The notes beneath the pieces were generated by a model. The model did no database searches. It saw nothing but the letters and a program-made list of their open reading frames with translations, and was not told the DNA's origin. From Chloroflexota bacterium (GTDB taxonomy: Bacteria; Chloroflexota; Anaerolineae; UBA4142), in contig JACRBM010000094.1 in assembly GCA_016219275.1 (NCBI GenBank), positions 1-64,000 of the forward strand: DNA of 64,000 nt, in the 5' to 3' direction. A program made the translations under genes and the position numbers. Below are positions 1-64,000 of this stretch, piece by piece. Each line of letters starts with the position of its first letter. Positions within the stretch are counted from its first letter, which is position 1.

Positions 1-65
1 GTTTCTTCGCCTTGCTGGTATGCCGCACGGATTTGTTCGTCAGTAGGTAATGGGGACGGTGTCAT
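1..65 (-). CDS. Amino-terminal fragment of an unidentified protein, cut by the window edge
   Basis: Read on the minus strand, an ATG at 63-65 opens a frame that leaves the window after 21 codons. The visible residues begin MTPSPLPTDEQIRAAYQQG and are hydrophilic. No clear Shine-Dalgarno precedes the ATG. The opening is reminiscent of some transposase N-termini, but too little is visible to name a family. A second small minus-strand frame (62-304, 80 codons) overlaps it in another frame and looks non-coding. Confidence 0.4.
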   Translation of the reverse strand, partial: MTPSPLPTDEQIRAAYQQGEE

Positions 66-431
66 TGTCTACAGTATGCCTGATGAATGTATGCTTTGCA
101 ATACAAGAGTCGTCCAAGTTTGGTTATGCCTGAGCAGTTACTGTCAATGAATACTATCATTTTTGCCTCGTCGTAATTCGCACCAAGTTCATGTTCAACT
201 CTCTTTTCGCTTAAAATTCTGGCACAATCGTAAATTCCAGTGTCACAAAATGCCCTGAAAATAGGCGTTTTCCCCATACTGTCCCGGAGGACACCGCTGG
301 ACATGCAGAATCTCTTGGTCCGGTAGTGTTCGCGAGATGTCGAAGTACCATTTCTGGGCGAAGAACGGGTCGAAAACGGCTCAAATCTCGGAATGTGCCG
401 GAAATTTAAGCGAAAAGGCAGTTCAATGCTA
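66..431. other. Gene-poor, AT-richer stretch
   Basis: This stretch of about 365 bases is visibly poorer in GC than the rest of the window and lacks its usual CGCG runs. Short frames exist on both strands (for example 62-304 minus, beginning MSSGVLRDSMGKTPIF), but none has a family motif or a good ribosome binding site. It may be the upstream region of the edge gene, or decayed transferred DNA. I see no repeat or RNA structure in it. Confidence 0.4.
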
Positions 432-1364
432 CTATTCTAATCTCCCGTACGCTCTCAACATCGTCAGCATCTCTAGTGTCAAGTGCCCGCGCCATTCGAG
501 TTTCGCTTGTTCCCACGCCTCGGGATACGCGCCGGACCACATCCAGGTTGGCTCCCAGGTTCCTTCAGCGGTTTGATTCTCAATCGCAAAATCTAAATTC
601 GTTTGCAAATCGTCCCAGATCAAATCACTGCCAAACGTTTGCGGCGTCGGCGCAATCTTGAGCGGGTTGAGCGAGTACGCACTCCATTTTGCTGGGTCGC
701 GCACGACGACTGTCGGAATCGCCGCGCGGATGCGCGCGACGAGACGCGCGTGATACTCACGCGGCAACTTTTCTTCTTCTGCGAGAATGATCGCGTACTC
801 CAAGTCGCTTCCACCGCCGCCACCCAGCACCGAAACTTTTTCGATGTACGTGACCGCCGCGCGTGTCAGCGCGTCGAGCCAATCGCGCGGCACGGCAGCC
901 ACAAAATGCCACAGTGACGCGAGTATCAGCACGCGCGGGATGATGCGGAACTCGTCGAATGTGCGTGCGAGACTGCCGTTCTCGTCGTGCCACCATGGCG
1001 CATGCGGAAAATTGTTCGCGTCAGGCGGAACGACGCGCCAAACCTGGGTCTGCGGATTGAACGTGGCGCGCAAGTACGCCAACGCTTGGCGCACCATCGG
1101 ATGACTCGCATCGCAGCCCAGCTCGACGAGCGAATGCAACGCGATGCCGGTTGCGAGCGCGGACGAACTCGGCGCGCGCGAGTCCGGTTCGAGCGCGTGA
1201 CCGAATCCGCCATCCGCGTTTTGAAAGCGCGCCAACTCGGCGATGACGTTTTCGACTGTGCCGTTTTCAAAACGGTACTCGAACATGGTTCGCTCAAGTG
1301 GGCGTGCGCGCGTTTTGAGGAATTGTCGCGCGCGTTCAAATTCTTCGCGAGATAATTGTTTCAT
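432..1364 (-). CDS. Prenyltransferase/squalene-oxidase-repeat-like protein (function unknown)
   Basis: A soluble 310-residue protein without a signal peptide. Near residue 46 it carries a QNADGGFGHALEPD segment, which matches the QxxDGGFG signature of alpha/alpha-toroid repeats found in terpene cyclases and prenyltransferase beta subunits. Further helical repeats follow (SALATGIALHSLVELG, PMVRQALAYL). Bacterial stand-alone proteins of this type are generally uncharacterised, and no catalytic DxDD motif is visible, so no reaction is proposed. It is the last gene of the minus-strand series from 4861. The gap to the thioesterase gene holds a palindromic repeat. The start codon has only a weak ribosome site. 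Confidence 0.65.
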   Translation of the reverse strand: MKQLSREEFERARQFLKTRARPLERTMFEYRFENGTVENVIAELARFQNADGGFGHALEPDSRAPSSSALATGIALHSLVELGCDASHPMVRQALAYLRATFNPQTQVWRVVPPDANNFPHAPWWHDENGSLARTFDEFRIIPRVLILASLWHFVAAVPRDWLDALTRAAVTYIEKVSVLGGGGGSDLEYAIILAEEEKLPREYHARLVARIRAAIPTVVVRDPAKWSAYSLNPLKIAPTPQTFGSDLIWDDLQTNLDFAIENQTAEGTWEPTWMWSGAYPEAWEQAKLEWRGHLTLEMLTMLRAYGRLE

Positions 1365-1380
1365 CTAGCATTTCTCATTT

Positions 1381-1453
1381 CACCACTGAGAACACGGAGA
1401 GCATAGAGAAAAAATAAAATGCTCTGTGTCCTCTGTGTGCTCTGTGGTGAAAA
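1381..1453. repeat. Palindromic intergenic repeat, CACCACTGAG...CTCTGTGGTG type
   Basis: The left arm CACCACTGAGAACACGG pairs imperfectly with the right arm ending CTCTGTGGTG, around a centre rich in A and T. The arms consist of variants of CATAGAG and CTCTGTG units. It sits between the thioesterase and the toroid protein gene and resembles, but is not identical to, the 120-bp element at 14981 and 37863. Confidence 0.7.
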
Positions 1454-1457
1454 ATTC

Positions 1458-1922
1458 TCATCTGAATGTTTCCGGCATCTGCACCGCGACGACCTGCCCA
1501 CGCGCGCACACCTCGCCGTTCGCGGAGAGCGTCGCGTCAATCACGATCTTGCGTCCCTTGATTTCCTTCACCGTTCCGCGCACGACGAGCGGCACGCCCA
1601 GCGGCGTTGGGCGCAAATAATCTACGTGCAACGACGCGGTGACGAAACGAAACGGCGGCTCGGTGTCCATCGCGCGATTCTCGGCGCGATACATTGCGGC
1701 GGCGGCGGTGCCCGTGCCGTGACAATCAATCAACGACGCGATGAGTCCGCCGTACACGTAACCTGGGATCGCGGTGTGGTACGACTTGGGCATAAACTCG
1801 CACACACTCTCGTCACCATCCCAATAACTCTTGATCTGATGCCCGTGTTCGTTCAGACGACCGCAACCGTAACAATGTGCAAGAGTGTCCGGGTAGAAAT
1901 CCTGGAATGCCTTTTCCCCCAT
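1458..1922 (-). CDS. PaaI-like hotdog-fold thioesterase
   Basis: A 154-residue single-domain protein. It has the hotdog core IPGYVYGGLIASLIDCHGTG (residues about 53-72), with the Gly-Gly and Asp/His positions typical of PaaI-type acyl-CoA thioesterases, then VDYLRPTPLG and a strand-rich C-terminus. An N-terminal CYGCG pair of cysteines (about residues 17-20) is common in this subgroup. It probably hydrolyses a small acyl- or aryl-CoA in the cytoplasm; the substrate is unknown. The start ATG lies inside a GGGAAAT repeat that also supplies a purine-rich ribosome site. It lies 5 nt after the PHP gene. Confidence 0.8.
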   Translation of the reverse strand: MGEKAFQDFYPDTLAHCYGCGRLNEHGHQIKSYWDGDESVCEFMPKSYHTAIPGYVYGGLIASLIDCHGTGTAAAAMYRAENRAMDTEPPFRFVTASLHVDYLRPTPLGVPLVVRGTVKEIKGRKIVIDATLSANGEVCARGQVVAVQMPETFR

Positions 1923-1927
1923 TTCCC

Positions 1928-2671
1928 TTATTTCCCTTGTTTCCCATTTAACGCGCGCCGAACATGCTTCGCCGGCAACTTGACCAAGCTCTGCAACATT
2001 TGCGCGGGACCGATACGCGCGAGTTGTTTGATTTCTTCAGTCGTCCAGTAATGTCCGTCCACGCTCGTCTCGTTGTTGTGAATCGCGCGCAACAAATCTT
2101 GCGCGGTCGTGCCGGGATAATTCGTGACCGCGGTGCCAATCGTTTCCTTGATGTGTGAGTCGCTGCCGCCGGTCTCCGGCAACTTGAGCACGCGCGCGTT
2201 GATCTCGCGTACCTGTTGCGCGACGACGCGTCCGGCAAGCGACGGGTTCATCGTTTCGAATCCATCAAAGTACACTTCGTCGTGCGGGTTGCGATGAATT
2301 CGCATCAAGCCGTTGCGCCCAATCGAGCGAATGAGCCACGACATCGGATGCGGCGCAATGACGATGCCGCCTTGCTCGTGCACCTGCGCGATGGTTTTGT
2401 CGAGCGCCATCAACGATTTCACTGGTTGGTCGAGACCCAGGACGAGCAAGTGACCTTCGATGGTCGTGACTTCCATCCCGGTCAATACCTGGAAACGATA
2501 ATTGCGCCGCGCGGCAAGATTGCGCGCTTCGTCCGCCCCATCGAACATATCGTGATCGGTGATGGCAATCACGTCGAGAGCGGTTTTATTCTCGACGAAA
2601 TCGAATACTTGTTGGACGGATGCCATCCCATCGCTGTGCGTTGTGTGAATGTGAATGTCGGCTTTACCCAT
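1928..2671 (-). CDS. PHP-domain metal-dependent phosphoesterase
   Basis: A protein of 247 residues that opens directly into the PHP signature HIHTTHSDG (residues 5-13). Further metal ligands follow in ITDHDMFDG, APHPMSW and GGSDSHIK. This architecture matches YciV/RnaM-type and related PHP phosphoesterases, but the substrate cannot be read from sequence. I chose the ATG at 2671 because the longer frame (to 2716) adds a non-conserved stretch translated from a repeat. The C-terminus NGKQGK and the stop codon are built from a GGGAAA repeat shared with the start of the next gene. Confidence 0.8.
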   Translation of the reverse strand: MGKADIHIHTTHSDGMASVQQVFDFVENKTALDVIAITDHDMFDGADEARNLAARRNYRFQVLTGMEVTTIEGHLLVLGLDQPVKSLMALDKTIAQVHEQGGIVIAPHPMSWLIRSIGRNGLMRIHRNPHDEVYFDGFETMNPSLAGRVVAQQVREINARVLKLPETGGSDSHIKETIGTAVTNYPGTTAQDLLRAIHNNETSVDGHYWTTEEIKQLARIGPAQMLQSLVKLPAKHVRRALNGKQGK

Positions 2672-2684
2672 AATAGTTCGTTCG

Positions 2685-2755
2685 TGCGATGGTGCGATAG
2701 TGCGATAGTGCGGCAAAAACTATCGCACTATTCAACTATTGCACTATTGCACTAC
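2685..2755. repeat. Palindrome of GTGCGATA units
   Basis: The left arm repeats GTGCGATAG three times with an 8-9 nt period. The right arm consists of CTATCGCACTATT and ACTATTGCACTA units. Together they form a long imperfect hairpin between the acyltransferase and PHP genes. The stop codon of the acyltransferase (TAG, 2752-2754) lies in one arm. Confidence 0.75.
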
Positions 2756-3612
2756 CAGATTTTTTGAAACATCAACCACTGATCGGGATAGTGACGAATG
2801 TAGCGTTCCATCACCGCAGCGAGTCGTTGCGTGCCGGCTTGAATGTCGCCGCGCGCATCGCCGGTGCGTTCAAAAACGAGCGGCGGTTCGAGGATGACGA
2901 GCGAACGATTGTCGGCTTGGCGAATCGAAAAACCGATGATGACCGGTACGCCAAACTTGAGTGCCAATTGCACCGCGCCGTCCGGCATTTGCGTCGGCTT
3001 GCCGAAGAATTGCACGATGGGACCGGTCTTTGTAATATCGCGATCATACGCCAGCCCGGCGATGCCGCCTTCCTTGAGCACCTTGATCAGCGCGCGCGGT
3101 GCGACATCGAGCGGTGCCATTTCGATGCCCTGGCTTTTTCGCAAGCCGAGCACGTACTGAAACAGTTTTTCGGGACCGAAGCGTTCGTTGGGTACGACGA
3201 CCTTGACATTGAGATACACCGCGGTGAGCTGGATCACCATGTCCCACGCGCCGAAATGCCCCGACCCGGCGATGACGCCCTTGCCTTGCTTGATCGCATT
3301 TTCGAGGTAGGCGAGTCCGTCCACGCGAAAGAGTTGACGCTGAATTGTCTCGCGGGTCAAGCCGTGGTTGCGGAATAAATCAAAATAATTTTTAATTAAA
3401 TTCTGAAACCCGCGCCGCGCGACGCTGTGTACCTGATCGTCGGTCGCGCCATCGCCGAGAATCGTTCGCACGTTGAACAAGTACGTCGGCTGTTTGTGCG
3501 CGCCGAATAAAAACCAAACATTGCCGACGAACGCGCACAATGCGTACCCGATGCGCGCGGGAATGTGTGGGGCAAGCAAACCAGCGAATCGGAAGAGATA
3601 GTATTTGAGCAT
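2752..3612 (-). CDS. LpxL/HtrB-like lysophospholipid acyltransferase (paralogue 2)
   Basis: A membrane-associated acyltransferase of 286 residues. An N-terminal hydrophobic stretch precedes the catalytic HX4D box in GSGHFGAWD (about residue 117), and DPDQWLMFQKIW-like residues close the protein. It transfers an acyl chain to a membrane lipid or glycolipid acceptor on the cytoplasmic face. In an organism with no evident LpxA-D set, a phospholipid or glycolipid acceptor (as for mycobacterial PatA) is as likely as lipid A; that is inference. Its ATG is 3 nt after the stop of its paralogue, so the two are co-translated. Confidence 0.85.
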   Translation of the reverse strand: MLKYYLFRFAGLLAPHIPARIGYALCAFVGNVWFLFGAHKQPTYLFNVRTILGDGATDDQVHSVARRGFQNLIKNYFDLFRNHGLTRETIQRQLFRVDGLAYLENAIKQGKGVIAGSGHFGAWDMVIQLTAVYLNVKVVVPNERFGPEKLFQYVLGLRKSQGIEMAPLDVAPRALIKVLKEGGIAGLAYDRDITKTGPIVQFFGKPTQMPDGAVQLALKFGVPVIIGFSIRQADNRSLVILEPPLVFERTGDARGDIQAGTQRLAAVMERYIRHYPDQWLMFQKIW

Positions 3613-3615
3613 AGG

Positions 3616-4545
3616 TCACGATTTGTTCGCGCTGAGCGACGCATTTTTGATTTGTTCGAGACGCTTGGCGTCCATGTTCCACATCGGACGGAACACGTAC
3701 CACTGTTCGGGATGTTCGCGGATGAACACTTCCATCTGCCGCGCGATTTGTTGCATCGTCATTTGCATGACTTGACGGCGTTCTCCAATCGCCTTGACCA
3801 CGATTGGCTCGTTCGTGTGAATGTACATGTGCGCGTCGTCCGCGACGAACACGTGACCGACGATAATCGCCGCGCCGGTGAGGAGCGCCATCTGGGCGGG
3901 ACCGGCGGGAAAATCGGTGGATGCGCCGAAGAACGTCACCGGCACGGTGGTGATATCAAAATGATGCGTGACGCCGAAATCGAGGAGGAATGCGGTCATC
4001 TCGTTGCGTTTGAGTGCCTGGAGGATTTTGCGCGGCGCGCTGTCGTAGGGAAATAGGTGAACCCCGCGCGCAGCGCGAATCTTGGTGAGGTAATCCATTA
4101 GTTGCGCCGGACGCAACGATTCGGCGACGAGCGTAAAAGGTTTGAATCGCATCGCCATGACCGCGCTGGGTAAATCGGTGTTGCCAAAGTGCGCGCTGAC
4201 GACGATCGCGCCTTTGCCGGGCGCGAGCGCGGTTTCGAAATGTGCCGGTGAGACAATCGTCACGCGCGCGTCCAACTGGGCGGCAGTCATGCTGGGATAG
4301 ATCATCACATCACGCAGTTGCCGCGCGAAATTTTTGAACGCGCCGCGCGCGACGCGTTGCACGGCGGGATCCTCCGCGGGCTTGCCGAGGACACGCGCAA
4401 AGTTTTCTTCGGCGACGCGGCGGCGCAGTGGCATCGCATAGTACGCCGCTTCGCCCATCGCGCCAGCCAGCCAAAAGGATACGCGGTGCGGGGTCAGCGC
4501 AATCAAAAACATCCCGAGTCGCCATAACCAGTATAACACAATCAC
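3616..4545 (-). CDS. LpxL/HtrB-like lysophospholipid acyltransferase (paralogue 1)
   Basis: A 309-residue paralogue of the next gene, with an N-terminal membrane segment (VIVLYWLWRLGMFLIAL) and the HX4D motif in VSAHFGNTD. The end HPEQWYVFRPMW is typical of the family. The open frame extends upstream to 4650, but that part overlaps the ArsR gene and looks like a shadow. I chose the GTG at 4543-4545 because GAGGAG lies 9 nt before it. A tandem pair suggests two successive acylations of one lipid, or two acceptors. Confidence 0.83.
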   Translation of the reverse strand: MIVLYWLWRLGMFLIALTPHRVSFWLAGAMGEAAYYAMPLRRRVAEENFARVLGKPAEDPAVQRVARGAFKNFARQLRDVMIYPSMTAAQLDARVTIVSPAHFETALAPGKGAIVVSAHFGNTDLPSAVMAMRFKPFTLVAESLRPAQLMDYLTKIRAARGVHLFPYDSAPRKILQALKRNEMTAFLLDFGVTHHFDITTVPVTFFGASTDFPAGPAQMALLTGAAIIVGHVFVADDAHMYIHTNEPIVVKAIGERRQVMQMTMQQIARQMEVFIREHPEQWYVFRPMWNMDAKRLEQIKNASLSANKS

Positions 4546-4567
4546 AGGCGCACACTCCTCGAGTCCA

Positions 4568-4861
4568 TCATCGGGGGATGAGTAAATCGAACTGACGCGC
4601 GTACGTGTCGAGCCGCGCGCGGTCGAGCGAGCAATGGACTTCGCGCCCATTGCGTTGCGTCTTGACCAGCCCGGTTTGTTTGAGCCGATGCAAATGCCAC
4701 GAGACGAGCGGCTGACTCAGACGCAAGCCGCGCGCTAACTCGGAGACGGTGGCATCGCGCCGCGCCAGTTGCGCGAGGATGCGCAGGCGCGCCCCGTCCG
4801 CCAGGATGCGGTAATAGTCGCGTAATTCTTTTAGTCCGCGCAAGTCCGTTTCGATTCGCAT
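4568..4861 (-). CDS. ArsR-family winged-helix regulator
   Basis: A DNA-binding protein of 97 residues. It has the ArsR layout: LADGARLRILAQLARRDATV, then SELARGLRLSQPLVSWHLHRL (recognition helix SQPLVSWHL), then a wing GLVKTQRNGREVHCSL. No cysteine pair typical of metal sensors is visible in the DNA-recognition helix, so the ligand is unknown. As first gene of the minus-strand series it probably controls the two acyltransferase genes that start 22 nt downstream. Its upstream region consists of TTGGAGR repeats. Confidence 0.85.
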   Translation of the reverse strand: MRIETDLRGLKELRDYYRILADGARLRILAQLARRDATVSELARGLRLSQPLVSWHLHRLKQTGLVKTQRNGREVHCSLDRARLDTYARQFDLLIPR

Positions 4862-4992
4862 GATTTTGAAATTGGAGATTGGAAGTTGGAGGTTGGAGGT
4901 TGGACATTGGAGACTAGAAAGTAGAAGGTGGACCTGTGCCTAACTTCCAACTTCCAATTACTAATTTCCAACCTCCAATCTCCAATTCCCGA
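4862..4992. repeat. Heptanucleotide repeat palindrome (TTGGAGR)n / (YCTCCAA)n
   Basis: From 4865 the unit TTGGAGA/TTGGAAG/TTGGAGG repeats about six times with a 7-nt period. From about 4943 the complementary units (CTTCCAA, CCTCCAA, TCTCCAA) repeat, so the block can fold into one long hairpin. It fills the divergent region between the ArsR gene and endonuclease V. The same unit family occurs inside the coding gene at 33893-33956. Confidence 0.85.
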
Positions 4993-5032
4993 CACATAAA
5001 CAACGATTTATATATTACCCAAAAGCAATGTT

Positions 5033-5061
5033 TTGTCAATCAGTCGAGAACCCGGTATAAT
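5033..5061 (+). promoter_or_regulatory. Sigma-70-type promoter of the endonuclease V gene
   Basis: TTGTCA (5033-5038), a 17-nt spacer and a perfect TATAAT (5056-5061). The ATG at 5076 lies only 14 nt after the -10 box, so the transcript would have a leader of about 7 nt and no Shine-Dalgarno. Confidence 0.75.
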
Positions 5062-5075
5062 CGAATTGAGCGACT

Positions 5076-5774
5076 ATGCAATTACCCGCGATGCCGCGCT
5101 GGGATGTGGTCCCGGCGGAAGCGATGCGAATTCAGCACGACCTTGCCGCGCGCGTGATCGAACGCGACGCGGTGGACGAGGCGCGCTTGCTCGCGGGTGT
5201 GGATGTCGGATTCGAGGGCGAAGGGAATCGCATCGCGCGCGCGGCGGTCGTCGTTCTGCGCGCGACTGATCTCGCGCCGGTGGATTACGCGATCGCGCGC
5301 GTGCCGGTTGCGTTTCCGTACATCCCAGGGTTGCTCGCGTTCCGTGAATTGCCGGTCATCTGGCGCGCGCTCGCCGAGTTGCAGACGACGCCGGATGTGA
5401 TCGTCGTGGATGGACAGGGACGCGCGCATCCACGTCGCTTGGGCATCGCGTCGCACCTGGGTGTGCTACTCGATGTGCCGACGATTGGTTGCGCGAAATC
5501 TATTCTGTGCGGCAAGGCGGACGCGCCGCAAGAGGCGCGCGGCGCGTGGTCGCCGCTCGTGGATCGTGGTGAGACCATCGGCGCGGCGTTGCGTACGCGC
5601 GTGGGCGCATCGCCGGTGTACGTGAGCGTGGGGCATCGCGTGACGTTGCCACGCGCGATTGAGTTGGTTCTGCAGTGTTGCAAATCCTATCGTCTGCCCG
5701 AAACGACGCGCTGGGCGCATCGCGTCGCGGGCGGCGAGCCCATTGTCGTGCAAACACAAGAGAGATTGCTCTGA
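5076..5774 (+). CDS. nfi: Endonuclease V (deoxyinosine 3' endonuclease)
   Basis: A cytoplasmic repair enzyme of 232 residues that nicks DNA one base 3' of hypoxanthine. Family hallmarks are visible in order: LLAGVDVGF (first acidic ligand), PYIPGLLAFRELP (glutamate and substrate wedge region), VVDGQGRAHPRRLGIASHLG (aspartate, DGQG and HP) and PTIGCAKSIL. The length fits the family (about 220-230). The start at 5076 gives an almost leaderless transcript. An ATG at 5091 is a possible alternative, but it also lacks a ribosome site. The stop overlaps the sirtuin start by one base (TGATG). Confidence 0.92.
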   Translation: MQLPAMPRWDVVPAEAMRIQHDLAARVIERDAVDEARLLAGVDVGFEGEGNRIARAAVVVLRATDLAPVDYAIARVPVAFPYIPGLLAFRELPVIWRALAELQTTPDVIVVDGQGRAHPRRLGIASHLGVLLDVPTIGCAKSILCGKADAPQEARGAWSPLVDRGETIGAALRTRVGASPVYVSVGHRVTLPRAIELVLQCCKSYRLPETTRWAHRVAGGEPIVVQTQERLL

Positions 5775-6532
5775 TGCCAAATGATCAGAAAATTCTTCAA
5801 GCCGCGCGGCTACTTATTCACGCCAAGCGCGTCGTCGCGTTGACCGGCGCGGGAATCTCGACGCCGTCGGGTGTGCCGGATTTTCGCAGTCCCGGTTCCG
5901 GTTTGTGGAAACGCGCCGACCCGATGGAAGTCGCATCGTTCTGGGGTTTTAACGCGCACCCCGATAGTTTTTACGAATGGTTCAAACCGCTGGTCGAATT
6001 GATCGTCCGCGCGCAGCCGAATTCCGCGCACCATGCGCTCGCCGAACTCGAAGCGATGGGAAAACTCCGCGCGGTCATCACACAGAACATTGATGATCTG
6101 CATCAACGCGCGGGCAGTAAACGCGTGTTGCAAGTGCACGGTCATTTGCGCCAAGCGACGTGCATTCGTTGCATGTATCAAACCGATGCGCGACCGCTTA
6201 TCGAAGAATTTCTCGCGCGGGGACGCGCGCCGCAGTGTGAACAGTGCGGCGGACCGATGAAGCCGGACGTGGTGTTGTTCGGCGAAATGTTGCCGGTGCG
6301 CGTGATGTTCGAAGCGGAGCAGGAATCGCGGCAGTGCGATGTGATGATCGTGGCAGGGTCGTCGCTAGAGGTCGCGCCCGCCGGCGATTTGCCGCTCTTC
6401 GCGAAAAAGCAGGGCGCGCAGCTCATCGTCGTCAACCGAACGCCGACGATTGCGGACGCGCACGCCCAGGTCGTTCTGCGCGAAGATGTCGCCGTTGCGT
6501 TACCTAAGATTGTCGCGGCGGTGAAGAAATGA
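5774..6532 (+). CDS. cobB: Sir2-family NAD-dependent protein deacylase
   Basis: A sirtuin of 252 residues. It has the NAD-binding segments GAGISTPSGVPDFRSPGSG and TQNIDDLHQRAG, the catalytic histidine in VHGHLRQATC, and a four-cysteine zinc ribbon (CIRC ... CEQC). The last NAD motif is GSSLEVAPAGDLPLFA, followed by INRTP-like residues. It removes acyl groups from lysines using NAD. The upstream extension of the frame lies inside nfi and is a shadow. The ATG at 5774 overlaps the nfi stop by one base, so the two genes are translationally coupled. Confidence 0.92.
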   Translation: MPNDQKILQAARLLIHAKRVVALTGAGISTPSGVPDFRSPGSGLWKRADPMEVASFWGFNAHPDSFYEWFKPLVELIVRAQPNSAHHALAELEAMGKLRAVITQNIDDLHQRAGSKRVLQVHGHLRQATCIRCMYQTDARPLIEEFLARGRAPQCEQCGGPMKPDVVLFGEMLPVRVMFEAEQESRQCDVMIVAGSSLEVAPAGDLPLFAKKQGAQLIVVNRTPTIADAHAQVVLREDVAVALPKIVAAVKK

Positions 6533-6570
6533 TCGGGCTGGGATGAGGTTGGCAAATCGCGGAACGAGAA

Positions 6571-6599
6571 TTGACAATCGGGATGCTGTGGGATATTAT
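6571..6599 (+). promoter_or_regulatory. Promoter of the tRNA-Arg gene
   Basis: A consensus TTGACA (6571-6576), a 17-nt spacer and TATTAT (6594-6599), ending 12 nt before the tRNA. It lies in the gap after the sirtuin gene. Confidence 0.8.
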
Positions 6600-6611
6600 A
6601 CTGGCGAGTTT

Positions 6612-6688
6612 GCCCCCGTAGCTCAATAGGACAGAGCACCTGCCTTCTAAGCAGTCGGTTGCGAGTTCGAGTCTCGCCAGGGGCACCA
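6612..6688 (+). tRNA. tRNA-Arg (anticodon UCU), CCA encoded
   Basis: A 77-nt cloverleaf. The D stem is GCTC/GAGC, the anticodon loop CTTCTAA gives UCU (6646-6648), the T arm is GCGAG-TTCGAGT-CTCGC, and an encoded CCA follows A73. Two pairs are imperfect: C6-A67 in the acceptor stem and the first pair of the anticodon stem (C-U). It has its own promoter and a terminator 8 nt downstream. Confidence 0.93.
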
Positions 6689-6695
6689 CGTTTTA

Positions 6696-6722
6696 GGGCG
6701 TTCAGTTGAACGCTCTTTTTTT
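6696..6722 (+). terminator. Rho-independent terminator after tRNA-Arg
   Basis: The stem GGGCGTTCA / TGAACGCTC (one G-T pair) has a two-base loop and is followed by a run of eight T. Confidence 0.88.
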
Positions 6723-6774
6723 ATCTGCGGGTCACGCGAATCTTGCTATTTATTCGCGTGACTCGCGGATTGTT

Positions 6775-7587
6775 TTATCGCAATCCCAGTTTCTGGGTCA
6801 GCCACGCGAGGCGTTCTTGCGTGGCTTGTTCGTTCAAGCCGTGTCCCGCGTCGTACCAGCGCAACTCTTTGGGTTCGCGCGCCGCGTCAAAAAATTCCTG
6901 GGCGCGCTCCTTCGGTACGTGTGGATCGTTTGTCGCGAATTGGAACAGCACCGGCGCGGGTGCGAGGCGCGCAATGTGCGTGATCGGATCGTAGGGTATC
7001 ATGCTCGCGATGAATCGCTCGCGTGCGTCGCCTTCGAGTTTGGGATAGTACAAGTACCAATCCGGAAAACGTGGCGTGCCCGCCATCAACACGTAATGCG
7101 ACGGACGTGGATCAACACTCCCCATCAACGCGCCGTACATCGCGCCGAAATCGTGACCGACGTACGCGAATCGCCGCGCGTCCACGTTCGCTTGTGCAGG
7201 CAGTAAATCCATCGCGGCGCGTAACTCGACGACTTGACGCGTCGAGTTTTCGATGTCGTCCGCTTGCGTGCGTTTCAAAAACCAATCACGATCCGACCAC
7301 ATCGTTTCGACGAGGAGCGACGCCGCGCCGCGTTGCGCGAGCGCGACCGCGTCATTCACAAACTGGGTGCGGTTCGAGTCGAGCGATTCGGGTTCGTACC
7401 AGTGCACGAACAAAATCGCGGCGTGCGGCGCATCATCCACCGGCGCGATGAAATGCGCGACGCGGCGATAGCCGAATGGCGTCGCGAAACTGAACAAACG
7501 ACGCGTGATGTTTCCTTCGGTGCGCGTGCCGATCTCACGAATGTCGCGCGACGCGTGGCGATCGTACTCGAACGAGGGTGCGGGCAT
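6775..7587 (-). CDS. Alpha/beta-hydrolase (dienelactone-hydrolase-like)
   Basis: A protein of 270 residues with the alpha/beta-hydrolase core. An oxyanion strand region (AAILFVHWYEPES) precedes the nucleophile elbow YVGHDFGAMYG, and a C-terminal histidine lies in DAGHGLN. The residue at the elbow centre is Asp rather than Ser or Cys, so this may be a dehalogenase/epoxide-hydrolase-like variant or an inactive member. I chose the ATG at 7587 because GGAGG lies 7 nt upstream; the longer frame to 7704 enters repeat sequence. It is monocistronic and convergent with the tRNA. Confidence 0.75.
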   Translation of the reverse strand: MPAPSFEYDRHASRDIREIGTRTEGNITRRLFSFATPFGYRRVAHFIAPVDDAPHAAILFVHWYEPESLDSNRTQFVNDAVALAQRGAASLLVETMWSDRDWFLKRTQADDIENSTRQVVELRAAMDLLPAQANVDARRFAYVGHDFGAMYGALMGSVDPRPSHYVLMAGTPRFPDWYLYYPKLEGDARERFIASMIPYDPITHIARLAPAPVLFQFATNDPHVPKERAQEFFDAAREPKELRWYDAGHGLNEQATQERLAWLTQKLGLR

Positions 7588-7699
7588 GGTGTGCCTCCGA
7601 AAAAGTAGGGCAAGTTGGAAACTTGTGTTATGGGTGGTTGCAAAAAAAATCGGGCGCGGTTTTGGATTGCGTCCGATTATAAATCGAGTTGGTGTGCGC

Positions 7700-7735
7700 G
7701 GCAAACGGGCGAGCGAGCCGCTCGCCGCTACATGT
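7700..7735. repeat. GC-rich short palindrome, GGGCGAGC...GCTCGCC
   Basis: CGGGCGAGCGAGCCGCTCGCC followed by GCTACA forms a small hairpin just beyond the stop codon of the minus-strand OppF-like gene. Related palindromes with a flanking TGTAGCGGC / GCTACA occur at 10975-10998 and 56473-56508. It could serve as a terminator element without a T run. Confidence 0.6.
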
Positions 7736-8743
7736 TCAGACGCGATGACACGCGACGAAATGTTCGCTGCCCTTGTCCGTCAATGGCGGATGATCGTTCG
7801 CGCGGCACATTTCGTTCGCGCGCGGACAACGATCATAAAAACGACAACGCGGCGCGGGATCAATCGGCGCGGCGATGCCGCCCTGGATGTCGGCGGGTTG
7901 GCGTTTCAAGCGCGGGTCGGGGACGGGCACGGACGCGAGCAATGCCTGGGTGTACGGATGCTGGGGATGACTCAACAGTTCCTCGGTCTCGGCAAGCTCG
8001 ACGATCTTGCCGAGGTACATCACCGCAATGCGATGACACATATAGCGCGCGACCGCGAGATCGTGCGTGATGTACAAATACGTTACGTCCATTCGCCGCG
8101 CGAGGTCGAGCATCAAGTGCATGATGCCGGTACGAATCGAAACGTCGAGCATCGAGGTCGGCTCGTCTGCGACGACGAAGGTCGGTTGCACGACGAGCGC
8201 GCGCGCGATCGCGACGCGTTGGCGTTGTCCGCCGGAAAGTTCGTGCGGAAATCGAAACAGAAACGACGACGGCGGTGCGAGTCCGACGAGCGCGAGCAAT
8301 TCCGCGACCAACTCTTCGCGTTCGGTCAATATGCCGATGTTCTGCACGACGAGCGGCTCGGCGACGGTGTCGTAGATCGTGAGGCGCGGATTCATGGATT
8401 CGTACGGGTCTTGGAAAATCATTTGCACTTGGCGGCGAAACGATTTCATCCCCGCGCCTTTCAGCGGTGCAACATCCATGCGACCGCCGTTCGAGCCGAG
8501 ATAAATGTGCCCGTTTGTTGGCTCGATGAGTTTCACCAACAATTTGCCGGTCGTCGTTTTGCCGCACCCCGACTCGCCGACGAGACCTAGACTTTCGCCG
8601 CGCCCGATGTGAAAACTCACATCGTCAACCGCGTGAATAAAATTCCGCGCGCGCGCGAACAATCCCTTGCTCACCGGATAATATTTTTGCAATCGTTCGA
8701 CTGTAACGAGTGGCAGAGTAGTGGTTGTCATTTCATCCTTCAT
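7736..8743 (-). CDS. Oligopeptide/dipeptide ABC transporter ATP-binding protein (OppF/DppF-like)
   Basis: An ATPase of 335 residues with Walker [16 protein letters not shown]-loop [14 protein letters not shown], the signature [15 protein letters not shown], Walker [12 protein letters not shown] and an H-loop in YITHDLAV. The C-terminal extension (about 255-335) has the cysteine-bearing Opp/Dpp domain [14 protein letters not shown], in which an iron-sulfur cluster has been reported for relatives. Its ATG overlaps the stop of the preceding ATPase gene (ATGA). The ATG four codons later (8731) is an alternative with a better ribosome site. Confidence 0.92.
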
Positions 8744-9708
8744 CCTTCAATAGGATGCCAGCACGCGGCGTTGTGACGCGAGCCATAGTCCTGGAAGGCG
8801 GGTGTTTCGTAGCGGCACTGATTGGTCGCGCGCGGACAGCGCGGGTGAAAGCGACAACCGGATGGCGGATGCAGTAGATCGGGCGGCTCACCCGGAAGTG
8901 TGGTCAACATGCGCTTGGGTCCGGTGATGCTGGGGAACGCGGACATCAACGCGTGCGTGTACGGGTGCAGTGGTCGTTCGAAAATGTCGGTCGTGTCCGC
9001 CATCTCGACGAGGCGTCCCGCGTACATCACGCCCATTCGATTGCTCACCTCGGCAATGACCGCGATGTCGTGCGAAATGTAAATCATGCCCATCCCCAGA
9101 TTTTTCTGAATCGTGCACATTTCGCGCAACAATTTGTCTTGCACGATCACATCGAGCGCGGTCGTCGGTTCGTCGGCGATGATGACATCGGGATTGCATG
9201 ACAGCGCCATCGCGATGACCGCGCGTTGGCGCATTCCGCCGGAGTACTCGTGCGGGTAACGATCCATTAATTTTGGGTCGAGTCCGACGACGCGAAACAA
9301 TTCTGCAACGCGTTCGCGTGCCTGCGTGTGTGTCATCGCCTCGACGTGCGTGTCGAGTGCCTCGACGATTTGATCGCCGACGCGATACACTGGGTCGAGC
9401 GCGTTCATCGCGGCTTGGAATACCATCGCGATGCGTCGCCAACGAATCGGTTGCATTTCGGTTTCGGAGAGTGGGACGAGATTCGTGCCGCCGAGCGAAA
9501 TGCTTCCGTTCAAAATATGCGCGTTCTCCGGCAACAGTTTCAACAGCGTCGTCGCAATCGAGGTCTTGCCGCATCCCGATTCGCCGACGAGTCCGAGCGC
9601 GTCGCCTTCGCTCAATTCGAACGACACATCGTCCACCGCCGAGACGTTGCCCTTGCGCGTCGAATAGTGCATCGTGAGATTTTGGACGGAGAGGATTGGT
9701 CGAGTCAT
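8740..9708 (-). CDS. Oligopeptide/dipeptide ABC transporter ATP-binding protein (OppD/DppD-like)
   Basis: A protein of 322 residues, the partner ATPase of the transporter. It has Walker [18 protein letters not shown]-loop MVFQAAMNALDPV, signature YSGGMRQRAVIAMAL, Walker B IIADEPTTALDV and an H-loop in YISHDIAV. The C-terminus carries GCRFHPRCPRATNQC. I chose the ATG at 9708 because GGAG lies 6 nt before it; six more codons are open upstream. The two ATPases would form the heterodimer that drives peptide uptake. Confidence 0.92.
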   Translation of the reverse strand: MTRPILSVQNLTMHYSTRKGNVSAVDDVSFELSEGDALGLVGESGCGKTSIATTLLKLLPENAHILNGSISLGGTNLVPLSETEMQPIRWRRIAMVFQAAMNALDPVYRVGDQIVEALDTHVEAMTHTQARERVAELFRVVGLDPKLMDRYPHEYSGGMRQRAVIAMALSCNPDVIIADEPTTALDVIVQDKLLREMCTIQKNLGMGMIYISHDIAVIAEVSNRMGVMYAGRLVEMADTTDIFERPLHPYTHALMSAFPSITGPKRMLTTLPGEPPDLLHPPSGCRFHPRCPRATNQCRYETPAFQDYGSRHNAACWHPIEG

Positions 9709-9719
9709 TGTAACTCCAG

Positions 9720-9788
9720 GGTTCAAAGTTCAGTATTCCGTATTCAGTTTGCTGGACAACTGAATACTGAATTCTGGATGCTGAGTAC
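9720..9788. repeat. Palindrome of CAGTATTC / GAATACTG units
   Basis: AGTTCAGTATTC and GTATTCAGTT units are followed by their complements (AACTGAATACTGAATTC), giving an imperfect hairpin. It lies between the permease C gene and the ATPase D gene of the peptide transporter. Confidence 0.75.
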
Positions 9789-10801
9789 TATCTCTTCCTC
9801 AAGCGCGGATTCACCACCTCATCCAACGCGCGACCGACAAGATAAAATGCGGAGCACAAGAACGTGATGGATGCGCCGGCGGGGACGAGGAGCCACCAGT
9901 ATTCGATGCCACTCAAAAGATAGCCCGCGCTTTGCGCGGTGAAAATCATGATGCCCCACGACATTCGAATGTTGAGCAGACCAAAGAACGATAGCGTCGC
10001 TTCGGAAAAAATCGCGGCGGTGACGCTGAACATCATGTACAGAAATGAAAGGGGCAACAGGTTCGGCAGAATGTGTGTCATGATGATGTGGCGATGGCTA
10101 CCGCCGGCGACGCGCGCGGCTTCGACGAAGGGACGGACGCGAATTGCCATCGCTTGCGATTTGATGATGATGGTCGTGCCGCCAAAGCCGGAGAGAATGC
10201 CGATCACCAACGCGAGTTGCAGCATATCGGGGTTGAACAACGCGCTCATCACGATCAACAACGAAATTGTTGGCGTCATGATGATGAGGTCGGCAACGCG
10301 CATGAAAATCGCGTCAATGATGCCGCCGTAGTACGCCGACACCGCGCCGATTGTCGTCGCAATCGTCACCGTGATTAGCGCGGCGAGCAGACCCAGGACG
10401 AATTCGTTGCGCGTGCTGTACATCAGTTGACTCAACACATCACGTCCCAGCGGATCGGTACCGAGCAAGTGGCGCGCGTTTGGCGGCGCGGGTTGTTGCG
10501 TCTGTTCGTACGCATAGCCGGTGATCGGATCGTACGTGCGAACGTCCCACACGGTCGCCATCAAAATCGGATGCGCGATTGCCATCACGCTGAACAGCAA
10601 GATGATCGCAAAACCCAGCAAGCCGATGCGATTCTCGGCAAAGATGCGCGCGTTGGCGGTGAGACTCTTGCCCACAAGTTCCGCGCGCACGCGCCACAAC
10701 GGTTTCTGGCGCGCCTTGGCGAGATCGCCTTTGAGCGCGGCGACCTGCTCGCCGAGGATGCGGTTGACTTTGGTTTGAGGCAGTGCCTCGATTTCTGGCA
10801 T
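9788..10801 (-). CDS. Peptide ABC transporter permease (OppC/DppC-like)
   Basis: A polytopic permease of 337 residues. One N-terminal membrane segment (IGLLGFAIILLFSVMAI) precedes the periplasmic-side loop with LLGTDPLGRDVLSQLMY, the standard DppC signature. The BPD_transp_1 core follows, with the coupling segment EAARVAGGSHRHIIMTHILPN. GGAG lies 7 nt before the ATG. Gene order on the minus strand is SBP, DppB, DppC, DppD, DppF, a complete importer. Confidence 0.92.
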   Translation of the reverse strand: MPEIEALPQTKVNRILGEQVAALKGDLAKARQKPLWRVRAELVGKSLTANARIFAENRIGLLGFAIILLFSVMAIAHPILMATVWDVRTYDPITGYAYEQTQQPAPPNARHLLGTDPLGRDVLSQLMYSTRNEFVLGLLAALITVTIATTIGAVSAYYGGIIDAIFMRVADLIIMTPTISLLIVMSALFNPDMLQLALVIGILSGFGGTTIIIKSQAMAIRVRPFVEAARVAGGSHRHIIMTHILPNLLPLSFLYMMFSVTAAIFSEATLSFFGLLNIRMSWGIMIFTAQSAGYLLSGIEYWWLLVPAGASITFLCSAFYLVGRALDEVVNPRLRKR

Positions 10802-10904
10802 AAGTGTCTCCGATGGAATCTTGGTGCGGGCGGGGCGTTCGCCGCCGCGTGGTTCTTACCCTCGCGGTCTTGAAGCGAATGCCTCGCCCCGACGTCGGCG
10901 ATCC

Positions 10905-10998
10905 TTGCCCTCTCCCCCGTGCCGACCACGGGAGAGAGGTTGGGGATTACAGGAGGGAAAAGGGCTTGCGCTGTGCGGGCGAGCCGCGCGCGCTACAA
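10905..10998. repeat. Two short palindromes in the permease gap
   Basis: CCTCTCCCCCGTG and CACGGGAGAGAGG (about 10908-10938) pair across a short loop. The segment 10975-10998 carries a GCGGGCGAGCCGCGCGCGCTACA unit related to 7700-7735 and 56473-56508. The remainder of the 198-base gap between the two permease genes holds no gene. Confidence 0.6.
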
Positions 10999-10999
10999 A

Positions 11000-12148
11000 T
11001 CACGCGTATCGAATGCGCGGGTCGAGGTACGCGTACAAAATATCCGCGACCAAATGCGCGGTCAGCGCGAGCGTGCCGCCAAAGATCAGCCCGCCAATCG
11101 CAAGCGGAATATCCTTTTGCGTCACCGCGCCGATCAAGGTCAGCCCCATGCCGGGCCACGAGAAAATCGTTTCGGTGATGACGCCGCCGTCAATCGCGAG
11201 CGCGAGACTGAACACGAAACTCGTCACGACCGGCAACATCGCGTTGCGCGCGGCGTGTTTGTCACGCACGACGCGGTCGGGCAGACCTTTGGCGCGCGCC
11301 GCCATGATGAAATCTTCGCGCAAGGTTTCGAGCATACTGTTGCGCGTCAGCAACATCGAGCCGGCAAACGACACGGTCGCGAGCGTAATGATCGGCAAAA
11401 TCAAGTGATGCGCGATGTCGAGCGCAAAGCGCGCTTGTGGCAATGTTGCCCAAACACCGAGCGCGATCGCGCACACGCCGAGTACGCCGACCCAACGCGC
11501 CCACGCGCGTCGCGCGACCGGCAGCCGGCGCGAGGTGAGGACGATTCCCAGGACTGCCGCGACGACGACGAACACGGTCGTCAGCATTTGCCCGAACACG
11601 ACCTCGGAATTAAGCGGCGAGGTACGCCACAAAACAGGGTCGAGAAATTTGCCGATAGGGAACCAGCCCAGGATAAAGGCAAAGAACCAAATCATCATCA
11701 AGCCGAACCAGGGCAGAAAAATCGTGTACAGCGTGACGCCGCCAATCGTCGCGACGTACTCGGTTAGTTTGCCGCGTCGCCAGGCGAGAATCTTGCCCAG
11801 CGTAAAACCGATCGTGAACGCGAGCGTCGTCGAAGCGAGAAACAGAATCAACGTGCGCGGCGCGCGTTCGGCGATGATTTCGCTCACGAGGCGCGGATAG
11901 TTTGAAAACGAAATGCCGAGATTGCCGGTAAAAAAATTCCGCAGGTAGATGAAATATTGTTCGTGGATTGGTTTGTCCAAGCCCATCGAAGACGCGATGG
12001 CTTGACGTTGCTCCGCCGTCATATTCGGGTCAATGAACTGACCGACGAAACTGCCTGGTTGCGCGTTCAGCAGAAAAAAGATGAGCGTGAGAAAAGTAAA
12101 AAACGTAAACGCGATTTGCGCGAGTCGAATGCCGATGTATTTGAGCAT
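11000..12148 (-). CDS. Peptide ABC transporter permease (OppB/DppB-like)
   Basis: A protein of 382 residues starting MLKYIGIRLAQIAFTFFTFL. The DppB features are visible: an N-terminal membrane helix, GLDKPIHEQYFIYLRNFF, a BPD_transp_1 core and the coupling segment DFIMAARAKGLPDRVV, then VVTSFVFSLALAIDGGVITE. It is longer than typical DppB (about 310-340). The extra length lies in a loop plus one helix around residues 160-230. AGGAG is 6-7 nt before the ATG. It is the first permease after the binding-protein gene, separated by a GC-rich hairpin. Confidence 0.92.
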   Translation of the reverse strand: MLKYIGIRLAQIAFTFFTFLTLIFFLLNAQPGSFVGQFIDPNMTAEQRQAIASSMGLDKPIHEQYFIYLRNFFTGNLGISFSNYPRLVSEIIAERAPRTLILFLASTTLAFTIGFTLGKILAWRRGKLTEYVATIGGVTLYTIFLPWFGLMMIWFFAFILGWFPIGKFLDPVLWRTSPLNSEVVFGQMLTTVFVVVAAVLGIVLTSRRLPVARRAWARWVGVLGVCAIALGVWATLPQARFALDIAHHLILPIITLATVSFAGSMLLTRNSMLETLREDFIMAARAKGLPDRVVRDKHAARNAMLPVVTSFVFSLALAIDGGVITETIFSWPGMGLTLIGAVTQKDIPLAIGGLIFGGTLALTAHLVADILYAYLDPRIRYA

Positions 12149-12158
12149 GAACCACTCC

Positions 12159-12216
12159 TACTCCCTCCCTCACCCTCCCCCGTCAAAGACGGGGGAGGGA
12201 AGGGGTGGGGGTTACT
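12159..12216. repeat. GC-rich hairpin repeat CCCTCCCCCGTC...GACGGGGGAGGG (copy 1)
   Basis: CCCTCCCCCGTC (about 12171-12183) pairs with GACGGGGGAGGG over a short AAA loop, flanked by CTCCCTCCCTC and AGGGGTGGGGGTTA. It lies directly after the stop of the peptide-binding-protein gene and before the DppB gene. A near-identical copy in the opposite orientation follows the sugar-binding-protein gene at 53819. It may stabilise the upstream mRNA or attenuate transcription between binding protein and permease. Confidence 0.85.
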
Positions 12217-14248
12217 TGATCGAAATCGTTGCGTGCGGCATACCGTTCAGGAACTGGATGCCGTTCATCAACTCGGTGTACGGGAATTGCAGATTCGTGC
12301 GATAGGTCTCGATGATGCCCGTATCAAAGAGCACAATGTACGGCAGTTCGGTTGCCAGGACCTCTTGCAATTTGAACGCGACCTTTTGGCATTCCTTCGC
12401 GTCCTGGCATTCAAACAACTGGTCGGCGAGTTTGTCATACTCGGGATTGTTGTAGCCGCCCGCGTTGTTGTCGCCCGGTCCGGCAAAGCGCGAGTGATGG
12501 AACGTGTTCAACCCGGTCGGGAAGATATCGAGCGTCCAACCCAGGATGTACATGTCGAGTTTCTTGTCATAGTCTGGGTCTTGGTAAACGCGCGTAATGA
12601 TGTCGTTGAAACCGATCAACTCGGCTTTGAGCGGGACGCCCAGTTCGTTCGCGTATCGCTCGATCCAGATGCCGAATGTGGAGCGAAGCGGATCGTACCC
12701 CGCGCTCGGCGCGATCATCGTGAGGTTTGGCACCGGCTTGCCATCGGGCATGATGAGGCGACCGCCCGGCGCAACGCGCACGCCGTCCTTGTCCCAGGTC
12801 GGTTTCTTGCCGCCTTCCCATTTGTAGCCGGCTTTTTCGAGCACTTCGATTGCTTTGGTGAGACGTTGTTCGGTTGTCATCCCTTTGCCGATCTTGGGCA
12901 CATCGGGATTGAACCAGAACGCGTTCGCTTCGGCGACTTCGGTATAGACGGGGAACGCGACGCCTTGCAGAATCGTTTTTGTGATAAACTCTTTGTCAAT
13001 CATGTACGCCATGGCTTGGCGAAACGCAATGTCGTTCATCGGCGGCTTGCGAACGTTGAATGCCATATAGCGGAATCCGTTTGTCGGGTTCGTGACGACA
13101 TCGAGACCTTTTTGTCCTTGCACTTGATCCATCAACCCGCGCGACAAGCCGAGCGAGTTGAGCATGTAATCAATCTCGCCCTTTTTCAGCGCGAGGACTG
13201 CGGCATCCTGCGTACCGTAAATCGTAAAGACCGCGCTCGTCATCGTCGGACCTTGCTTGTAATCCACGACCTTGTCGCCGGTCGGGTCGCCTTGTTTGTA
13301 CGAGTAGCTGCCCTTGGATTCGGTGTACGCGCCGTTCTTGTAAACGGTCTTTTGCACATCCTTGAACCACGAGTCCGCGTATGCTTTGTTCTCCGCAAAC
13401 GCGCCTTTTTCCCATTTGACGAAGGTGAACGAACCCAGGAGCGGTTCGGCTTGCGGCGAGTGATTCAACAGAATTGTGCGCGCATCATTCAACGCTTTGG
13501 TGTACGCGTCCTTGTTGTTCTTGTCCGCGTTGGCGAGTGGCTTTTTCGCGTCCGCGACGACTGGCGCCCAGTACGCTTCAGACATGACTGCGCCTTGCGC
13601 CGCGCCCCATTCCCACTTGGCTAACCCAGGGGCTTTTTTCCAAATGTACTTGATCGTGTAATTGTCAACCGCTTGTACTTTTTCGAGATACTCGCGGTCG
13701 TAGGTGGACGCCATCGGACCGGTCAATTGTAGTTCAATCGCGGTGTTCGCGGTGAACGCAAAATCTTTCGCGGTCAATTCCTTGCCATCGCTCCACTTGA
13801 CGCCTTGCTTGATCTTGGTCGTGATCGTCCACATGTCGCCCTCTTTGACGCGTGGCGCGTTCAAATCCACGGCGAGTTCGGGCACTAGGTCGAAACGTTT
13901 GTCGTTCTTGTTGTAGAGGAACGAGCGTTGCGGCGCCATGATGTAGCGTTGCCACACCGAGTTGTTCGGACCTTGGTACGACCAATAATTCGTCGTCTTG
14001 ATATCCGAGAACACGCCGATGCGGTACGGCACGGCTTGTGCTTGCGCCGGCGCGGGCGCGGCGGCTTTGGTTGCCGGGGGCGGCGTCGCGGTCACAACTT
14101 TTTCGACGACTCGTTCGACGACCTGGGGTGTGCCGCCGATCACGACCGTCTCTTTGACGATTTGAGGCGCGGGCGGCGCGCTGGTCGCGCACGCGACGAC
14201 GAGCGCGCAGAGCGCGATCAAACCGGCAAACAAAATAAATTTTCGCAT
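12212..14248 (-). CDS. Peptide ABC transporter substrate-binding lipoprotein (SBP_bac_5 family)
   Basis: A protein of 678 residues. A lipoprotein signal with lipobox LVVAC (Cys20) leads into a Pro/Ala/Thr/Val-rich linker (residues about 25-75) that tethers the binding domain outside the membrane. The DppA/OppA-type domain follows, with MWTITTKIKQGVKWSDGKELTAKD, the family signature around the first lobe. It is longer than usual (about 530-600), with extra sequence in the middle. AAGGAGGAG lies just before the ATG. It is the first gene of the importer operon and is likely the most highly expressed, given the hairpin after its stop. Confidence 0.92.
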   Translation of the reverse strand: MRKFILFAGLIALCALVVACATSAPPAPQIVKETVVIGGTPQVVERVVEKVVTATPPPATKAAAPAPAQAQAVPYRIGVFSDIKTTNYWSYQGPNNSVWQRYIMAPQRSFLYNKNDKRFDLVPELAVDLNAPRVKEGDMWTITTKIKQGVKWSDGKELTAKDFAFTANTAIELQLTGPMASTYDREYLEKVQAVDNYTIKYIWKKAPGLAKWEWGAAQGAVMSEAYWAPVVADAKKPLANADKNNKDAYTKALNDARTILLNHSPQAEPLLGSFTFVKWEKGAFAENKAYADSWFKDVQKTVYKNGAYTESKGSYSYKQGDPTGDKVVDYKQGPTMTSAVFTIYGTQDAAVLALKKGEIDYMLNSLGLSRGLMDQVQGQKGLDVVTNPTNGFRYMAFNVRKPPMNDIAFRQAMAYMIDKEFITKTILQGVAFPVYTEVAEANAFWFNPDVPKIGKGMTTEQRLTKAIEVLEKAGYKWEGGKKPTWDKDGVRVAPGGRLIMPDGKPVPNLTMIAPSAGYDPLRSTFGIWIERYANELGVPLKAELIGFNDIITRVYQDPDYDKKLDMYILGWTLDIFPTGLNTFHHSRFAGPGDNNAGGYNNPEYDKLADQLFECQDAKECQKVAFKLQEVLATELPYIVLFDTGIIETYRTNLQFPYTELMNGIQFLNGMPHATISIK

Positions 14249-14431
14249 GGGGATTCTCCTCCTTGGAATGCCTGCATTTTTTCACTGCGTCAGTCGAATC
14301 GCGTTGTGCAGAACCATCACCTCCTTGTGCATGATTTTCCCTACCGACGTAATTTACAATTCGCGTGTTGCAATTGTATGTCCTGGGTGTGGTAAGCTTG
14401 CAATGCGGTGTTACGGATTTGAAACACGCGG
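14249..14431 (-). promoter_or_regulatory. Upstream region of the peptide-importer operon
   Basis: This gene-free stretch leads into the binding-protein gene on the minus strand. It contains a second strong AAGGAGG (about 14320-14326) followed by a 12-codon frame MVLHNAIRLTQ-stop (14282-14317), and an ATTGCAACACGCG / GAATTGTAAATTACG section that could hold a promoter. No box is good enough to place one firmly. Confidence 0.3.
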
Positions 14432-14468
14432 AAAAATAAAAACTCCGGTAGCCGTGAGACTATCGGAG
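14432..14468 (-). terminator. Rho-independent terminator of the small membrane protein gene
   Basis: On the minus strand CTCCGATAG and CTACCGGAG pair over an 8-base loop and are followed by TTTTTATTTTT. It ends the gene at 14492 and insulates the peptide-importer operon downstream. Confidence 0.85.
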
Positions 14469-14491
14469 CGGATTCGCTTGGGCTGGGTCGG

Positions 14492-14833
14492 TTATCGCGC
14501 GCGCGACTGTGCGCCGATCCACATCAGCAGACCGGCGAGCAACAAGGTGAGATTGGATACGCCGATCAACCGATAAAAACTGGGAACGCCCAGCATGTAT
14601 ACACCGATGGGAAGGAAGGAGAGGACGGCAACAAGCGCGACCAGGAGAGGGCGCGCCGAGATTACCCCGCCAAGACCGACGATGCACAGGAGGATCATCG
14701 CGCCAGAGACGAGCCAGGTTTGATCGGTAATGCCGGTTTCGCCAAACGGGTTTACGAAAATCAGACTGGTCCACAGCGCGATGGCTAGGACAACGGCAAG
14801 TGCGCCGATCACTTTTCCGGTTTTCAACATCAT
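14492..14833 (-). CDS. Small polytopic membrane protein of unknown function
   Basis: A protein of 113 residues, almost entirely hydrophobic, with four predicted membrane helices (about residues 6-25, 38-57, 60-79 and 84-107). The loops are short; the first outside loop reads NPFGETGITDQTW. I recognise no family motif. It stands alone between the importer operon and the MITE-like element. The second codon is also ATG, so the start may be one codon later. Confidence 0.65.
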   Translation of the reverse strand: MMLKTGKVIGALAVVLAIALWTSLIFVNPFGETGITDQTWLVSGAMILLCIVGLGGVISARPLLVALVAVLSFLPIGVYMLGVPSFYRLIGVSNLTLLLAGLLMWIGAQSRAR

Positions 14834-14980
14834 TGATTGCGCTCCGCGTTGACGGATCGAACAAGTTCTAATGAAAAATTATCGCGCACACGCGCCAAAA
14901 AGGTGTTATAGTTAGAATAGAACAATAGTTCGATTAGATGAAATCAAGAGAGGAGGCGCGGTGCTTGTGATGTGTTCTGG
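14834..14980. other. Upstream region of the small membrane protein gene
   Basis: About 150 bases without a gene. AT-rich segments (TTATAGTTAGAATAGAAC and ATTATCGCG) suggest promoter elements for the minus-strand gene, but I cannot assign -35 and -10 boxes with confidence. Confidence 0.3.
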
Positions 14981-15100
14981 ATAGTTTGGCAATGTCAGAT
15001 TAGCCATAGAGAACATAGAGGGCATAGAGAACTCTTCGTTTTCTTCTCTATGTTCTCTATGACCTCTATGGCAAAGAAGAATGTGACATTGCCAAAATAG
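14981..15100. repeat. 120-bp MITE-like element, copy 1
   Basis: Terminal inverted repeats ATAGTTTGGCAATGTCA (left) and TGACATTGCCAAAATAG (right) flank a palindromic core of CATAGAGAA / TTCTCTATG units. A second copy of exactly the same length lies at 37863-37982 in reverse orientation. By manual alignment it differs at about 13 of 120 positions. No open frame is present. The element lies upstream of a VOC gene and may supply or block transcription. Confidence 0.9.
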
Positions 15101-15154
15101 TCAATCGGACGCGCGTCAATCAAAAAAACTGTCTCAAATCGAAGGAGGATTCAA

Positions 15155-15514
15155 ATGCCCGCAAGCCCGATCGTGCACGTTGAAAGTCCGGCAAAAGATT
15201 ATGTCGCCGCGGACAAATTTTACGCCGATGTCTTCGGTTGGAAAATTGAGGTGCAATCGCAATTTAACTATCACATGTTCGCGATAGAGGGGGGACCCGG
15301 CGGCGGCTTTGTTGAAGCGGACGGGAAGGACAACCGAGTGGGTGAGGTCTTGATCTACCTTGGCGTCCCAGACATTGTTGCCGCGCTCAAGAAAGTGGAA
15401 TCCGCTGGCGGTAAAACGGTGACTGGCAAAACGGAAATCCCAGGTAACGGTTGGTTTGCCTTTTTCACCGATCCAACCGGCAACCGCATTGGGTTGTACG
15501 AGAGGATACCCTAA
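15155..15514 (+). CDS. VOC-superfamily (glyoxalase/bleomycin-resistance-like) protein A
   Basis: A protein of 119 residues with the single-VOC layout IVHVESPAKDYVAADKFYADVFGWKIE at its start, then GNGWFAFFTDPTGNRIGLYE at its end. The first metal position (H7-like) and the last glutamate (in GLYE) are present. Substrate unknown; the family includes lyases, dioxygenases and binding proteins. AAGGAGG is 6 nt before the ATG. It faces a second VOC gene tail to tail across a shared hairpin. Confidence 0.85.
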   Translation: MPASPIVHVESPAKDYVAADKFYADVFGWKIEVQSQFNYHMFAIEGGPGGGFVEADGKDNRVGEVLIYLGVPDIVAALKKVESAGGKTVTGKTEIPGNGWFAFFTDPTGNRIGLYERIP

Positions 15515-15544
15515 CTTTGCATTGCTGGAAGTGTTGATGTCGCC

Positions 15545-15588
15545 AGAATCCAGGTTTCCCCAAAGGGGAGAAACCTGGATTCTATTTT
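15545..15588. terminator. Hairpin between the convergent VOC genes
   Basis: AGAATCCAGGTTTC (15545-15558) pairs with GAAACCTGGATTCT (15570-15583) over CCC-AAA-GGGG. ATTTT follows on the plus strand. The stop codon of the minus-strand gene lies in the right arm. It probably terminates both convergent genes. Confidence 0.75.
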
Positions 15589-15986
15589 CGTTGGGCGTGA
15601 TGCGAGTGCGCCGTCGGGTCGGCTTGATGAATTCCTAGGATGTTCCCCTCGGTGTCTTTGGCATACGCGTTCCAGCCGACGCCGGGAATCGTTTGTTTGG
15701 GTAAGACGATGATGCCGCCGTTCGCGACAATCTTTTCGATGTACGCGTCGAGCGATGGCACATCAATCGTGCAAACGTAGGCAATGACCGCTTGCCCATC
15801 AATCGCGCCTTGACGTTGCAACAGCCCGCCGTTGATGCCAGGCACATTGTCTGGTCCGGTGACGACCAGCCAGTAATCTACCGGACCTTCCCACTTGTTG
15901 AACTGCCAGCCGAAGACGTTCGAATAAAACGCGATGGCACGCGCTGGATTGTCGGCGTGAATTTCGAAATGGATCACGCGGGGCAT
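15582..15986 (-). CDS. VOC-superfamily protein B
   Basis: A protein of 134 residues opening MPRVIHFEIHADNPARAIAF, with YSNVFGWQFNKW, a central HisGlu-type core, and GVGWNAYAKDTEGNILGIHQ near the end. It is related in layout to the convergent VOC gene but diverged in sequence. AAGGAGG lies 5 nt before the ATG. The short upstream region (15987-16087) holds a CGAACAAACGTTCG near-palindrome that might be an operator. Confidence 0.87.
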   Translation of the reverse strand: MPRVIHFEIHADNPARAIAFYSNVFGWQFNKWEGPVDYWLVVTGPDNVPGINGGLLQRQGAIDGQAVIAYVCTIDVPSLDAYIEKIVANGGIIVLPKQTIPGVGWNAYAKDTEGNILGIHQADPTAHSHHAQRK

Positions 15987-16087
15987 TCAAACCTCCTTCC
16001 AATTGTGCCAATATTCTAAACGAACAAACGTTCGCCGTCAAGAGATTTTTGAAAATTTTGTATTACAGTTTGGAAATAGTTTACGAC

Positions 16088-17569
16088 TCAGCGCGCCGCG
16101 CCGCGCCACCAATCGAACAACGCGCCCCAGTCCACATGTCCGTAGAATCCAAACGGGTCGGGTGCGGGAGTCAACTCATCAATCATAAGTTGGGTCACGT
16201 TGTTGTTCACAGTGATGAGCCACAACGATGCGCGCCCTTGTCGGTCCAAGCGCGCGAACAAAATGTAATTGCCATCCGCAGACCAAAGCGGGCGTTCGTC
16301 ACGATAACTCGCATTGTTTGTCACGCGCTGGGGTTCGCGTTCGCCGAACGCGTTCGCAATCCAGATGCGGCGCTGCATCAATTCTTGGAGCGTATCGTCG
16401 CCGATGCTGAGGTTGAGTCGTTGCGGCATCGCGACAAACGCGATCTGCGCGCCGCTCGGCGACCATTGCGGCGCAATCGCCGCGATGCCCGGGGGCGTGA
16501 GTGTTTTGGTCGTCTCGACGCGTTTGTTTGCCCAGGTGCCCGCGCCCAGCCCGCTCGCCACCGCGACGAGATTACGCGAACCGGCGTTCGATCGTGCCGG
16601 GGCGGGCGCGACAAAATCGGCATACGCGAGCGACGCGTCCGCCAAACGCGCGGGCGTCGCCGAATTTTGGTCGGCGCGCGTGGCGAACAGTGGCACGCCG
16701 TCGCTGACGAGCGTCGCGCGCGTCTCACCGTGCCAAAAGAAAATGGATTGATTATCCGGCATCCAACCGCCGAGAATCGCGTCGCCGCGCCGCGCGGGAT
16801 CGCTCACGTATACCTGGGTGCGTTGCGTTGGATTGATGGTGACGAGCCAGATTCCCGCCGCCGCCGAATCGGATTGCAACCATTCGTACGCGATACGCGT
16901 CGCATCGGGACTCCACGCGATTTTGCCCACGCGCCCAAAAGTCGGTTCGTCGGAATGCAGCGCAACCAATGTCGTCAACGTCGCGCTATCCGGGTCGAAC
17001 AGGCGCAAGCCGACGCCTTCACTCACAAACGCGAGTTGATCGCCCAGCGGCGACCACGCGAACGCGTCCACTGTCAAACCCTGGTTCAGCACGCGGGTGC
17101 GATTACCCAAAGTCTCCGCGACCCATAATTGTTTCTGCAAAGTTGTAGCCAAGTCGCGGCAGTTCTCTTGACGCATACTGGGAATTTCGCAGGGCGCAAA
17201 ACGCGGCGTGAGCACCTGGCGCTCTTTGCGAAATGCAACCCAGTCGCCGGAGGACGACCAGCGCGGCTCGCTGTTGCGTCCGTCCGTGGTAACGCGTTCG
17301 AGTTTGGCGTCGCGCAGTGACTTGATCCAAATATCGCCGCCTTGCACGAAAGCGACTTTGCCGAGATTGGGAATCGCGGCGACCGGCGTGGTCAGCGCGG
17401 CGACGCGCGTCGCGAGGATTGCGTTTTCCGCGCGCAACGCGGTGAGCGTCGCGGTCGCGGCGTGATCGGGCGCGGGCGTTTGCTCGATGCCAACTTGAAG
17501 CGTACCACGGCACGCGAGCAACGTGATCAAAAAAAACGCGATCAGCGGAAGCAGAAATCGTTTTGCCAT
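16088..17569 (-). CDS. TolB-like beta-propeller lipoprotein
   Basis: A protein of 493 residues. A lipoprotein signal ends in LITLLAC (Cys20). A short heptad-like Ala/Leu stretch (about 32-60) is followed by WD40-like/PD40 propeller units of the TolB type, for example EPRWSSSGDWVAF, FAWSPLGDQLAFVSE, IAWSPDATRIAYEW, PQWSPSGAQIAFVA and PLWSADGNYILFAR. It is probably anchored on the outer face of the membrane as a binding or sensing scaffold. I chose the ATG at 17569 because it begins the signal peptide; the longer frame to 17635 adds an arginine-rich stretch. It follows the two-component genes on the same strand by 83 nt and may be their partner. Confidence 0.8.
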   Translation of the reverse strand: MAKRFLLPLIAFFLITLLACRGTLQVGIEQTPAPDHAATATLTALRAENAILATRVAALTTPVAAIPNLGKVAFVQGGDIWIKSLRDAKLERVTTDGRNSEPRWSSSGDWVAFRKERQVLTPRFAPCEIPSMRQENCRDLATTLQKQLWVAETLGNRTRVLNQGLTVDAFAWSPLGDQLAFVSEGVGLRLFDPDSATLTTLVALHSDEPTFGRVGKIAWSPDATRIAYEWLQSDSAAAGIWLVTINPTQRTQVYVSDPARRGDAILGGWMPDNQSIFFWHGETRATLVSDGVPLFATRADQNSATPARLADASLAYADFVAPAPARSNAGSRNLVAVASGLGAGTWANKRVETTKTLTPPGIAAIAPQWSPSGAQIAFVAMPQRLNLSIGDDTLQELMQRRIWIANAFGEREPQRVTNNASYRDERPLWSADGNYILFARLDRQGRASLWLITVNNNVTQLMIDELTPAPDPFGFYGHVDWGALFDWWRGAAR

Positions 17570-17652
17570 TACAGTGATTGTACGCGATGTACTTGTCGCG
17601 CGTATCGCGCGGTCGTCGCGATTCGGTTGCAGCATGTTACGTTTTCGTCACA

Positions 17653-18549
17653 TTACCGCGCAACCGGCAGGCGCACGGTGACGACCGTGCCTTGCCCAAG
17701 GCGACTGCGAATGTTCAGCGTGCCGCTGTGGCGATGGACAATCGCGCGGACGATGGCGAGTCCCAGCCCGCTGCCGGCAACACCTTTCGCGGTCGCGCCG
17801 CGATACAATTCTTCTTCGAGGTGGGGCAGTTCATCTTCGCTGATGCCGGGTCCGGTGTCGGCGACCTCGATGGCGACGAATGCGCCGTCCTCAAACGCGC
17901 GCACTTCGATTTTGTCTTGCGGACGACTGAACTTGATCGCGTTTTCGACGAGGTTGTGGAACGCAATGAGCAACAAATCGCGATCACCCGCAATGTGCGA
18001 GAGGGGCCAAGGCGTTTGAAAGAGGTTGAGCGTGAGGACGCGGTTCGTGCGGGACGCGTCATCTTGTTCGAGCGCGATCAATTCGGAAAGCAAGTCCGCC
18101 AAATTCACCGGCTCTTGTTCGAGCGGGTGGGTCTCGATGTCCGCCAGTTTACGCAGATCCCCGCTCAAGCGCGCTAAACGATCAACTTGTCCGTGGATCG
18201 TTTGCAGCGCGGGATGGTCTTCGCGCCCGTTGAGGTTGGCGAGACCGGCGCGAATCGCGGTCAGCGGATTTTTGATTTCGTGATCGAGACGGCGCATAAA
18301 TCGGCGATGCGCTTCGGCTTGCGATGCTTCGACCGCGTGTACCGCGCGTGTGGTGCGGCGAGTCAGTGCGCGACGCCCCAGGATGACCAGCGCGATGATT
18401 ACACTTGCGCCGAGTCCGGCGGCAAGAACGAGCGTGCCCAGGTCGGCGCGCACGTACACGACCGGATTGGCGAACCAGCCGGATTGCCACGCGAGCGCGA
18501 ACGCGAGCGCAGACAATGCCGGGGCGAGCGCCCACGCGGACTTGCTCAT
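17653..18549 (-). CDS. Sensor histidine kinase with short membrane sensor
   Basis: A protein of 298 residues. Two membrane segments (about 5-25 and 38-58) are joined by only a dozen residues, so there is no outside sensor domain. The HisKA box is MRRLDHEIKNPLTAIRAG (about 90-107). The ATPase domain has N-box HNLVENAIKFS, G1 VADTGPGISEDELP and G2 GSGLGLAIVRAIV. Such intramembrane-sensing kinases often work with a membrane or lipoprotein partner. The ATG overlaps the response-regulator stop by four bases (ATGA). Confidence 0.92.
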   Translation of the reverse strand: MSKSAWALAPALSALAFALAWQSGWFANPVVYVRADLGTLVLAAGLGASVIIALVILGRRALTRRTTRAVHAVEASQAEAHRRFMRRLDHEIKNPLTAIRAGLANLNGREDHPALQTIHGQVDRLARLSGDLRKLADIETHPLEQEPVNLADLLSELIALEQDDASRTNRVLTLNLFQTPWPLSHIAGDRDLLLIAFHNLVENAIKFSRPQDKIEVRAFEDGAFVAIEVADTGPGISEDELPHLEEELYRGATAKGVAGSGLGLAIVRAIVHRHSGTLNIRSRLGQGTVVTVRLPVAR

Positions 18550-19271
18550 CCGCCAACCTCGACCACGCCGACAAAGCGGTAGCCCTGACCGATCGCAGTT
18601 TCGATGTACCGCGGCGTCTCTGCGTCATCGTCGAGCGCGCGGCGCAATTCCGCGATGCGTGTATCCACCGCGCGCGTCGCCGCCGGATAATCCCAGCCCC
18701 ACACCGCGTCGAGCAAACGTTCGCGGCTAAGTACCTCGTCGGGATGGAGCATCAAGTATTCGAGCGTCGAGATGGCTTTCGCAGTGAGCATTACTTCTTG
18801 TCCCGCGATCAACGCGCGGCGCGTTTGCCGGTCGAGCGCCAGGACGCCGCAGCGCAAGATGCGCGCGCCGGCGAGCGAAGGCGCGCCCGTGCGCGCGCGG
18901 CGCAATACCGCGCGGATCCGCGCGACGAGTTCGTACGGCTCGAACGGTTTGTTGAGGTAATCGTCTGCGCCTTCGTCGAGCGCGAGCGCGCGTTCGGTCG
19001 GCGAGCCGACCTGAGTCAACAGAATCACCGGCGTGGGGTTGCCCTCTTGGCGCAAGCGGCGCAAGACTTGACGACCGTCGAGGCGCGGCATCAACACATC
19101 GAGCACGATCAAATCGGCGCGGAAATCAGCCAGCGCGCGCAATGCCTTTTCGCCGTCCTCCGCGACGCGCACGCAAAACCCGGCGCGTTCGAGAAACGGC
19201 GCAAGGTTCGCGGTGATGGCTTGCTCGTCGTCCGCGAGCAAAATTCGCCAGGTCGTTTTCTTGTCGCTCAT
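18546..19271 (-). CDS. OmpR/PhoB-family response regulator
   Basis: A regulator of 241 residues. The receiver domain has the acidic pair LLADDEQ, phospho-acceptor Asp in LIVLDVLMPRLDG, the Thr position in VILLTQVGS and Lys in YLNKPFEP. The C-terminal winged helix has the Trans_reg_C pattern (LTAKAISTLEYLMLHPDEVL, then AVWGWDY and VDTRIAELRRAL). I chose the ATG at 19271 because the receiver begins there; the longer frame to 19352 adds an unrelated stretch. It leads the kinase gene in one operon. Target genes cannot be told from the window. Confidence 0.93.
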   Translation of the reverse strand: MSDKKTTWRILLADDEQAITANLAPFLERAGFCVRVAEDGEKALRALADFRADLIVLDVLMPRLDGRQVLRRLRQEGNPTPVILLTQVGSPTERALALDEGADDYLNKPFEPYELVARIRAVLRRARTGAPSLAGARILRCGVLALDRQTRRALIAGQEVMLTAKAISTLEYLMLHPDEVLSRERLLDAVWGWDYPAATRAVDTRIAELRRALDDDAETPRYIETAIGQGYRFVGVVEVGG

Positions 19272-19478
19272 CGCAATCTCTTTCGATTTGGTATGGCTAG
19301 TTTCCAACCTGCCCGACATTATACTCGATTTCTCGAAAATGCAATCGGACAAATCGAAAAACGAAAATCCAAAACCCTGTGCAAAGGTTGAACGGCAATC
19401 ATATTTGATTTACCGTCAAAACATTCGCAGGTTGAGTGTTCCAAAATTTTGACGCACATCCCCGAAACGCCGGGTTGT

Positions 19479-19507
19479 TTGCCAATCCGCGTACTTGATG
19501 ATAAAAT
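19479..19507 (+). promoter_or_regulatory. Promoter at the start of the surface-glycosylation cluster
   Basis: TTGCCA (19479-19484), a 17-nt spacer and TAAAAT (19502-19507), 33 nt before the first gene, whose ATG has TTGGAG 6-7 nt upstream. It lies in the divergent gap with the response-regulator gene. Confidence 0.6.
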
Positions 19508-19540
19508 AGCCGCGTTACGATTGACACCGATTGGAGACCC

Positions 19541-20533
19541 ATGCTCAAGTCACCGCGCTTTTGGATTGGCATTCTCATCAGTTTAATTTGTCTCTACTTT
19601 GCGTTTCAGGGAATCAAGTTCGATCAATTACTCGACGCGCTCGTCGGGATCAATTACTTTTGGATCGTCGTCGCCTCACTGGTGTTTCTGGTCAGTTTCG
19701 CGATGCGCGTTTTGCGTTGGCAGATTTTATTTTCGCCGTTGCGTCTCCGCACGGTCAATGTCTTTCACGCGCTAAACGTGGGCTACTTGTTGAGCAATAT
19801 TCTGCCGGCGCGCTTGGGCGATGTGGCGCGCGCGTACTTGATCGGCGAACTGGAAGACGTCAGCAAAGCGCGCGCGCTCTCAACCGTCGTCGTCGAACGA
19901 CTGAGCGATGGGCTGACTGTTGTGTTGTTGCTATCGGTGACCGCGTTGTTCGTCCCGAACATTCCGGAACAAGCGCAACAGGGCGCGGTGGCGACAGCCA
20001 TCGCCGGGATTGCGGGGATTACATTTCTTTTGGTCTTGTCGTTCAACAAAGAACGCGGGCTGAGTTTGTTGCATCGTCTTGTTGCTCCCATCAAACCGCT
20101 GCAGCATCCCAAGTTGTGGGAAATTCTCGAGTCCTTGATTGATGGTTTTGCAGTTCTGCGTTCGCCCAAAGCGGTGCTGGGTGTGGGTGTGTTCGCGGTG
20201 CTGGCGTGGGTGCTCGGCGGACTGACCTTTTGGATCACCTCGCTCGCGACGAACTCGAACATTCCGGTGACTGCCGCGTTCTTGGTGATGACGGCGACTT
20301 CGCTAATGGTCGTCATCCCATCGTCCCCTGGGTATGTAGGTGTGTTTCATGCCGGCGCGGTATTCCTCCTGACAACCGTGTTCAAGGTGGATCAGACCAT
20401 CGCGCTGTCTTATGCGATAGTCATCCATGCTTTGATGTACATCTGGATCATTATTCTCGGTGCGTTTTCGATGTGGCGCGAAGGCATTTCGATGAGTTCA
20501 CTGCAAAAGATGCAAGTGCCTGAAACCAAGTGA
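19541..20533 (+). CDS. UPF0104/LPG_synthase_TM flippase-like membrane protein (left end of cluster)
   Basis: A polytopic protein of 330 residues with about eight membrane helices. It shows the family pattern around NVGYLLSNILPARLGDVARAYLIG (residues about 83-106), then TVVVERLSDGLTVVLL, and MVVIPSSPGYVGVFHAGAVFL near the C-terminus. This domain occurs in MprF (lysyl-PG flipping) and in AglD-type proteins of archaeal glycosylation. Here it most likely helps move or use a lipid-linked sugar. A paralogue closes the cluster at 41396-42460. Confidence 0.88.
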   Translation: MLKSPRFWIGILISLICLYFAFQGIKFDQLLDALVGINYFWIVVASLVFLVSFAMRVLRWQILFSPLRLRTVNVFHALNVGYLLSNILPARLGDVARAYLIGELEDVSKARALSTVVVERLSDGLTVVLLLSVTALFVPNIPEQAQQGAVATAIAGIAGITFLLVLSFNKERGLSLLHRLVAPIKPLQHPKLWEILESLIDGFAVLRSPKAVLGVGVFAVLAWVLGGLTFWITSLATNSNIPVTAAFLVMTATSLMVVIPSSPGYVGVFHAGAVFLLTTVFKVDQTIALSYAIVIHALMYIWIIILGAFSMWREGISMSSLQKMQVPETK

Positions 20534-20545
20534 CGTCCTTGCCAT

Positions 20546-20607
20546 CCTTGCGAAGGTTGCGAAAGCGACGGTTATTAATTCAACGCACCGTTCGAACCTT
20601 CGCAAGG
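20546..20607. repeat. CCTTGCGAAGGTT...AACCTTCGCAAGG palindrome, copy 1
   Basis: Thirteen-base terminal inverted repeats flank about 36 bases of unrelated spacer. A second copy with the same arms and a longer spacer is at 50643-50734. Both lie in intergenic gaps within operons. Confidence 0.85.
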
Positions 20608-20647
20608 TTGAGCGGCAACGAAACCAAAGCGTAACGGAGATTCGACG

Positions 20648-21670
20648 TTGGGCAAGATTCTCATCACCGGCGGGTGCGGCTTTATCGGCAGCAATTTGAT
20701 GGATCGTTTGTTGACGCGCGGTGAGCACGCGGTCGCGTTCGACAATCTCTCGCGGCGCGGCGCGCTCAAGAACGAAGCATGGTTGCGCGACAAGCACGGC
20801 GCAAAATTCGAATTGATTCGCGGCGACATCCGCGACGCCCGCGTGCTCGCCGATGCGGCGCGCGATGCCGACATTATTTTTCATCTCGCCGCGCAGGTTG
20901 CGGTGACGACCTCGGTTGCCGACCCGCGCGAAGATTTCGAGATCAACGCGTTCGGCACGTTCAACGCGCTCGAAGCCGCGCGTGCGTCGGGACGCAATCC
21001 GATTTTCATTTTCGCGTCCACGAACAAGGTGTACGGCGGCATGGACGATGTAACCGTCGTCGAACGCGCGACGCGGTACGCGTTTCGCGATTTGCCGAAT
21101 GGCGTGACCGAGCATCAGCCGCTCGATTTCCACTCGCCCTACGGGTGCAGCAAAGGCGCGGCAGATCAATACGTGCGCGATTATCACCGCATTTACGGAT
21201 TACGCACGGTCGTGTTTCGTCAGTCCGCGATTTACGGCACGCGACAATTCGGCGTCGAAGACCAGGGCTGGCTCGCGTGGTTTGTCATCGCGGCGGTGCT
21301 GGGAAAGCCGATCACGATTTTCGGCGATGGCAAGCAAGTGCGCGATATGCTCTACGTGGACGATTTGCTCGATGCGTACGACGCGGCGGTCGCGCGAATT
21401 GATCGCGTTGCCGGGCAGGTCTACAACATGGGCGGCGGCGCGGGCAACACGATTTCGGTGTGGACGGAATTTTGCCCGATGCTCGAAAAATTACTTGGCA
21501 AGCCAATCCCGGTTGGGCGCGGCGATTGGCGACCCGGCGATCAACGCGTGTGTGTGTACGATTGCTCTCAAGCCGCGCGCGAATTGGATTGGCGCGCGCA
21601 CGTACCGGTCGAAGTTGGCGTCGCCCGGTTGTACGCGTGGGTGAAAGAGAACGCCGCATTGTTTGATTAA
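20648..21670 (+). CDS. NAD-dependent nucleotide-sugar epimerase (CDP-paratose 2-epimerase-like)
   Basis: An extended SDR protein of 340 residues. It has the glycine motif TGGCGFIGSN at the N-terminus, FDNLSRRGA, a catalytic STNKVYG (Thr in place of the usual second Ser/Thr), and YGCSKGAADQY with the YxxxK dyad. The phrase GVEDQGWLAWFVIAAVLGKP is characteristic of the CDP-paratose/tyvelose epimerase subgroup. Exact substrate is inference. It starts with TTG at 20648, with a GGAG site about 11 nt upstream. It supplies an activated sugar for the transferases downstream. Confidence 0.85.
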   Translation: MGKILITGGCGFIGSNLMDRLLTRGEHAVAFDNLSRRGALKNEAWLRDKHGAKFELIRGDIRDARVLADAARDADIIFHLAAQVAVTTSVADPREDFEINAFGTFNALEAARASGRNPIFIFASTNKVYGGMDDVTVVERATRYAFRDLPNGVTEHQPLDFHSPYGCSKGAADQYVRDYHRIYGLRTVVFRQSAIYGTRQFGVEDQGWLAWFVIAAVLGKPITIFGDGKQVRDMLYVDDLLDAYDAAVARIDRVAGQVYNMGGGAGNTISVWTEFCPMLEKLLGKPIPVGRGDWRPGDQRVCVYDCSQAARELDWRAHVPVEVGVARLYAWVKENAALFD

Positions 21671-21683
21671 GGCGGAGAAAGCC

Positions 21684-22013
21684 ATGTCAGCCGTGGCAGT
21701 AAAAAGCGCTCTGTTGAACGTCGCAAAAAAATTCGGCGATGTAGATACCGTGATTGCCGACGCGTTACGCCGTTACGCGATTGATCGGTGCGTCGAGCGG
21801 ATCGAATCCGCGCGCGCGAGAATCCGTGGCTATGAAAAAAAATACGGCGTCGAGTACGCGGTGTTCGCACGCCAAGTTCAAACCGACGCGAAATTTCTGC
21901 GCCGCGTCGAAACGAAAAATTCCTTGTGGGAAGAAGATGCGCTCGAATGGAAATATCGTTTGGACGAGGTCGAAGAGTGGACGGCGACGCTCGAAAACAT
22001 TTTGAAGCGGTAA
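21684..22013 (+). CDS. Small helical protein of unknown function
   Basis: A charged, mostly helical protein of 109 residues. It has an RYAIDRCVERIESARARIRG segment, then YEKKYGVEYAVFARQV and an acidic end (SLWEEDALEWKYRLDEVEEW). The pattern of a short helical start, a 'YEKKYGV' turn and an acidic tail resembles small antitoxin-like proteins seen next to nuclease-type toxins, but no toxin is intact here (see 22042). I chose the ATG at 21684, with GGAG 7 nt upstream, rather than the ATG at 21663, which overlaps the epimerase gene. Confidence 0.6.
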   Translation: MSAVAVKSALLNVAKKFGDVDTVIADALRRYAIDRCVERIESARARIRGYEKKYGVEYAVFARQVQTDAKFLRRVETKNSLWEEDALEWKYRLDEVEEWTATLENILKR

Positions 22014-22041
22014 TCCCAAAAAAGTTGAGCCGACCTAAGAA

Positions 22042-22095
22042 ATGGATGTAGCGCGATTTCTAAATTATCTTGAAACCTTTGTGGATATTGGATGA
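22042..22095 (+). CDS. 17-codon mini-frame before the glycosyltransferase
   Basis: ATG at 22042 opens MDVARFLNYLETFVDIG and stops by a TGA overlapping the glycosyltransferase ATG (ATGA). It could be a leader giving translational coupling, or the remnant of a partner gene of the preceding small protein. There is no strong ribosome site, so coding status is doubtful. Confidence 0.25.
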   Translation: MDVARFLNYLETFVDIG

Positions 22096-23234
22096 AGATT
22101 CTCATTGCTCTGACGTATTATCGTCCTCATATTAGTGGTTTGACCATCTATGTCGAGCGGTTAGCCAGTGCGCTGGCTCGACAAGGGCATCAGGTTACAG
22201 TTCTCACCTCGCGTTTCGATCAGTCGCTTGCGCCGCGCGAAACCGTGGACGGCGTGACGGTGATTCGCCATCCGGTCGCGTTTAAACTGAGCAAAGGCGC
22301 GATCATGCCCGGCTTTTTGTCGCACGCGTTCGCGTTGATGTTACAGCATGATGTCGTGAGCGTGCACCTGCCCCAAGCCGAAGGTGGACCGCTCGCGTTG
22401 CTGGGACGCGTGGCGCGCAAGCCGGTCGTGTTGACCTACCATTGCGATTTGCAATTGCCGCCCGGCGTCGTCAATCGCGTGGTGGATCGGATGGTGTTCA
22501 CGTCGAACGTGATGGCAGGCATGTTCGCGCGGCGCATCGTCGCGTACACCAAAGATTACGCGGTCAATTCGCCGCTGCTCTCGCGGTTTATGAGTAAGAT
22601 CGCAGTGATCTATCCGCCGGTCGAAATGCCGCCGCCCGACCCGCGCGCGGTCGCCGTACTCAAACAGCGTTATCACGCCGAGAGCAATTGCGTCGTCGGG
22701 TTTGCCGCGCGCTTTGCCGCCGAAAAAGGAATTGACTATCTCATCGAAGCGATTCCGCTCGTCGCGGAAAAATGTTCGTCGGTAAAGTTTTTGCTCGCGG
22801 GCGAAACGCTCAAAGTGATCGGCGAAAATGTCTGGGAACGTCTACAACCGCAGATCGAACACAATCGCCAGTACATCGAAATCCTGGGTGCGATTCCCAA
22901 TCGCGAGATGGGAAATTTTTTCGGCGCGTGCGATGTGCTGACCATTCCCAGTATCAACTCGACCGAGTCGTTTGGGTTGGTCCAAGTCGAAGCGATGTTG
23001 AGCGGCTGTCCGGTGGTCGCGTCGAATTTGCCCGGCGTGCGCGAACCGGTGCGCGTGACGGGAATGGGCGAAATCGTCCCGATCATGGACGCGCGCGCGC
23101 TGGCGGACGCGCTGGTCCAGGTCATCGCAAACAAGGCGCGTTACGTGCGACCGCGCGCGGAGATCGAAGCGATCTTTTCGCTTGAGACGACGGTCGCGGC
23201 GTACGAAAAATTATTTAGCGAATTGATTCGGTAG
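22092..23234 (+). CDS. GT4-family glycosyltransferase
   Basis: A GT-B glycosyltransferase of 380 residues. The N-terminal half begins MKILIALTYYRPHISGLTIY, typical of GT4 (Gly-rich donor side LTIYVERLASALARQGHQV). The C-terminal half has the Glycos_transf_1 fold with FAARFAAEKGIDYLIEA and the EX7E-type motif in NSTESFGLVQVEAMLSGCPV. It probably adds a sugar to a lipid carrier or glycan on the cytoplasmic side. The next gene begins one base after its stop. Confidence 0.9.
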   Translation: MKILIALTYYRPHISGLTIYVERLASALARQGHQVTVLTSRFDQSLAPRETVDGVTVIRHPVAFKLSKGAIMPGFLSHAFALMLQHDVVSVHLPQAEGGPLALLGRVARKPVVLTYHCDLQLPPGVVNRVVDRMVFTSNVMAGMFARRIVAYTKDYAVNSPLLSRFMSKIAVIYPPVEMPPPDPRAVAVLKQRYHAESNCVVGFAARFAAEKGIDYLIEAIPLVAEKCSSVKFLLAGETLKVIGENVWERLQPQIEHNRQYIEILGAIPNREMGNFFGACDVLTIPSINSTESFGLVQVEAMLSGCPVVASNLPGVREPVRVTGMGEIVPIMDARALADALVQVIANKARYVRPRAEIEAIFSLETTVAAYEKLFSELIR

Positions 23235-23235
23235 C

Positions 23236-25308
23236 ATGGTAGAGTCCACCTCGAAACAACCGCCGCGCGTATCCGCGTGGCTCGCGCTGTTCGCGCTCGG
23301 CGCGTTGGCGCTGGCGATTCTTGCCCAGTTCGGCTACACCGTTCTTCACAACGGTTTTGCCGCGCTCGCGCTGTTTGCCGCCGCGTTGGGCTTGTGGCTC
23401 GTCGTGTTGTGGACCGATCGCGACCCTGCCAGTCCGCGTGTCACCGCGCGCGCGTTCGCCGCGCCGGCGCGCCGGCGCGTGAACATGACCTTCGCGGCGA
23501 GCGCCGTCGTGCTCGCGCTCATCACCTTTTTGCTTTCGGGTGATAACGAATTTACGCCGGACAATGTGCTCGCGTGGGGGTTGAGCATCGCGCTGTTTCT
23601 CTACGCGTTTTGGGAACCGGAAAAATCGTTGACGGAATGGCGGGATGCAATCGCGCAGACATGGCAGAACGCGCGCGCGCGTTTTTCCGCCGGCGTGTTT
23701 CTTTCCTGGCAGACGCTCGCGCTCGGCGCGATTTTGCTCGTTGCCGCGTGCTCGATGTTCTATCGGCTCGGCGAGACGCCGAGCGAAATGACGAGCGATC
23801 ACGCGGAAAAAATTCTGGGTGTTGGCGAAATTTTGAACGGCGCGCGTCCGATCTTTCTGACGATCGGTCCGGGACGCGAGCCGATCCTCGCGTACCTCAC
23901 CGCCGCGTACGTATCCTTGACCGACAAACCGCTCGACTTTGCCGCGCTCAAATGGGGCACCGCGCTGGGCGGCATCCTCGTCGTGTTCGTCACGTTTCTC
24001 CTCGCGCGCGAATTGTTCGACGACCGCGTCGCGCTGATTGCCGCCGCGCTCACGGCGATGAGCAAGTGGTTGATGATCGTCGCGCACATCGGCTTTCGTT
24101 CGACGTTCACGCCGCTGTTCACCGCGCTGACCGCGTTGTTTCTTTTGCGCGCGCTCAAGTTTCAAAAACGCAACGATTTCTTGATCGCGGGCGTGTGTCT
24201 CGGCGCGGGGTTGTACAGTTACAACGCGTTCCGACTCGCGCCGGTGATGGTCGCGTTCTTTTTCGTGTGGTGGCTCGCGGTCGAGCGCAACGTGCGCGTC
24301 ACCGAGTGGCGACGGTACGCGACGAATGTAGCGGTGTTGGTCGCGCTGGCGATCATCGTGTTCATGCCGCTCGGTCGCTACATGAGCGATCATCCCGAAG
24401 CGTCCTGGTATCGGGTGTTGACGCGCATGGGCACGACGGAACGGTCGTTTGAGGAGAATCCGTTCGTCATTTTCGCGGACAATGTCAAGAACGTCGTGCT
24501 GATGTTCAACGTGACCGGCGATGTCGCCTGGCCCAACAATCTGCCGAACGATCCCGCGCTCGACATCGTGACAGGCGGAATTTTCGCGCTCGGCGTGTTC
24601 ACCGCGTTCTACCGCATCGCGCGGCAGCGCGAAATGATGTACGCGCATGTGCTCATCGCGTTGTTCGTGATGCTGATGCCGTCCGCGTTGAGCATCGCGT
24701 TCCCGGTCGAAAATCCCGGCAACATTCGCGCGCTGGGCGCATTGCCGTTCGTGATGATCATTGCTGCCGCGCCGCTCGCGCTGTTGTGGCGTCGGTTGGG
24801 CGATGCGCCCGGCGCGTTCGCACGTTGGCAAGCCGTCGGTGTGCTCGCGATTATTTTGCTAGTGATCTTGTTCGCGAACTATCGGCGCTATTTCGTGCAA
24901 TACGACGCCAGTTATCGTTCGTCGGCGGGGAACGCGTCCGAAGTCGCGGCGACGGTGCGTGCGTTTGCGAACAGCGTCGGCGATACGCAACACGCCTGGA
25001 TCATGCTGTATCCGCATTGGATTGACACGCGTAGCGTCGCGATCGCGCTGGGTGAAATGGACTGGCAGGATCACACTTTGCCCGATGCGAACGCGGCGCA
25101 AATGCGGATGACTGATGACGCGAACAAGTTATTTATTTTGAACACGAACGACCACGCAAACCTGACGCGCCTGAGCGAGATTTATCCGGACGCGCAGGTG
25201 CGCGTCTATCGCTCGCAAACACCGAACCGCGATTTTTTGTTGGTGTTTGTGCCAGGCGCGAATGCCTCGTCGGATTGGTTGGGCAGTCTCAAGCAGGTGC
25301 AACGGTGA
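23236..25308 (+). CDS. GT39/PMT-like membrane glycosyltransferase
   Basis: A polytopic protein of 690 residues, GT-C fold. Four N-terminal helices (up to about residue 120) precede the canonical start of the family. The catalytic acidic motif appears as EMTSDHAEKILG (about residue 187), and the second loop has RSTFTPLFTALTALFLLRAL. The C-terminal soluble part (about 560-690) carries LNTNDHANLTRLSEIYPD. It uses a polyprenyl-phosphate sugar as donor outside the membrane. The acceptor is unknown. The extra helices at the start are unusual for PMT-type enzymes. Confidence 0.85.
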   Translation: MVESTSKQPPRVSAWLALFALGALALAILAQFGYTVLHNGFAALALFAAALGLWLVVLWTDRDPASPRVTARAFAAPARRRVNMTFAASAVVLALITFLLSGDNEFTPDNVLAWGLSIALFLYAFWEPEKSLTEWRDAIAQTWQNARARFSAGVFLSWQTLALGAILLVAACSMFYRLGETPSEMTSDHAEKILGVGEILNGARPIFLTIGPGREPILAYLTAAYVSLTDKPLDFAALKWGTALGGILVVFVTFLLARELFDDRVALIAAALTAMSKWLMIVAHIGFRSTFTPLFTALTALFLLRALKFQKRNDFLIAGVCLGAGLYSYNAFRLAPVMVAFFFVWWLAVERNVRVTEWRRYATNVAVLVALAIIVFMPLGRYMSDHPEASWYRVLTRMGTTERSFEENPFVIFADNVKNVVLMFNVTGDVAWPNNLPNDPALDIVTGGIFALGVFTAFYRIARQREMMYAHVLIALFVMLMPSALSIAFPVENPGNIRALGALPFVMIIAAAPLALLWRRLGDAPGAFARWQAVGVLAIILLVILFANYRRYFVQYDASYRSSAGNASEVAATVRAFANSVGDTQHAWIMLYPHWIDTRSVAIALGEMDWQDHTLPDANAAQMRMTDDANKLFILNTNDHANLTRLSEIYPDAQVRVYRSQTPNRDFLLVFVPGANASSDWLGSLKQVQR

Positions 25309-25312
25309 TGCG

Positions 25313-26047
25313 ATGACGACGCCTTCCTCTGCGTTCGACGAATCGTATCAATACTTTCAGCAAGTTGGGCGCGCGGGCAAGTACAGCGTGCCGTGGTGGT
25401 CGGCGAATTTTTACGCGCGGATAGTGCGCCGCTACGCGCCGCCGACGACTCCTGCGCGTCGCGTACTCGAAATCGGTTGCGGGCTGGGCTGGGTGCTGCA
25501 AAATCTCGAACGCGAGTACGCAACATTCGGGATGGATATTTCCGCGTACGCGATTGAGGTCGCACAAAAGAACTCGCCGCGTTCCCAGTTACGTGTCGGC
25601 GATGATGCGATTCTGCGCGAGTATCCCGACGCGCAGTTCGACGCGGTCGTCTCCAAGCACGTGTTCGAGCACATCGCCGACCCAGCCGAAATTTTGCGTC
25701 AGTGCGCGCGCGTGCTCAAGCCCAGCGGCGTGTTGATTTTCGGTACGCCAAACACGGAATCGCCGCTCAAAAAATTAAAGGGCGCGCAGTGGATCGGCAT
25801 CAAAGACCCGACGCACATTTCGGTGCTTGCGCCAAGCGAGTGGCAACGCTTGACGCGCGACGCGGGCTTGAATGTTTTGCGCGCGTTTTCGGATGGGTTG
25901 TGGGACGTGCCGTACCTGCCGATCATTCCGCCGTTGTTGCAATTACCGATCTTTGGCATCCCCGCGGCGCTCCAAGTGTTGATTGGTATTCCGTTCATCC
26001 CAGTCCGCTGGGGTGAAAGTTTGATTGTGATCGCGAAAAAATCCTGA
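25313..26047 (+). CDS. Class I SAM-dependent methyltransferase
   Basis: A protein of 244 residues with SAM motif I VLEIGCGLGWVLQNLE, an acidic post-I MDIS, and the post-II region FDAVVSKHVFEHIADPAEIL. The small C-terminal hydrophobic stretch FGIPAALQVLIGIPFI may touch the membrane. In this cluster it probably methylates a sugar or lipid-linked intermediate. I chose the ATG at 25313, four bases after the previous stop; the upstream extension from 25247 lies inside that gene. Confidence 0.85.
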   Translation: MTTPSSAFDESYQYFQQVGRAGKYSVPWWSANFYARIVRRYAPPTTPARRVLEIGCGLGWVLQNLEREYATFGMDISAYAIEVAQKNSPRSQLRVGDDAILREYPDAQFDAVVSKHVFEHIADPAEILRQCARVLKPSGVLIFGTPNTESPLKKLKGAQWIGIKDPTHISVLAPSEWQRLTRDAGLNVLRAFSDGLWDVPYLPIIPPLLQLPIFGIPAALQVLIGIPFIPVRWGESLIVIAKKS

Positions 26048-26052
26048 ATAAG

Positions 26053-26113
26053 AGAGCAGGGGAGCAGGGAGTGCGCGGGAGCAAGGGAGAAAAAATCTCC
26101 CCTGCTCCCCTGC
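26053..26113. repeat. GGGGAGCAGGG palindrome
   Basis: GCAGGGGAGCAGGGAGT and GGGAGCAAGGGAG units (plus strand) are followed by CTCCCCTGCTCCCCTGC. Together they form a hairpin of about 24 bases per arm with an A-rich loop. It lies in the 98-base gap between the methyltransferase and the 1532-residue protein. Confidence 0.85.
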
Positions 26114-26145
26114 GCCGCTGCACCCGATGGTCTGTCTGAGAAACA

Positions 26146-29100
26146 ATGTCGCTTGAATTAGAAAACACCCAAACCGAATCCAAACAAAGTACATGGCGCG
26201 ACGCGGCAGTTACATTCGCGCTCATCGCGATTTTGATCCTCGGCGCAACGGTGCGGCTCGTCGGCGTGAACTGGGATGAAGATCAACACTTGCATCCCGA
26301 CGAACGCTTTTTGACGATGGTCGAATCGGCGTTGCAAATTCCGGGAACGAATCTCCCATTCCCACCGCCGCCGAATTGTAGTAAGTGGGGCGGCTACTTT
26401 GACACCAAGTGTTCGCCGCTGAATCCGGCGAATTGGAACTTTGGGTTTTTCGTCTACGGCACGTTCCCGATCTTTCTCACGCGCGTCGCCGCCGGCGGAC
26501 TCGAAGCGACCGGGTACGGTGAGGTGCATCTGGTCGGGCGCATCCTCTCCGCGCTGTTCGATCTCTCGACCGTACTGATTATTTTCTTCATCGGGCGACG
26601 ATTGTACGATACGCGCGTCGCGTTGCTTGGCGCGTTCTTCCTCGCGCTCGCCGCGTTGGATATTCAACAATCGCATTTCTTCACGGTGGACACGTTCACG
26701 AATGTGCCGATCCTGCTCGCGTTCTGGTTTGCGATGGATATGGCGGACGGGCGTGGTATCCGCGCCTTTGTCCTCGCGGGCGTGATGTTCGGGCTGGCGC
26801 TCGCAGGGCGCATCAACATCGCGCCGTTTGCGGCGGTGCTCGTTGCGGCGGCAGTGCTGGGCGCGTGGAAGCAGACGAGGGGCGGGGAACACGTGACGAG
26901 TGGCGAGATTGACGTGCCACCGGAGTCTTATCACACAACACGCATTACGCAATATCTTTCACCCAGGATTCTCGCGGTCACGTTTGGCAGTCTGATCGCG
27001 CTCGGTCTGGCGACGATCATTGTCTTTCGTATCTTTCAACCGTACGCCGCGAACGGCGCGTACTTTTTGTCGCCGCGTTTGCCAGAGTTTGATTTGCGCG
27101 GTGGTGCGGTCGGCATCGGGTTGGAATCTATTTTGTGGTGGGCGGGCGGCGCGAACGACAAGTTCATTGACAACATGCTTTCGATCAACGGGTTCATCAC
27201 CGGCGCGGTAGATTTTCCGCCGAACCATCAATGGACGAATCGTCCCGCGTACATTTTTCCGCTTGAAAATATGATCGAGTGGGGGCTGGGTTTGCCGCTC
27301 GGCATCGCGGCGTGGCTGGGATTCGCGCTCGCGGCGTATCGCCTGGTCTTCAAGCGCGAATGGAAACACTTGTTGATCGTGTTATGGATCGGCGTCACGT
27401 TTGTGATTACCGGCGCGCAGTTCGCGAAAACGATCCGCTACTTTTTGCCGCTGTATCCGTTCCTTGCTTTGCTCGGCGGCTATCTCCTCGTCGAACTTTG
27501 GGATTACGCGTCACGCCTCACGCCTCACGCCTCACGCCTCACGCAATACGCAATACGCATTCCCGTCGCGCTAATCGCGCTCTTTGTCATCGCCGGCACG
27601 CTCTTTTACGGCGTCGCGTTCACGACGATCTACACGCGCCCGGTCACGCGCGTGGACGCCTCGCGTTGGATGCTCGACAACATTGCGCCCGGCATGGTGA
27701 TCGGCAATGAACACTGGGACGATCCGTTGCCGTTGCGGATTGATGGCAAAGACCCATTCGGCGGTTATTATCGCGGCATCGAGTTGCACTGGTACGACGA
27801 GGACACGCCGGACAAACGCGCGCAAGCGATTAGCTGGCTCGACCAAGCGGAATATCTCGTGCTCTCGTCCAATCGGCTCTACGCGTCCATACCGCGTTTA
27901 CCGATGCGTTATCCGATGACGACGCTGTACTACAAGTCGTTGTTCGATGGCACACTCGGTTTCGATCTCGTCAAGACGTTCACCTCGCGTCCGCAACTGT
28001 TCGGCATCGAGTTCAATGACGACGACGCGGAAGAGTCGTTCACGGTTTACGATCACCCCAAGGTGTTGATCTTCAAAAAATCGTCGCGCTATTCGCACGA
28101 GAACACGACCGCGCTCTTTAACCGTGTTGATCTGAGCGAAGTGTATCGCTTTTTACCGCGCGAAGCCGCGCAAGCGCCGACTGGTCTACTGCTCAAGCCG
28201 GCGGATCGCGAGGCGCAAGCGGCGGGTGGCACGTGGCGCGACATTTTCAACCCCGATGATTTCATCAACCGCGTGCTCGTCCTGGGTTGGCTCGTGATGA
28301 TCGAATTGCTCGGCTGGTTGACATTTCCGCTCGCGTTCGTCGTATTCCGTGCGCTCGCCGATCGCGGCTACATTTTTGCGAAAGCACTCGGCATCCTCCT
28401 GCCGGCATGGGGCGCGTGGTTTCTTGCGAGTTATCACGTCTTGCCGTTCAGCCGCGCGAGCATTCTCGCGATGATCGCGCTGTTGCTCGCCGTCAACGCG
28501 TTGATCGTGTGGCGATGCGGGCGGGACCTGCGCGCGTTCTTCAAATCGAATCGCTTCGTTTTGTTCGTCGAGGAATTACTCTTCCTGGTTTTCTTCGGCG
28601 CGTTCTTGCTGATTCGTTTCGGCAATCCCGATCTGTGGCATCCCAATTTCGGCGGCGAAAAGCCAATGGATTTCGCGCTGCTCAACGCGATCAACAAGTC
28701 AACCTGGTTTCCGCCGTACGATCCCTGGTTCGCCGGCGGCTATCTCAACTATTATTATTTTGGACAACTCATCACCGCGACCTTATTGCGTTTGTCCGGC
28801 ATCGTCCCCGAAGTCGGCTACAATCTTGCATTGCCGATGTACTTTGCGCTGTTGGCGATGGGCGCGTTTAGCGTCGCGTTCAATCTCGTGAAGCGAGGAG
28901 TTCCCTCATTTCCCTTATTTCCATCAGTTCCTTCCGCGCCAGCGGGAAATGAAGGAAATGATGGAAATTACGGGAGTTTGTTGATTGGCTTGCTCGGCGC
29001 GATTTTTGTCGCGGTGATCGGGAACCTGGCGCAAATTATTCTGGTGATTCAAAATTTTGCGCGCGTTGGCGGAGCAGAGCCGAACGACGCGCCGATGGAA

Positions 29101-30744
29101 ATCCTGGCAAGCGCGTTAGCTGGTATTTCGCGCGTGGTGATTGAGCGCGTCCCGTTCGAGGTGACGACGCATCACTGGTACTGGAACGCGTCGCGCGTGA
29201 TTCCGGACACGATCAACGAGTTCCCGTTCTTTTCGTTCGTCTACGCCGATTTGCACGCGCACTTGATGGCATTACCGTTCACGCTCCTCGCGATTGGACT
29301 CGCCGCGAATTTCGTGTTGCGTTCGCGCGAGGACGCGCTCGGCGTGGCGCTCGATGTGCTCGAAGTGATCGTCGCCGGTCTCGCGCTGGGCGCGTTGCGC
29401 GCGATCAACTTTGCCGACTTTCCAACGTACGCGCTCTTATTCGCCGCGGCGATCGCGATTGGCGAGTACGCGCGGCGACAACGCATTGATCTCGCGGGCA
29501 TTATCGCGACCGGTTGGCGCATTGGTGGCATCGTCGTGTTAGCGACCGCGTTGTTCCAGCCATTCGTCAGTCAATTCGCCACCGCGTACCTCGCGGTCGA
29601 ACCCTGGAAAGGCGCGCGCACGACGCTCGGCGAATACTTGGTCGTGCATGGCTTGTTCCTGTTCGTCGTGACAACATTTTTGATTACGCAAGTGTTCGAC
29701 GATAAACGCGCGCGCGGCAGTTGGCGGTTCGTACGGTTATTGATCGCGCGGCGCGCGAAATTCGAGCGCGCGCTCGCGTTGCACCGGTTGTTCGCCGCGC
29801 CGATTCAGACGCGCGATGATTTGACCGGCGTCGGGGTCGGCATCGCGATTGTTTTCGAGCTGATGTTGATTTTGATGCAGTTGTTCGTGTTCGCGTTCGT
29901 CTTTCCGCTTGTCGCGCTCGCGGCAGGTCTGTTGCTGCGTCCCGCGCAGCGTCTCGACCCCGTGCGGCGGCTCCTCGCTCTGTTGATTATCGCCGCGCTG
30001 ATGATGACGTTGATGGTCGAGGTCATCACGTACAAAGGCGACATCGGTCGCATGAACACCGTGTTCAAGTTCTATCTCCAAGTCTGGGTGTTCCTCGCGA
30101 TTGCGTCCGCCGTCGGCATTGCATTCTTCGCGCGACGCGTGTGGCGTTCCGTGTTCGCGTACGGTTGGTTCGGTGTGTTCGGCGTGTTGCTGTTCGTCGG
30201 ATTGCTTTATCCGATCACCGCCGCGACCGCCAAAGTGAACGATCGTTTTACGCCTGATGCGCCGCCGGGATTGAACGGCATGGATTACATGAAGACCGCG
30301 ATCTACCACGACAACAATCGTCCGTTGCCGTTGATGTTCGACCGCGACGCGATATTGTGGATGCGCGAAAACATTCCTGGGTCGCCGGTGGTGCTCGAAG
30401 GCAACGCGCCGTTGTATCACTGGGGCTCGCGTGTTTCGATTTACACCGGGTTGCCAACGATCATCGGTTGGGACTGGCATCAAAAGCAACAACGTTCGAT
30501 TGTGGACGGCGGCGTGATTGATCGGCGCATTGACGCCGCGCGTGCGATCTACAACACGCACGATGCGACCGCCGCACTCGCCGGTCTCGCGCGATTCCGC
30601 GCGCAATACATTTACGTCGGCGGGATGGAGCGCGCGTTTTACGATCTGGTTGGGCTTGCCAAGTTCGATGCGATGGTGAAGGCAGGGCAATTGGATCTTG
30701 TGTACGAGAATGAGCAAGTCAAGATTTACAAAATCAAGAAGTGA
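26146..30744 (+). CDS. Giant GT39-like/DUF2298 fusion membrane protein
   Basis: A polytopic protein of 1532 residues. The N-terminal half (about 1-690) is a GT39-like transferase with the acidic motif WDEDQHLHPDERF (about 42-54). The C-terminal half (about 700-1532) is a DUF2298 'Chlor_Arch_YYY' domain with EKPMDFALLNAINKS and YYYFGQ (about 840-875), and NTVFKFYLQVW further on. It is the longest gene of the window. Two low-complexity insertions interrupt it in frame (27511-27545 and 28888-28976). Function is inferred as polyprenyl-linked sugar handling or transfer. The separate DUF2298 gene at 33239 shows that the domain also exists alone. Confidence 0.88.
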   Translation: MSLELENTQTESKQSTWRDAAVTFALIAILILGATVRLVGVNWDEDQHLHPDERFLTMVESALQIPGTNLPFPPPPNCSKWGGYFDTKCSPLNPANWNFGFFVYGTFPIFLTRVAAGGLEATGYGEVHLVGRILSALFDLSTVLIIFFIGRRLYDTRVALLGAFFLALAALDIQQSHFFTVDTFTNVPILLAFWFAMDMADGRGIRAFVLAGVMFGLALAGRINIAPFAAVLVAAAVLGAWKQTRGGEHVTSGEIDVPPESYHTTRITQYLSPRILAVTFGSLIALGLATIIVFRIFQPYAANGAYFLSPRLPEFDLRGGAVGIGLESILWWAGGANDKFIDNMLSINGFITGAVDFPPNHQWTNRPAYIFPLENMIEWGLGLPLGIAAWLGFALAAYRLVFKREWKHLLIVLWIGVTFVITGAQFAKTIRYFLPLYPFLALLGGYLLVELWDYASRLTPHASRLTQYAIRIPVALIALFVIAGTLFYGVAFTTIYTRPVTRVDASRWMLDNIAPGMVIGNEHWDDPLPLRIDGKDPFGGYYRGIELHWYDEDTPDKRAQAISWLDQAEYLVLSSNRLYASIPRLPMRYPMTTLYYKSLFDGTLGFDLVKTFTSRPQLFGIEFNDDDAEESFTVYDHPKVLIFKKSSRYSHENTTALFNRVDLSEVYRFLPREAAQAPTGLLLKPADREAQAAGGTWRDIFNPDDFINRVLVLGWLVMIELLGWLTFPLAFVVFRALADRGYIFAKALGILLPAWGAWFLASYHVLPFSRASILAMIALLLAVNALIVWRCGRDLRAFFKSNRFVLFVEELLFLVFFGAFLLIRFGNPDLWHPNFGGEKPMDFALLNAINKSTWFPPYDPWFAGGYLNYYYFGQLITATLLRLSGIVPEVGYNLALPMYFALLAMGAFSVAFNLVKRGVPSFPLFPSVPSAPAGNEGNDGNYGSLLIGLLGAIFVAVIGNLAQIILVIQNFARVGGAEPNDAPMEILASALAGISRVVIERVPFEVTTHHWYWNASRVIPDTINEFPFFSFVYADLHAHLMALPFTLLAIGLAANFVLRSREDALGVALDVLEVIVAGLALGALRAINFADFPTYALLFAAAIAIGEYARRQRIDLAGIIATGWRIGGIVVLATALFQPFVSQFATAYLAVEPWKGARTTLGEYLVVHGLFLFVVTTFLITQVFDDKRARGSWRFVRLLIARRAKFERALALHRLFAAPIQTRDDLTGVGVGIAIVFELMLILMQLFVFAFVFPLVALAAGLLLRPAQRLDPVRRLLALLIIAALMMTLMVEVITYKGDIGRMNTVFKFYLQVWVFLAIASAVGIAFFARRVWRSVFAYGWFGVFGVLLFVGLLYPITAATAKVNDRFTPDAPPGLNGMDYMKTAIYHDNNRPLPLMFDRDAILWMRENIPGSPVVLEGNAPLYHWGSRVSIYTGLPTIIGWDWHQKQQRSIVDGGVIDRRIDAARAIYNTHDATAALAGLARFRAQYIYVGGMERAFYDLVGLAKFDAMVKAGQLDLVYENEQVKIYKIKK
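27511..27560. repeat. In-gene heptanucleotide repeat (TCACGCC)n
   Basis: Five units of TCACGCC/TCACGCA follow each other, then two ATACGCA units, inside the 1532-residue gene. The encoded SRLTPHASRLT has a seven-residue period and sits between two membrane helices. Similar units are seen intergenically elsewhere, so this looks like a repeat that entered the gene. Confidence 0.8.
28888..28976. repeat. In-gene palindrome of TTTCCCTTA / GGAAATGAA units
   Basis: The left arm (TCATTTCCCTTATTTCC) and right arm (GGAAATGAAGGAAATGATGG) form an inverted repeat within the 1532-residue gene. It encodes PSFPLFPSVPSAPAGNEGND, which interrupts an otherwise hydrophobic region between two helices. The same TTTCCCTTA unit lies between the PHP and thioesterase genes (1921-1946). 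Confidence 0.8.
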
Positions 30745-31588
30745 CGCGCTCGTCCGCGCGTGCGCGTTCTTGCTCGCGTTGGGCATGTTCGCGTTGTGGT
30801 CTACGCGTGTGGCGAGTGCAGATTCACAAGCCGCGTACTCGATCAGACGCTCATCGGACGTGCGCGCGATGAACGCGATCACGTCCACGTTATTTCTGCC
30901 GCTCGCCGGCAAGGAAATCGCGCCGGTCGGTTGCTACGTCCCCGGTCAAGTGTACGGTACGGTCGCGATTATTCCACCGCCCACGGATCGTCCCGCTGAA
31001 GCACACGCTGACCTGAACCTTGCTCTGCGCGGTTACGTTACGACGACCGCGACCCTGGGTCTCGTTGACCTGGGCGGCGGCTCGGATCCAAATGCGCCGC
31101 AACTCTACAATTTGTTCCAGGATACGCGCACGCCGACGTTTACGGTCGCATATCGCGTGTACGATTGGAACTGGACATGCAACTGTCGCGGCGCGCCGCT
31201 AACCGATTGGAATGTGACGCTCGCCGGGATGGCGACATTGCCGAACGAAATTATTCGCGTGCCTGGGTCGGGTTACGACATCGGGCGCATGCCGGGCGGA
31301 TACGAAGTGATGGTGTTGTACGCCGCGTCGAATCGCGTGACGTTGAAATACACGCGCGAGGATAATGTTGTGTCGGGATACACCGTTCACATCGAAAACA
31401 TTTGTGTCGAGCCGACATTGCTGTATTTGTACAACGCGATGAACGCGGCGGGGCGTGCGCAGTTGCCCGCGCTGAACGCCGGTCAAGCGATTGGACGCGC
31501 GATGAACAATCAAATCGCCGTCGCGATTCGCGATACCGGACAATTTATGGACCCACGTTCGAGGAAGGATTGGTGGATCGGACGATGA
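30710..31588 (+). CDS. Secreted protein of unknown function
   Basis: A protein of 292 residues with an N-terminal signal peptide (hydrophobic ACAFLLALGMFALW, cleavage likely after VASA). The mature part is beta-rich, with YDWNWTCNCRGAPLTDWNVT, a repeated Gly/Pro pattern, and two Cys close together. I recognise no catalytic motif. The gene overlaps the end of the 1532-residue gene by 35 nt, and its own stop overlaps the next start by four bases, so it is tightly coupled. Candidates include a surface carrier of the glycan. Confidence 0.65.
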   Translation: MSKSRFTKSRSDALVRACAFLLALGMFALWSTRVASADSQAAYSIRRSSDVRAMNAITSTLFLPLAGKEIAPVGCYVPGQVYGTVAIIPPPTDRPAEAHADLNLALRGYVTTTATLGLVDLGGGSDPNAPQLYNLFQDTRTPTFTVAYRVYDWNWTCNCRGAPLTDWNVTLAGMATLPNEIIRVPGSGYDIGRMPGGYEVMVLYAASNRVTLKYTREDNVVSGYTVHIENICVEPTLLYLYNAMNAAGRAQLPALNAGQAIGRAMNNQIAVAIRDTGQFMDPRSRKDWWIGR

Positions 31589-33228
31589 TTTTCGATTTTC
31601 GATTTCTGATTTTCGATTGGATGCGCGCGCACGCGGCGCGAATTATATTTGGAGTGATGCTGGGCGCGATGCTGGCTTTCGCCATGACGCCGGCGCACGC
31701 GCAGACGCCGGCGGCAACGCTGTTGCCGGGGCAACGCGCGCAGTGGCGGTTCGATTACACCGGCGACAATTCCACGATTCGCATCGCGTTCAATTCACCG
31801 GGCGCGTATCGCGTGACGATGGAAGTGTTTACGCCGGAACAAATCGCGGCGATGCAACGCGGCGAACAACCCAAGCCAGTGGGACTGGGCACGCCGACGC
31901 GTGAGGTCACGCTATTCTGGTCGGGCGCGTTTCGGTCGGGCGGCACGTACAATGTCATCATTGACAATGGCGGCGAGTATCCCATCAACTACCGACTGGA
32001 GATCGTGGGACCGGGTGTGAGCGGCGCGGCGCAAATCTTTTCGCAAGCCGCCGCGCCAGCATCGAACACGGTCGAGCAAGCGGGACGGCGCTACGTCACC
32101 GCGAATCTTTCTTCGACGACGAATCAAGCTGAGTTGAAATTGCCGGTTCCGCCCGAGCCGGAGAAATGCACGCGCGCGAATCAAATTCCGCCAGTGATTC
32201 AATCGTCCATCAAGTTGTGCCCTGGTGAAGTTTATCCGCCGCTCAAGATTGTCGGCAACAACATCGCGCTCTTTGGCGATCCGGCGCGGCAAGCGATTGT
32301 CACCGGCAACGCGCGTCAATTCGCGATTACGGCAGAGGGATCGAACATTTGGATTGACGGCATCACGGTGCAAGCGAAAACGGATCCGAAAGACCTGGGT
32401 TCGTGGTTGTGCCAGTACGACGAATGCAAGTTCGCCACGCGTCCAACGCCGACGATCATCAACGGCGGACTCGCGTACGGCGGCGGCATTCTGCTCAAGG
32501 CGACGAATTCGACCGTGCACAATGTCGTGGTGCGCGGCGGCACGATTGGCATCGCAACCGTGGATGGGTACGCGAACAATATCGTCAACAATCAGTTGAA
32601 TGACTTGAACGGCTGGGGTTCGTTCAACATCAATAGCAACGCGAGTTATTTCGTCGGCAATCAGTTGGATCGCAACAATCATGGTTGCACGACGCCGGAT
32701 GGCAACAAGTATCTCAATGGTTGCGAGACGGCGGGCTGGGTCTGCCTTGCCTGCAAGAACAATGTCATCACGCGCAATCGGTGCGAGTTGAGCGGCAACT
32801 GTTATTACATGAGCGGCGAACGCAACCTGGGCAGCGGCGACAATAAATTCATCGCGAATTATTGCGCGGGCGCGACCTCGAATTGTTTCGAGATCACATT
32901 CTCGTTTGGGAATTTGTTACAGGATAATATCGCGACGGTCGAGCCGAAAGCGAACAAACCGTGCAAGTATCCGTTTTGGATTGGCGGCTCGGTCGTGATG
33001 GTGCAGAACAATTTGTGGCAGTGCACGATTGATCCGGACAAGGCGTTCAACGAATCGCGCGATTCGACCGTCGTCGCGACGAACGTCATCAACATTGACG
33101 CGTTTGGAATGGTGCAAGTGTCGCCACTCGTCAGCCCGACGCGCGTGCCCACGCGCACACCCGAACCGACCGTCGTGCCGCTCGGCGCGCGGATGCGTCC
33201 TGGGTTGCGGTACGAACCGTTGCCGTAG
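31585..33228 (+). CDS. Secreted right-handed beta-helix protein
   Basis: A protein of 547 residues. The ATG at 31585 overlaps the previous stop (ATGA). An alternative ATG at 31621 begins directly at the signal peptide (RIIFGVMLGAMLAFAMTPAHA). After a beta-rich N-terminal domain (PPC-like, about 45-160), the central part shows the NxxxxG ladder of pectate-lyase-like beta helices: NNIVNNQLNDLNGWGSFNI, NASYFVGNQLDRNN and NVITRNRCELSGNC. Eight or more Cys in the helix may form disulfides. It ends with TRVPTRTPEPTVVP, a linker-like tail. It is a possible polysaccharide-binding or -cleaving enzyme; no active site is assigned. Confidence 0.75.
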   Translation: MIFDFRFLIFDWMRAHAARIIFGVMLGAMLAFAMTPAHAQTPAATLLPGQRAQWRFDYTGDNSTIRIAFNSPGAYRVTMEVFTPEQIAAMQRGEQPKPVGLGTPTREVTLFWSGAFRSGGTYNVIIDNGGEYPINYRLEIVGPGVSGAAQIFSQAAAPASNTVEQAGRRYVTANLSSTTNQAELKLPVPPEPEKCTRANQIPPVIQSSIKLCPGEVYPPLKIVGNNIALFGDPARQAIVTGNARQFAITAEGSNIWIDGITVQAKTDPKDLGSWLCQYDECKFATRPTPTIINGGLAYGGGILLKATNSTVHNVVVRGGTIGIATVDGYANNIVNNQLNDLNGWGSFNINSNASYFVGNQLDRNNHGCTTPDGNKYLNGCETAGWVCLACKNNVITRNRCELSGNCYYMSGERNLGSGDNKFIANYCAGATSNCFEITFSFGNLLQDNIATVEPKANKPCKYPFWIGGSVVMVQNNLWQCTIDPDKAFNESRDSTVVATNVINIDAFGMVQVSPLVSPTRVPTRTPEPTVVPLGARMRPGLRYEPLP

Positions 33229-33238
33229 AGGATTTAGA

Positions 33239-35758
33239 ATGTTAAAAGTCTTGTCGTGGTGGTTGCTCGTCGAACTCATCGGTCTTGCCGTGTTGCCAGT
33301 CGCGTTCCGATTTTTCCGGAATTTGCCGGATCGCGGCTACGCGTTCATCAAGCCGCTCGGCTTGTTGTTGATCGCGTACCCGTTTTGGTTATTGACCACG
33401 TTCGGTTTCCTCACGAACACGCGCGGCGTCATCGCCGTCGTCGCGCTCCTCGTCGCGCTCGCGAGCTGGTTCTTTGTAACGCGACCGCCGAGCGAAAAAG
33501 GCGGTCAGCGGTCGGCGGTCGGCGGTCAGTCTTCGCTTGGCGATTGGTTGCGCGCGAACAAGTCCATCGTCATCGCGACCGAACTCGTCTTCACGGTCGC
33601 GTTTTTCTCATGGGCAATCGTGCGCGCGTACATGCCGGAAATCACCGCGACTGAAAAACCGATGGAGTTTGCGTTCCTCAACGGCGTCTTGCAAAGCGAA
33701 ACGTTTCCACCGCGCGATCCCTGGCTCGCGGGATACGCCATCAGCTACTATTATTTCGGCTACATCATCGTCGCGATCTTGACGATGTTGAGCGGCGTCG
33801 CGTCAAGCAGCGCGTTCAATCTTGCCATCGCGCTCTTGTTCGCGCTCGCGGCGACCGGCGCGTTCGGACTCGCGTACAATTTGATCCAGGGAAGTTTGGA
33901 GATTAGCGACCGGCGGGTACCCCAATCTCCAACCTCCAATCTCCAATCCCTAGTTTCGGCTTTGTTCGCGCCGGTGTTTCTCGTGCTCATCGGTAACCTG
34001 CAAGGATTCTTCGAGTCGCTCCACGCGCTCGGCGTTGGCTCGCGCGAATTTTGGATGTGGTTCGATGTGAAAGGGCTGCTCGAAGCGCCGGTGACCGGGA
34101 CGTTTGCGCCGCAAGATAATTGGTGGTGGTGGCGTTCCTCGCGCGTGATTCACGATGTCGCGCTCGGTCAGACCCAGGAAGTGATTGACGAATTTCCGCA
34201 ATTCAGTTTTCTGCTCGGCGACATGCACCCGCACGTCCTCGCGTTGCCGTTCGTTCTCCTCGCGCTCGCGGTCGCGTTGAACCTCATTCGGAATTCAAAA
34301 TTCGGAATTCAAAATTCAAATCCTGGGTTCCGAATTCCGAATTCCGAATTGCGAATTGCGAATTTTGAATTTTTAATTTATCCTTTAATCCTCGGTGGTT
34401 TGTTCTTCCTCAACTCCTGGGATATTTTGCCGTACGGATTTATTCTCGTCGCCGCGTTTGCGGTAGCGCGCTATCGCGTCGAGCGCGCGTGGAACAGCGG
34501 CGCGATGCGCGACCTCATCGTCTTTATCGTCGCGCTATTTGGCGCAAGCGTGTTGATGTACTTGCCCTTCTACCTGGGTTTTCAATCGCAAGCCGGCGGC
34601 ATTTTGCCGGTGCTGTTCGTCAAGACGCGCTTGCATCAGTACGTGTTGATGTTCGGCTTGTTCGTGTTCCTGCTCGTGTTCCTGGTGGTCGCGTTGATGC
34701 GTGAGCATCGCGGCATCGCGACGCGCGATTGGCTGAATCTCGCCGCGCCATTCCTCGCGGCGCTCGCCGCGTTTCCGCTCGCGATCGCGCTCATCGCGAC
34801 GACTGTGTTCGCGATCAGCCCGGCGGTGCGCGCGAGTGTGAGCGCGGCGGTGCCGGATGCCGGCGGATTGATCGCGGCGTACTTTGGACCGCTGCGCAAC
34901 GAGCCATGGTTGTTCATTCTATTTTTGATTCTGCTTCCCGCGCTGGGCGTCTTGTTACGCGTGCGCGTGTTCGGTGGCGCGTCGGACGATCAGCCGGAAA
35001 CGTTCGCGTTTGACGCGAGCGGCGCGTTCGTGGTGTTGCTCGCGTTGACCGGTTTCCTGCTTACCTTCGGCGTCGAGTTTGCGTACTTGCGCGACCAGTT
35101 CGGCACGCGGATGAACACGGTGTTCAAATTCTACTTTCAAGCGTGGACATTATTCGCGATTGCGTCCGCGTATGCGGTGTTCTATCTCGCGCGCGTGTTG
35201 AACGGCGTCGCGCGTGTCGCGTGGGTGATCGGCTTGACCGGCTTGATGTTGATGAGCGTCGTGTATCCCGCGTTCGCGATTTCGGATCGCGCCGAAGGAT
35301 TCAAAAAAGCGCCGACGCTCGACGGACTGGCGTGGATTCGCGCGACGAATCCCGGCGATTACGCGGCGATGGAGTGGCTGAACGCGAACGCGCCGCGCGG
35401 CGCGGTGATTGCCGAGGCGGTCGGCGGCGAGTACTCCTACGGCAATCGTATCTCGATGGCGACCGGTCTTGCGACGCCGCTCGGTTGGGCGGGGCACGAA
35501 TCGCAGTGGCGCGGCAATTCCCAGTTTTTCAAAGACGATGCGCTCGGCATTGACCGCGCGGGCGACCTCGCGCGTTTGTATCAAACGCTGAGTACGGCTG
35601 AAACGTTGACTTTGCTTGACAAGTATGCTATAAACTTCGTCGTCGTCGGCGGACAGGAACGCGCTCAGTACGGACTCTCCAAATCACAGATGGATAAATT
35701 CGCCAAAGTGATGCAATTGGTGTTTGAAGATGGTGATGTCAGAATCTACGCGCGCTGA
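33239..35758 (+). CDS. DUF2298 'Chlor_Arch_YYY' membrane protein
   Basis: A polytopic protein of 839 residues. It has the DUF2298 landmarks EKPMEFAFLNGVLQSETFPP and YYYFGY (about residues 139-178), then WWWWRSSRVIHD, DEFPQFSFLLGDMHPHVLALPF and NTVFKFYFQAW. The frame upstream to 33029 lies inside the preceding gene, and the true start is the ATG at 33239 after GAGGATTTAGA. Three simple-repeat insertions interrupt it (33501-33534, 33893-33956 and 34285-34384). It is a paralogue of the C-terminal half of the 1532-residue protein. Function unknown, probably sugar transfer across the membrane. Confidence 0.88.
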   Translation: MLKVLSWWLLVELIGLAVLPVAFRFFRNLPDRGYAFIKPLGLLLIAYPFWLLTTFGFLTNTRGVIAVVALLVALASWFFVTRPPSEKGGQRSAVGGQSSLGDWLRANKSIVIATELVFTVAFFSWAIVRAYMPEITATEKPMEFAFLNGVLQSETFPPRDPWLAGYAISYYYFGYIIVAILTMLSGVASSSAFNLAIALLFALAATGAFGLAYNLIQGSLEISDRRVPQSPTSNLQSLVSALFAPVFLVLIGNLQGFFESLHALGVGSREFWMWFDVKGLLEAPVTGTFAPQDNWWWWRSSRVIHDVALGQTQEVIDEFPQFSFLLGDMHPHVLALPFVLLALAVALNLIRNSKFGIQNSNPGFRIPNSELRIANFEFLIYPLILGGLFFLNSWDILPYGFILVAAFAVARYRVERAWNSGAMRDLIVFIVALFGASVLMYLPFYLGFQSQAGGILPVLFVKTRLHQYVLMFGLFVFLLVFLVVALMREHRGIATRDWLNLAAPFLAALAAFPLAIALIATTVFAISPAVRASVSAAVPDAGGLIAAYFGPLRNEPWLFILFLILLPALGVLLRVRVFGGASDDQPETFAFDASGAFVVLLALTGFLLTFGVEFAYLRDQFGTRMNTVFKFYFQAWTLFAIASAYAVFYLARVLNGVARVAWVIGLTGLMLMSVVYPAFAISDRAEGFKKAPTLDGLAWIRATNPGDYAAMEWLNANAPRGAVIAEAVGGEYSYGNRISMATGLATPLGWAGHESQWRGNSQFFKDDALGIDRAGDLARLYQTLSTAETLTLLDKYAINFVVVGGQERAQYGLSKSQMDKFAKVMQLVFEDGDVRIYAR
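33501..33534. repeat. In-gene heptanucleotide repeat (GCGGTCR)n
   Basis: Four GCGGTCA/GCGGTCG units in tandem, preceded by the complementary GACCGCC, lie in the DUF2298 gene. They encode GGQRSAVGGQSS between two membrane segments. The seven-base period matches the intergenic repeats. Confidence 0.75.
33893..33956. repeat. In-gene (YCCAATC)n repeat, same family as 4862-4992
   Basis: GTTTGGAGATT at the left pairs with CCAATCTCCAACCTCCAATCT at the right; the right arm has a seven-base period. The segment encodes SDRRVPQSPTSNLQSLV in a loop of the DUF2298 protein. The same TTGGAGA family fills the gap upstream of endonuclease V. Confidence 0.8.
34285..34384. repeat. In-gene palindrome of GAATTCA / CGAATTG units
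   Basis: The left arm GAATTCAAAATTCGGAATTC and the right arm built from CGAATTC/CGAATTG heptamers form an inverted repeat of about 100 bases, much more AT-rich than the surrounding gene. It encodes NSKFGIQNSNPGFRIPNSEL and continues IANFEFLIY before the next membrane helix. Confidence 0.85.
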
Positions 35759-37535
35759 GAAAATAGTTTTCAACGTGGAAGCCGCGCTGTACGTTGCACT
35801 GTTCGCGCTCGGCTTGTTCGTCCGTCTGCTCGCGCTCGATGGCGCGCCGTTATCGGGCGATGAAGCGCGTCAAGCCCTCGCCGCGTGGAACTGGTTCCGC
35901 GGCGCACCCGACACGTTGACCGGCAGTCCGCTTCTCTTTGCGTCGAACGTGTTGTTGTTCGCATTGTTCGGCGCGGGCGAATTGACCGCGCGTTTTATCC
36001 CCGCGTTCGTCGGCAGTGCGCTGATCGTGTTACCGGCATTTTTGCGCGAGCCGCTCGGACGCGGCGGCGCGTTGATCGCATCAAGCGTGTTTGCGTTTTC
36101 GCCAACGCTCGTCTTTTTCTCGCGCCAAGTGGACGGCGTGATGCTCGCCTCTACGTTCGCGCTTGCCGCGCTCGTGTTTGCGTGGCGCTACCTCAACACG
36201 CGCGTCGCGCGCGATTCCCAGGTTGCCGCGGTGTGCGCCGCGCTCGCCTTTCTCTCCGCGCCGGATGCGTGGACGATTGCGCTCGCGTTGGTGTTGTTTA
36301 CGCTGATGGTACGCGCGGGCTGGGTCGCGCGTTTGGCGCGCGACGACGTGCGTTTTGATCCGGCAGTCACGCGCCAATCAGCGATTCTATTTGCGATCAC
36401 CTTGGTTGGTGTTGCCACGCTTTTTTTGTTTCATCGTTCGGGAATTGGCGCGGCGTTCAATCTGTTTGGAATCTGGCTCGATGGCTGGATGCCGGGCGGA
36501 TCGCTATTCGATCCGTTCCGCGCGTTTGTCGTGTACGATCCGCTCGCGTTGTTCTTTGGCGTCGCCGCGCTGATTGATCTCGCGTTCGCGTGGCGCGTTC
36601 AATCGCGCGAGCGACCGTTGTTGTTCGCGTTCGGCGCATGGGCGCTCGTCGCGTTCGTCCTGTCCGCGTTCTCCGGCGACAAAAACCCGGCGCATCTCGT
36701 CGTGATCGTCGTGCCGTTCGCTTTGCTCGCGAGTTGGTACGTCGGCGCGTGGGCGGAGCGATTGATCGAAGCAATTCGCGTGTCGCCGGGGGCAATCGAA
36801 TTGTTGTTGACCCAGGAAGCGCCGGTGTTGTTTCTGGCGAGCGCAGTGACCGGCTTTATGTATTTGTTCATCGCCGAGTTTACGTTGCGCGGCTCGCTCA
36901 ACGCCGCGGATTCCTTGTCCGTTTTGCTGGGTCGGGGAAGCGGCGCAGAGCTGAGCGGAACGTTCGTCGGCGTGATTGCGTTCATTGGAATTCTCAGCGT
37001 GACGTTGGTCACGCTCGCGACCGTCGGCGTCGAGCGCGCGAAAAATGTCGGCGTGTTTTTCTTGCTGATCGTGTTGAGTGTGTGGACGATTCGACAGACC
37101 GCGCTCGTCAATTTTGTCGGCGCGCCGCACGGCACCGCGCATTTCTTTGGCTTGAATCCGCAAGAGTTGCTGGTGACGCGTGCGACTGCGCCGAACGTGC
37201 GCGATCTGGTGCGCGACCTGGAAACCGCATCGCGTTGGCGCGCGAACGATACGCACGCGCTCGTGTTCGCAATTGATGCGTCGCTCAACCCAGCCGTCGC
37301 GTGGGAGTTGCGCGATTTTCCGTACGCCTTCATCGCGCCGAACCCATCGGCGGCAGATAGTCAAGCCCTCGTGTTGCCGGCAAACGCGCCGGCGCCGGGC
37401 GCGAATTGGATCGCGCAAGCGTACCGCGTGGAAACGACGCGCACACCGCAAGCGAATTTTCTGCGTTGGTTTCTCTTTCGCGATGTCGGCGCGCTCGAGT
37501 CGGAGAATGTCGTGTTGTGGATGCCCAGTCCGTAG
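35736..37535 (+). CDS. GT39/PMT-like membrane glycosyltransferase
   Basis: A GT-C polytopic protein of 599 residues with the acidic motif LSGDEARQALAAWNWFRG (about 38-55), then ELTARFIPAFVGSALIVLP, as in the PMT_2 family. It ends with a small soluble part (DASLNPAVAWELRDFPYAF). The frame can be extended to a TTG at 35724 and an ATG at 35730; all overlap the end of the previous gene by 20-35 nt. I chose the ATG at 35736. Probably the transferase partner of the DUF2298 and Agl23-type proteins around it. Confidence 0.85.
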   Translation: MSESTRAEKIVFNVEAALYVALFALGLFVRLLALDGAPLSGDEARQALAAWNWFRGAPDTLTGSPLLFASNVLLFALFGAGELTARFIPAFVGSALIVLPAFLREPLGRGGALIASSVFAFSPTLVFFSRQVDGVMLASTFALAALVFAWRYLNTRVARDSQVAAVCAALAFLSAPDAWTIALALVLFTLMVRAGWVARLARDDVRFDPAVTRQSAILFAITLVGVATLFLFHRSGIGAAFNLFGIWLDGWMPGGSLFDPFRAFVVYDPLALFFGVAALIDLAFAWRVQSRERPLLFAFGAWALVAFVLSAFSGDKNPAHLVVIVVPFALLASWYVGAWAERLIEAIRVSPGAIELLLTQEAPVLFLASAVTGFMYLFIAEFTLRGSLNAADSLSVLLGRGSGAELSGTFVGVIAFIGILSVTLVTLATVGVERAKNVGVFFLLIVLSVWTIRQTALVNFVGAPHGTAHFFGLNPQELLVTRATAPNVRDLVRDLETASRWRANDTHALVFAIDASLNPAVAWELRDFPYAFIAPNPSAADSQALVLPANAPAPGANWIAQAYRVETTRTPQANFLRWFLFRDVGALESENVVLWMPSP

Positions 37536-37555
37536 GGCTAGAGATGGAGTCAGAC

Positions 37556-37792
37556 ATGGCAATTTCTTCTAATTTGATTGAGCGCATCACGGTCAATCCT
37601 AAACAATGCGGTGGTCGTCCGCGCATTCGCGGAATGCGTATTCGCGTGATTGATGTGCTCGATTTGTTCGCGGCAGGGTTGACGGCAGTGCAGATTCTAG
37701 ACGAAATGCTGGATTTGGAAATGGCTGATCTGCAAGCCGCGCTGATGTATGCGGTGCGACGATTAGATCACCCGCTTCTGGTTGCCGCATAA
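37556..37792 (+). CDS. DUF433 antitoxin-like protein without adjacent toxin
   Basis: A small protein of 78 residues with the DUF433 pattern ERITVNPKQCGGRPRIRG, VIDVLDLFAAGLTAVQILDE and LEMADLQAALMYAVRR. DUF433 proteins are usually paired with DUF5615 PIN-like toxins, as at 44417-45025 in this window, but no toxin gene follows here; the MITE-like element begins 70 nt downstream. GGAG is 6 nt before the ATG at 37556. It may be a solitary regulator, or the toxin gene may have been lost. Confidence 0.85.
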   Translation: MAISSNLIERITVNPKQCGGRPRIRGMRIRVIDVLDLFAAGLTAVQILDEMLDLEMADLQAALMYAVRRLDHPLLVAA

Positions 37793-37862
37793 AAATTTGA
37801 TTCGATGCCGATTTGCGCTCTGGCGAAGCATTGATTGAAATCAGTGGTAACTGAGGATCATC

Positions 37863-37982
37863 ATAGTTTGGCAATGTCACATTTCTTTTTGCCATAGAGG
37901 GCATAGAGAACATAGAGAAGAAAACGAAGATTTCTCTATGACCTCTAAGTGCTCTATGGCTAATCTGACATTGGCAAAATAG
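37863..37982. repeat. 120-bp MITE-like element, copy 2 (reverse orientation)
   Basis: Same terminal inverted repeats and length as the element at 14981-15100, in the opposite orientation. Manual comparison with its reverse complement finds about 13 differences in 120. It lies between the lone DUF433 gene and the Agl23-NHL gene, ending 13 bases before the latter's ATG. Confidence 0.9.
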
Positions 37983-37995
37983 GCAGGAAGCATTT

Positions 37996-40900
37996 ATGCA
38001 AGTTGAAACCGAACGTCCATCCTTGTTGGATACTCCGTTCCGCGCGTTGTTGAATCTCGATTGGGAACGCGCGCTCATCATCGCGATTGTCGTCCTGGGA
38101 ATTCTGACGCGGCTGTGGGATCTGCCGTACCGCGCGTGGAATCACGACGAAGCGATTCACACCGATTGGTCGTGGAACCTCTACACCGGGCGCGGGTACC
38201 AACACAATCCGATTTATCACGGACCGTTGCTCTACCATCTCACCGCGTTTTCGTTTTTGCTGTTCGGCGATAACGATTTCAGCGCGCGTCTCGCGAACAC
38301 GTTCCTGGGTATGGTGCTCGTCGCGTTGCCGTTCTTTTTCCGCAAGTGGCTCGGACGCAAGGGCGCGCTCGTGACCGCGGCGCTTCTGTTGATTTCACCA
38401 GCGGTGATGTACTATTCGCGTTTCAATCGCCACGATATTTACGTCGAAGTGTTCGTCGTGTTGATGGCGCTGGCGATTTGGAAATACCTGGACGAACGAC
38501 GCGAGCGCTGGCTCTTTGCTTCCGCCGCGTTTCTCTCGCTCGCGTTCACCGCGATGGAGACGACGTTCATCTTTGTCGCGGTCTTTGCGGTGTTCCTCTG
38601 CGCGCATTTCACGTACGAATTTTTGCGCCCGCGCGTCAAGTGGTCGTCCGAATGGCTTGCGCTTGCCTCCGCGATTTTCGGCATCCCGGTGTTTGGTGTG
38701 ATCGCCACGTACAGCGCGGTGCGCGCGCTCACGGTCAAGACGACGGACGAAGACTGGCGCGAGATTCCCAGCTTTGACCTCGCGATGATTTTCGGTACGT
38801 TCTCGATTCCGCTCATCACGCCAGCAGTGATAACGTACCTCCTCAATCCAATTTGGATGATCTTGTTCGCAACTGATTTTCTCCCCGTCTCCGCGTTCAG
38901 CGATCTCAGCACGATCATGTCCATCACGCAATCGCAACCGGACGTGATGTTCCGCGTCATCGCGTTGACCGTGGCGATGGTCGCGTTCTCGGCGCTACTG
39001 GGTTTGACGTGGAACGCGCGCGTGTGGGGGATTGGCGCGGTCTTGTTCTGGCCCCTCTTCGTCGTCTTTTTCACGACGTTCTTTACAAATGGCTCGGGCT
39101 TTTTCTCCGGCTTGCTTGGCTCGCTGGGTTATTGGTTGTCGCAACAAACCGTGCAACGCGGCGGTCAACCCTCGTACTATTATTTGCTCGTGCTGTTGCC
39201 GATGTACGAATTTCTGCCGTACCTCTTTGGTCTCGGCGCGATGTTTTGGTACTGGTACCGCTATCGTCCCGTGCGGCTCGTCGCGGTACTCGTGTGGATG
39301 CTGTGGATCATTTTTTATTACGTCGCGATTCGTCCGTTATTGTTGGGCGTCGCGCCGAATCTTGCCGATCAACTCGTCGTCGCGTTCATCATGCTTCTCG
39401 CGCCGCTGACATTCTTTGCGACGTACGATTCTGAAAAACCCGAAAGTGCGTTTCCGGCATTTCTGTTTGTGTGGACCGCGGGCGTGCTCATCTTGTTCAG
39501 TTGGGCGGGCGAAAAAATGCCGTGGCTCACGATGCACCTGACGATTCCGCTCGCGTTCGTCACTGGGTGGGCACTCGAAAAATTGCTCACGGCGGACTGG
39601 CGCGATTTGCTCGCGCGCGGCGCGGTGTGGCTTGCGCTCCTCATCCCGCTCACTACGGTGTTGTTCGTGATGTTGATCGTGTCCCCGCGTCCGTTTGGAG
39701 GCATGGAACTCAACCAACTTTCCGCGACGAACGCGTTCATCATCGTGCTGTTCATGTTGATCGTGTTCGTCGGTCCCGCGTTCTTCGCCGTCGCGCGACG
39801 ATTCACCGCGACGGAGGTCGCGCGCATCAGCGCGGTCGCGGTGTTGATTCTCCTGACCGGGTTAACGATTCGATTTGCCGCGCTGGCGGTGTTCATCCAA
39901 CCCGATTCGGCGCAAGAGACGATCATCTACGCGCAAGGTTCGCACGACAACGTGACGGCGATGCAAGAGATCGAAGAGTTGTCGCGGCGGCTATGTTCGC
40001 AGACGACGCCGGGTAGAACGCAAGCGGTGCCGTGCGACAACGGCGCGATCAAGGTCGCCTACGACGACGACTCGTCGTGGCCCTTTGTGTGGTATCTGCG
40101 AAATTATCGCAACGCGCAGTACTATGGCGCGAGTCCGAATGCGCCCTTCGACGCGCCGGTTGTGATCGTCGGTTCGAAGAACGAGGAGGCGGTCAAACCC
40201 TGGCTGGGTAGCCGCTACACCAAGCGCACGTACAAACTGATTTGGTGGCCCCTTGAAGGATACAAGGATTTGAACCTCGAACGCGTGGCGAATTATTTCC
40301 GCGAACCGCAACAGCGTTTGGATTTGTTCAACACCTGGTTCTATCACACCTACAAGGAAAACCAGAGCCAGTGGCCCTACGTGCATCTGTTTTCGTTTTA
40401 CGTTCGCAAAGATGTCGCGGCGCTGATGTGGAATTACGGCGGCAATGTGCCGCCGCAACCGCTACCGGAAGACGAGTACACGAAAAAGTTCGTGCGGCTC
40501 GACGCAGCGCGTGTGCTCGGCACGCCCGGCGCGGGCAAAGGTCAGTTCAATTACCCGCGCGTCATCGCGTTTGACGCGCAAGGCAACATGTTCGTCGCCG
40601 ATTCGGAAAATCATCGCATCCAGAAATTCGATGCGAAAGGCGAAATCCTCCTGACCTGGGGCACGAAAAGTCCGGATGGCGTCGCGCCGCCGCCGGGTAC
40701 GTTCAATCAACCCTGGGGTATCGCGGTGGACAAAGCCGGGAACGTGTTCGTTTCCGATACCTGGAATCATCGCGTCCAGAAATTCGACAACAACGGCAAG
40801 TTCCTGACAACCTGGGGTGTGAACGGCGACACGCGCGGGGTCGCGCACGATAGTCCATTGCAGTTCTATGGTCCGCGCGCGATTATGGCGGACGCGCAAG

Positions 40901-41382
40901 GCAATGTCTACATCGCGGACACGGGCAACAAGCGCGTGACCAAGTTCTCGAATACCGGCGAGCCGCTCGCGCAGTACGGCGGCGTCGGCTCCGATCCCGG
41001 TCAGTTCCTCGAACAAGTGGGGCTTGCGATAGACAAGCAGGGCAATATCTACGTTGCCGACACGTGGAATCAACGCATCCAAAAATTCGACGCGAATTTC
41101 AATTTTGTGATGCAATGGGCGGTGGATGCCTGGGACACGCAAACGGTGGTCAACAAACCGTACCTCGCCGTGGATGGCGAGGGCAACGTGTTCGCGTCCG
41201 ATCCCGAAGGCGCGCGAATTATGAAATTTGCGAGCGATGGCAAATTGCTGTCCGTGTTCGGCGCGCGCGGCAACGACCTCGCGTCGTTCAACTTGCCGAC
41301 CGGTCTCGCGTTCGACGCGCAAGGGAATCTCTACGTCGCGGATTCCGGCAATCAGCGCATCCTTGTTTTTACTAAACCGTAA
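37996..41382 (+). CDS. Agl23-type (TIGR03663) membrane protein fused to a six-repeat NHL propeller
   Basis: A protein of 1128 residues. The N-terminal polytopic part (to about residue 690) has the acidic motif WNHDEAIHTDWSWNLYTGRG (about 47-66) of the TIGR03663 family. A soluble stretch follows, and from about residue 839 six NHL repeats run to the end, each with the pattern 'P.GIA.D..GN.YVADT.N.RIQKF'. TIGR03663 proteins belong to the archaeal/Chloroflexota flippase-associated glycosylation system. The propeller would lie outside the cell and may bind glycan or protein. The ATG is 13 bases after the MITE-like element. Confidence 0.9.
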   Translation: MQVETERPSLLDTPFRALLNLDWERALIIAIVVLGILTRLWDLPYRAWNHDEAIHTDWSWNLYTGRGYQHNPIYHGPLLYHLTAFSFLLFGDNDFSARLANTFLGMVLVALPFFFRKWLGRKGALVTAALLLISPAVMYYSRFNRHDIYVEVFVVLMALAIWKYLDERRERWLFASAAFLSLAFTAMETTFIFVAVFAVFLCAHFTYEFLRPRVKWSSEWLALASAIFGIPVFGVIATYSAVRALTVKTTDEDWREIPSFDLAMIFGTFSIPLITPAVITYLLNPIWMILFATDFLPVSAFSDLSTIMSITQSQPDVMFRVIALTVAMVAFSALLGLTWNARVWGIGAVLFWPLFVVFFTTFFTNGSGFFSGLLGSLGYWLSQQTVQRGGQPSYYYLLVLLPMYEFLPYLFGLGAMFWYWYRYRPVRLVAVLVWMLWIIFYYVAIRPLLLGVAPNLADQLVVAFIMLLAPLTFFATYDSEKPESAFPAFLFVWTAGVLILFSWAGEKMPWLTMHLTIPLAFVTGWALEKLLTADWRDLLARGAVWLALLIPLTTVLFVMLIVSPRPFGGMELNQLSATNAFIIVLFMLIVFVGPAFFAVARRFTATEVARISAVAVLILLTGLTIRFAALAVFIQPDSAQETIIYAQGSHDNVTAMQEIEELSRRLCSQTTPGRTQAVPCDNGAIKVAYDDDSSWPFVWYLRNYRNAQYYGASPNAPFDAPVVIVGSKNEEAVKPWLGSRYTKRTYKLIWWPLEGYKDLNLERVANYFREPQQRLDLFNTWFYHTYKENQSQWPYVHLFSFYVRKDVAALMWNYGGNVPPQPLPEDEYTKKFVRLDAARVLGTPGAGKGQFNYPRVIAFDAQGNMFVADSENHRIQKFDAKGEILLTWGTKSPDGVAPPPGTFNQPWGIAVDKAGNVFVSDTWNHRVQKFDNNGKFLTTWGVNGDTRGVAHDSPLQFYGPRAIMADAQGNVYIADTGNKRVTKFSNTGEPLAQYGGVGSDPGQFLEQVGLAIDKQGNIYVADTWNQRIQKFDANFNFVMQWAVDAWDTQTVVNKPYLAVDGEGNVFASDPEGARIMKFASDGKLLSVFGARGNDLASFNLPTGLAFDAQGNLYVADSGNQRILVFTKP

Positions 41383-41395
41383 GGATTGACGAAGG

Positions 41396-42460
41396 ATGAA
41401 AGACGAAAGACCAAGGTTTTTCGTCCTTTGTCTTTCGTCCCGAGTCAGTGTTTTGAAACCTCGACAAATTATCACGCTCATCGCCAGTCTCGCGATCACC
41501 GGGGTGTTCCTCTACCTCGCGCTTGGTCGCGTGGATTGGACGAAACTCGGGCAGTCGTTCGCGTCCGTGAACTATGGGTTCGCCGCGTTCGCGGTGGTGG
41601 CGATGCTCTCGAGTTACGTTTTGCGAACGGTGCGTTGGCGACAGTTTCTCGCGCCGACGCAAAAAATTCCGGTGCGCCGCTTGTTCCCCGTGCTGATCGT
41701 CGGTTTTTCGCTCAACAATCTTCTGCCCGCGCGTCCCGGCGAATTTGCGCGCGGCTATTGGCTGGGCAAGCGCGAAGGCATTTCGAAAACACTCGGCATT
41801 GCGACGGTGATCGTCGAACGCGTCGCAGACGGTTTTACGCTGATCGGTTTTCTCGTCGCCGCGCTGGTATTGTTCGAGCGGCTGGGTCTCGATTTGCCGT
41901 CCATCGCCGAGTGGATCGCGGTGGCGATGACGTTGATCTTTGGGATCGCGCTCGGCGGAATGATTTTCTTGCTCGTGCGCGAGTCGCTCGCGTTGCGCGC
42001 GTTGCGGTGGTTTACGCGCTTGTTGCCCGCGAGGTTCGCCGCGCGCATCGAAAGAATGCTCGGCTCGTTCGTACTCGGTTTGCATTCGCTCAAATCATCG
42101 CGCGATGTGCTCGTGATTGTGTTGCTCTCGATCGCGATTTGGACGCTGGAAGCCGCGACGTACTTTTTCATGCTCATCGCGTTCGGCGCGCTGCCGACGT
42201 ACGGACGCCGCGCGGTCGCCGGGGTGATGACGATGGCGATGATCAATTTCGGCGTGATGATTCCCGCCGCGCCCGGCGGCGTGGGTCCGTACGAAGCCGC
42301 CGGCATTTTTGCGCTCGCCTCGTTTGGAGTGGATGAGACGACCGCCGCGGGCGTGGCGTTGGCGACGCACGCGATCCAATTTGTGTTGATCACCGGGCTA
42401 GGACTGTTGTTTATTTGGCGCGAGGGACTCCGGGTTGTAACGAACGAGAGTGACGCGTAA
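41396..42460 (+). CDS. UPF0104/LPG_synthase_TM flippase-like membrane protein (right end of cluster)
   Basis: A protein of 354 residues, a paralogue of the gene at 19541. It has VGFSLNNLLPARPGEFARGYWLG (about residues 101-123), TVIVERVADGFTLIGFL and MIPAAPGGVGPYEAAGIFAL. The first 17 residues (MKDERPRFFVLCLSSRV) come from a GACGAAAGAC palindrome. A TTG or GTG start just after it (around 41447-41453) is therefore possible. It closes the glycosylation cluster. The stop codon TAA forms the loop of the terminator. Confidence 0.85.
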   Translation: MKDERPRFFVLCLSSRVSVLKPRQIITLIASLAITGVFLYLALGRVDWTKLGQSFASVNYGFAAFAVVAMLSSYVLRTVRWRQFLAPTQKIPVRRLFPVLIVGFSLNNLLPARPGEFARGYWLGKREGISKTLGIATVIVERVADGFTLIGFLVAALVLFERLGLDLPSIAEWIAVAMTLIFGIALGGMIFLLVRESLALRALRWFTRLLPARFAARIERMLGSFVLGLHSLKSSRDVLVIVLLSIAIWTLEAATYFFMLIAFGALPTYGRRAVAGVMTMAMINFGVMIPAAPGGVGPYEAAGIFALASFGVDETTAAGVALATHAIQFVLITGLGLLFIWREGLRVVTNESDA

Positions 42461-42478
42461 CGCGTCACTCTCGTTTTT
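42445..42478 (+). terminator. Terminator with the stop codon in its loop
   Basis: CGAGAGTGACGCG (42445-42457) and CGCGTCACTCTCG (42461-42473) form a perfect 13-bp stem. The three loop bases are the TAA stop codon of the flippase gene, and TTTTT follows at once. It ends the glycosylation cluster. Confidence 0.92.
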
Positions 42479-42507
42479 CAATCAACCTTGAACGACCCTT
42501 TGAATTT

Positions 42508-43827
42508 TCACGCGGGTTGAAACTCGTCCATGTACGATTTGATCTTCGGCAGCGCCACCAGGCGATCGTGGAAAAAATTATTGACGACGTTGATCACCTG
42601 CTCGCGCGCGGCGTCCACTTGGACGCTAAGTTGCGCGCCTTCATGTTGCGCCAGCGCGTCTTTGAGATTGAGCAGATGCCGCACGATCTCCGCCTCTTGC
42701 GCGCCTTCGAGCGTATTGACCACGGTAAGAATCAACTGGTCGGCTTGCGCGAGCAGTTGCTCTTTGGGAATAGACGAATCGGCTTGCCCCACGTCTTCCA
42801 GCGTGCGGACGAGCGACCACACCTGATACAACATCGTCGCCGGCTCGTCGAACAATTCGCGAATGAACGCGGCTTCCTCGTACCGTCCGGTCAATCGAAA
42901 AATGTTGTACATCCGTTTCGCCGCCTTGCCATAGTTCACGTCTTTGGTTAGATATTTTCGGACTTCGTGCTCGAGTTGCGCCACGTAATCGTCGAGTGCG
43001 TTGGCGGAAACGTGTTGCGCCAGTTTTGAAAAAATCGGCACCGACGCGGCGTCGAGATACACCTCTTGAAAGTATGGATCGAGATAGCCGTCGAGCGGCG
43101 TGATCGCGCTGTCGGGCGCTTCCCAGGTCACGTCGAGCATGTTGCTCGCGTTCGCCAATTGCTTGCGCGCGGGGTCGGCGATGACCCAATCCAATTTGCA
43201 CCACCCTGGGTTGGACGCGACCGCGTCCCAACGAATTTCGACCGGCGCACCATCCGGTTTGAACGCATCAATTTTGCCCGCCGCGATTTCGTCGGGTCGC
43301 CACGCGATTGGCGAGCCGCCGCGCACCGGCGTGCCTTCTTTCACAACGTCGTGCGGATACGAACCGAATTTCACTTCGATCAACTGATACGTCGGTCCTT
43401 TGAACGCGCTCAACGCCTTGTCGCGCATGATGCGCGCGAGAATGGCGCATGCCTCGGCGCGCGTCGGCGCTTTGATGTTGACGCGTTCGAAGTAATCACA
43501 ATCGCCGGGATACGTTTGGATTTTTGATTGCGCGGCGGAGCCGGACAGCGCGAGCGCGGTCTCGACGATGCCTGGCTCGTCCTTGAACTCGACGATCTGT
43601 CCGATCGCGCGAAAGCGCGCGAGGTCCGCCGAACTAAAATCGAGCATCGTGACCTTGTGCCCGAACACGCCAGCGCGCGTATCGAACACAATATCGCCGC
43701 CCGCATCGCCTGCCGCCATCGCGGTCAGCCATTGCAACGCGTCTGCCTCGTCCAGTTCTACGCCGAGCCGCTTTGCCGATTCGACAATCTGTGCGAGTTC
43801 GGTCGTCGGTTTTGTGCTATCGCTCAT
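42508..43827 (-). CDS. Conserved-looking soluble protein of unknown function
   Basis: A protein of 439 residues with no membrane segment or signal peptide. The N-terminal third has DIVFDTRAGVFGHKVTMLDF and YPGDCDYFERVNIKAPTRAE (about 105-124). The second has a GDxD pair that recalls nucleotidyltransferase-like folds, though no other motif supports that. The middle has KFGSYPHDVVKEGTPVRGG and GWCKLDWVIADP. The last third is helical (YNIFRLTGRYEEAAFIREL). I do not recognise the family and propose no reaction. Confidence 0.6.
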   Translation of the reverse strand: MSDSTKPTTELAQIVESAKRLGVELDEADALQWLTAMAAGDAGGDIVFDTRAGVFGHKVTMLDFSSADLARFRAIGQIVEFKDEPGIVETALALSGSAAQSKIQTYPGDCDYFERVNIKAPTRAEACAILARIMRDKALSAFKGPTYQLIEVKFGSYPHDVVKEGTPVRGGSPIAWRPDEIAAGKIDAFKPDGAPVEIRWDAVASNPGWCKLDWVIADPARKQLANASNMLDVTWEAPDSAITPLDGYLDPYFQEVYLDAASVPIFSKLAQHVSANALDDYVAQLEHEVRKYLTKDVNYGKAAKRMYNIFRLTGRYEEAAFIRELFDEPATMLYQVWSLVRTLEDVGQADSSIPKEQLLAQADQLILTVVNTLEGAQEAEIVRHLLNLKDALAQHEGAQLSVQVDAAREQVINVVNNFFHDRLVALPKIKSYMDEFQPA

Positions 43828-43855
43828 TTGTCACCTCGATTCAGAGTTTTACGCA

Positions 43856-44413
43856 TCACATATCGCGCGCATCGCGATTCATTGCTTCAAGAATCTTTCC
43901 AAACAATCGCGCCTGATCCTGCGCGTCACTCAACGCGTTGTGCGTGAGCGGCGTGGCGGGCAGATGCAAGCGCGCCATGATCGCGCGCATCCGCGTTTCA
44001 TCCCAGGTCACGCCGAACGCGCCCATAAAGTACGCTTTGATGTCCAGCGCGGCGTGCCCAAATGGATTGTGCCCAAGAAATCGGTGAAAATAATCGGCGA
44101 CGAACATCCAATCGAACGGCGCGTTGAACGCGAGAAAAACTGGGTTGGGCGCGTTGACCGCGAGCCACACTTCAAATTCGCGCAGCGCGTCCATGGGCGG
44201 CATGCCGCGCGCGGCAAGTTCGTCGAGCGACAGTTGGCTGATCGCGAGCGCTTCGGGGATCGCGTTGCGATTGACCGGTTGCAGTTCGATGTAAAAACCG
44301 CGCGTCGGATTGGATACCAGGCACGCCCCAATCGAAAGAAGCGAATACTGACTGGGATTCGGTCCTGCAGTCTCAACGTCAACGGAAACGAAATTCTCAG
44401 GGAAGGACAGCAT
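43856..44413 (-). CDS. DnaQ-like DEDDh 3'-5' exonuclease
   Basis: A protein of 185 residues with the three Exo motifs. Exo I is FVSVDVETAGPNPSQYSLLS (Asp/Glu ligands), Exo II FNAPFDWMFVADYF, and Exo III HNALSDAQDQARLF with the His of the DEDDh subclass. It is a stand-alone exonuclease, comparable in size to RNase T/Orn or to exonuclease-only proteins; the substrate could be DNA or RNA. It is 3 nt after the DUF5615 gene on the same strand, so the two are probably co-transcribed. Confidence 0.88.
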   Translation of the reverse strand: MLSFPENFVSVDVETAGPNPSQYSLLSIGACLVSNPTRGFYIELQPVNRNAIPEALAISQLSLDELAARGMPPMDALREFEVWLAVNAPNPVFLAFNAPFDWMFVADYFHRFLGHNPFGHAALDIKAYFMGAFGVTWDETRMRAIMARLHLPATPLTHNALSDAQDQARLFGKILEAMNRDARDM

Positions 44414-44416
44414 GGT

Positions 44417-44779
44417 TCAGGTGCTCGCGGGTAATTCTCTCATTCGAATTCGGTTCTCTTCGACCACGGCAAAATGACCTTCCCAATCGGTGCGCGACGA
44501 AATTGCTTGAACCGTAGCGCGTGCGATGTACGATGAAGACCTGACTGAAATCCGAAACAAGATAATGCCGCATTCTGCTGGCAGCTTGGAACGAAAAGCA
44601 AGTTCACCAAAATCCTTATCAAAGGTAATCAGAATCCGTTTTTCTCTTCTGGCGCGTTGGAGAATAGCATCGTCTCTGCTGCCAGGCGCGTCAGTTCTAA
44701 TCCAGACAACATCATGATCGTGATCACGTAGGGCTTGAACAGCATCACCCGGAAAGTTCTCATTGGCGAGAAAACGCAT
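44417..44779 (-). CDS. DUF5615 PIN-like toxin of a putative toxin-antitoxin pair
   Basis: A protein of 120 residues with the PIN-like acidic residues in FLANENFPGDAVQALRDHDH, then DDAILQRARREKRILITFDKDFGELAF. These are the DUF5615 (COG4634) hallmarks, and the acidic positions are intact. Such proteins are predicted RNases. It follows its DUF433 partner by 12 nt. Codon use is less CGCG-rich than in the neighbours, as for many mobile toxin-antitoxin modules. Confidence 0.88.
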   Translation of the reverse strand: MRFLANENFPGDAVQALRDHDHDVVWIRTDAPGSRDDAILQRARREKRILITFDKDFGELAFRSKLPAECGIILFRISVRSSSYIARATVQAISSRTDWEGHFAVVEENRIRMRELPAST

Positions 44780-44791
44780 TGGTCGGGTTCC

Positions 44792-45025
44792 TTATGAAAA
44801 TGCTACGGCGTACACTTTTTCCGATTTGAGCACTTGACCGGCGTACCGCAAGCATGCCTGAATATCTTCGTGAGTCAAACCAGGATAGTTGCGTAAGATT
44901 TCTGCTTCGCTCCAACCTTCGGCAATCAAATCAATGATAAACTCGACGGCTAACCGCGTCCCTGTGACGACCGGCTTGCCGACCAGAATTTTAGGGTCAA
45001 CCATGATTCGTTCTTCCCATTCCAT
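44792..45025 (-). CDS. DUF433 antitoxin of the DUF433/DUF5615 pair
   Basis: A protein of 77 residues: MVDPKILVGKPVVTGTRLAV, then IIDLIAEGWSEAEILRNYPG and LTHEDIQACLRYAGQVL, the DUF433 pattern with a helix-turn-helix-like centre. AAAGGAGG lies 5 nt before the ATG. It is upstream of the toxin gene in the usual antitoxin-first order and probably autoregulates the pair. Confidence 0.9.
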   Translation of the reverse strand: MEWEERIMVDPKILVGKPVVTGTRLAVEFIIDLIAEGWSEAEILRNYPGLTHEDIQACLRYAGQVLKSEKVYAVAFS

Positions 45026-45092
45026 GATGCCTCCTTTCGGATACGGCGACGATTATAACACGCGCCCGCGTTAGCGTCAATCAAATTTCGCC

Positions 45093-45120
45093 TTGCAAAC
45101 ATCGCGATTCCCGGTATAAT
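45093..45120 (+). promoter_or_regulatory. Promoter of the metallophosphoesterase gene
   Basis: TTGCAA (45093-45098), a 16-nt spacer and a perfect TATAAT (45115-45120). Only nine bases separate the -10 box from the ATG at 45130, so the message would be leaderless or have a leader of a few bases. Confidence 0.75.
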
Positions 45121-45129
45121 CATCGCTCG

Positions 45130-46266
45130 ATGAAACCAAAAGATTTTTCGCACGTCAAACATTTTCCCGGTACGATGAGCAGTCACTTTGACTGGCTCGT
45201 TCGCTTTGCCGATGCGATTGAAAGTATTCCGACGTTGCTGTTCGCCGCGCTCTTGTTCGGCATCGCGCTCGTGCCCACGCGATTCGATGTGTGGCTCGCG
45301 TTCGTCGTGTGGTTGTTCTTTCTCGGCGATTGGCTTTTGATTGCCGCGTTGCCGCGCGCCGGCAAATCATTCGGACCGGCGAAACCGCCGATGATCGTGC
45401 TCGCGACGATGCGCGCGGTATTTGCCGCATTGCCGCTGCCGTTCAACCTCATCGCGCAAGTGATCGGTACTGCGCTCGTCGTCTATGGTTTTTGGTTCGA
45501 GCCGCATCGCTTACGTGTGACGCGCCAGGTCTTGCAAACAGCGAAACTCAAAACGAACGGACGACCTTTGCGCGTATTGCATCTCGGCGATCTTCACGTC
45601 GAGCGGATCACCGCGCGCGAACGCGAATTGATCGCGCAAACGCGCGCGCTCGCACCGGATGTGATTTTGTTTTCCGGCGATTTTCTGAATCTGTCGAACA
45701 TCGAAGACCCGATTGCGTGGGAACATACGCGCGAGATTTTGCGCGAGTTGCGCGCGCCGCTCGGCGTGTTCGCGGTGACGGGCAGTCCGCCGGTGGACCC
45801 GCCCGACGTCGTCGAAAAACTGCTCGACGGGTTGCCGATTCGTTGGCTGCGTGATGAGCGCGTTTCGCTGGAGTTTGAACGACAACGCGTGGATGTCGTC
45901 GGCATTACGTGCACGCACAAGCCGCACGTGGACGGCGCTACGCTCGATGCAATCTTGCACGGTGACCCGGACGATCTAACGATTCTGCTTTATCACTCGC
46001 CCGATCTCGCGCCGGTCGCGGCGGAGCAGGGCGTGGATTTGCAATTGTCCGGGCACACGCACGGCGGTCAAGTTCGCATTCCGTTTTTCGGCGCGATTTA
46101 TACGGCATCGCTGTACGGCAAACAGTTCGAGGTCGGGCGGCATCATATCGGCGCGTTCACGTTGTACGTCACGCGTGGCATCGGACTCGAAGGCAAGGGC
46201 GCGCCGCGTGTCCGGTTCTTGTGTCCGCCGGAAATGATTCTGTGGGAAATTCAGGGTGAAAGATGA
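45130..46266 (+). CDS. Membrane-anchored metallophosphoesterase, variant active site
   Basis: A protein of 378 residues. Three hydrophobic helices (about 34-50, 53-72 and 98-122) are followed by a calcineurin-like phosphoesterase domain. It has VLHLGDLHVERI (DxH), ILFSGDFLN (GD), YHSPD and LSGHTHGGQ. The expected GNH(D/E) block is replaced by FAVTGSPPVDPP, so an asparagine-histidine catalytic pair is absent. This may be a subfamily with changed chemistry. The leaderless-type promoter is immediately upstream. It overlaps the methyltransferase start by four bases. Confidence 0.85.
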   Translation: MKPKDFSHVKHFPGTMSSHFDWLVRFADAIESIPTLLFAALLFGIALVPTRFDVWLAFVVWLFFLGDWLLIAALPRAGKSFGPAKPPMIVLATMRAVFAALPLPFNLIAQVIGTALVVYGFWFEPHRLRVTRQVLQTAKLKTNGRPLRVLHLGDLHVERITARERELIAQTRALAPDVILFSGDFLNLSNIEDPIAWEHTREILRELRAPLGVFAVTGSPPVDPPDVVEKLLDGLPIRWLRDERVSLEFERQRVDVVGITCTHKPHVDGATLDAILHGDPDDLTILLYHSPDLAPVAAEQGVDLQLSGHTHGGQVRIPFFGAIYTASLYGKQFEVGRHHIGAFTLYVTRGIGLEGKGAPRVRFLCPPEMILWEIQGER

Positions 46267-46988
46267 GCGACCAAGAAATCTTCGCGGACGCGTTGTGGCA
46301 GTTTTATGAAATCGGGCGCGCGGACTTGCGCGTCGAACGCGACGATGGATACGCAAGCATAGAAAATATCGCGTGGTACTTTACGACGCATCGCGAATTT
46401 CTGCCGATTGAAAAAGCCGCGTTGAAATTCGCGCGCGGGCGCGTGTTGGACGCAGGGTGCGGCGCGGGGCGGCACAGTTTGTACTTGCAGAGACGCGGTT
46501 TACGCGTGACCGCGCTGGATGTATCGCCGCGCATCGTCGAGTTGGCGCGCGTGCGCGGGGTGCGCGATGCGAGATGCGCGAATCTTTGCGGCAAACTGCC
46601 GTTGCGCGCGAGCGAATTCGACACGGTCATTTTGTTCGGTAACAACCTGGGAATCTGCGGCACAGTCGCCAAGTTTCGCCGAATGTTGCGCGAGTTGCAT
46701 CGCGTCACGTCGCCACGCGGACGCATTCTCGCGACGACGCGCATGCCGAGCACGACGAATCCATGGCACAAGCGTTACTTGGAACGCAACCTCGGGCGCG
46801 GGCGCGCTCTCGGGCAGATTCGTTTACGACTCATGCTCAATGGTCGGCGCGGCGCGTGGTTCGATTTGCTCTTGCTCGCGCCGACTGATCTAATGCCAAT
46901 CGCGGCGCAAGCAGGTTGGAAAATCGCGCAGGTGTTTGCGGAGGGAAATTTCGAGGACGGTTACTCGGTGGTGTTGGAAAAAATGTAG
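46263..46988 (+). CDS. Class I SAM-dependent methyltransferase
   Basis: A protein of 241 residues with SAM motif I VLDAGCGAGRHSLYLQ, the acidic residue of motif II in TALDVSPRIVELAR, and a later block DTVILFGNNLGICG. It shares the ATGA overlap with the metallophosphoesterase gene, so both are translated together. The substrate is unknown. Its TAG stop lies in the stem of the shared terminator hairpin with the convergent DUF2007 gene. Confidence 0.85.
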   Translation: MSDQEIFADALWQFYEIGRADLRVERDDGYASIENIAWYFTTHREFLPIEKAALKFARGRVLDAGCGAGRHSLYLQRRGLRVTALDVSPRIVELARVRGVRDARCANLCGKLPLRASEFDTVILFGNNLGICGTVAKFRRMLRELHRVTSPRGRILATTRMPSTTNPWHKRYLERNLGRGRALGQIRLRLMLNGRRGAWFDLLLLAPTDLMPIAAQAGWKIAQVFAEGNFEDGYSVVLEKM

Positions 46989-47025
46989 AGACGTTGTGCG
47001 CTACTCGAACGTCTCTACGTTTTTT
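46985..47025. terminator. Shared terminator of convergent genes with a stop codon in each arm
   Basis: GTAGAGACGTT (46985-46995) pairs with AACGTCTCTAC (47008-47018) and is followed by GTTTTTT on the plus strand. The left arm contains the TAG of the methyltransferase gene and the right arm the TAG (read on the minus strand) of the DUF2007 gene. Confidence 0.9.
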
Positions 47026-47242
47026 CCAATAACGCGCGTGCCTCTTCCTCGCGTTCGCGCGGCACGAGCACCTCGACCTGACCCAGCCCATCCACGGTCA
47101 AGCCGATGATGCGTCCGACGCTTTCATACTTTAACATCGCCGGAATCCCGGCGCTTTCCAATTTGTTCTTGATCGTTTCCGCGGTGAGCATTCCCGGCGA
47201 TGTGTAGACGACGACGAGATCATCCTTCGGTTTCGACGGCAT
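47015..47242 (-). CDS. DUF2007 putative signal-transducing protein
   Basis: A protein of 75 residues: DLVVVYTSPGMLTAETIKNK, then LESAGIPAMLKYESVGRI and VEVLVPREREEEARALLE. This is the DUF2007 pattern of a small alpha/beta protein, thought to be a ligand- or partner-binding domain. GGAGG is 6-7 nt before the ATG. It overlaps the end of the trmI-like gene by 23 nt and is co-directional. Confidence 0.88.
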   Translation of the reverse strand: MPSKPKDDLVVVYTSPGMLTAETIKNKLESAGIPAMLKYESVGRIIGLTVDGLGQVEVLVPREREEEARALLEKT

Positions 47243-48074
47243 CTTTTTCCTCCTCCGATTTCGCGCTGACGATTTCCATTTTTTCGAGACGCGCCACTGC
47301 GCGCGCGAACAGCAAATAGCCGGTGTGCGCGACCATGCGATCTTCGGGGCGCAAACGATCGGCGTTGATTTTATAGTGCCGCGTCAAAATTTCGACGACC
47401 TCGATGTCCGCCCACGTGCCTTGTGCGTCAATCTCCTGCAACAGATCGGTCAACTGGTTCGTCGTCGGCACGAGCGCGCCGAAAAAGCCGCCGCCCTTGA
47501 GCGCCGCGCGCGCTTGCGCGAGGTACAACCAGGGTTCGCGCACGTCGAGAAACAGCGCGTCCACGTGGCGTTCGTCAAAGCCCTCGCGAATATCGCGCAA
47601 TTTCAATTCGACCGCATCGAGCGCGCCGACGCGTTCCAGATTCTTGCGCGCAATCGCTTGCATGTCCTCGCGCGCTTCGTATGAATAGACGCGTCCGTTC
47701 GGCGCGACCTGGCGCGCGAGCGCGAGCGTCAATCCGCCGCTGCCCGTGCCGGCTTCGACGACGCGCGTGCCAGGGACGATGTTCATTCGCAAGATGATGT
47801 AGCCGATCTCTTTCGGGAAAATGATTTGCGAGTTGCGTTTGATGTAGCGCACGAGGTCGTGCGATGATGGTTGCAACAACAAGTACGGATGACCGAGTTG
47901 CGTTCGCACCGCGCTCCCAAATGGTTTACCGATGATATCCTTGTGCAAAATGAAACCATAGTGCGTATCGAAACGCTGGGTCGCTTGGAGCCGCGCCAAG
48001 TGATGACGCTCATCGGGACCGAGGAGCAGGATATAATCATTTTCGCGCGCGAGATTCTGTTCGTCAGTCATCAT
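47220..48074 (-). CDS. trmI: tRNA (adenine-58-N1)-methyltransferase, TrmI type
   Basis: A methyltransferase of 284 residues. An N-terminal beta domain (LLLGPDERHHLARLQ, then YGFILHKDIIGKPFGS) precedes the Rossmann core with motif I VVEAGTGSGGLTLALAR and an acidic loop VYSYEAREDMQ. The later block ALFLDVREPWLYL includes the catalytic Asp of TrmI. It makes m1A58 in the T loop of tRNAs. The length and domain order fit. It lies 2 nt after the PEP/pyruvate-binding gene and overlaps the DUF2007 gene. Confidence 0.9.
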   Translation of the reverse strand: MMTDEQNLARENDYILLLGPDERHHLARLQATQRFDTHYGFILHKDIIGKPFGSAVRTQLGHPYLLLQPSSHDLVRYIKRNSQIIFPKEIGYIILRMNIVPGTRVVEAGTGSGGLTLALARQVAPNGRVYSYEAREDMQAIARKNLERVGALDAVELKLRDIREGFDERHVDALFLDVREPWLYLAQARAALKGGGFFGALVPTTNQLTDLLQEIDAQGTWADIEVVEILTRHYKINADRLRPEDRMVAHTGYLLFARAVARLEKMEIVSAKSEEEKDAVETEG

Positions 48075-48076
48075 GT

Positions 48077-49018
48077 CTACCTGTTTACCTGTTTACTTTT
48101 CAGCGGGCGTGCTTGCAAAATAATAATTCGGTCGCCCACACAACACCACTCGATGTCCTGCGGCGCGTGAAAGTGAGTTTCGATTTTGTGTCCCAGGATG
48201 GCGAGCGCGTTGACTTGCGCGTCGCTCAACGATGGTGCGTTTTGTTTTTCGTTCGGCACGGCGTGCGCTTGAATGCCGCCCTCTGGCGCGGGTGATTCCA
48301 TCACCACTTGCGTCACGATATCGCGTCGCGTGATCGCGCCATCGCGTTGAACGACGAAATGATCCGGTTTCCAGCGCGCCGCGATGATCGCCGCGCCGAG
48401 ACCAAGCGTCGCGTCAATGTGAATTTCGTCGGTCGCGCCGGTGAGGGGGTTCGCGGTAAACATGACGCCTGCCGCGTCGGGGTTGAGAACTGGTTGCACG
48501 ACTGCCGCCATCGTCACCTGTTGCGGCGCGATATGCTTGTGATACCGAAAATAGATCGCGCGCGAGTTCCAGGGCGCTGACCAAATCGCGCGCAAACGAT
48601 CCAACACGTTCTGAATGCCGACGATGCCGAGGTACGCTTGCGGTACGCCGGACGCCGCCGGGTTCGGCACATCTTCGATCACGCGCGAGGCGCGCACTGC
48701 GACCGGCGCGTTCGCCATTGCGCCGGCGACCTCGCGCGCGAGTGCTTCGGGCAGAGGCGCGTTTTCGATCCACGCGCGAATTTCGTCGGTCGCCGTTTCG
48801 AGTTCCACCGGGTCTTCGATTTCAATTTGTGCGAGGCGCGCGACGATTTGCGCGTTGAGTGGCAGTGCGACCACATCGCGATACGCGTCTGCGCCGACGC
48901 AAAAACCGGTCGGCACCTCGAATCCCGCGGCGATCAACTCGCCGAGCCGTGCGGCTTTATCGCCTGCCCAGTTGTGATCGGCGAGGCGGAGTTCGTTGAG
49001 TTGGCGTACGTATGTCAC
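48077..49018 (-). CDS. Stand-alone PEP/pyruvate-binding (PPDK N-terminal) domain protein
   Basis: A protein of 313 residues that starts GDKAARLGELIAAGFEVPTG, as in phosphoenolpyruvate synthase and rifampin phosphotransferase. It then shows VAVRASRVIEDVPNPAASG, VQPVLNPDAAGVMFTANPLTG and the ATP-grasp end DIEW...IIILQARPLK. The usual swivelling histidine domain and PEP/TIM-barrel domain are missing, and the gene ends cleanly 2 nt before trmI. It can bind ATP, but its phosphoryl acceptor is unknown. A partner carrying the His domain would be expected elsewhere. Confidence 0.85.
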   Translation of the reverse strand: MTYVRQLNELRLADHNWAGDKAARLGELIAAGFEVPTGFCVGADAYRDVVALPLNAQIVARLAQIEIEDPVELETATDEIRAWIENAPLPEALAREVAGAMANAPVAVRASRVIEDVPNPAASGVPQAYLGIVGIQNVLDRLRAIWSAPWNSRAIYFRYHKHIAPQQVTMAAVVQPVLNPDAAGVMFTANPLTGATDEIHIDATLGLGAAIIAARWKPDHFVVQRDGAITRRDIVTQVVMESPAPEGGIQAHAVPNEKQNAPSLSDAQVNALAILGHKIETHFHAPQDIEWCCVGDRIIILQARPLKSKQVNR

Positions 49019-49067
49019 AGGTTCTCCCGAAAATATGCAAGACGCAATACGCGGTCAGTATTTCGTA

Positions 49068-49322
49068 CTACGTATTTTGATCCACCAACGCGAGTTTGCG
49101 CTTGCGCGACATTTGCTTGATCGCGATTTCGCGACGCATCGCCGCGCGCCGCGAGGGCAAGCGTTCGTGATAGATCAATTCGACCGGCAAACGCGTGCGC
49201 GTGTAGCGCGCGCCACGACCGAGTTGATGCGCGCGCACGCGGCGCGTCACGTCGAACGTCCAACCGGTGTAGAGCGTACCATCGGCGCAGCGCAACAGAT
49301 AAATGTAAGCAGATCGTCGCAT
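49068..49322 (-). CDS. GIY-YIG domain protein (UPF0213/YhbQ type)
   Basis: A small protein of 84 residues: YIYLLRCADGTLYTGWT (GIY-YIG signature in its YIY-YTG form), then RRVRAHQLGRGARYTR and YHERLPSRRAAMRREIAIKQ. This is the single-domain YhbQ/UPF0213 type, possibly a nuclease. The long open frame to 49478 is the shadow of the tRNA-Sec gene. The start ATG follows the tRNA-Sec terminator. Confidence 0.88.
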   Translation of the reverse strand: MRRSAYIYLLRCADGTLYTGWTFDVTRRVRAHQLGRGARYTRTRLPVELIYHERLPSRRAAMRREIAIKQMSRKRKLALVDQNT

Positions 49323-49333
49323 ACAAAACAATT

Positions 49334-49372
49334 GACGAGTGACGCCGGAATCTACGCCGCTCGTCACTCGTC
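49334..49372 (-). terminator. Terminator hairpin after tRNA-Sec
   Basis: On the minus strand GACGAGTGACG and CGTCACTCGTC form a perfect 11-bp stem over a 17-base loop, followed by AATTGTTTTG. It lies seven bases after the tRNA 3' end and just before the GIY-YIG start codon. Confidence 0.75.
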
Positions 49373-49378
49373 GCACGA

Positions 49379-49471
49379 CGGGAGTGGATGGGAGTCGAAC
49401 CCACCGAAGCCGTATAAACGCCTTCCAGCAGTTTTGAAGACTGTGGAGCCCACCGGGACTCAACCACCCCC
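49379..49471 (-). tRNA. selC: Selenocysteine tRNA (anticodon UCA)
   Basis: A 93-nt tRNA with bacterial tRNA-Sec features. It has an 8-bp acceptor stem (GGGGGTGG with CCACTCCC, one G-T pair), a 6-bp D stem (GAGTCC/GGGCTC) with a four-base loop, anticodon loop CTTCAAA, a long variable arm and a 5-bp T stem. The discriminator base is G. No CCA is encoded; TCG follows. A consensus promoter lies 26 nt upstream. selA, selB and selD are not in the window. Confidence 0.93.
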
Positions 49472-49496
49472 AAGTCAATGAAGCTTGGCTCAGGAG

Positions 49497-49525
49497 AATT
49501 TAGCACGCGCCCTTGTTTTTGTCAA
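49497..49525 (-). promoter_or_regulatory. Promoter of the tRNA-Sec gene
   Basis: On the minus strand TTGACA (49525-49520), a 17-nt spacer and TAAATT (49502-49497). It is divergent from the LacI-type promoter; the two -35 boxes are 30 bases apart. Confidence 0.8.
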
Positions 49526-49555
49526 TTTTCCGCTGAAAATTCGTGCTGAAAAGTA

Positions 49556-49611
49556 TTGACAAACAAAATGGAAACGGTTACAATGTAACCGTTTCCAAAG
49601 TAAACGTTTTC
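49556..49611 (+). promoter_or_regulatory. LacI-type promoter with overlapping operator
   Basis: TTGACA (49556-49561), a 17-nt spacer and TACAAT (49579-49584). A perfect palindrome with 13-base arms, TGGAAACGGTTAC / GTAACCGTTTCCA (49569-49597, 3-base centre), covers the spacer and -10 box. A weaker second site, GTAAACGTTTTC, follows at 49600-49611. Both have the AACG-type core expected for LacI-family proteins, so autorepression of the sugar operon is likely. Confidence 0.9.
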
Positions 49612-49627
49612 AGGAGCGGTGTTTGGA

Positions 49628-50623
49628 ATGGCAAGCATCAAAGATGTTGCGAGCAAATCGGGCGTCTCAGTAGCCACCGTTTCCCGTGTCCTCAACAACA
49701 ACCCCCGCGTCAAGCCGCATTTGCGCGAACGAATCCTCCAAACGATTGACCAGCTCGGCTATCAGCCGAGCGGTATCGCGCGCAACATGCGCAGCCAGAG
49801 TGTCCGCGTCATCGGCTTGGTGATCTCCGATATTCAAAATCCATTTTTCACCGCGCTCGTCCGCGCGGTCGAAGATGTGGCGTATGAAAATCAGTACACG
49901 GTGCTCCTCTGCAATTCCGACGAAAATCTCCAGAAAGAACAACTCTACATTGATGTGCTCTCGCGCGAACGCGTGGCGGGCGTGATTATCGTGCCGACTG
50001 GCAAAAACTGCAGTCCGCTTCTCAATTTGCGAATGCCGGTGGTGATGGTGGATCGCACGGTACCTGGGATCATCACCGATTCAGTCGTGCTCGATAACGT
50101 CGCGGGCGCGTACGCGGCGACCAAGCATCTCATCGAGTTAGGACATCAGCGCATCGGGTTGGTCGGCGCGCCGCTGGGTGTGTCGGTGGGCGTGGAGCGA
50201 CGGAAAGGGTACGAAAAAGCCCTGCGCGCTCACAAACTTCGTGTGGACGAGGCGTTAATCCGCGCGGGCGATTTCAAAGAACAGGGTGGATACGAAGCTA
50301 CGCTCGCGTTGCTCGAACTCGCGCCGCGACCGACGGCGATATTCGCGGTGAACAACTTGATGACGATGGGGGCGTTCCAAGCCATCGCCGAAAAAAAATT
50401 ACGCATCCCCCAAGATATTTCGGTGATCGGTTTTGACGATATGCCCTGGCTCACGCTACTCACGCCGCCGCTCACTGCGGTTCGTCAACCGACATACGAG
50501 ATCGGCGCGCAAGCGGCACAGCTATTGTTCGCGCGAATGCAGAATACCGCGCTCCCGACACAAACGCGCGTGTTCAAGCCAGAACTCATCGTGCGCGGTT
50601 CCACTGCCGCGCCCGCGCGATAA
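49628..50623 (+). CDS. LacI-family transcriptional repressor of the sugar operon
   Basis: A regulator of 331 residues. The N-terminal HTH and hinge read ASIKDVASKSGVSVATVSRV, then NNNPRVKPHLRERILQTIDQ. The periplasmic-binding-like domain has VIGLVISDIQNPFFTALVRA and IGFDDMPWLTLLTPPLTAVR. The ATG at 49628 is preferred because GGAGCGG is placed 11 nt upstream. The GTG at 49619 would leave almost no spacing. It is the first gene of the operon and binds the operator just upstream; the inducer is probably a sugar or its breakdown product. Confidence 0.93.
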   Translation: MASIKDVASKSGVSVATVSRVLNNNPRVKPHLRERILQTIDQLGYQPSGIARNMRSQSVRVIGLVISDIQNPFFTALVRAVEDVAYENQYTVLLCNSDENLQKEQLYIDVLSRERVAGVIIVPTGKNCSPLLNLRMPVVMVDRTVPGIITDSVVLDNVAGAYAATKHLIELGHQRIGLVGAPLGVSVGVERRKGYEKALRAHKLRVDEALIRAGDFKEQGGYEATLALLELAPRPTAIFAVNNLMTMGAFQAIAEKKLRIPQDISVIGFDDMPWLTLLTPPLTAVRQPTYEIGAQAAQLLFARMQNTALPTQTRVFKPELIVRGSTAAPAR

Positions 50624-50642
50624 TTTTTTCGCGACTGCTCAC

Positions 50643-50734
50643 CCTTGCGAAGGTTCGCACGCGTTATTTGTTGGAAATCGAATTAATTGACGTCGCGCGA
50701 TTTTTGAGAAAAGCGATTGAAAACCTTCGCAAGG
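50643..50734. repeat. CCTTGCGAAGGTT...AACCTTCGCAAGG palindrome, copy 2
   Basis: The same 13-base inverted arms as at 20546-20607, here around a spacer of about 66 bases. It fills the gap between the repressor and YhcH genes, so it probably affects message stability or read-through inside the operon. Confidence 0.85.
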
Positions 50735-50759
50735 TTGGGCTGGATATTGGAGGATTCGA

Positions 50760-51227
50760 ATGATTGTATCTGACCTCGCGCATTTGCCCGCGCAACTCCG
50801 CACCAATTCCGCGTTCGACCAAGCCATCGAATTTCTGCGCCGTGAAGGTTGGCGCGGTCACGCCGACGGCATCGTTCCGATTGACGGCGAAACCGTGTAC
50901 GGCATGTTGCAATCGTACGAAACGAAAATCCCCCAGGACACGGTGCCGTTCGAAGGACACCGCAAGTACATTGACATTCAGTACGTGATCGAAGGCAAGG
51001 AGACGATTTACTGGACGCCGACGGGCGCGCTCACGCCGACGACGCCGTACGATGACGGGAGAGATATTTGGTTCTCCCAGTTTACGCGCCAAGACGCGAT
51101 ACCGGTCGCACTGGTTGCCGGACAACTCGCGGTGCTCTTTCCCGAAGACGCGCACGCGCCCACGCACGTTTCTGGCGCGTCAATGCGCGTTCGCAAAATC
51201 GTCGTCAAGGTGGCGGTGTCGAGTTAG
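50760..51227 (+). CDS. YhcH/YjgK/YiaL-family protein
   Basis: A protein of 155 residues with the DUF386 cupin-like pattern: DGIVPIDGETVYGMLQSYET, then EGHRKYIDIQYVIEGKETI and QLAVLFPEDAHAPTH with conserved His/Glu metal ligands. Members are found in operons for sialic acid, alginate or rare sugars (EbgC is a relative). In this operon it may act on an anomer or lactone of the imported sugar. GGAGG is 6 nt before the ATG. Confidence 0.9.
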   Translation: MIVSDLAHLPAQLRTNSAFDQAIEFLRREGWRGHADGIVPIDGETVYGMLQSYETKIPQDTVPFEGHRKYIDIQYVIEGKETIYWTPTGALTPTTPYDDGRDIWFSQFTRQDAIPVALVAGQLAVLFPEDAHAPTHVSGASMRVRKIVVKVAVSS

Positions 51228-51230
51228 GCG

Positions 51231-52313
51231 ATGCGCCAACTTCGCAACCACATTCCGATCAGCGGTCCCGCGCGACGCGAGCCAGCTGACGGCGCCGAAT
51301 CGCCGATGCGCGTGTCGCTCGGTTTCGAGCCGGCGTGGTACGCGCAACGGTGCGGCGTGGATTTCTCGGAACGTTGGCACACCGACCCAGTTTATCGCCA
51401 CGACACGCTCGTCGCGATGAAGGCGGAACTGCACCGCGCGTTTCCAACCATCGCCTACTGGGACGTGAATCGCGTGGACGACACCTGGACGATTTCTGGC
51501 GCGTACGGTTCGTACTTTATCGCGCAGGTGTTTGGCGGCGAGTTGGAGTACGCGCGCGACCGATGGCCTCACGTCATTCGCCGCCCCAGTTTGTCGCTCG
51601 AAGCATTGGCGAGTCTTCAGGTGAATGATTTGTTGAACGCGCCGATGGTTGGCGAGCTGGATCGCCAAATGGATGTGATCGAACGCGCGGCGGGCAAGAT
51701 TCACGGCTACTTCAGTTGGCAGGGCGTACTCAACAACGCGTTCAACATCTATGGTCAGCATATTTTCACCGCGATGGTCGAGACGCCGGAACTCGCGCAC
51801 CAGTTTTTCGCGTTGATCGCCGATGTGATGATCGCGCTTGCCCAACGCGTGCAAGCGCGGCAACGCGCGTCCGGCTTTGCGATCAATCAGCTCGACGTGA
51901 GCAATTGCGTGATGAACATGATCTCGCCGGTCATGTACCGCGAATTTATTTTCCCGTACGACAAGCAAATCGCAGAGCAGTTCGAGTACTTTGGCGTGCA
52001 CACATGCAACTGGAACGTAAATCCGTACTTGTCCGTTTTGGGCGAGTTACCCAAGATGGATTATCTCGATATGGGCATCGTCTCTGATCTGCGCCGTGTG
52101 CGCGAGCTGTTTCCCGATACGCGTCGCGCGGTGATGTACTCGCCGGTGAAATTTCACGACGCGCCGCGCGATGAAATCGAAAACGATATGCGGCGCATTT
52201 GCGATGACCTTGCGCCGTGCGATATTGTGATGGCAGATATTCAGTACACCACATCGGATTTTCGCGTGAACGAGTTGTTGGAGATTTGCCATGCGTTGGA
52301 GCATTCGTCATAA
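51231..52313 (+). CDS. Uroporphyrinogen-decarboxylase-like (URO-D/MtaA superfamily) protein
   Basis: A protein of 360 residues that starts 3 bases after the YhcH stop. It has the barrel layout of URO-D-like proteins (AYWDVNRVDDTWTISGAYGS, then FFALIADVMIALAQRVQARQ). It also has SPVMYREFIFPYDKQIAEQF and HTCNWNVNPYLSVLGELPKM, which resemble the acceptor-side and metal-site blocks of the family. The strictly conserved N-terminal FxRQAGR of true HemE is absent, so it is not a haem enzyme of that kind. In sugar operons such proteins are of unknown function. Confidence 0.75.
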   Translation: MRQLRNHIPISGPARREPADGAESPMRVSLGFEPAWYAQRCGVDFSERWHTDPVYRHDTLVAMKAELHRAFPTIAYWDVNRVDDTWTISGAYGSYFIAQVFGGELEYARDRWPHVIRRPSLSLEALASLQVNDLLNAPMVGELDRQMDVIERAAGKIHGYFSWQGVLNNAFNIYGQHIFTAMVETPELAHQFFALIADVMIALAQRVQARQRASGFAINQLDVSNCVMNMISPVMYREFIFPYDKQIAEQFEYFGVHTCNWNVNPYLSVLGELPKMDYLDMGIVSDLRRVRELFPDTRRAVMYSPVKFHDAPRDEIENDMRRICDDLAPCDIVMADIQYTTSDFRVNELLEICHALEHSS

Positions 52314-52411
52314 ACCTGGCAAGCCACGAAGGAGGTGAGGGCAAGCGCAAAGGTTCTGCATTGGTTTTACCGGACTGACCATCAATTAATTTTCTCTCGA
52401 GGAGGAGAAAC

Positions 52412-53818
52412 ATGAGCGACAAGATTACCCGCCGAGATTTTCTCAAATCATCCGTGTTGGCAGGCGCGGGATTGGCAAGCGCATCTCTGTTGAACGCGTG
52501 CGCGCCGACTCCCGAACCGACCAAGGCGCCTGCGCCGGCGGCGCAACCCACCGCACCTGCCGTCGTGAAAACGACCGGCGACAAGTTCGATTGGAAACGC
52601 TTCAAGGGCGAAAAGATCGAAGCTCTGCTCATCAAAAACACGCAGGGCGACATTATGGCTCAGAACATCAAGGAATTCGAAGAGCTAACCGGCATCACGG
52701 TTGGCGTGGACCAGCCGGCTGAACAGCAACAGCGGCAGAAACTCGCCGTCGAGTTCCAATCGGGACAGACGAGTTTCGACGTCGTTTACTATTCGTTCCA
52801 CGTGCAAAAGCGTTTGTTCGGCAAGAACAAATGGGTCACCGACATTCGCGATTACCTCAAAGATCCGACGATGACGGCTCCCGAGTTCGACTGGGATGAT
52901 TTTTCCGCAGCCGGCAAGGCGTGGGCAACCGAGCCAGATGGACGAATTGATGCGCTACCCAACAAGATTGACTATGGTGTGCTCTACTGCAACAAAGACC
53001 TCTTTGCGGCGAAAGGTGTCGCGCTCCCCAAGACCTTTGACGATGTCGTCTCTGCCGCGCAAAAATTGCATGACCCCAGCAAAAACGTTTACGGCTTCGT
53101 CGGACGCGGACTCAAGAACGCGAATGCGTATCTGTGGTGTCTGATGGTGCTGGGGTGGAACATTGATCTGATTGACGACAAGCTCAACTTGAACACTACA
53201 ACGCCCGAAGCGATCGAATCGGCAAAGTTCTATCAGAACTTGCAGAAGAACTTTGCGCCTCCCGGCGTCGCCGGTTTCAACTGGAACGAATCCCAGTCGG
53301 CGTTCGCGCTCGGACAGGTAGCAATGTGGTGGGACGGAGTCGGCTTTGCCGCGCCACTCGAAGACGCCAAGTCTTCCAAGGTCGTCGGCAAGGTCGCGTA
53401 CGTGGTTGCGCCGGCGGGACCCAAAGGGAATTGGGCAGGCATGACCGGTGACGGGCTGGGCATTTCGTCCTTCAGTAAGAAGAAGGGACCGGCGTGGTAC
53501 TTTGCGATGTGGGCGGCGAGCAAGAGTATCCTGGCAAAATCGTTCGCCGCAGGATCAGGCGCGCAAGCACGCAATTCGGTGTACACCAATCCCGACGCGC
53601 TCAAGAACCTCACGGTTCCGAAGGAATGGGTGGATACCGTCGTCGCCTCCGGCAAGATCGGACGCGCGGCATTGCCCATCGTCGTACCCGTGACCGAGTT
53701 CCGCGACATCTTTGGCGTCGCACTCACGAACATGATCGGCGGTGCGGATCCCGCGAGCGAACTCAAGAAAGCAACCGACGAGTTCAAACCGATTTTGGAA
53801 AAGAGCGAGAAGGCATAA
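52412..53818 (+). CDS. Sugar ABC transporter substrate-binding lipoprotein (SBP_bac_1 family)
   Basis: A protein of 468 residues. The signal combines a twin-arginine motif (TRRDFLKSS) and lipobox LLNAC (Cys30), so it is exported folded and lipid-anchored. A Pro/Ala/Thr linker (about 31-52) leads to the family-1 extracellular binding domain (GITVGVDQPAEQQQRQKLAV, DYGVLYCNKDLFAAKGVALP). AGGAGGAG is 5-6 nt before the ATG. It captures the sugar for the two permeases downstream. A GC-rich hairpin follows the stop. Confidence 0.9.
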   Translation: MSDKITRRDFLKSSVLAGAGLASASLLNACAPTPEPTKAPAPAAQPTAPAVVKTTGDKFDWKRFKGEKIEALLIKNTQGDIMAQNIKEFEELTGITVGVDQPAEQQQRQKLAVEFQSGQTSFDVVYYSFHVQKRLFGKNKWVTDIRDYLKDPTMTAPEFDWDDFSAAGKAWATEPDGRIDALPNKIDYGVLYCNKDLFAAKGVALPKTFDDVVSAAQKLHDPSKNVYGFVGRGLKNANAYLWCLMVLGWNIDLIDDKLNLNTTTPEAIESAKFYQNLQKNFAPPGVAGFNWNESQSAFALGQVAMWWDGVGFAAPLEDAKSSKVVGKVAYVVAPAGPKGNWAGMTGDGLGISSFSKKKGPAWYFAMWAASKSILAKSFAAGSGAQARNSVYTNPDALKNLTVPKEWVDTVVASGKIGRAALPIVVPVTEFRDIFGVALTNMIGGADPASELKKATDEFKPILEKSEKA

Positions 53819-53871
53819 CCCCTACCCCTTCCCCCCCCCGTCAACGACGGGGGAGGGTGAGGGAGGGGGTG
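53819..53871. repeat. GC-rich hairpin repeat CCCCCCCGTC...GACGGGGGAGGG (copy 2)
   Basis: CCCCCGTC pairs with GACGGGGG over an AAC loop, flanked by CCCCTACCCCTT and GGTGAGGGAGGGGG. It is a close copy, in the opposite plus-strand orientation, of the element at 12159-12216. In both places it follows the stop of a binding-protein gene in the direction of transcription. It starts at the stop codon and runs into the Shine-Dalgarno region of the permease. Confidence 0.88.
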
Positions 53872-53880
53872 GAAAACGAG

Positions 53881-54801
53881 GTGCATGTGGAAGTTGCCAA
53901 GCGATCAGTATCGCTATCCCTGGGTCGCAAAAAAGTATACAGTCGTCAGAGCGTCTACGTGTGGTTTATGATCCCAGCCATCGCCGTGATTTTCGCCGTG
54001 ATCATTTTTCCGTGGGTCTTTACCGTGTGGATGAGTCTGAACGATTGGCGCATCGGCATGTCAAGCGAGTTTATCGGTTTGGGAAATTTTCAAATGCTCG
54101 CGACGAACAATCGTTTTCTCTCGACAATCCCGCGCACGTTGTACTTTACTTTTCTCTCCGTCCTCTTGCCGGTCGTACTCGGCGTGTTCGCCGCCGAAGT
54201 GTTTCACCAAAAATTTCCTCTGCGCGGATTGTTGCGCGGCATCTACATCGCGCCGATGATGGCGACGCCGGTCGCGATCGCGCTCGTCTTTACGATGATG
54301 TTTCACCCACAAATCGGCGTACTGAATTATCTGCTCAGTCTCGTCGGAATTCCGAAACAGCTGTGGGTGTACTCCGCCGACACAGTGATTCCCACGCTCG
54401 CGTTCGTCGAAGTGTGGCAGTGGACGCCGCTCGTGATGCTGATTGTTCTCGGTGGACTCGCGTCCTTGCCGACTGAGCCGTACGAATCGGCGGTGATTGA
54501 TGGCGCGAGTCAGTGGGATATGTTCCGCTACATCACCTTTCCCTTGATCCTCCCGTTTTTAATGATCGCGGTCATCCTGCGCACGATTGACGCGCTCAAG
54601 TCGTTCGACATCATCTACGTCATCTCGCAGGGCGGACCAGGAACCGCATCCGAGACGATCAATCTGTATTTGTACCTGCAAGCGTTCTCCTTTTTTCAAA
54701 TCGGACATGCGTCCGCGGTGGTCATCGTATTCTTTGTGCTCATTCTAGCGTTGGCAATGATCTTGCTTGTCGCGCGCGAGAGGTTGCGATGGAATCGGTA
54801 G
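53881..54801 (+). CDS. Sugar ABC transporter permease 1 (MalF/UgpA-like)
   Basis: A permease of 306 residues with six to seven membrane helices. It starts VYVWFMIPAIAVIFAVIIFP and has the EAA coupling loop EPYESAVIDGASQWDMFRYI, followed by TFPLILPFLMIAVILRTI. There is no ATG near the conserved N-terminus. The GTG at 53881 fits, with a further GTG at 53887; purine-rich repeat sequence upstream could serve as ribosome site. No ATPase gene is in this operon, so a shared MsmK/UgpC-type ATPase is expected elsewhere. Confidence 0.9.
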   Translation: MHVEVAKRSVSLSLGRKKVYSRQSVYVWFMIPAIAVIFAVIIFPWVFTVWMSLNDWRIGMSSEFIGLGNFQMLATNNRFLSTIPRTLYFTFLSVLLPVVLGVFAAEVFHQKFPLRGLLRGIYIAPMMATPVAIALVFTMMFHPQIGVLNYLLSLVGIPKQLWVYSADTVIPTLAFVEVWQWTPLVMLIVLGGLASLPTEPYESAVIDGASQWDMFRYITFPLILPFLMIAVILRTIDALKSFDIIYVISQGGPGTASETINLYLYLQAFSFFQIGHASAVVIVFFVLILALAMILLVARERLRWNR

Positions 54802-55649
54802 CCCAGGTATCTCAATTCGATTTGAACTATCGGCTGAAAAAACTGCTCGGGCGTATTGGACTGTTCTTTGCGGTCTTTGTCGTCGTCTCGCCCGCGATCT
54901 TTGTGTTCCTCTGGATGTTGTCGCTCTCGCTCAAAAACGAGATTGACAATATCGCGTATCCGCCGGTGTTCATTCCGAGTCCGCCGACGTTCGACAACTA
55001 TTTCAAAATTTTCCGCGAGAGCAACTATGTGTTGTACGCGTACAACAGCGTCATCGTCTCCGGCGCGGCGACCTTGATCGCGCTTGTCGTCGGTGTGCCT
55101 GCCGGGTACGGCATCGCGAAAGGCAAGGCGCAAGGGTTGGGCATGTTGATTATGATCGCGCGGATCACGCCTGGTTTGTCGTACTTGATCCCGTTGTTCA
55201 CCTTGTTTCGCTTCCTGGGTATCTCCGGCAGTTTGCTCGCGGTGACGATCAGTCACCTCGTGCTCACAATTCCGATGGTCGTGTGGGTGATGATCAGTTT
55301 CTTCGAGGACATGCACCCCGAACTGGAAGAAGCCGCGCTTACGGACGGTTGCAATGTCTGGCAAGCATTCTACCGCGTCGCGATGCCGATTGCGCGACCT
55401 GGGATTGCGGTCGCCGCGATTCTCGCGTTCATTCAATCGTGGAACAACTTTTTGTTCGGCGTTGTGCTCGCCGGACGCGAGACGCGCACGTTGCCCATCG
55501 CGGTGTTCAACGCGATGACGTTCGAACAATTGTCGTGGGGACCGGTCGCGGCGGCGGCGCTCGTCGTGACGCTGCCTTCGCTTTTGCTCACGATTTTCGT
55601 CCAGCGCGATATTGTGACTGGTCTCGCGGCTGGGGGTGTGAAAGGATAG
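54789..55649 (+). CDS. Sugar ABC transporter permease 2 (MalG/UgpE-like)
   Basis: A permease of 286 residues, overlapping the previous gene by 13 bases. It has VVSPAIFVFLWMLSLSLK at the start, IPSPPTFDNYFKIFRESN in the outside loop and the EAA segment EEAALTDGCNVWQAFYRVAM. The end VQRDIVTGLAAGGVKG is typical of MalG-type permeases. It pairs with permease 1 for import of the operon's sugar. Confidence 0.93.
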   Translation: MESVAQVSQFDLNYRLKKLLGRIGLFFAVFVVVSPAIFVFLWMLSLSLKNEIDNIAYPPVFIPSPPTFDNYFKIFRESNYVLYAYNSVIVSGAATLIALVVGVPAGYGIAKGKAQGLGMLIMIARITPGLSYLIPLFTLFRFLGISGSLLAVTISHLVLTIPMVVWVMISFFEDMHPELEEAALTDGCNVWQAFYRVAMPIARPGIAVAAILAFIQSWNNFLFGVVLAGRETRTLPIAVFNAMTFEQLSWGPVAAAALVVTLPSLLLTIFVQRDIVTGLAAGGVKG

Positions 55650-55706
55650 ATTGGTAGGGCAATTTTCCAAAATCACCTACGATTTTTCACGAAGGACGAA
55701 GATGAC

Positions 55707-56432
55707 ATGATCTCACTATCAACACTCGAAAAACTCCGCCAGTTCGATTCGCCGACGATTTGCAACATCATCGAAGTGTTCGACGTGCGTCCGCGCCACA
55801 CCGGCTATATGGACGCGCGCATCATCGCCGCGTTTCCCGAAATGCCGCCGATGGTTGGCTTTGCCGCGACCGCAACGTTTCGCGCATCCGCGTTGCCGCG
55901 TGGTGGCGAGGCGTACTCATCGCTCGACAAACAAGTTGAACGCTTTGGCGAATTGTCCGGTCCTGCGGTCGTCGTGTTTCAAGATGTGGATTCGCCGAGT
56001 GTTGCCGCGACGTTCGGCGAAATCATGTGCACGGTGTACCAAGCGTTCGGCGCCGTCGGTCTGGTCACGAGCGGCGCGGGGCGCGACCTTGACCAGGTTC
56101 GCAAGATCGGTTTTCCGGTTTTCACGAATGGGACGATTTGCTCGCACGGTTATTCGAGCATCCCGCAGATTCACGTTCCGATTCACGTCGGCGGCATCGC
56201 GATCTATCCGGACGATTTACTGCACGGCGATTGCAACGGCGTGACGACGATTCCGCAAGAAATCGCGTCCGAGGTCGCGGACATGGGCGACGCGTACGTC
56301 GCGGCAGAGATGCTCATCATCGAAGCGATGCGGACATCGCCGGGCAATCTGAGATTGTTGCGCGAACGTCGAGCTGAATCGAACGCCGCCATCGCAAAAT
56401 TGCGCGCCCAGGTTTCGCGCGCACAAAAGTAA
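55707..56432 (+). CDS. RraA-family protein (4-hydroxy-4-methyl-2-oxoglutarate aldolase-like)
   Basis: A protein of 241 residues with the RraA/HMG-aldolase pattern: DSPTICNIIEVFDVRPRHTG, then EIMCTVYQAFGAVGLVTSGAG and the metal-site block SSIPQIHVPIHVGGIAIYPD with GDCNGVTTIPQEIA. Members in catabolic operons cleave or hydrate 2-keto acids, and others modulate RNase E. Here the aldolase role is more likely, acting on a keto acid formed from the sugar. This is inference. Confidence 0.85.
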   Translation: MISLSTLEKLRQFDSPTICNIIEVFDVRPRHTGYMDARIIAAFPEMPPMVGFAATATFRASALPRGGEAYSSLDKQVERFGELSGPAVVVFQDVDSPSVAATFGEIMCTVYQAFGAVGLVTSGAGRDLDQVRKIGFPVFTNGTICSHGYSSIPQIHVPIHVGGIAIYPDDLLHGDCNGVTTIPQEIASEVADMGDAYVAAEMLIIEAMRTSPGNLRLLRERRAESNAAIAKLRAQVSRAQK

Positions 56433-56472
56433 TAGTCATTACGACGAAGCGGATCACGCCGCGCGTGGTGAA

Positions 56473-56508
56473 CTGTAGCGGCGGGCAGCTTGCCCGCCCG
56501 CACTACAG
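56473..56508. repeat. CTGTAGCGGCGGGCA...CTACAG palindrome
   Basis: CTGTAG at the left and CTACAG at the right flank GGCGGGCA-GCT-TGCCCGCC, a strong GC-rich hairpin. It lies between the RraA-like and DUF4380-like genes and is related to the units at 7700-7735 and 10975-10998. Confidence 0.8.
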
Positions 56509-56558
56509 ACCGCCTTCTCACGATGACATGCTAAGACTCATTCAATTCGGAGCGTACC

Positions 56559-57461
56559 ATGCGAATCGAACAGATCAATTACCAGGGTTGGAATTGTTGT
56601 CGTGCCTCGAATGAGATCGTGGATGCGATCGCGACGCTCGATGTCGGTCCGCGCATCATCCGCTTTGGTTTCGTCGGCGAGGCGAACGAGTTCAAGGAAT
56701 ACGCGGATCAACTGGGCAAGACTGGCGGCGACGAATGGCGCATCTATGGCGGGCATCGTTTGTGGCACGCGCCGGAAGTATTGCCGCGAACGTACGCGCC
56801 GGATAATTCACCGATCAAATTCGAAACGCTCGGCGACGGCATCAAATTGATTCAACCCGTCGAGCGTACGACCGGCATCGCGAAGGAAATCGAATTGCAT
56901 CTCGCGCCGAACGCCGCGTCGGCGCGCGTGGTTCAGCGCTTGACGAATCACAACGTGTGGGCGGTCGAATTCGCGCCCTGGGCGTTGAGCGTGATGGCGC
57001 AAGGCGGCAAAGCGATTCTGCCACTGCCGCGACGCGGCGAGCATCCGGCTGATTTGCAAGCCGCGAATCGGCTCGTGCTGTGGCATTTCACCGACATGTC
57101 CGATCCGCGTTGGACATGGGGCAACAAGTACATTTTGTTGCGGCAAGACGCGACGATGAGCCGTCCGCAAAAGTTGGGCGCGAGCGTGCCGGACGGATGG
57201 TGTGCGCACGCGCGCGATGGTCACTTGTTCGTCAAGCGTACCGCGTTTCAATCCGACGCGCAGTACACCGACCTGGGATGTTCGGTCGAGACGTTCACGA
57301 ACGCGGACATGCTCGAACTCGAAACCCTGGGTCCACTCACGCGACTGGAACCGGGGGCAACGGTCGAGCACGTCGAAACATGGCAACTGTTTCGCGATGT
57401 GCCTGTGCCGATGAACGACGCGGACGTGGATGCGTTCGTACTGCCGAAAATAAAATTGTGA
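56559..57461 (+). CDS. DUF4380-like protein (galactose-mutarotase fold suspected)
   Basis: A protein of 300 residues rich in beta strands. Conserved-looking blocks include TLDVGPRIIRFGFVGEANEF, then GGDEWRIYGGHRLWHAPEV (about 62-80) and VETFTNADMLELETLGPLT (about 243-261). These are typical of the DUF4380 group, whose fold is related to aldose 1-epimerases; His and Glu residues in the HRLWHAPE block may be catalytic. In this operon it may act on the sugar's anomeric carbon. Confidence 0.75.
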   Translation: MRIEQINYQGWNCCRASNEIVDAIATLDVGPRIIRFGFVGEANEFKEYADQLGKTGGDEWRIYGGHRLWHAPEVLPRTYAPDNSPIKFETLGDGIKLIQPVERTTGIAKEIELHLAPNAASARVVQRLTNHNVWAVEFAPWALSVMAQGGKAILPLPRRGEHPADLQAANRLVLWHFTDMSDPRWTWGNKYILLRQDATMSRPQKLGASVPDGWCAHARDGHLFVKRTAFQSDAQYTDLGCSVETFTNADMLELETLGPLTRLEPGATVEHVETWQLFRDVPVPMNDADVDAFVLPKIKL

Positions 57462-57572
57462 TGTCATTGCGAGCCGCGATGCGGCGAGGCAATCTACTCT
57501 TCCAACCCTCCCCTTAAGAAGGGGAGGGCTAGGGTGGGGTTGGGGATGGCTTCATCGCCCCGCAATGACGAT
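57462..57572. repeat. Nested palindrome: TCATTGCGAG element carrying a CCCTCCCC hairpin
   Basis: The outer arms TGTCATTGCGAG and CGCAATGACG enclose GCGATGCGGCGAGGCAATC and GATGGCTTCATCGCC units. Their centre contains a second hairpin, CCCTCCCCTTAAGAAGGGGAGGG. The outer element is of a type found in many bacterial genomes; the inner one resembles the GC-rich hairpins at 12159 and 53819. It fills the gap before the isomerase gene. Confidence 0.85.
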
Positions 57573-57590
57573 GGTAACTTGGAGAAAATT

Positions 57591-59177
57591 ATGAAAACAG
57601 TTTATCTCGTCGCCAGTGGCGATTTGCGATTATCGGCGAACCAGAATTGTTGGGCGGCGCAGGACGCGATGGAAAAGCAAGTGATCGCGGCGGTCGCGCG
57701 CGAGGGCTGGAGGGTCAAGCGCGCGCATCCGTACGATCCGCAAGCGAAGCACGGCTTTCTCGATTCGCAGAAACGCGGCATTCAAGTATTTCGCACCATT
57801 CCGGCGGATGCGCCGCTCATCGTCGCCGAAGCGGTGTGGCAGTACACGCATCACGTCTTGCCCGGACTGATGACCCATCGCGGTCCGATTCTCACGGTTG
57901 CGAATTGGAGTGGGCAGTGGCCCGGCTTGGTTGGGATGTTGAACTTGAATGGCTCGCTCACCAAAGCCGGCGTCAAGTACTCGACGTTGTGGAGCGAAAA
58001 TTTCGACGACGAGTTTTTCATCAAGGGTCTGCGGAAATGGCTCAAGACCGGCAAGGTCGCGCACGACGCAGCGCACGTCCGCGCGTTTGCCGACGCGAAA
58101 ATACCGGCGAGCGCGGCAAAGATCGGCGCCAAGTTCGCGCAAGAATTTCGCGCGAACAAAAGCATCATGGGTATTTTTGACGAAGGGTGCATGGGGATGT
58201 ACAACGCGATCATCCCGGACGAATTGCTCAGCCCGGTCGGTGTGTTCAAGGAACGCCTCAGCCAGTCCGCGTTGTTCGCGAAAATGCGAACCGTGTCGGA
58301 TCAAGACGCGCGCGGGGTGTACGATTGGTTGCTTGCCAAAGGCATGAGGTTCGATCTCGGCAAGGATGAAAAAACCGAACTGACCGAAGCGCAAGTGTTG
58401 ACGCAGTGCAAGATGTACATCGCGGCAGTGCGAATCGCGGATGAATTTGGCTGCGACACGATTGGCATTCAGTATCAGCAAGGATTGAAAGATGTCACGC
58501 CCGCGTCCGATTTGGTCGAGGGCTTGCTCAACAATGTCGAGCGCCCGCCGGTCTGCCACCAAGTCACGGGCAAGGAATTGTTCGCGGGCAAAGCCATTCC
58601 GCATTTTAACGAAGTGGACGAATGTGCCGGACTCGACGCGCTGATTACGAATCGGCTGTGGAACATTTTTGGCTTTGCGCCGGAAACGACGTTGCACGAT
58701 GTGCGCTGGGGTCGCCAGGTCGGCGATCAATTCGTGTGGATTCTCGAAATCTCCGGCGCAGCGCCGCCGGCGCATTTTGTCGGCGGGTACGTGGGCGCGA
58801 CCGGCGAACGTCAACCCGCGATGTATTTTCCGCTCGGCGGAAGCACGATCAAAGGCATTAGCAAACCTGGGTTCGTCGTGTGGAGTCGCGTGTTTGTTGC
58901 GAACAACCAGATCAATTGCGACCTGGGTCTGGGCGAAGCGGTTGCGGTGCCGGATGACATCGCGCAAGACAACTGGAAGCAGACGACCTCGCAATGGCCC
59001 CTGATGCACCTGGTGATGCGCGGCATCTCACGCGATCAATTCATGGCGCGCCACAAAGCGAATCACATCCAGGTTGTTTACGCGCCAAGCGAAGCGGACG
59101 CGCGTCGCGCGTTGTTTGCGAAAGCCGCGGCGATGAACGAGTTGGGCATCAACACCGCGTTCTGCGGAAAAATCTAG
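57591..59177 (+). CDS. L-fucose/L-arabinose-isomerase-like protein
   Basis: A protein of 528 residues. It shows the isomerase layout of a Rossmann-like N-terminal part ([39 protein letters not shown]), a middle domain ([20 protein letters not shown]) and a C-terminal beta barrel ending in [20 protein letters not shown]. The EGCMGM and [12 protein letters not shown] blocks have the Glu/Asp placements of metal-dependent aldose-ketose isomerases. Substrate unknown. GGAG lies 6 nt before the ATG; the frame upstream to 57534 comes from the repeat. Confidence 0.85.
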
Positions 59178-59238
59178 AAACGGCGACCGGGGAAACGGGA
59201 ACAAGTAGAATTGGATTTGTTTTACCGCCGAGAACGTA

Positions 59239-59280
59239 AAGAGCGCAGAGGAAACGGGAACCTCTGCGCTCTTGTTGCTT
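59239..59280 (+). terminator. Hairpin ending the sugar operon
   Basis: GAGCGCAGAGG (59241-59251) pairs with CCTCTGCGCTC (59261-59271) over a nine-base loop and is followed by TTGTTGCTT. It belongs to the same repeat style as the element at 1381 and probably ends the operon, though the T run is imperfect. Confidence 0.65.
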
Positions 59281-59834
59281 CCACCGCTCGCGGTCAGTGG
59301 ACGATGCCACCATTCCTAAACCACGCAATCCACATCACTGACAGACACTGGACGCACAAACAATGATCAGTGTGCTCTGCACAATCTTCGCATTACATTC
59401 GGACTAGAGACGTAGATCGCACCCACGCCAAACTCACCTTCAGGTTCGGCAATCCATTTCAATGTTCCTAGATTCTCCGGATTTGAGTTCGAGTCGGGTG
59501 AGATCAGACGTCAAGGGTTTGTCGTCCGACCAACATTTTTTTAACCGCCGTACGATTCGATGCACAGATCCAAGACCGGACGATTCTGCAATTTGTGATT
59601 TTGACGACCAACTTGGTAAAATTTTCTAAACCAATTGCGCGCAGAAACCTTGGAACATGAACTCCGCGCTCTCCGCGCGTTGGCGAAAAATTCCCAATTT
59701 GCACGATTGCCGGGGAGACGCGCTGCCGTGATTGTTCCAAATCAAACTATGACGTGGCTTTGACTGTGCTTTGACCGGTTTTAGACTTGGGGTTGGTATT
59801 CTGCAGGTGAAAAAATCAGAAGGAGTGTGACGCA
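59281..59834. other. Gene-poor region with a possible gene remnant
   Basis: About 550 bases with lower GC than the rest. On the minus strand an open stretch (about 59507 to 59367) reads PDSNSNPENLGTLKWIAEPE and continues GEFGVGAIYVSSPNVMRRLC before a stop. It looks protein-like but has no start codon and no ribosome site, so it may be a decayed gene. Toward 59771-59800, TTGACC and a TGGTAT box 17 bases later could be the promoter of the cytochrome-maturation operon. Confidence 0.35.
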
Positions 59835-60290
59835 ATGAGTAGTGTCGCGGTTCCGACGGTAGAGCGGACTGCATCCGTCAAGACGGGCGGGAAATGGAAA
59901 TTCATGATTGCCGGGTTGCTCATCCTCGGTGCGGTCGCGTTCGTCACGTTTTCATCGTTCCAATCGAACGCGATTTACTATTTGAATCTCAAAGAACTGA
60001 ACGCGCAACGCGGCTCGCTGATCAATCAACCTGTCCGCATCAACGCGCCGCTCGACAAATCGTCCATTCAGTTCGACGACAAGACGTTGACGCTCAAATT
60101 CAATCTGCAAGAAGACAACTATATTCTGCCGGTCGTGTACAAGGGCGTGGTGCCCGACACGATGGACAAGGGCGAAACGGTTGTCGCCGAAGGAAAACTG
60201 GGGCAGGACGGCGTGTTTTACGCCAACACGCTCCTCGTTAAATGTCCTTCCAAGTACGAATCCGAACCGAACGCCTCTGACGCTAAATGA
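59835..60290 (+). CDS. ccmE: Cytochrome c maturation haem chaperone CcmE, CXXXY type
   Basis: A protein of 151 residues. One membrane anchor (about 22-40) is followed by the CcmE OB-fold (YYLNLKELNAQRG, then DDKTLTLKFNLQEDNYILPV and YKGVVPDTMDKGETVVAEGK). In the haem-binding block the usual histidine (HxxxY) is a cysteine: VKCPSKY, Cys137 to Tyr141. This CXXXY form is known from archaea and some bacteria. It carries haem to the cytochromes on the outer face. GGAG is close to the ATG. Confidence 0.93.
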   Translation: MSSVAVPTVERTASVKTGGKWKFMIAGLLILGAVAFVTFSSFQSNAIYYLNLKELNAQRGSLINQPVRINAPLDKSSIQFDDKTLTLKFNLQEDNYILPVVYKGVVPDTMDKGETVVAEGKLGQDGVFYANTLLVKCPSKYESEPNASDAK

Positions 60291-60361
60291 ATCACATCTA
60301 GCGCAACGATGGAGTTGCGCTCGTTTCGTGATGTGGCTTGGCTAATGATGGAGACAAAGCT

Positions 60362-62446
60362 ATGACAGACTTTGCGATGGCTGACCTCGGCTACGCATCA
60401 CTTTTCCTCAGTTTGCTCTTTGCCCTCTACGCGGTCGGCGCGGCGATCTACGCCGCGCGCCGCAATCGCGCCGACGTGTACGCGAGCGCGCGCAACGCGA
60501 TCTATGTTGTCGCCGCGCTGACGACGCTTGCCGTCGCGATTCTCGAATGGGCGCTCATCACGCATCAATTCCGCTTTGAGTACGTCGCGCGGCAAACCAG
60601 TCGCGCCCAGCCGTTGCTCTACAACGTCTCGGCGTTGTGGGGCGGGCAAGAAGGTTCGTTGTTGTTCTGGGCGTGGATTCTCGCGCTGTTCACCGCAGTC
60701 GTGCTCGTGCAGAATCGGCGCAAGAATCAAGAATTGATGCCGTATGTCATCGCGGGCTTGGGCACGACGCTCGCGTTTTTCCTCGCGTTGATGACGATTG
60801 CCGCGAATCCTGAAGAAGTCGGTTCGGTGATCGCACTGCCGTTGACCTCAACGCTCGCCGCATCGCTCGTCGGCAGTCCGTTTCGCATGCTCGATTTTCT
60901 TCCGCGCGACGGCAATGGCTTGAATCCGCTTTTGCAGAATCCTGGGATGTTCATTCACCCCGTCACGCAGTACCTGGGTTACGTCGGCTTTACGATTCCC
61001 TTTGCGTTCGCGATGGCGGCGTTGTTCACGCGACGTTTGAGCGACGTGTGGATTCGCACGACGCGACGCTGGACGCTTGTGTCCTGGTTGTTCCTCTCAC
61101 TCGGCTTGGTATTCGGTATGCAGTGGGCGTACATGGAACTGGGCTGGGGCGGCTACTGGGGCTGGGATCCAGTCGAGAACGCGAGTCTGATGCCGTGGCT
61201 CACCGGCACCGCGTTCTTGCACAGCGTGATGATTCAAGAGAAACGCGGGATGCTCAAGGTGTGGAACCTCGTGCTCGTGATGCTCACGTTCATCCTGTCC
61301 TTGCTCGGCACGTTCATCACGCGCAGCGGCGTCATCGAATCGGTGCACGCGTTCGGTGTGTCGAGTCTCGGTCCCTGGTTCCTGGTTTTCCTCGGCGTGA
61401 CATTGTTGTCGTTCCTCTATTTGATGTTCGAGCGGATGAATGATTTGAAAGAAGAGAACGAACTCGATTCACTGCTCTCGCGCGAATCGTCGTTCTTGCT
61501 CAATAACTTGATTCTCGTCGGCGCGGCATTCGCGACGTTGTGGGGCACGATCTTTCCGATGGTCAGCGAAGCGATTACGCAAAAAAAGGTGACGGTTGGC
61601 GCGCCATTCTTCAATCAAGTGAACGGTCCGATTTTCTTTGCGCTGATTGTGCTGATCGGCATCTGTCCGTTGATCGGTTGGCGGCGCGCCACTTTCGAGA
61701 ATCTCGTGCGTAACTTTTTGCGCCCGCTCATTGTCGCGATACTTGCTACGGTTGTGCTGGTCATCGTTGGCGTGAATAACCCGATCAGCAATCTGGTGTT
61801 CAGTGTGTGCGCGTTCGTGCTTGCAACGATCGCGCTCGAATTCTATCGCGGACTCCTCGCGCGCCGGCGACAATACAATGAAAACTGGGTCGCGGCGGGC
61901 GTCAACCTCGTCTCGCAAAATCGCCGGCGCTACGGCGGCTATATCGTTCACATCGGCGTGATTCTCGCAGTCATCGGCATCGCCGGTTCGACGTTCCATC
62001 AAGTCGAAACCCAGGCGAATCTAAAATCGGGCGAAACATTGCGGATCAAAAACTTTACGCTCCAGTTCGACGGCTTGCAGATTTATCCGACCGAGAATCA
62101 TCAAGTGATTGCCGCACAGTTATCGGTATTTGAAAATGGCGCGCGCGTCGGGTCGCTCGCGCCGGAAAAAGATTTCTATCCCAGCCCGAATCCGGACATG
62201 TCGCAATGGACGACCGAGGTCGCCGTTCGCACGACTGCGACTGAAGACCTCTACGTGATTCTCGCCGGGTTCGACGACAAAGCCGGCACGGCGACACTCA
62301 AAGTGATCGTGAATCCGCTCATCGTGTGGCTGTGGGTTGGCTTTGCGGTGCTGGTGGGTGGCACGCTCATCGCGGTGTTGCCGGATCCGCGCGAAGAACG
62401 CGCCCTCGCGCGCGCGCGCACCCAGGAAGTTTTGGTTCAGGCATAA
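60362..62446 (+). CDS. ccmF: Cytochrome c haem lyase subunit CcmF
   Basis: A polytopic protein of 694 residues. It has the CcmF motifs LLYNVSALWGGQEGSLLFWA and the tryptophan-rich block WGGYWGWDPVENASLMPWL, with conserved His in MFIHPVTQYLGY and GYIVHIGVILAV-type segments. A periplasmic domain lies in the last third (STFHQVETQANLKSGETLRI). It attaches haem to apocytochrome c with CcmE. I chose the ATG at 60362, with GGAG 8 nt upstream, instead of the ATG at 60338. Confidence 0.93.
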   Translation: MTDFAMADLGYASLFLSLLFALYAVGAAIYAARRNRADVYASARNAIYVVAALTTLAVAILEWALITHQFRFEYVARQTSRAQPLLYNVSALWGGQEGSLLFWAWILALFTAVVLVQNRRKNQELMPYVIAGLGTTLAFFLALMTIAANPEEVGSVIALPLTSTLAASLVGSPFRMLDFLPRDGNGLNPLLQNPGMFIHPVTQYLGYVGFTIPFAFAMAALFTRRLSDVWIRTTRRWTLVSWLFLSLGLVFGMQWAYMELGWGGYWGWDPVENASLMPWLTGTAFLHSVMIQEKRGMLKVWNLVLVMLTFILSLLGTFITRSGVIESVHAFGVSSLGPWFLVFLGVTLLSFLYLMFERMNDLKEENELDSLLSRESSFLLNNLILVGAAFATLWGTIFPMVSEAITQKKVTVGAPFFNQVNGPIFFALIVLIGICPLIGWRRATFENLVRNFLRPLIVAILATVVLVIVGVNNPISNLVFSVCAFVLATIALEFYRGLLARRRQYNENWVAAGVNLVSQNRRRYGGYIVHIGVILAVIGIAGSTFHQVETQANLKSGETLRIKNFTLQFDGLQIYPTENHQVIAAQLSVFENGARVGSLAPEKDFYPSPNPDMSQWTTEVAVRTTATEDLYVILAGFDDKAGTATLKVIVNPLIVWLWVGFAVLVGGTLIAVLPDPREERALARARTQEVLVQA

Positions 62447-62457
62447 GGAATTACCGA

Positions 62458-62901
62458 ATGGCTTCAGTTGCAATCGCACTTGTCATCGTCGCGGCGGTCG
62501 CGTTTATCGCGTATCCGTTGTTCGCGCGCGGGCGCGCGGATGACACGCTCCTCGCGTCCGCCGCGGACCCGACCGTCGAGAATCTCGTCGTTCAACGCGA
62601 TGCGATGTACGCGGCGATCCGCGACCTGGAATCCGATCACGTGATGGGCAAGTTGTCGGATGAGGATTATCGAACGATGCGCTCCAAGTACGAAGGCAAA
62701 GCGGTCGCGATTTTGCGCGAACTCGATGGTTATCGCGCCGTCGTAGATGGAAATGAGGATGTGACCATCGAGCAAGAGGTCAAGCAATTGCGCCGCCGCG
62801 CGATGATCGAACGCAAATGTGTCAAGTGCGGCACGCGCGCGCAATCGAACGATCGCTTTTGCGCCAAGTGCGGTACGGCGATTGGTCGTGTGGTCAACTA
62901 A
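62458..62901 (+). CDS. CcmI-like membrane protein with C-terminal zinc ribbon
   Basis: A protein of 147 residues. An N-terminal membrane helix (about 3-22) precedes a helical CcmI-like stretch (VQRDAMYAAIRDLESDHVMG and LSDEDYRTMRSKYEGKAVAI). At the end sits a four-cysteine zinc ribbon: C121/C124 and C135/C138 in CVKCG and CAKCG. Apart from the ribbon it resembles the first part of CcmI/NrfG, which delivers apocytochrome. The frame upstream to 62326 lies inside ccmF. Confidence 0.75.
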   Translation: MASVAIALVIVAAVAFIAYPLFARGRADDTLLASAADPTVENLVVQRDAMYAAIRDLESDHVMGKLSDEDYRTMRSKYEGKAVAILRELDGYRAVVDGNEDVTIEQEVKQLRRRAMIERKCVKCGTRAQSNDRFCAKCGTAIGRVVN

Positions 62902-62931
62902 TCCGCGCGGTCAAATAGTGGGAGAGGGTCC

Positions 62932-63687
62932 ATGTCAGGTGGTGAATTTATCGCAGCGCACGTCACGGCAAGTGATAAGCATTTGTCCATTGGGTCATAC
63001 TGGAAATTTCTCGACGATCAAAAAATCGCGCCGATTGCGCGCGTGATCGGCGCGCTCGCGCTCGTCAATATCGCGATCGGTCTGTACATGGCATTGTTCT
63101 ACGCGCCGATGGAGCGAACGATGGGCGACGCGCAGAGGATTTTTTACTTTCACGTTCCCAGCGCGTGGGTCGGCTTTCTCGCGTTCTTTATCGTGTTCGT
63201 CGCCAGTCTCATTTTTTTGTGGAAACGCGAACGCAAGTGGGACGCGCTCGCGCTTTCCGCGGCGGAGATCGGCGTGGTGTTCACGACACTCGTCTTGTTG
63301 ACGGGTCCCTTGTGGGCGAAAAAAGCATGGGGCGCGTTCTGGGTCTGGGATGCGCGGCTCACGACGACCTTGGTTTTGTGGATGATCTATGTCGGCTATT
63401 TGATGTTGCGCGGTTCGGCGGAAGGTGAACGCCGCGCGCGGTTCGCTGCGGTGCTCGCGATTGTCGGCTTTCTCGATGTGCCGATCATCTACATCTCGGT
63501 CGCGTTGTGGCGCACGATGCATCCGACGTACGTCACCGGCGAGGGCGGACTCGCGCCGCAGATGACGCAAACGTTAATGGTCTGTCTCTTGTCGTTCACG
63601 TTGTTGTTCGCGTTCCTGTTGCTTCAACGCCTGCGGCTCGAACAAGCGCGCGACCAGGTAAATTTTCTGCGCGAGGCAACGGGGTGA
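62932..63687 (+). CDS. ccmC: Haem exporter permease CcmC
   Basis: A polytopic protein of 251 residues with six membrane helices. It has the CcmC signature MGDAQRIFYFHVPSAWVGFL and the tryptophan-rich block WGAFWVWDARLTTTLVLW, with His residues on the outside for haem binding. It passes haem to CcmE. GGGAGAGGG precedes the ATG at 62932. CcmA and CcmB are not in the window, so the ABC part may be elsewhere or absent. Confidence 0.93.
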   Translation: MSGGEFIAAHVTASDKHLSIGSYWKFLDDQKIAPIARVIGALALVNIAIGLYMALFYAPMERTMGDAQRIFYFHVPSAWVGFLAFFIVFVASLIFLWKRERKWDALALSAAEIGVVFTTLVLLTGPLWAKKAWGAFWVWDARLTTTLVLWMIYVGYLMLRGSAEGERRARFAAVLAIVGFLDVPIIYISVALWRTMHPTYVTGEGGLAPQMTQTLMVCLLSFTLLFAFLLLQRLRLEQARDQVNFLREATG

Positions 63688-63691
63688 CGCG

Positions 63692-63817
63692 ATGGAGTAT
63701 CTAGCGATAGCGTACAGTTTGATTGCGGTTGTGCTGATTGGTTATGGGGTAAGCGTGTGGCGGCGGGGTCAAGCCGTCCAACGCGAACGTGAATTGATCG
63801 AAACGAAAAACGATTGA
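63692..63817 (+). CDS. ccmD: CcmD-like small membrane protein
   Basis: A protein of 41 residues, MEYLAIAYSLIAVVLIGYGV then SVWRRGQAVQRERELIETKND: one membrane helix followed by a positively charged, helical tail, which is the CcmD pattern. It starts 4 nt after the ccmC stop. CcmD helps release CcmE from the CcmC complex. The function follows from size, topology and position rather than from a strict motif. Confidence 0.7.
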   Translation: MEYLAIAYSLIAVVLIGYGVSVWRRGQAVQRERELIETKND

Positions 63818-63828
63818 ACACACGTTTG

Positions 63829-63904
63829 CCCCGGTGATGTCTTCTCTCCGCAAGGCGGAATGTTTTGCCGATGAATGGCAGAGGACGCAACCGGGGATTT
63901 TTTT
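63829..63904 (+). ncRNA. Structured RNA ending in a terminator, unassigned
   Basis: CCCCGGT (63829-63835) pairs with ACCGGGG (63890-63896) and is followed by a run of seven T after one A. Within it GTCTTCT / AGAGGAC (63839-63845 with 63880-63886) encloses two short hairpins, TCCGC-AAG-GCGGA and TGCC-GATGAAT-GGCA. A multi-branch fold ending in a terminator is unusual for a simple terminator and could be an attenuator or riboswitch-like element before the next gene. I do not match it to a known class. Confidence 0.5.
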
Positions 63905-63921
63905 GTTTGGGAGAAGAAAAA

Positions 63922-64000
63922 ATGGACGAAGAAAAACAACGCGCGGTACAAGACTTGGTGCGCCAGATTCAAGATAAATCGGTCGAGTTGGCGGATCTCG
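63922..64000 (+). CDS. Amino-terminal fragment of an unidentified protein, cut by the window edge
   Basis: The ATG at 63922, with GGGAGAAG about 7 nt upstream, opens a frame of 26 codons to the window end. It begins MDEEKQRAVQDLVRQIQDK and looks helical and charged. No family can be named from this length. It follows the structured RNA at 63829. Confidence 0.6.
   Translation, partial: MDEEKQRAVQDLVRQIQDKSVELADL

Follow-up and report, generated by a model that had tools for sequence, protein, structure and literature searches.

Two 120-bp stretches that lie 23 kb apart in opposite orientation, and that match closely once one of them is reversed, raise the question of whether the same mobile element was inserted twice, and, in that case, of which enzyme moved it and where its repetitive interior came from. 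The window, that is, the whole 64,000-nucleotide stretch analysed here, is C94:1-64000 of a 6.16-Mb draft genome of a Chloroflexota bacterium (G000). A preliminary description had proposed a transposed non-autonomous element, and had suggested searching for further copies, empty sites and a transposase with matching ends. All three were looked for and found, and target-site duplications, a nested insertion and copy-free orthologous spacers support the same reading. With a probability of roughly 0.83, we consider that each stretch contains a 112-bp MITE whose mobility depends on an IS701-family DDE transposase acting in trans, and that this MITE is chimeric, its core belonging to an independent family of unit palindromes.

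Structure and distribution of the two copies

Both stretches are present and both measure 120 bp. Copy 2 aligns without gaps to the reverse complement of copy 1 with exactly 13 differences, as against the approximate 13 counted by hand. Comparison with other copies delimits the element proper to 112 bp, with 13-bp inverted ends (TTTGGCAATGTCA...TGACATTGCCAAA) and an ATAG duplication on each side (Table 1). The inverted ends reported earlier are therefore real, but the 17 bp attributed to them included the ATAG duplication; the true repeat, on the left of copy 1, corresponds to the first 13 bp of TTTGGCAATGTCAGATTAG. No transposase reading frame is found inside the 112 bp, and an Rfam search of the window returned two tRNAs and no family for the two elements. 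Copy 1 as a whole folds back at -35.5 kcal/mol versus -11.3 +/- 2.4 for shuffled sequences (z -10), and copy 2 reaches a z of -5.5 against its shuffles. The window contains five clusters of strong inverted repeats, two of which are these copies, versus none in five shuffled windows.

Table 1. Positions in the window of the two MITE copies, their parts and a free palindrome of the core type.
Feature	Position	Strand	Remark
Target-site duplication ATAG	14981..14984		left side of copy 1
MITE copy 1, 112 bp	14985..15096	+	
Copy 1 left end TTTGGCAATGTCAGATTAG	14985..15003	+	19 bp identical to both ends of the IS on C105
Copy 1 core palindrome	15003..15072		three 9-bp CATAGAGnn units, loop, three complementary units
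Copy 1 right terminal inverted repeat TGACATTGCCAAA	15084..15096	-	
Target-site duplication ATAG	15097..15100		right side of copy 1
Target-site duplication ATAG	37863..37866		left side of copy 2
MITE copy 2, 112 bp	37867..37978	-	orientation opposite to copy 1
Copy 2 core palindrome	37891..37960		
Target-site duplication ATAG	37979..37982		right side of copy 2
Free core-type palindrome, CACAGAG units	1378..1452		without IS701 ends; independent core-family copy in the window

Targeted searches of G000 gave at least 10 full-length copies, plus partial ones. In a DNA search, copy 2 was recovered with an E-value of 3e-41, a copy on C60 was equally good and one on C62 reached 1e-49; the C62 and C60 copies are 91-98% identical, and weaker matches lie on C47, C71, C91, C38, C66 and other contigs. 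A search with the end pattern found 70 sites in G000 versus 6 for the reversed control. The pattern of end plus core matched in 10 further genomes of 98, among them several genera of the same family, and in G016, which represents a second family of the order, the same ends surround longer cores of a different type (218-252 bp). Two end-plus-core matches outside the order, single ones with three mismatches, are probably due to chance.

The core is repetitive and several contigs terminate in copies of these repeats, two features that could point to low-complexity drift or to an assembly artefact. Against this stand the defined ends with their duplications, the many unlinked copies with different flanks and the occurrence of copies in independently assembled relatives. 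The copies in relatives and the target-site duplications refute such an origin, to which we attach practically no weight, and the earlier dismissal of drift was right.

Insertion traces and the partner IS

Both flanks could be read for 27 distinct elements, and in 20 of these the 4-bp duplication is exact. When the right flanks were permuted (5000 permutations), the share of exact duplications averaged 13% with a maximum of 44%. The duplications seen include GTAG, CTAC, ATAG and GTAA, which account for most of them, as well as CTAA, CTAG, CTAT and TTAT. The central TA is retained, and the duplications are better written NTAN than YTAR, the usual target consensus of IS701, which fits 3 of the 20 exact ones.

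A nested insertion was found at locus L130 of the relative G001, where a MITE copy sits inside the end of a copy of a second family, MITE-2 (...CACCTGA-GTAG-[element]-GTAG-TTAC). Intact MITE-2 copies in G000 read GGCTGAGTAGTTAC at the insertion point, and the empty site is thereby exposed. The same GTAG site of MITE-2 holds an IS701-type end on C99, whose interior matches the right end of the IS found on C105 (see below), and a further IS701-type end on C56. As for the window, copy 2 is absent from the orthologous spacer upstream of the 1128-aa ORF at 37996 in all six relatives compared: this spacer is short and plain in G001 and G004, and contains other palindromic or unit-repeat sequences in the other four. 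Because the window spacer holds an extra small ORF, the comparison shows that copy 2 is missing from this spacer in the relatives, but does not define an empty site to the exact base. This small ORF (37406-37792), lying between two large ORFs, has no counterpart there in the six relatives and may be a separate gain of recent date.

Strong hairpins, mostly intergenic, whose pairing is preserved through double changes could alternatively be functional ones (terminators, mRNA stabilisers or protein-binding sites), immobile and kept by selection at each locus. Both window copies do sit between protein-coding ORFs. However, copy 1 lies between two divergent ORFs (starts at 14833 on the minus strand and 15155 on the plus strand), a location ill-suited to a terminator, copy 2 is missing from the orthologous spacers, and selection for a hairpin leaves the target duplications unexplained. 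An immobile functional hairpin is, in our view, improbable.

The MITE ends recur on a candidate autonomous partner. The IS at C105:95748-97301 spans 1554 bp and is bounded by the same inverted end, here 19 bp long (TTTGGCAATGTCAGATTAG). Its 472-aa ORF matches the IS701-family model NF033540 (E 4.2e-65; 220 bits versus a cut-off of 150) and the Pfam DDE domain PF13546 (6e-41). The contig stops at the end of the IS, whose own duplication is unreadable, and the evidence for 4 bp comes from the MITE copies. This IS is the only near-complete element of its type found in the G000 assembly. The end of C30 carries a fragment of a second transposase, 85% identical to that of C105; within the family, the close relatives of the C105 transposase are fragments, and the others are about 30% identical.

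The 112-bp element thus has the attributes of a MITE: a size between 50 and 500 bp, terminal inverted repeats, no transposase, multiple copies at unlinked sites with duplications, and ends common to an autonomous element (19 bp at one end; at the right end, only about 13 bp are common with the C105 IS). Since the ends are shared, it is most likely the C105 transposase that moves the MITE. The data show that MITE and IS have common ends, that the copies are numerous and flanked by duplications, that one copy is nested in another element and that the core exists separately; on this basis, the following mechanism can be proposed. The transposase would recognise the terminal inverted repeat TTTGGCAATGTCA, which extends to 19 bp in the complete IS, excise the element and insert it at an NTAN site, duplicating 4 bp of the target. 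The core would have been captured, either because it inserted into IS ends or because such ends came to enclose it, and the hairpin that it forms would be a passenger. The whole resembles known MITEs derived from IS of the IS701 family: the transposase scores over the curated cut-off, IS and MITE have common ends, the 4-bp duplication has a central TA, and the MITE is short, multicopy and devoid of transposase. It differs from them in its interior: instead of the remains of an IS, this consists of a palindrome of 9- or 10-bp units that occurs alone elsewhere. MITEs with an IS701 partner are already known as a type; what is new is the chimeric make-up with an exchangeable core.

The core as a separate module

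The CATAGAGAA units that the preliminary description placed in the core are indeed there, but they are not specific to the element and belong to a separate repeat family, most members of which lack these ends. When up to one mismatch is allowed, G000 contains 117 occurrences of the motif CAYAGAGnnCAYAGAG, versus 11 for the reversed control. Among the loci read, there are about 38 core clusters in G000; about 12 have true IS701 ends, an approximate number as the automatic labels of terminal inverted repeats also caught a few decayed or chance matches, and most of the others are free palindromes. Within the MITE family itself, the core may consist of 9-bp CATAGAG or CACAGAG units, of 10-bp units such as CACACAGAAA or, in G016, of the GTCATTGCGA type. 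In 21 aligned IS701-type MITEs, T-A to C-G exchanges occur in every core unit, and paired changes on both sides were counted in 27 cells versus 11.6 after shuffling, the 27 being inflated by the kinship of the copies.

The MITE-2 family offers an independent view of such cores. Its members have ends GTAACTACTCAGCC, are about 140 bp long and reach a high copy number (contigs C15, C26, C33, C40 and C83 of G000, plus L130). An 8-bp duplication was found in six cases, five of them exact (including one in G001) and the sixth with one mismatch. GTAA ends with an 8-bp duplication, which are typical of the IS66 family, suggest that MITE-2 is IS66-like. The MITE-2 cores are of the same design, with ACGCGAATT units and TCATTTCGAGCG, and with GTCATTGCGAGCG in G001. 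As the IS701-type MITE and MITE-2 both carry such cores, two unrelated IS shells share one pool of hairpin cores.

This raises the possibility that the MITE spreads by a general process acting on unit palindromes, for instance one in which GxxExxY or a host nuclease processes a hairpin intermediate, and that its TTTGGCAATGTCA ends are incidental. In favour of this, the majority of core palindromes are without IS701 ends, and at orthologous spacers unit palindromes lacking such ends are gained and lost. It is nevertheless at IS701-type ends that the 4-bp duplications are exactly positioned, and the breakpoints of the nested insertion at L130 fall at the same ends. A general process is therefore disfavoured, and we regard it as unlikely for the MITE, for which transposition by an IS701-family enzyme is preferred.

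The window also contains further gene-less palindromes made up of short units (2672-2754, 4865-4990, 6723-6770 and 9717-9783); that at 4865-4990 has the TTGGAAG unit also seen in the arms around a 23S-IVP gene on C40. A strong palindrome at 46974-47029 (TTGGAAAAAATGTAGAGACGTT), with arms 95% complementary, is of a different type. At 34286-34371, a unit palindrome of the AATTCGGAATTC type lies in frame within a 909-aa ORF, whose ortholog in G004 is about 14 residues shorter at this point and whose other orthologs have differing, partly unit-like peptides. Rickettsia palindromic elements, reviewed together with prokaryotic MITEs (PMC10969869), are likewise dispersed palindromes that sometimes occur in frame in genes. 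By their description, they differ in measuring about 150 bp, and they are not known to consist of tandem 9-bp units with IS701 ends. By inspection, the REP/RAYT tag (GTAG or CGTC, on a 20-40-bp palindrome) is absent from the core units.

Matched arms around small genes

Half cores are also found on either side of genes. On C21 and C54, they flank GxxExxY genes; the C21 protein matches TIGR04256 (E 4.9e-41) and its gene is flanked by the unit layout of the core (GCCATAGAGnnCATAGAGnnCATAGAGnAAAA). In G000, inverted arms exceed all 300 shuffles at 8 of 11 PF13366 loci, two of the exceptions being domains within one 301-aa ORF. The arm units vary from gene to gene (CGCAGAGGG, CACAGAGGG, ACACAGATAA, ACGCGAATT, ACGCAGACAA, CACAGATTT), while the two arms of each gene match. 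Beyond this genome, 61 of 77 usable GxxExxY loci from named genomes exceed all 100 shuffles; the set comprises a Methanophagales archaeon, Thermodesulfobacteriota, Planctomycetota, Chloroflexota, Bacteroidota, Acidobacteriota, Verrucomicrobiota and others. Both flanks carry three or more CRCRGAG units, inverted relative to each other, at 48 GxxExxY loci, versus 6 in the wrong orientation and 0 of 63 when the flanks were displaced by 700 bp. For the first two unit spacings, the left arm matches the right one in 67% of cases versus 17% after permutation (maximum 38%).

Arms around 23S-IVP genes (PF05635) beat all shuffles at 4 of the 5 G000 loci over the cut-off and at 0 of the 3 below it, and at 16 of 25 loci across the phylum. 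Swapping upstream and downstream flanks left 36 of 77 GxxExxY loci above the 95% point and 17 above the 99% point, and 2 of 25 23S-IVP loci above the 99% point; this control is weak because the units recur between loci, and is weakest for 23S-IVP, so that dinucleotide shuffles, displaced flanks and the spacing test were used instead. The eight plasmid records with GxxExxY, all below 60% identity, contained no near-identical pair for an empty-site comparison. At GIY-YIG genes of G000, arms were detected in 1 of 3 cases, weakly (1 of 300 shuffles reaches the level), and these genes are possibly a third type with unit arms. One GIY-YIG nuclease gene (L205, G000:C75:33486-33704) lies amid many TCATTTCGACGAGCG / GAGAAATCTCGC palindromes. 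In the window, a selenocysteine tRNA gene (49380-49471; Rfam RF01852) adjoins an ORF with a GIY-YIG domain (49095-49310).

The layout recalls the 23S rRNA IVS elements of Coxiella, in which complementary ends surround an S23 ORF (PF05635; PMC4990558). The gene-bearing relatives of the core similarly have a small ORF of the 23S_rRNA_IVP family between complementary arms, the core itself being ORF-less. They differ in that copies here are intergenic and not in rRNA, that the arms are made of tandem 7-11-bp units, and that GxxExxY genes, a second family, are arranged in this way too. By location, the core is not a 23S rRNA IVS, as the window copies lie between protein-coding ORFs and not in a 23S rRNA gene. 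The short tandemly repeated repetitive (STRR) sequences of cyanobacteria are tandem heptanucleotide repeats. They resemble the tandem 7-bp units in the arms around several 23S-IVP genes, but are described as tandem repeats and are not known to form matched arms at IVP or GxxExxY genes.

Thus, the core family appears to correspond to the arms found around GxxExxY genes, but with no gene between them, which hints at a wider mobile class. Arms that stay matched while unit sequence and spacing change between elements suggest recognition of the folded hairpin, rather than of a fixed end sequence, or else templated repair from arm to arm. It can tentatively be proposed, as an idea with slightly less than an even chance of being right, that the core is one form of an undescribed class of mobile palindromes with a very wide distribution. 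Their two complementary arms, made up of tandem 7-11-bp units, would either surround a small gene, encoding GxxExxY (a PD-(D/E)XK-family protein), the four-helix-bundle 23S-IVP or perhaps a GIY-YIG nuclease, or pair directly as a hairpin without a gene. Recognition would occur via the folded hairpin, and gene-less forms would have been captured repeatedly as MITE cores of unrelated IS families. A literature search whose coverage excluded most subscription journals did not find free unit palindromes, MITE cores and GxxExxY/IVP arms linked; searches on the unit sequences gave unrelated matches only, and one on IS701 MITEs nothing relevant. A paper in which GxxExxY appears treats reverse-transcriptase neighbours and not the gene flanks.

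Taken alone, the MITE is a clear-cut but unremarkable example. The core joins subjects that are usually handled apart, namely dispersed intergenic palindromes, the GxxExxY proteins, which are uncharacterised, and the intervening-sequence protein of 23S rRNA. Should the arms be the ends of a mobile class, a role in element mobility or hairpin processing could be tested for GxxExxY and IVP, the origin of many 'low-complexity' intergenic repeats of environmental genomes would be explained, and MITEs would be modular, an IS shell around an exchangeable hairpin.
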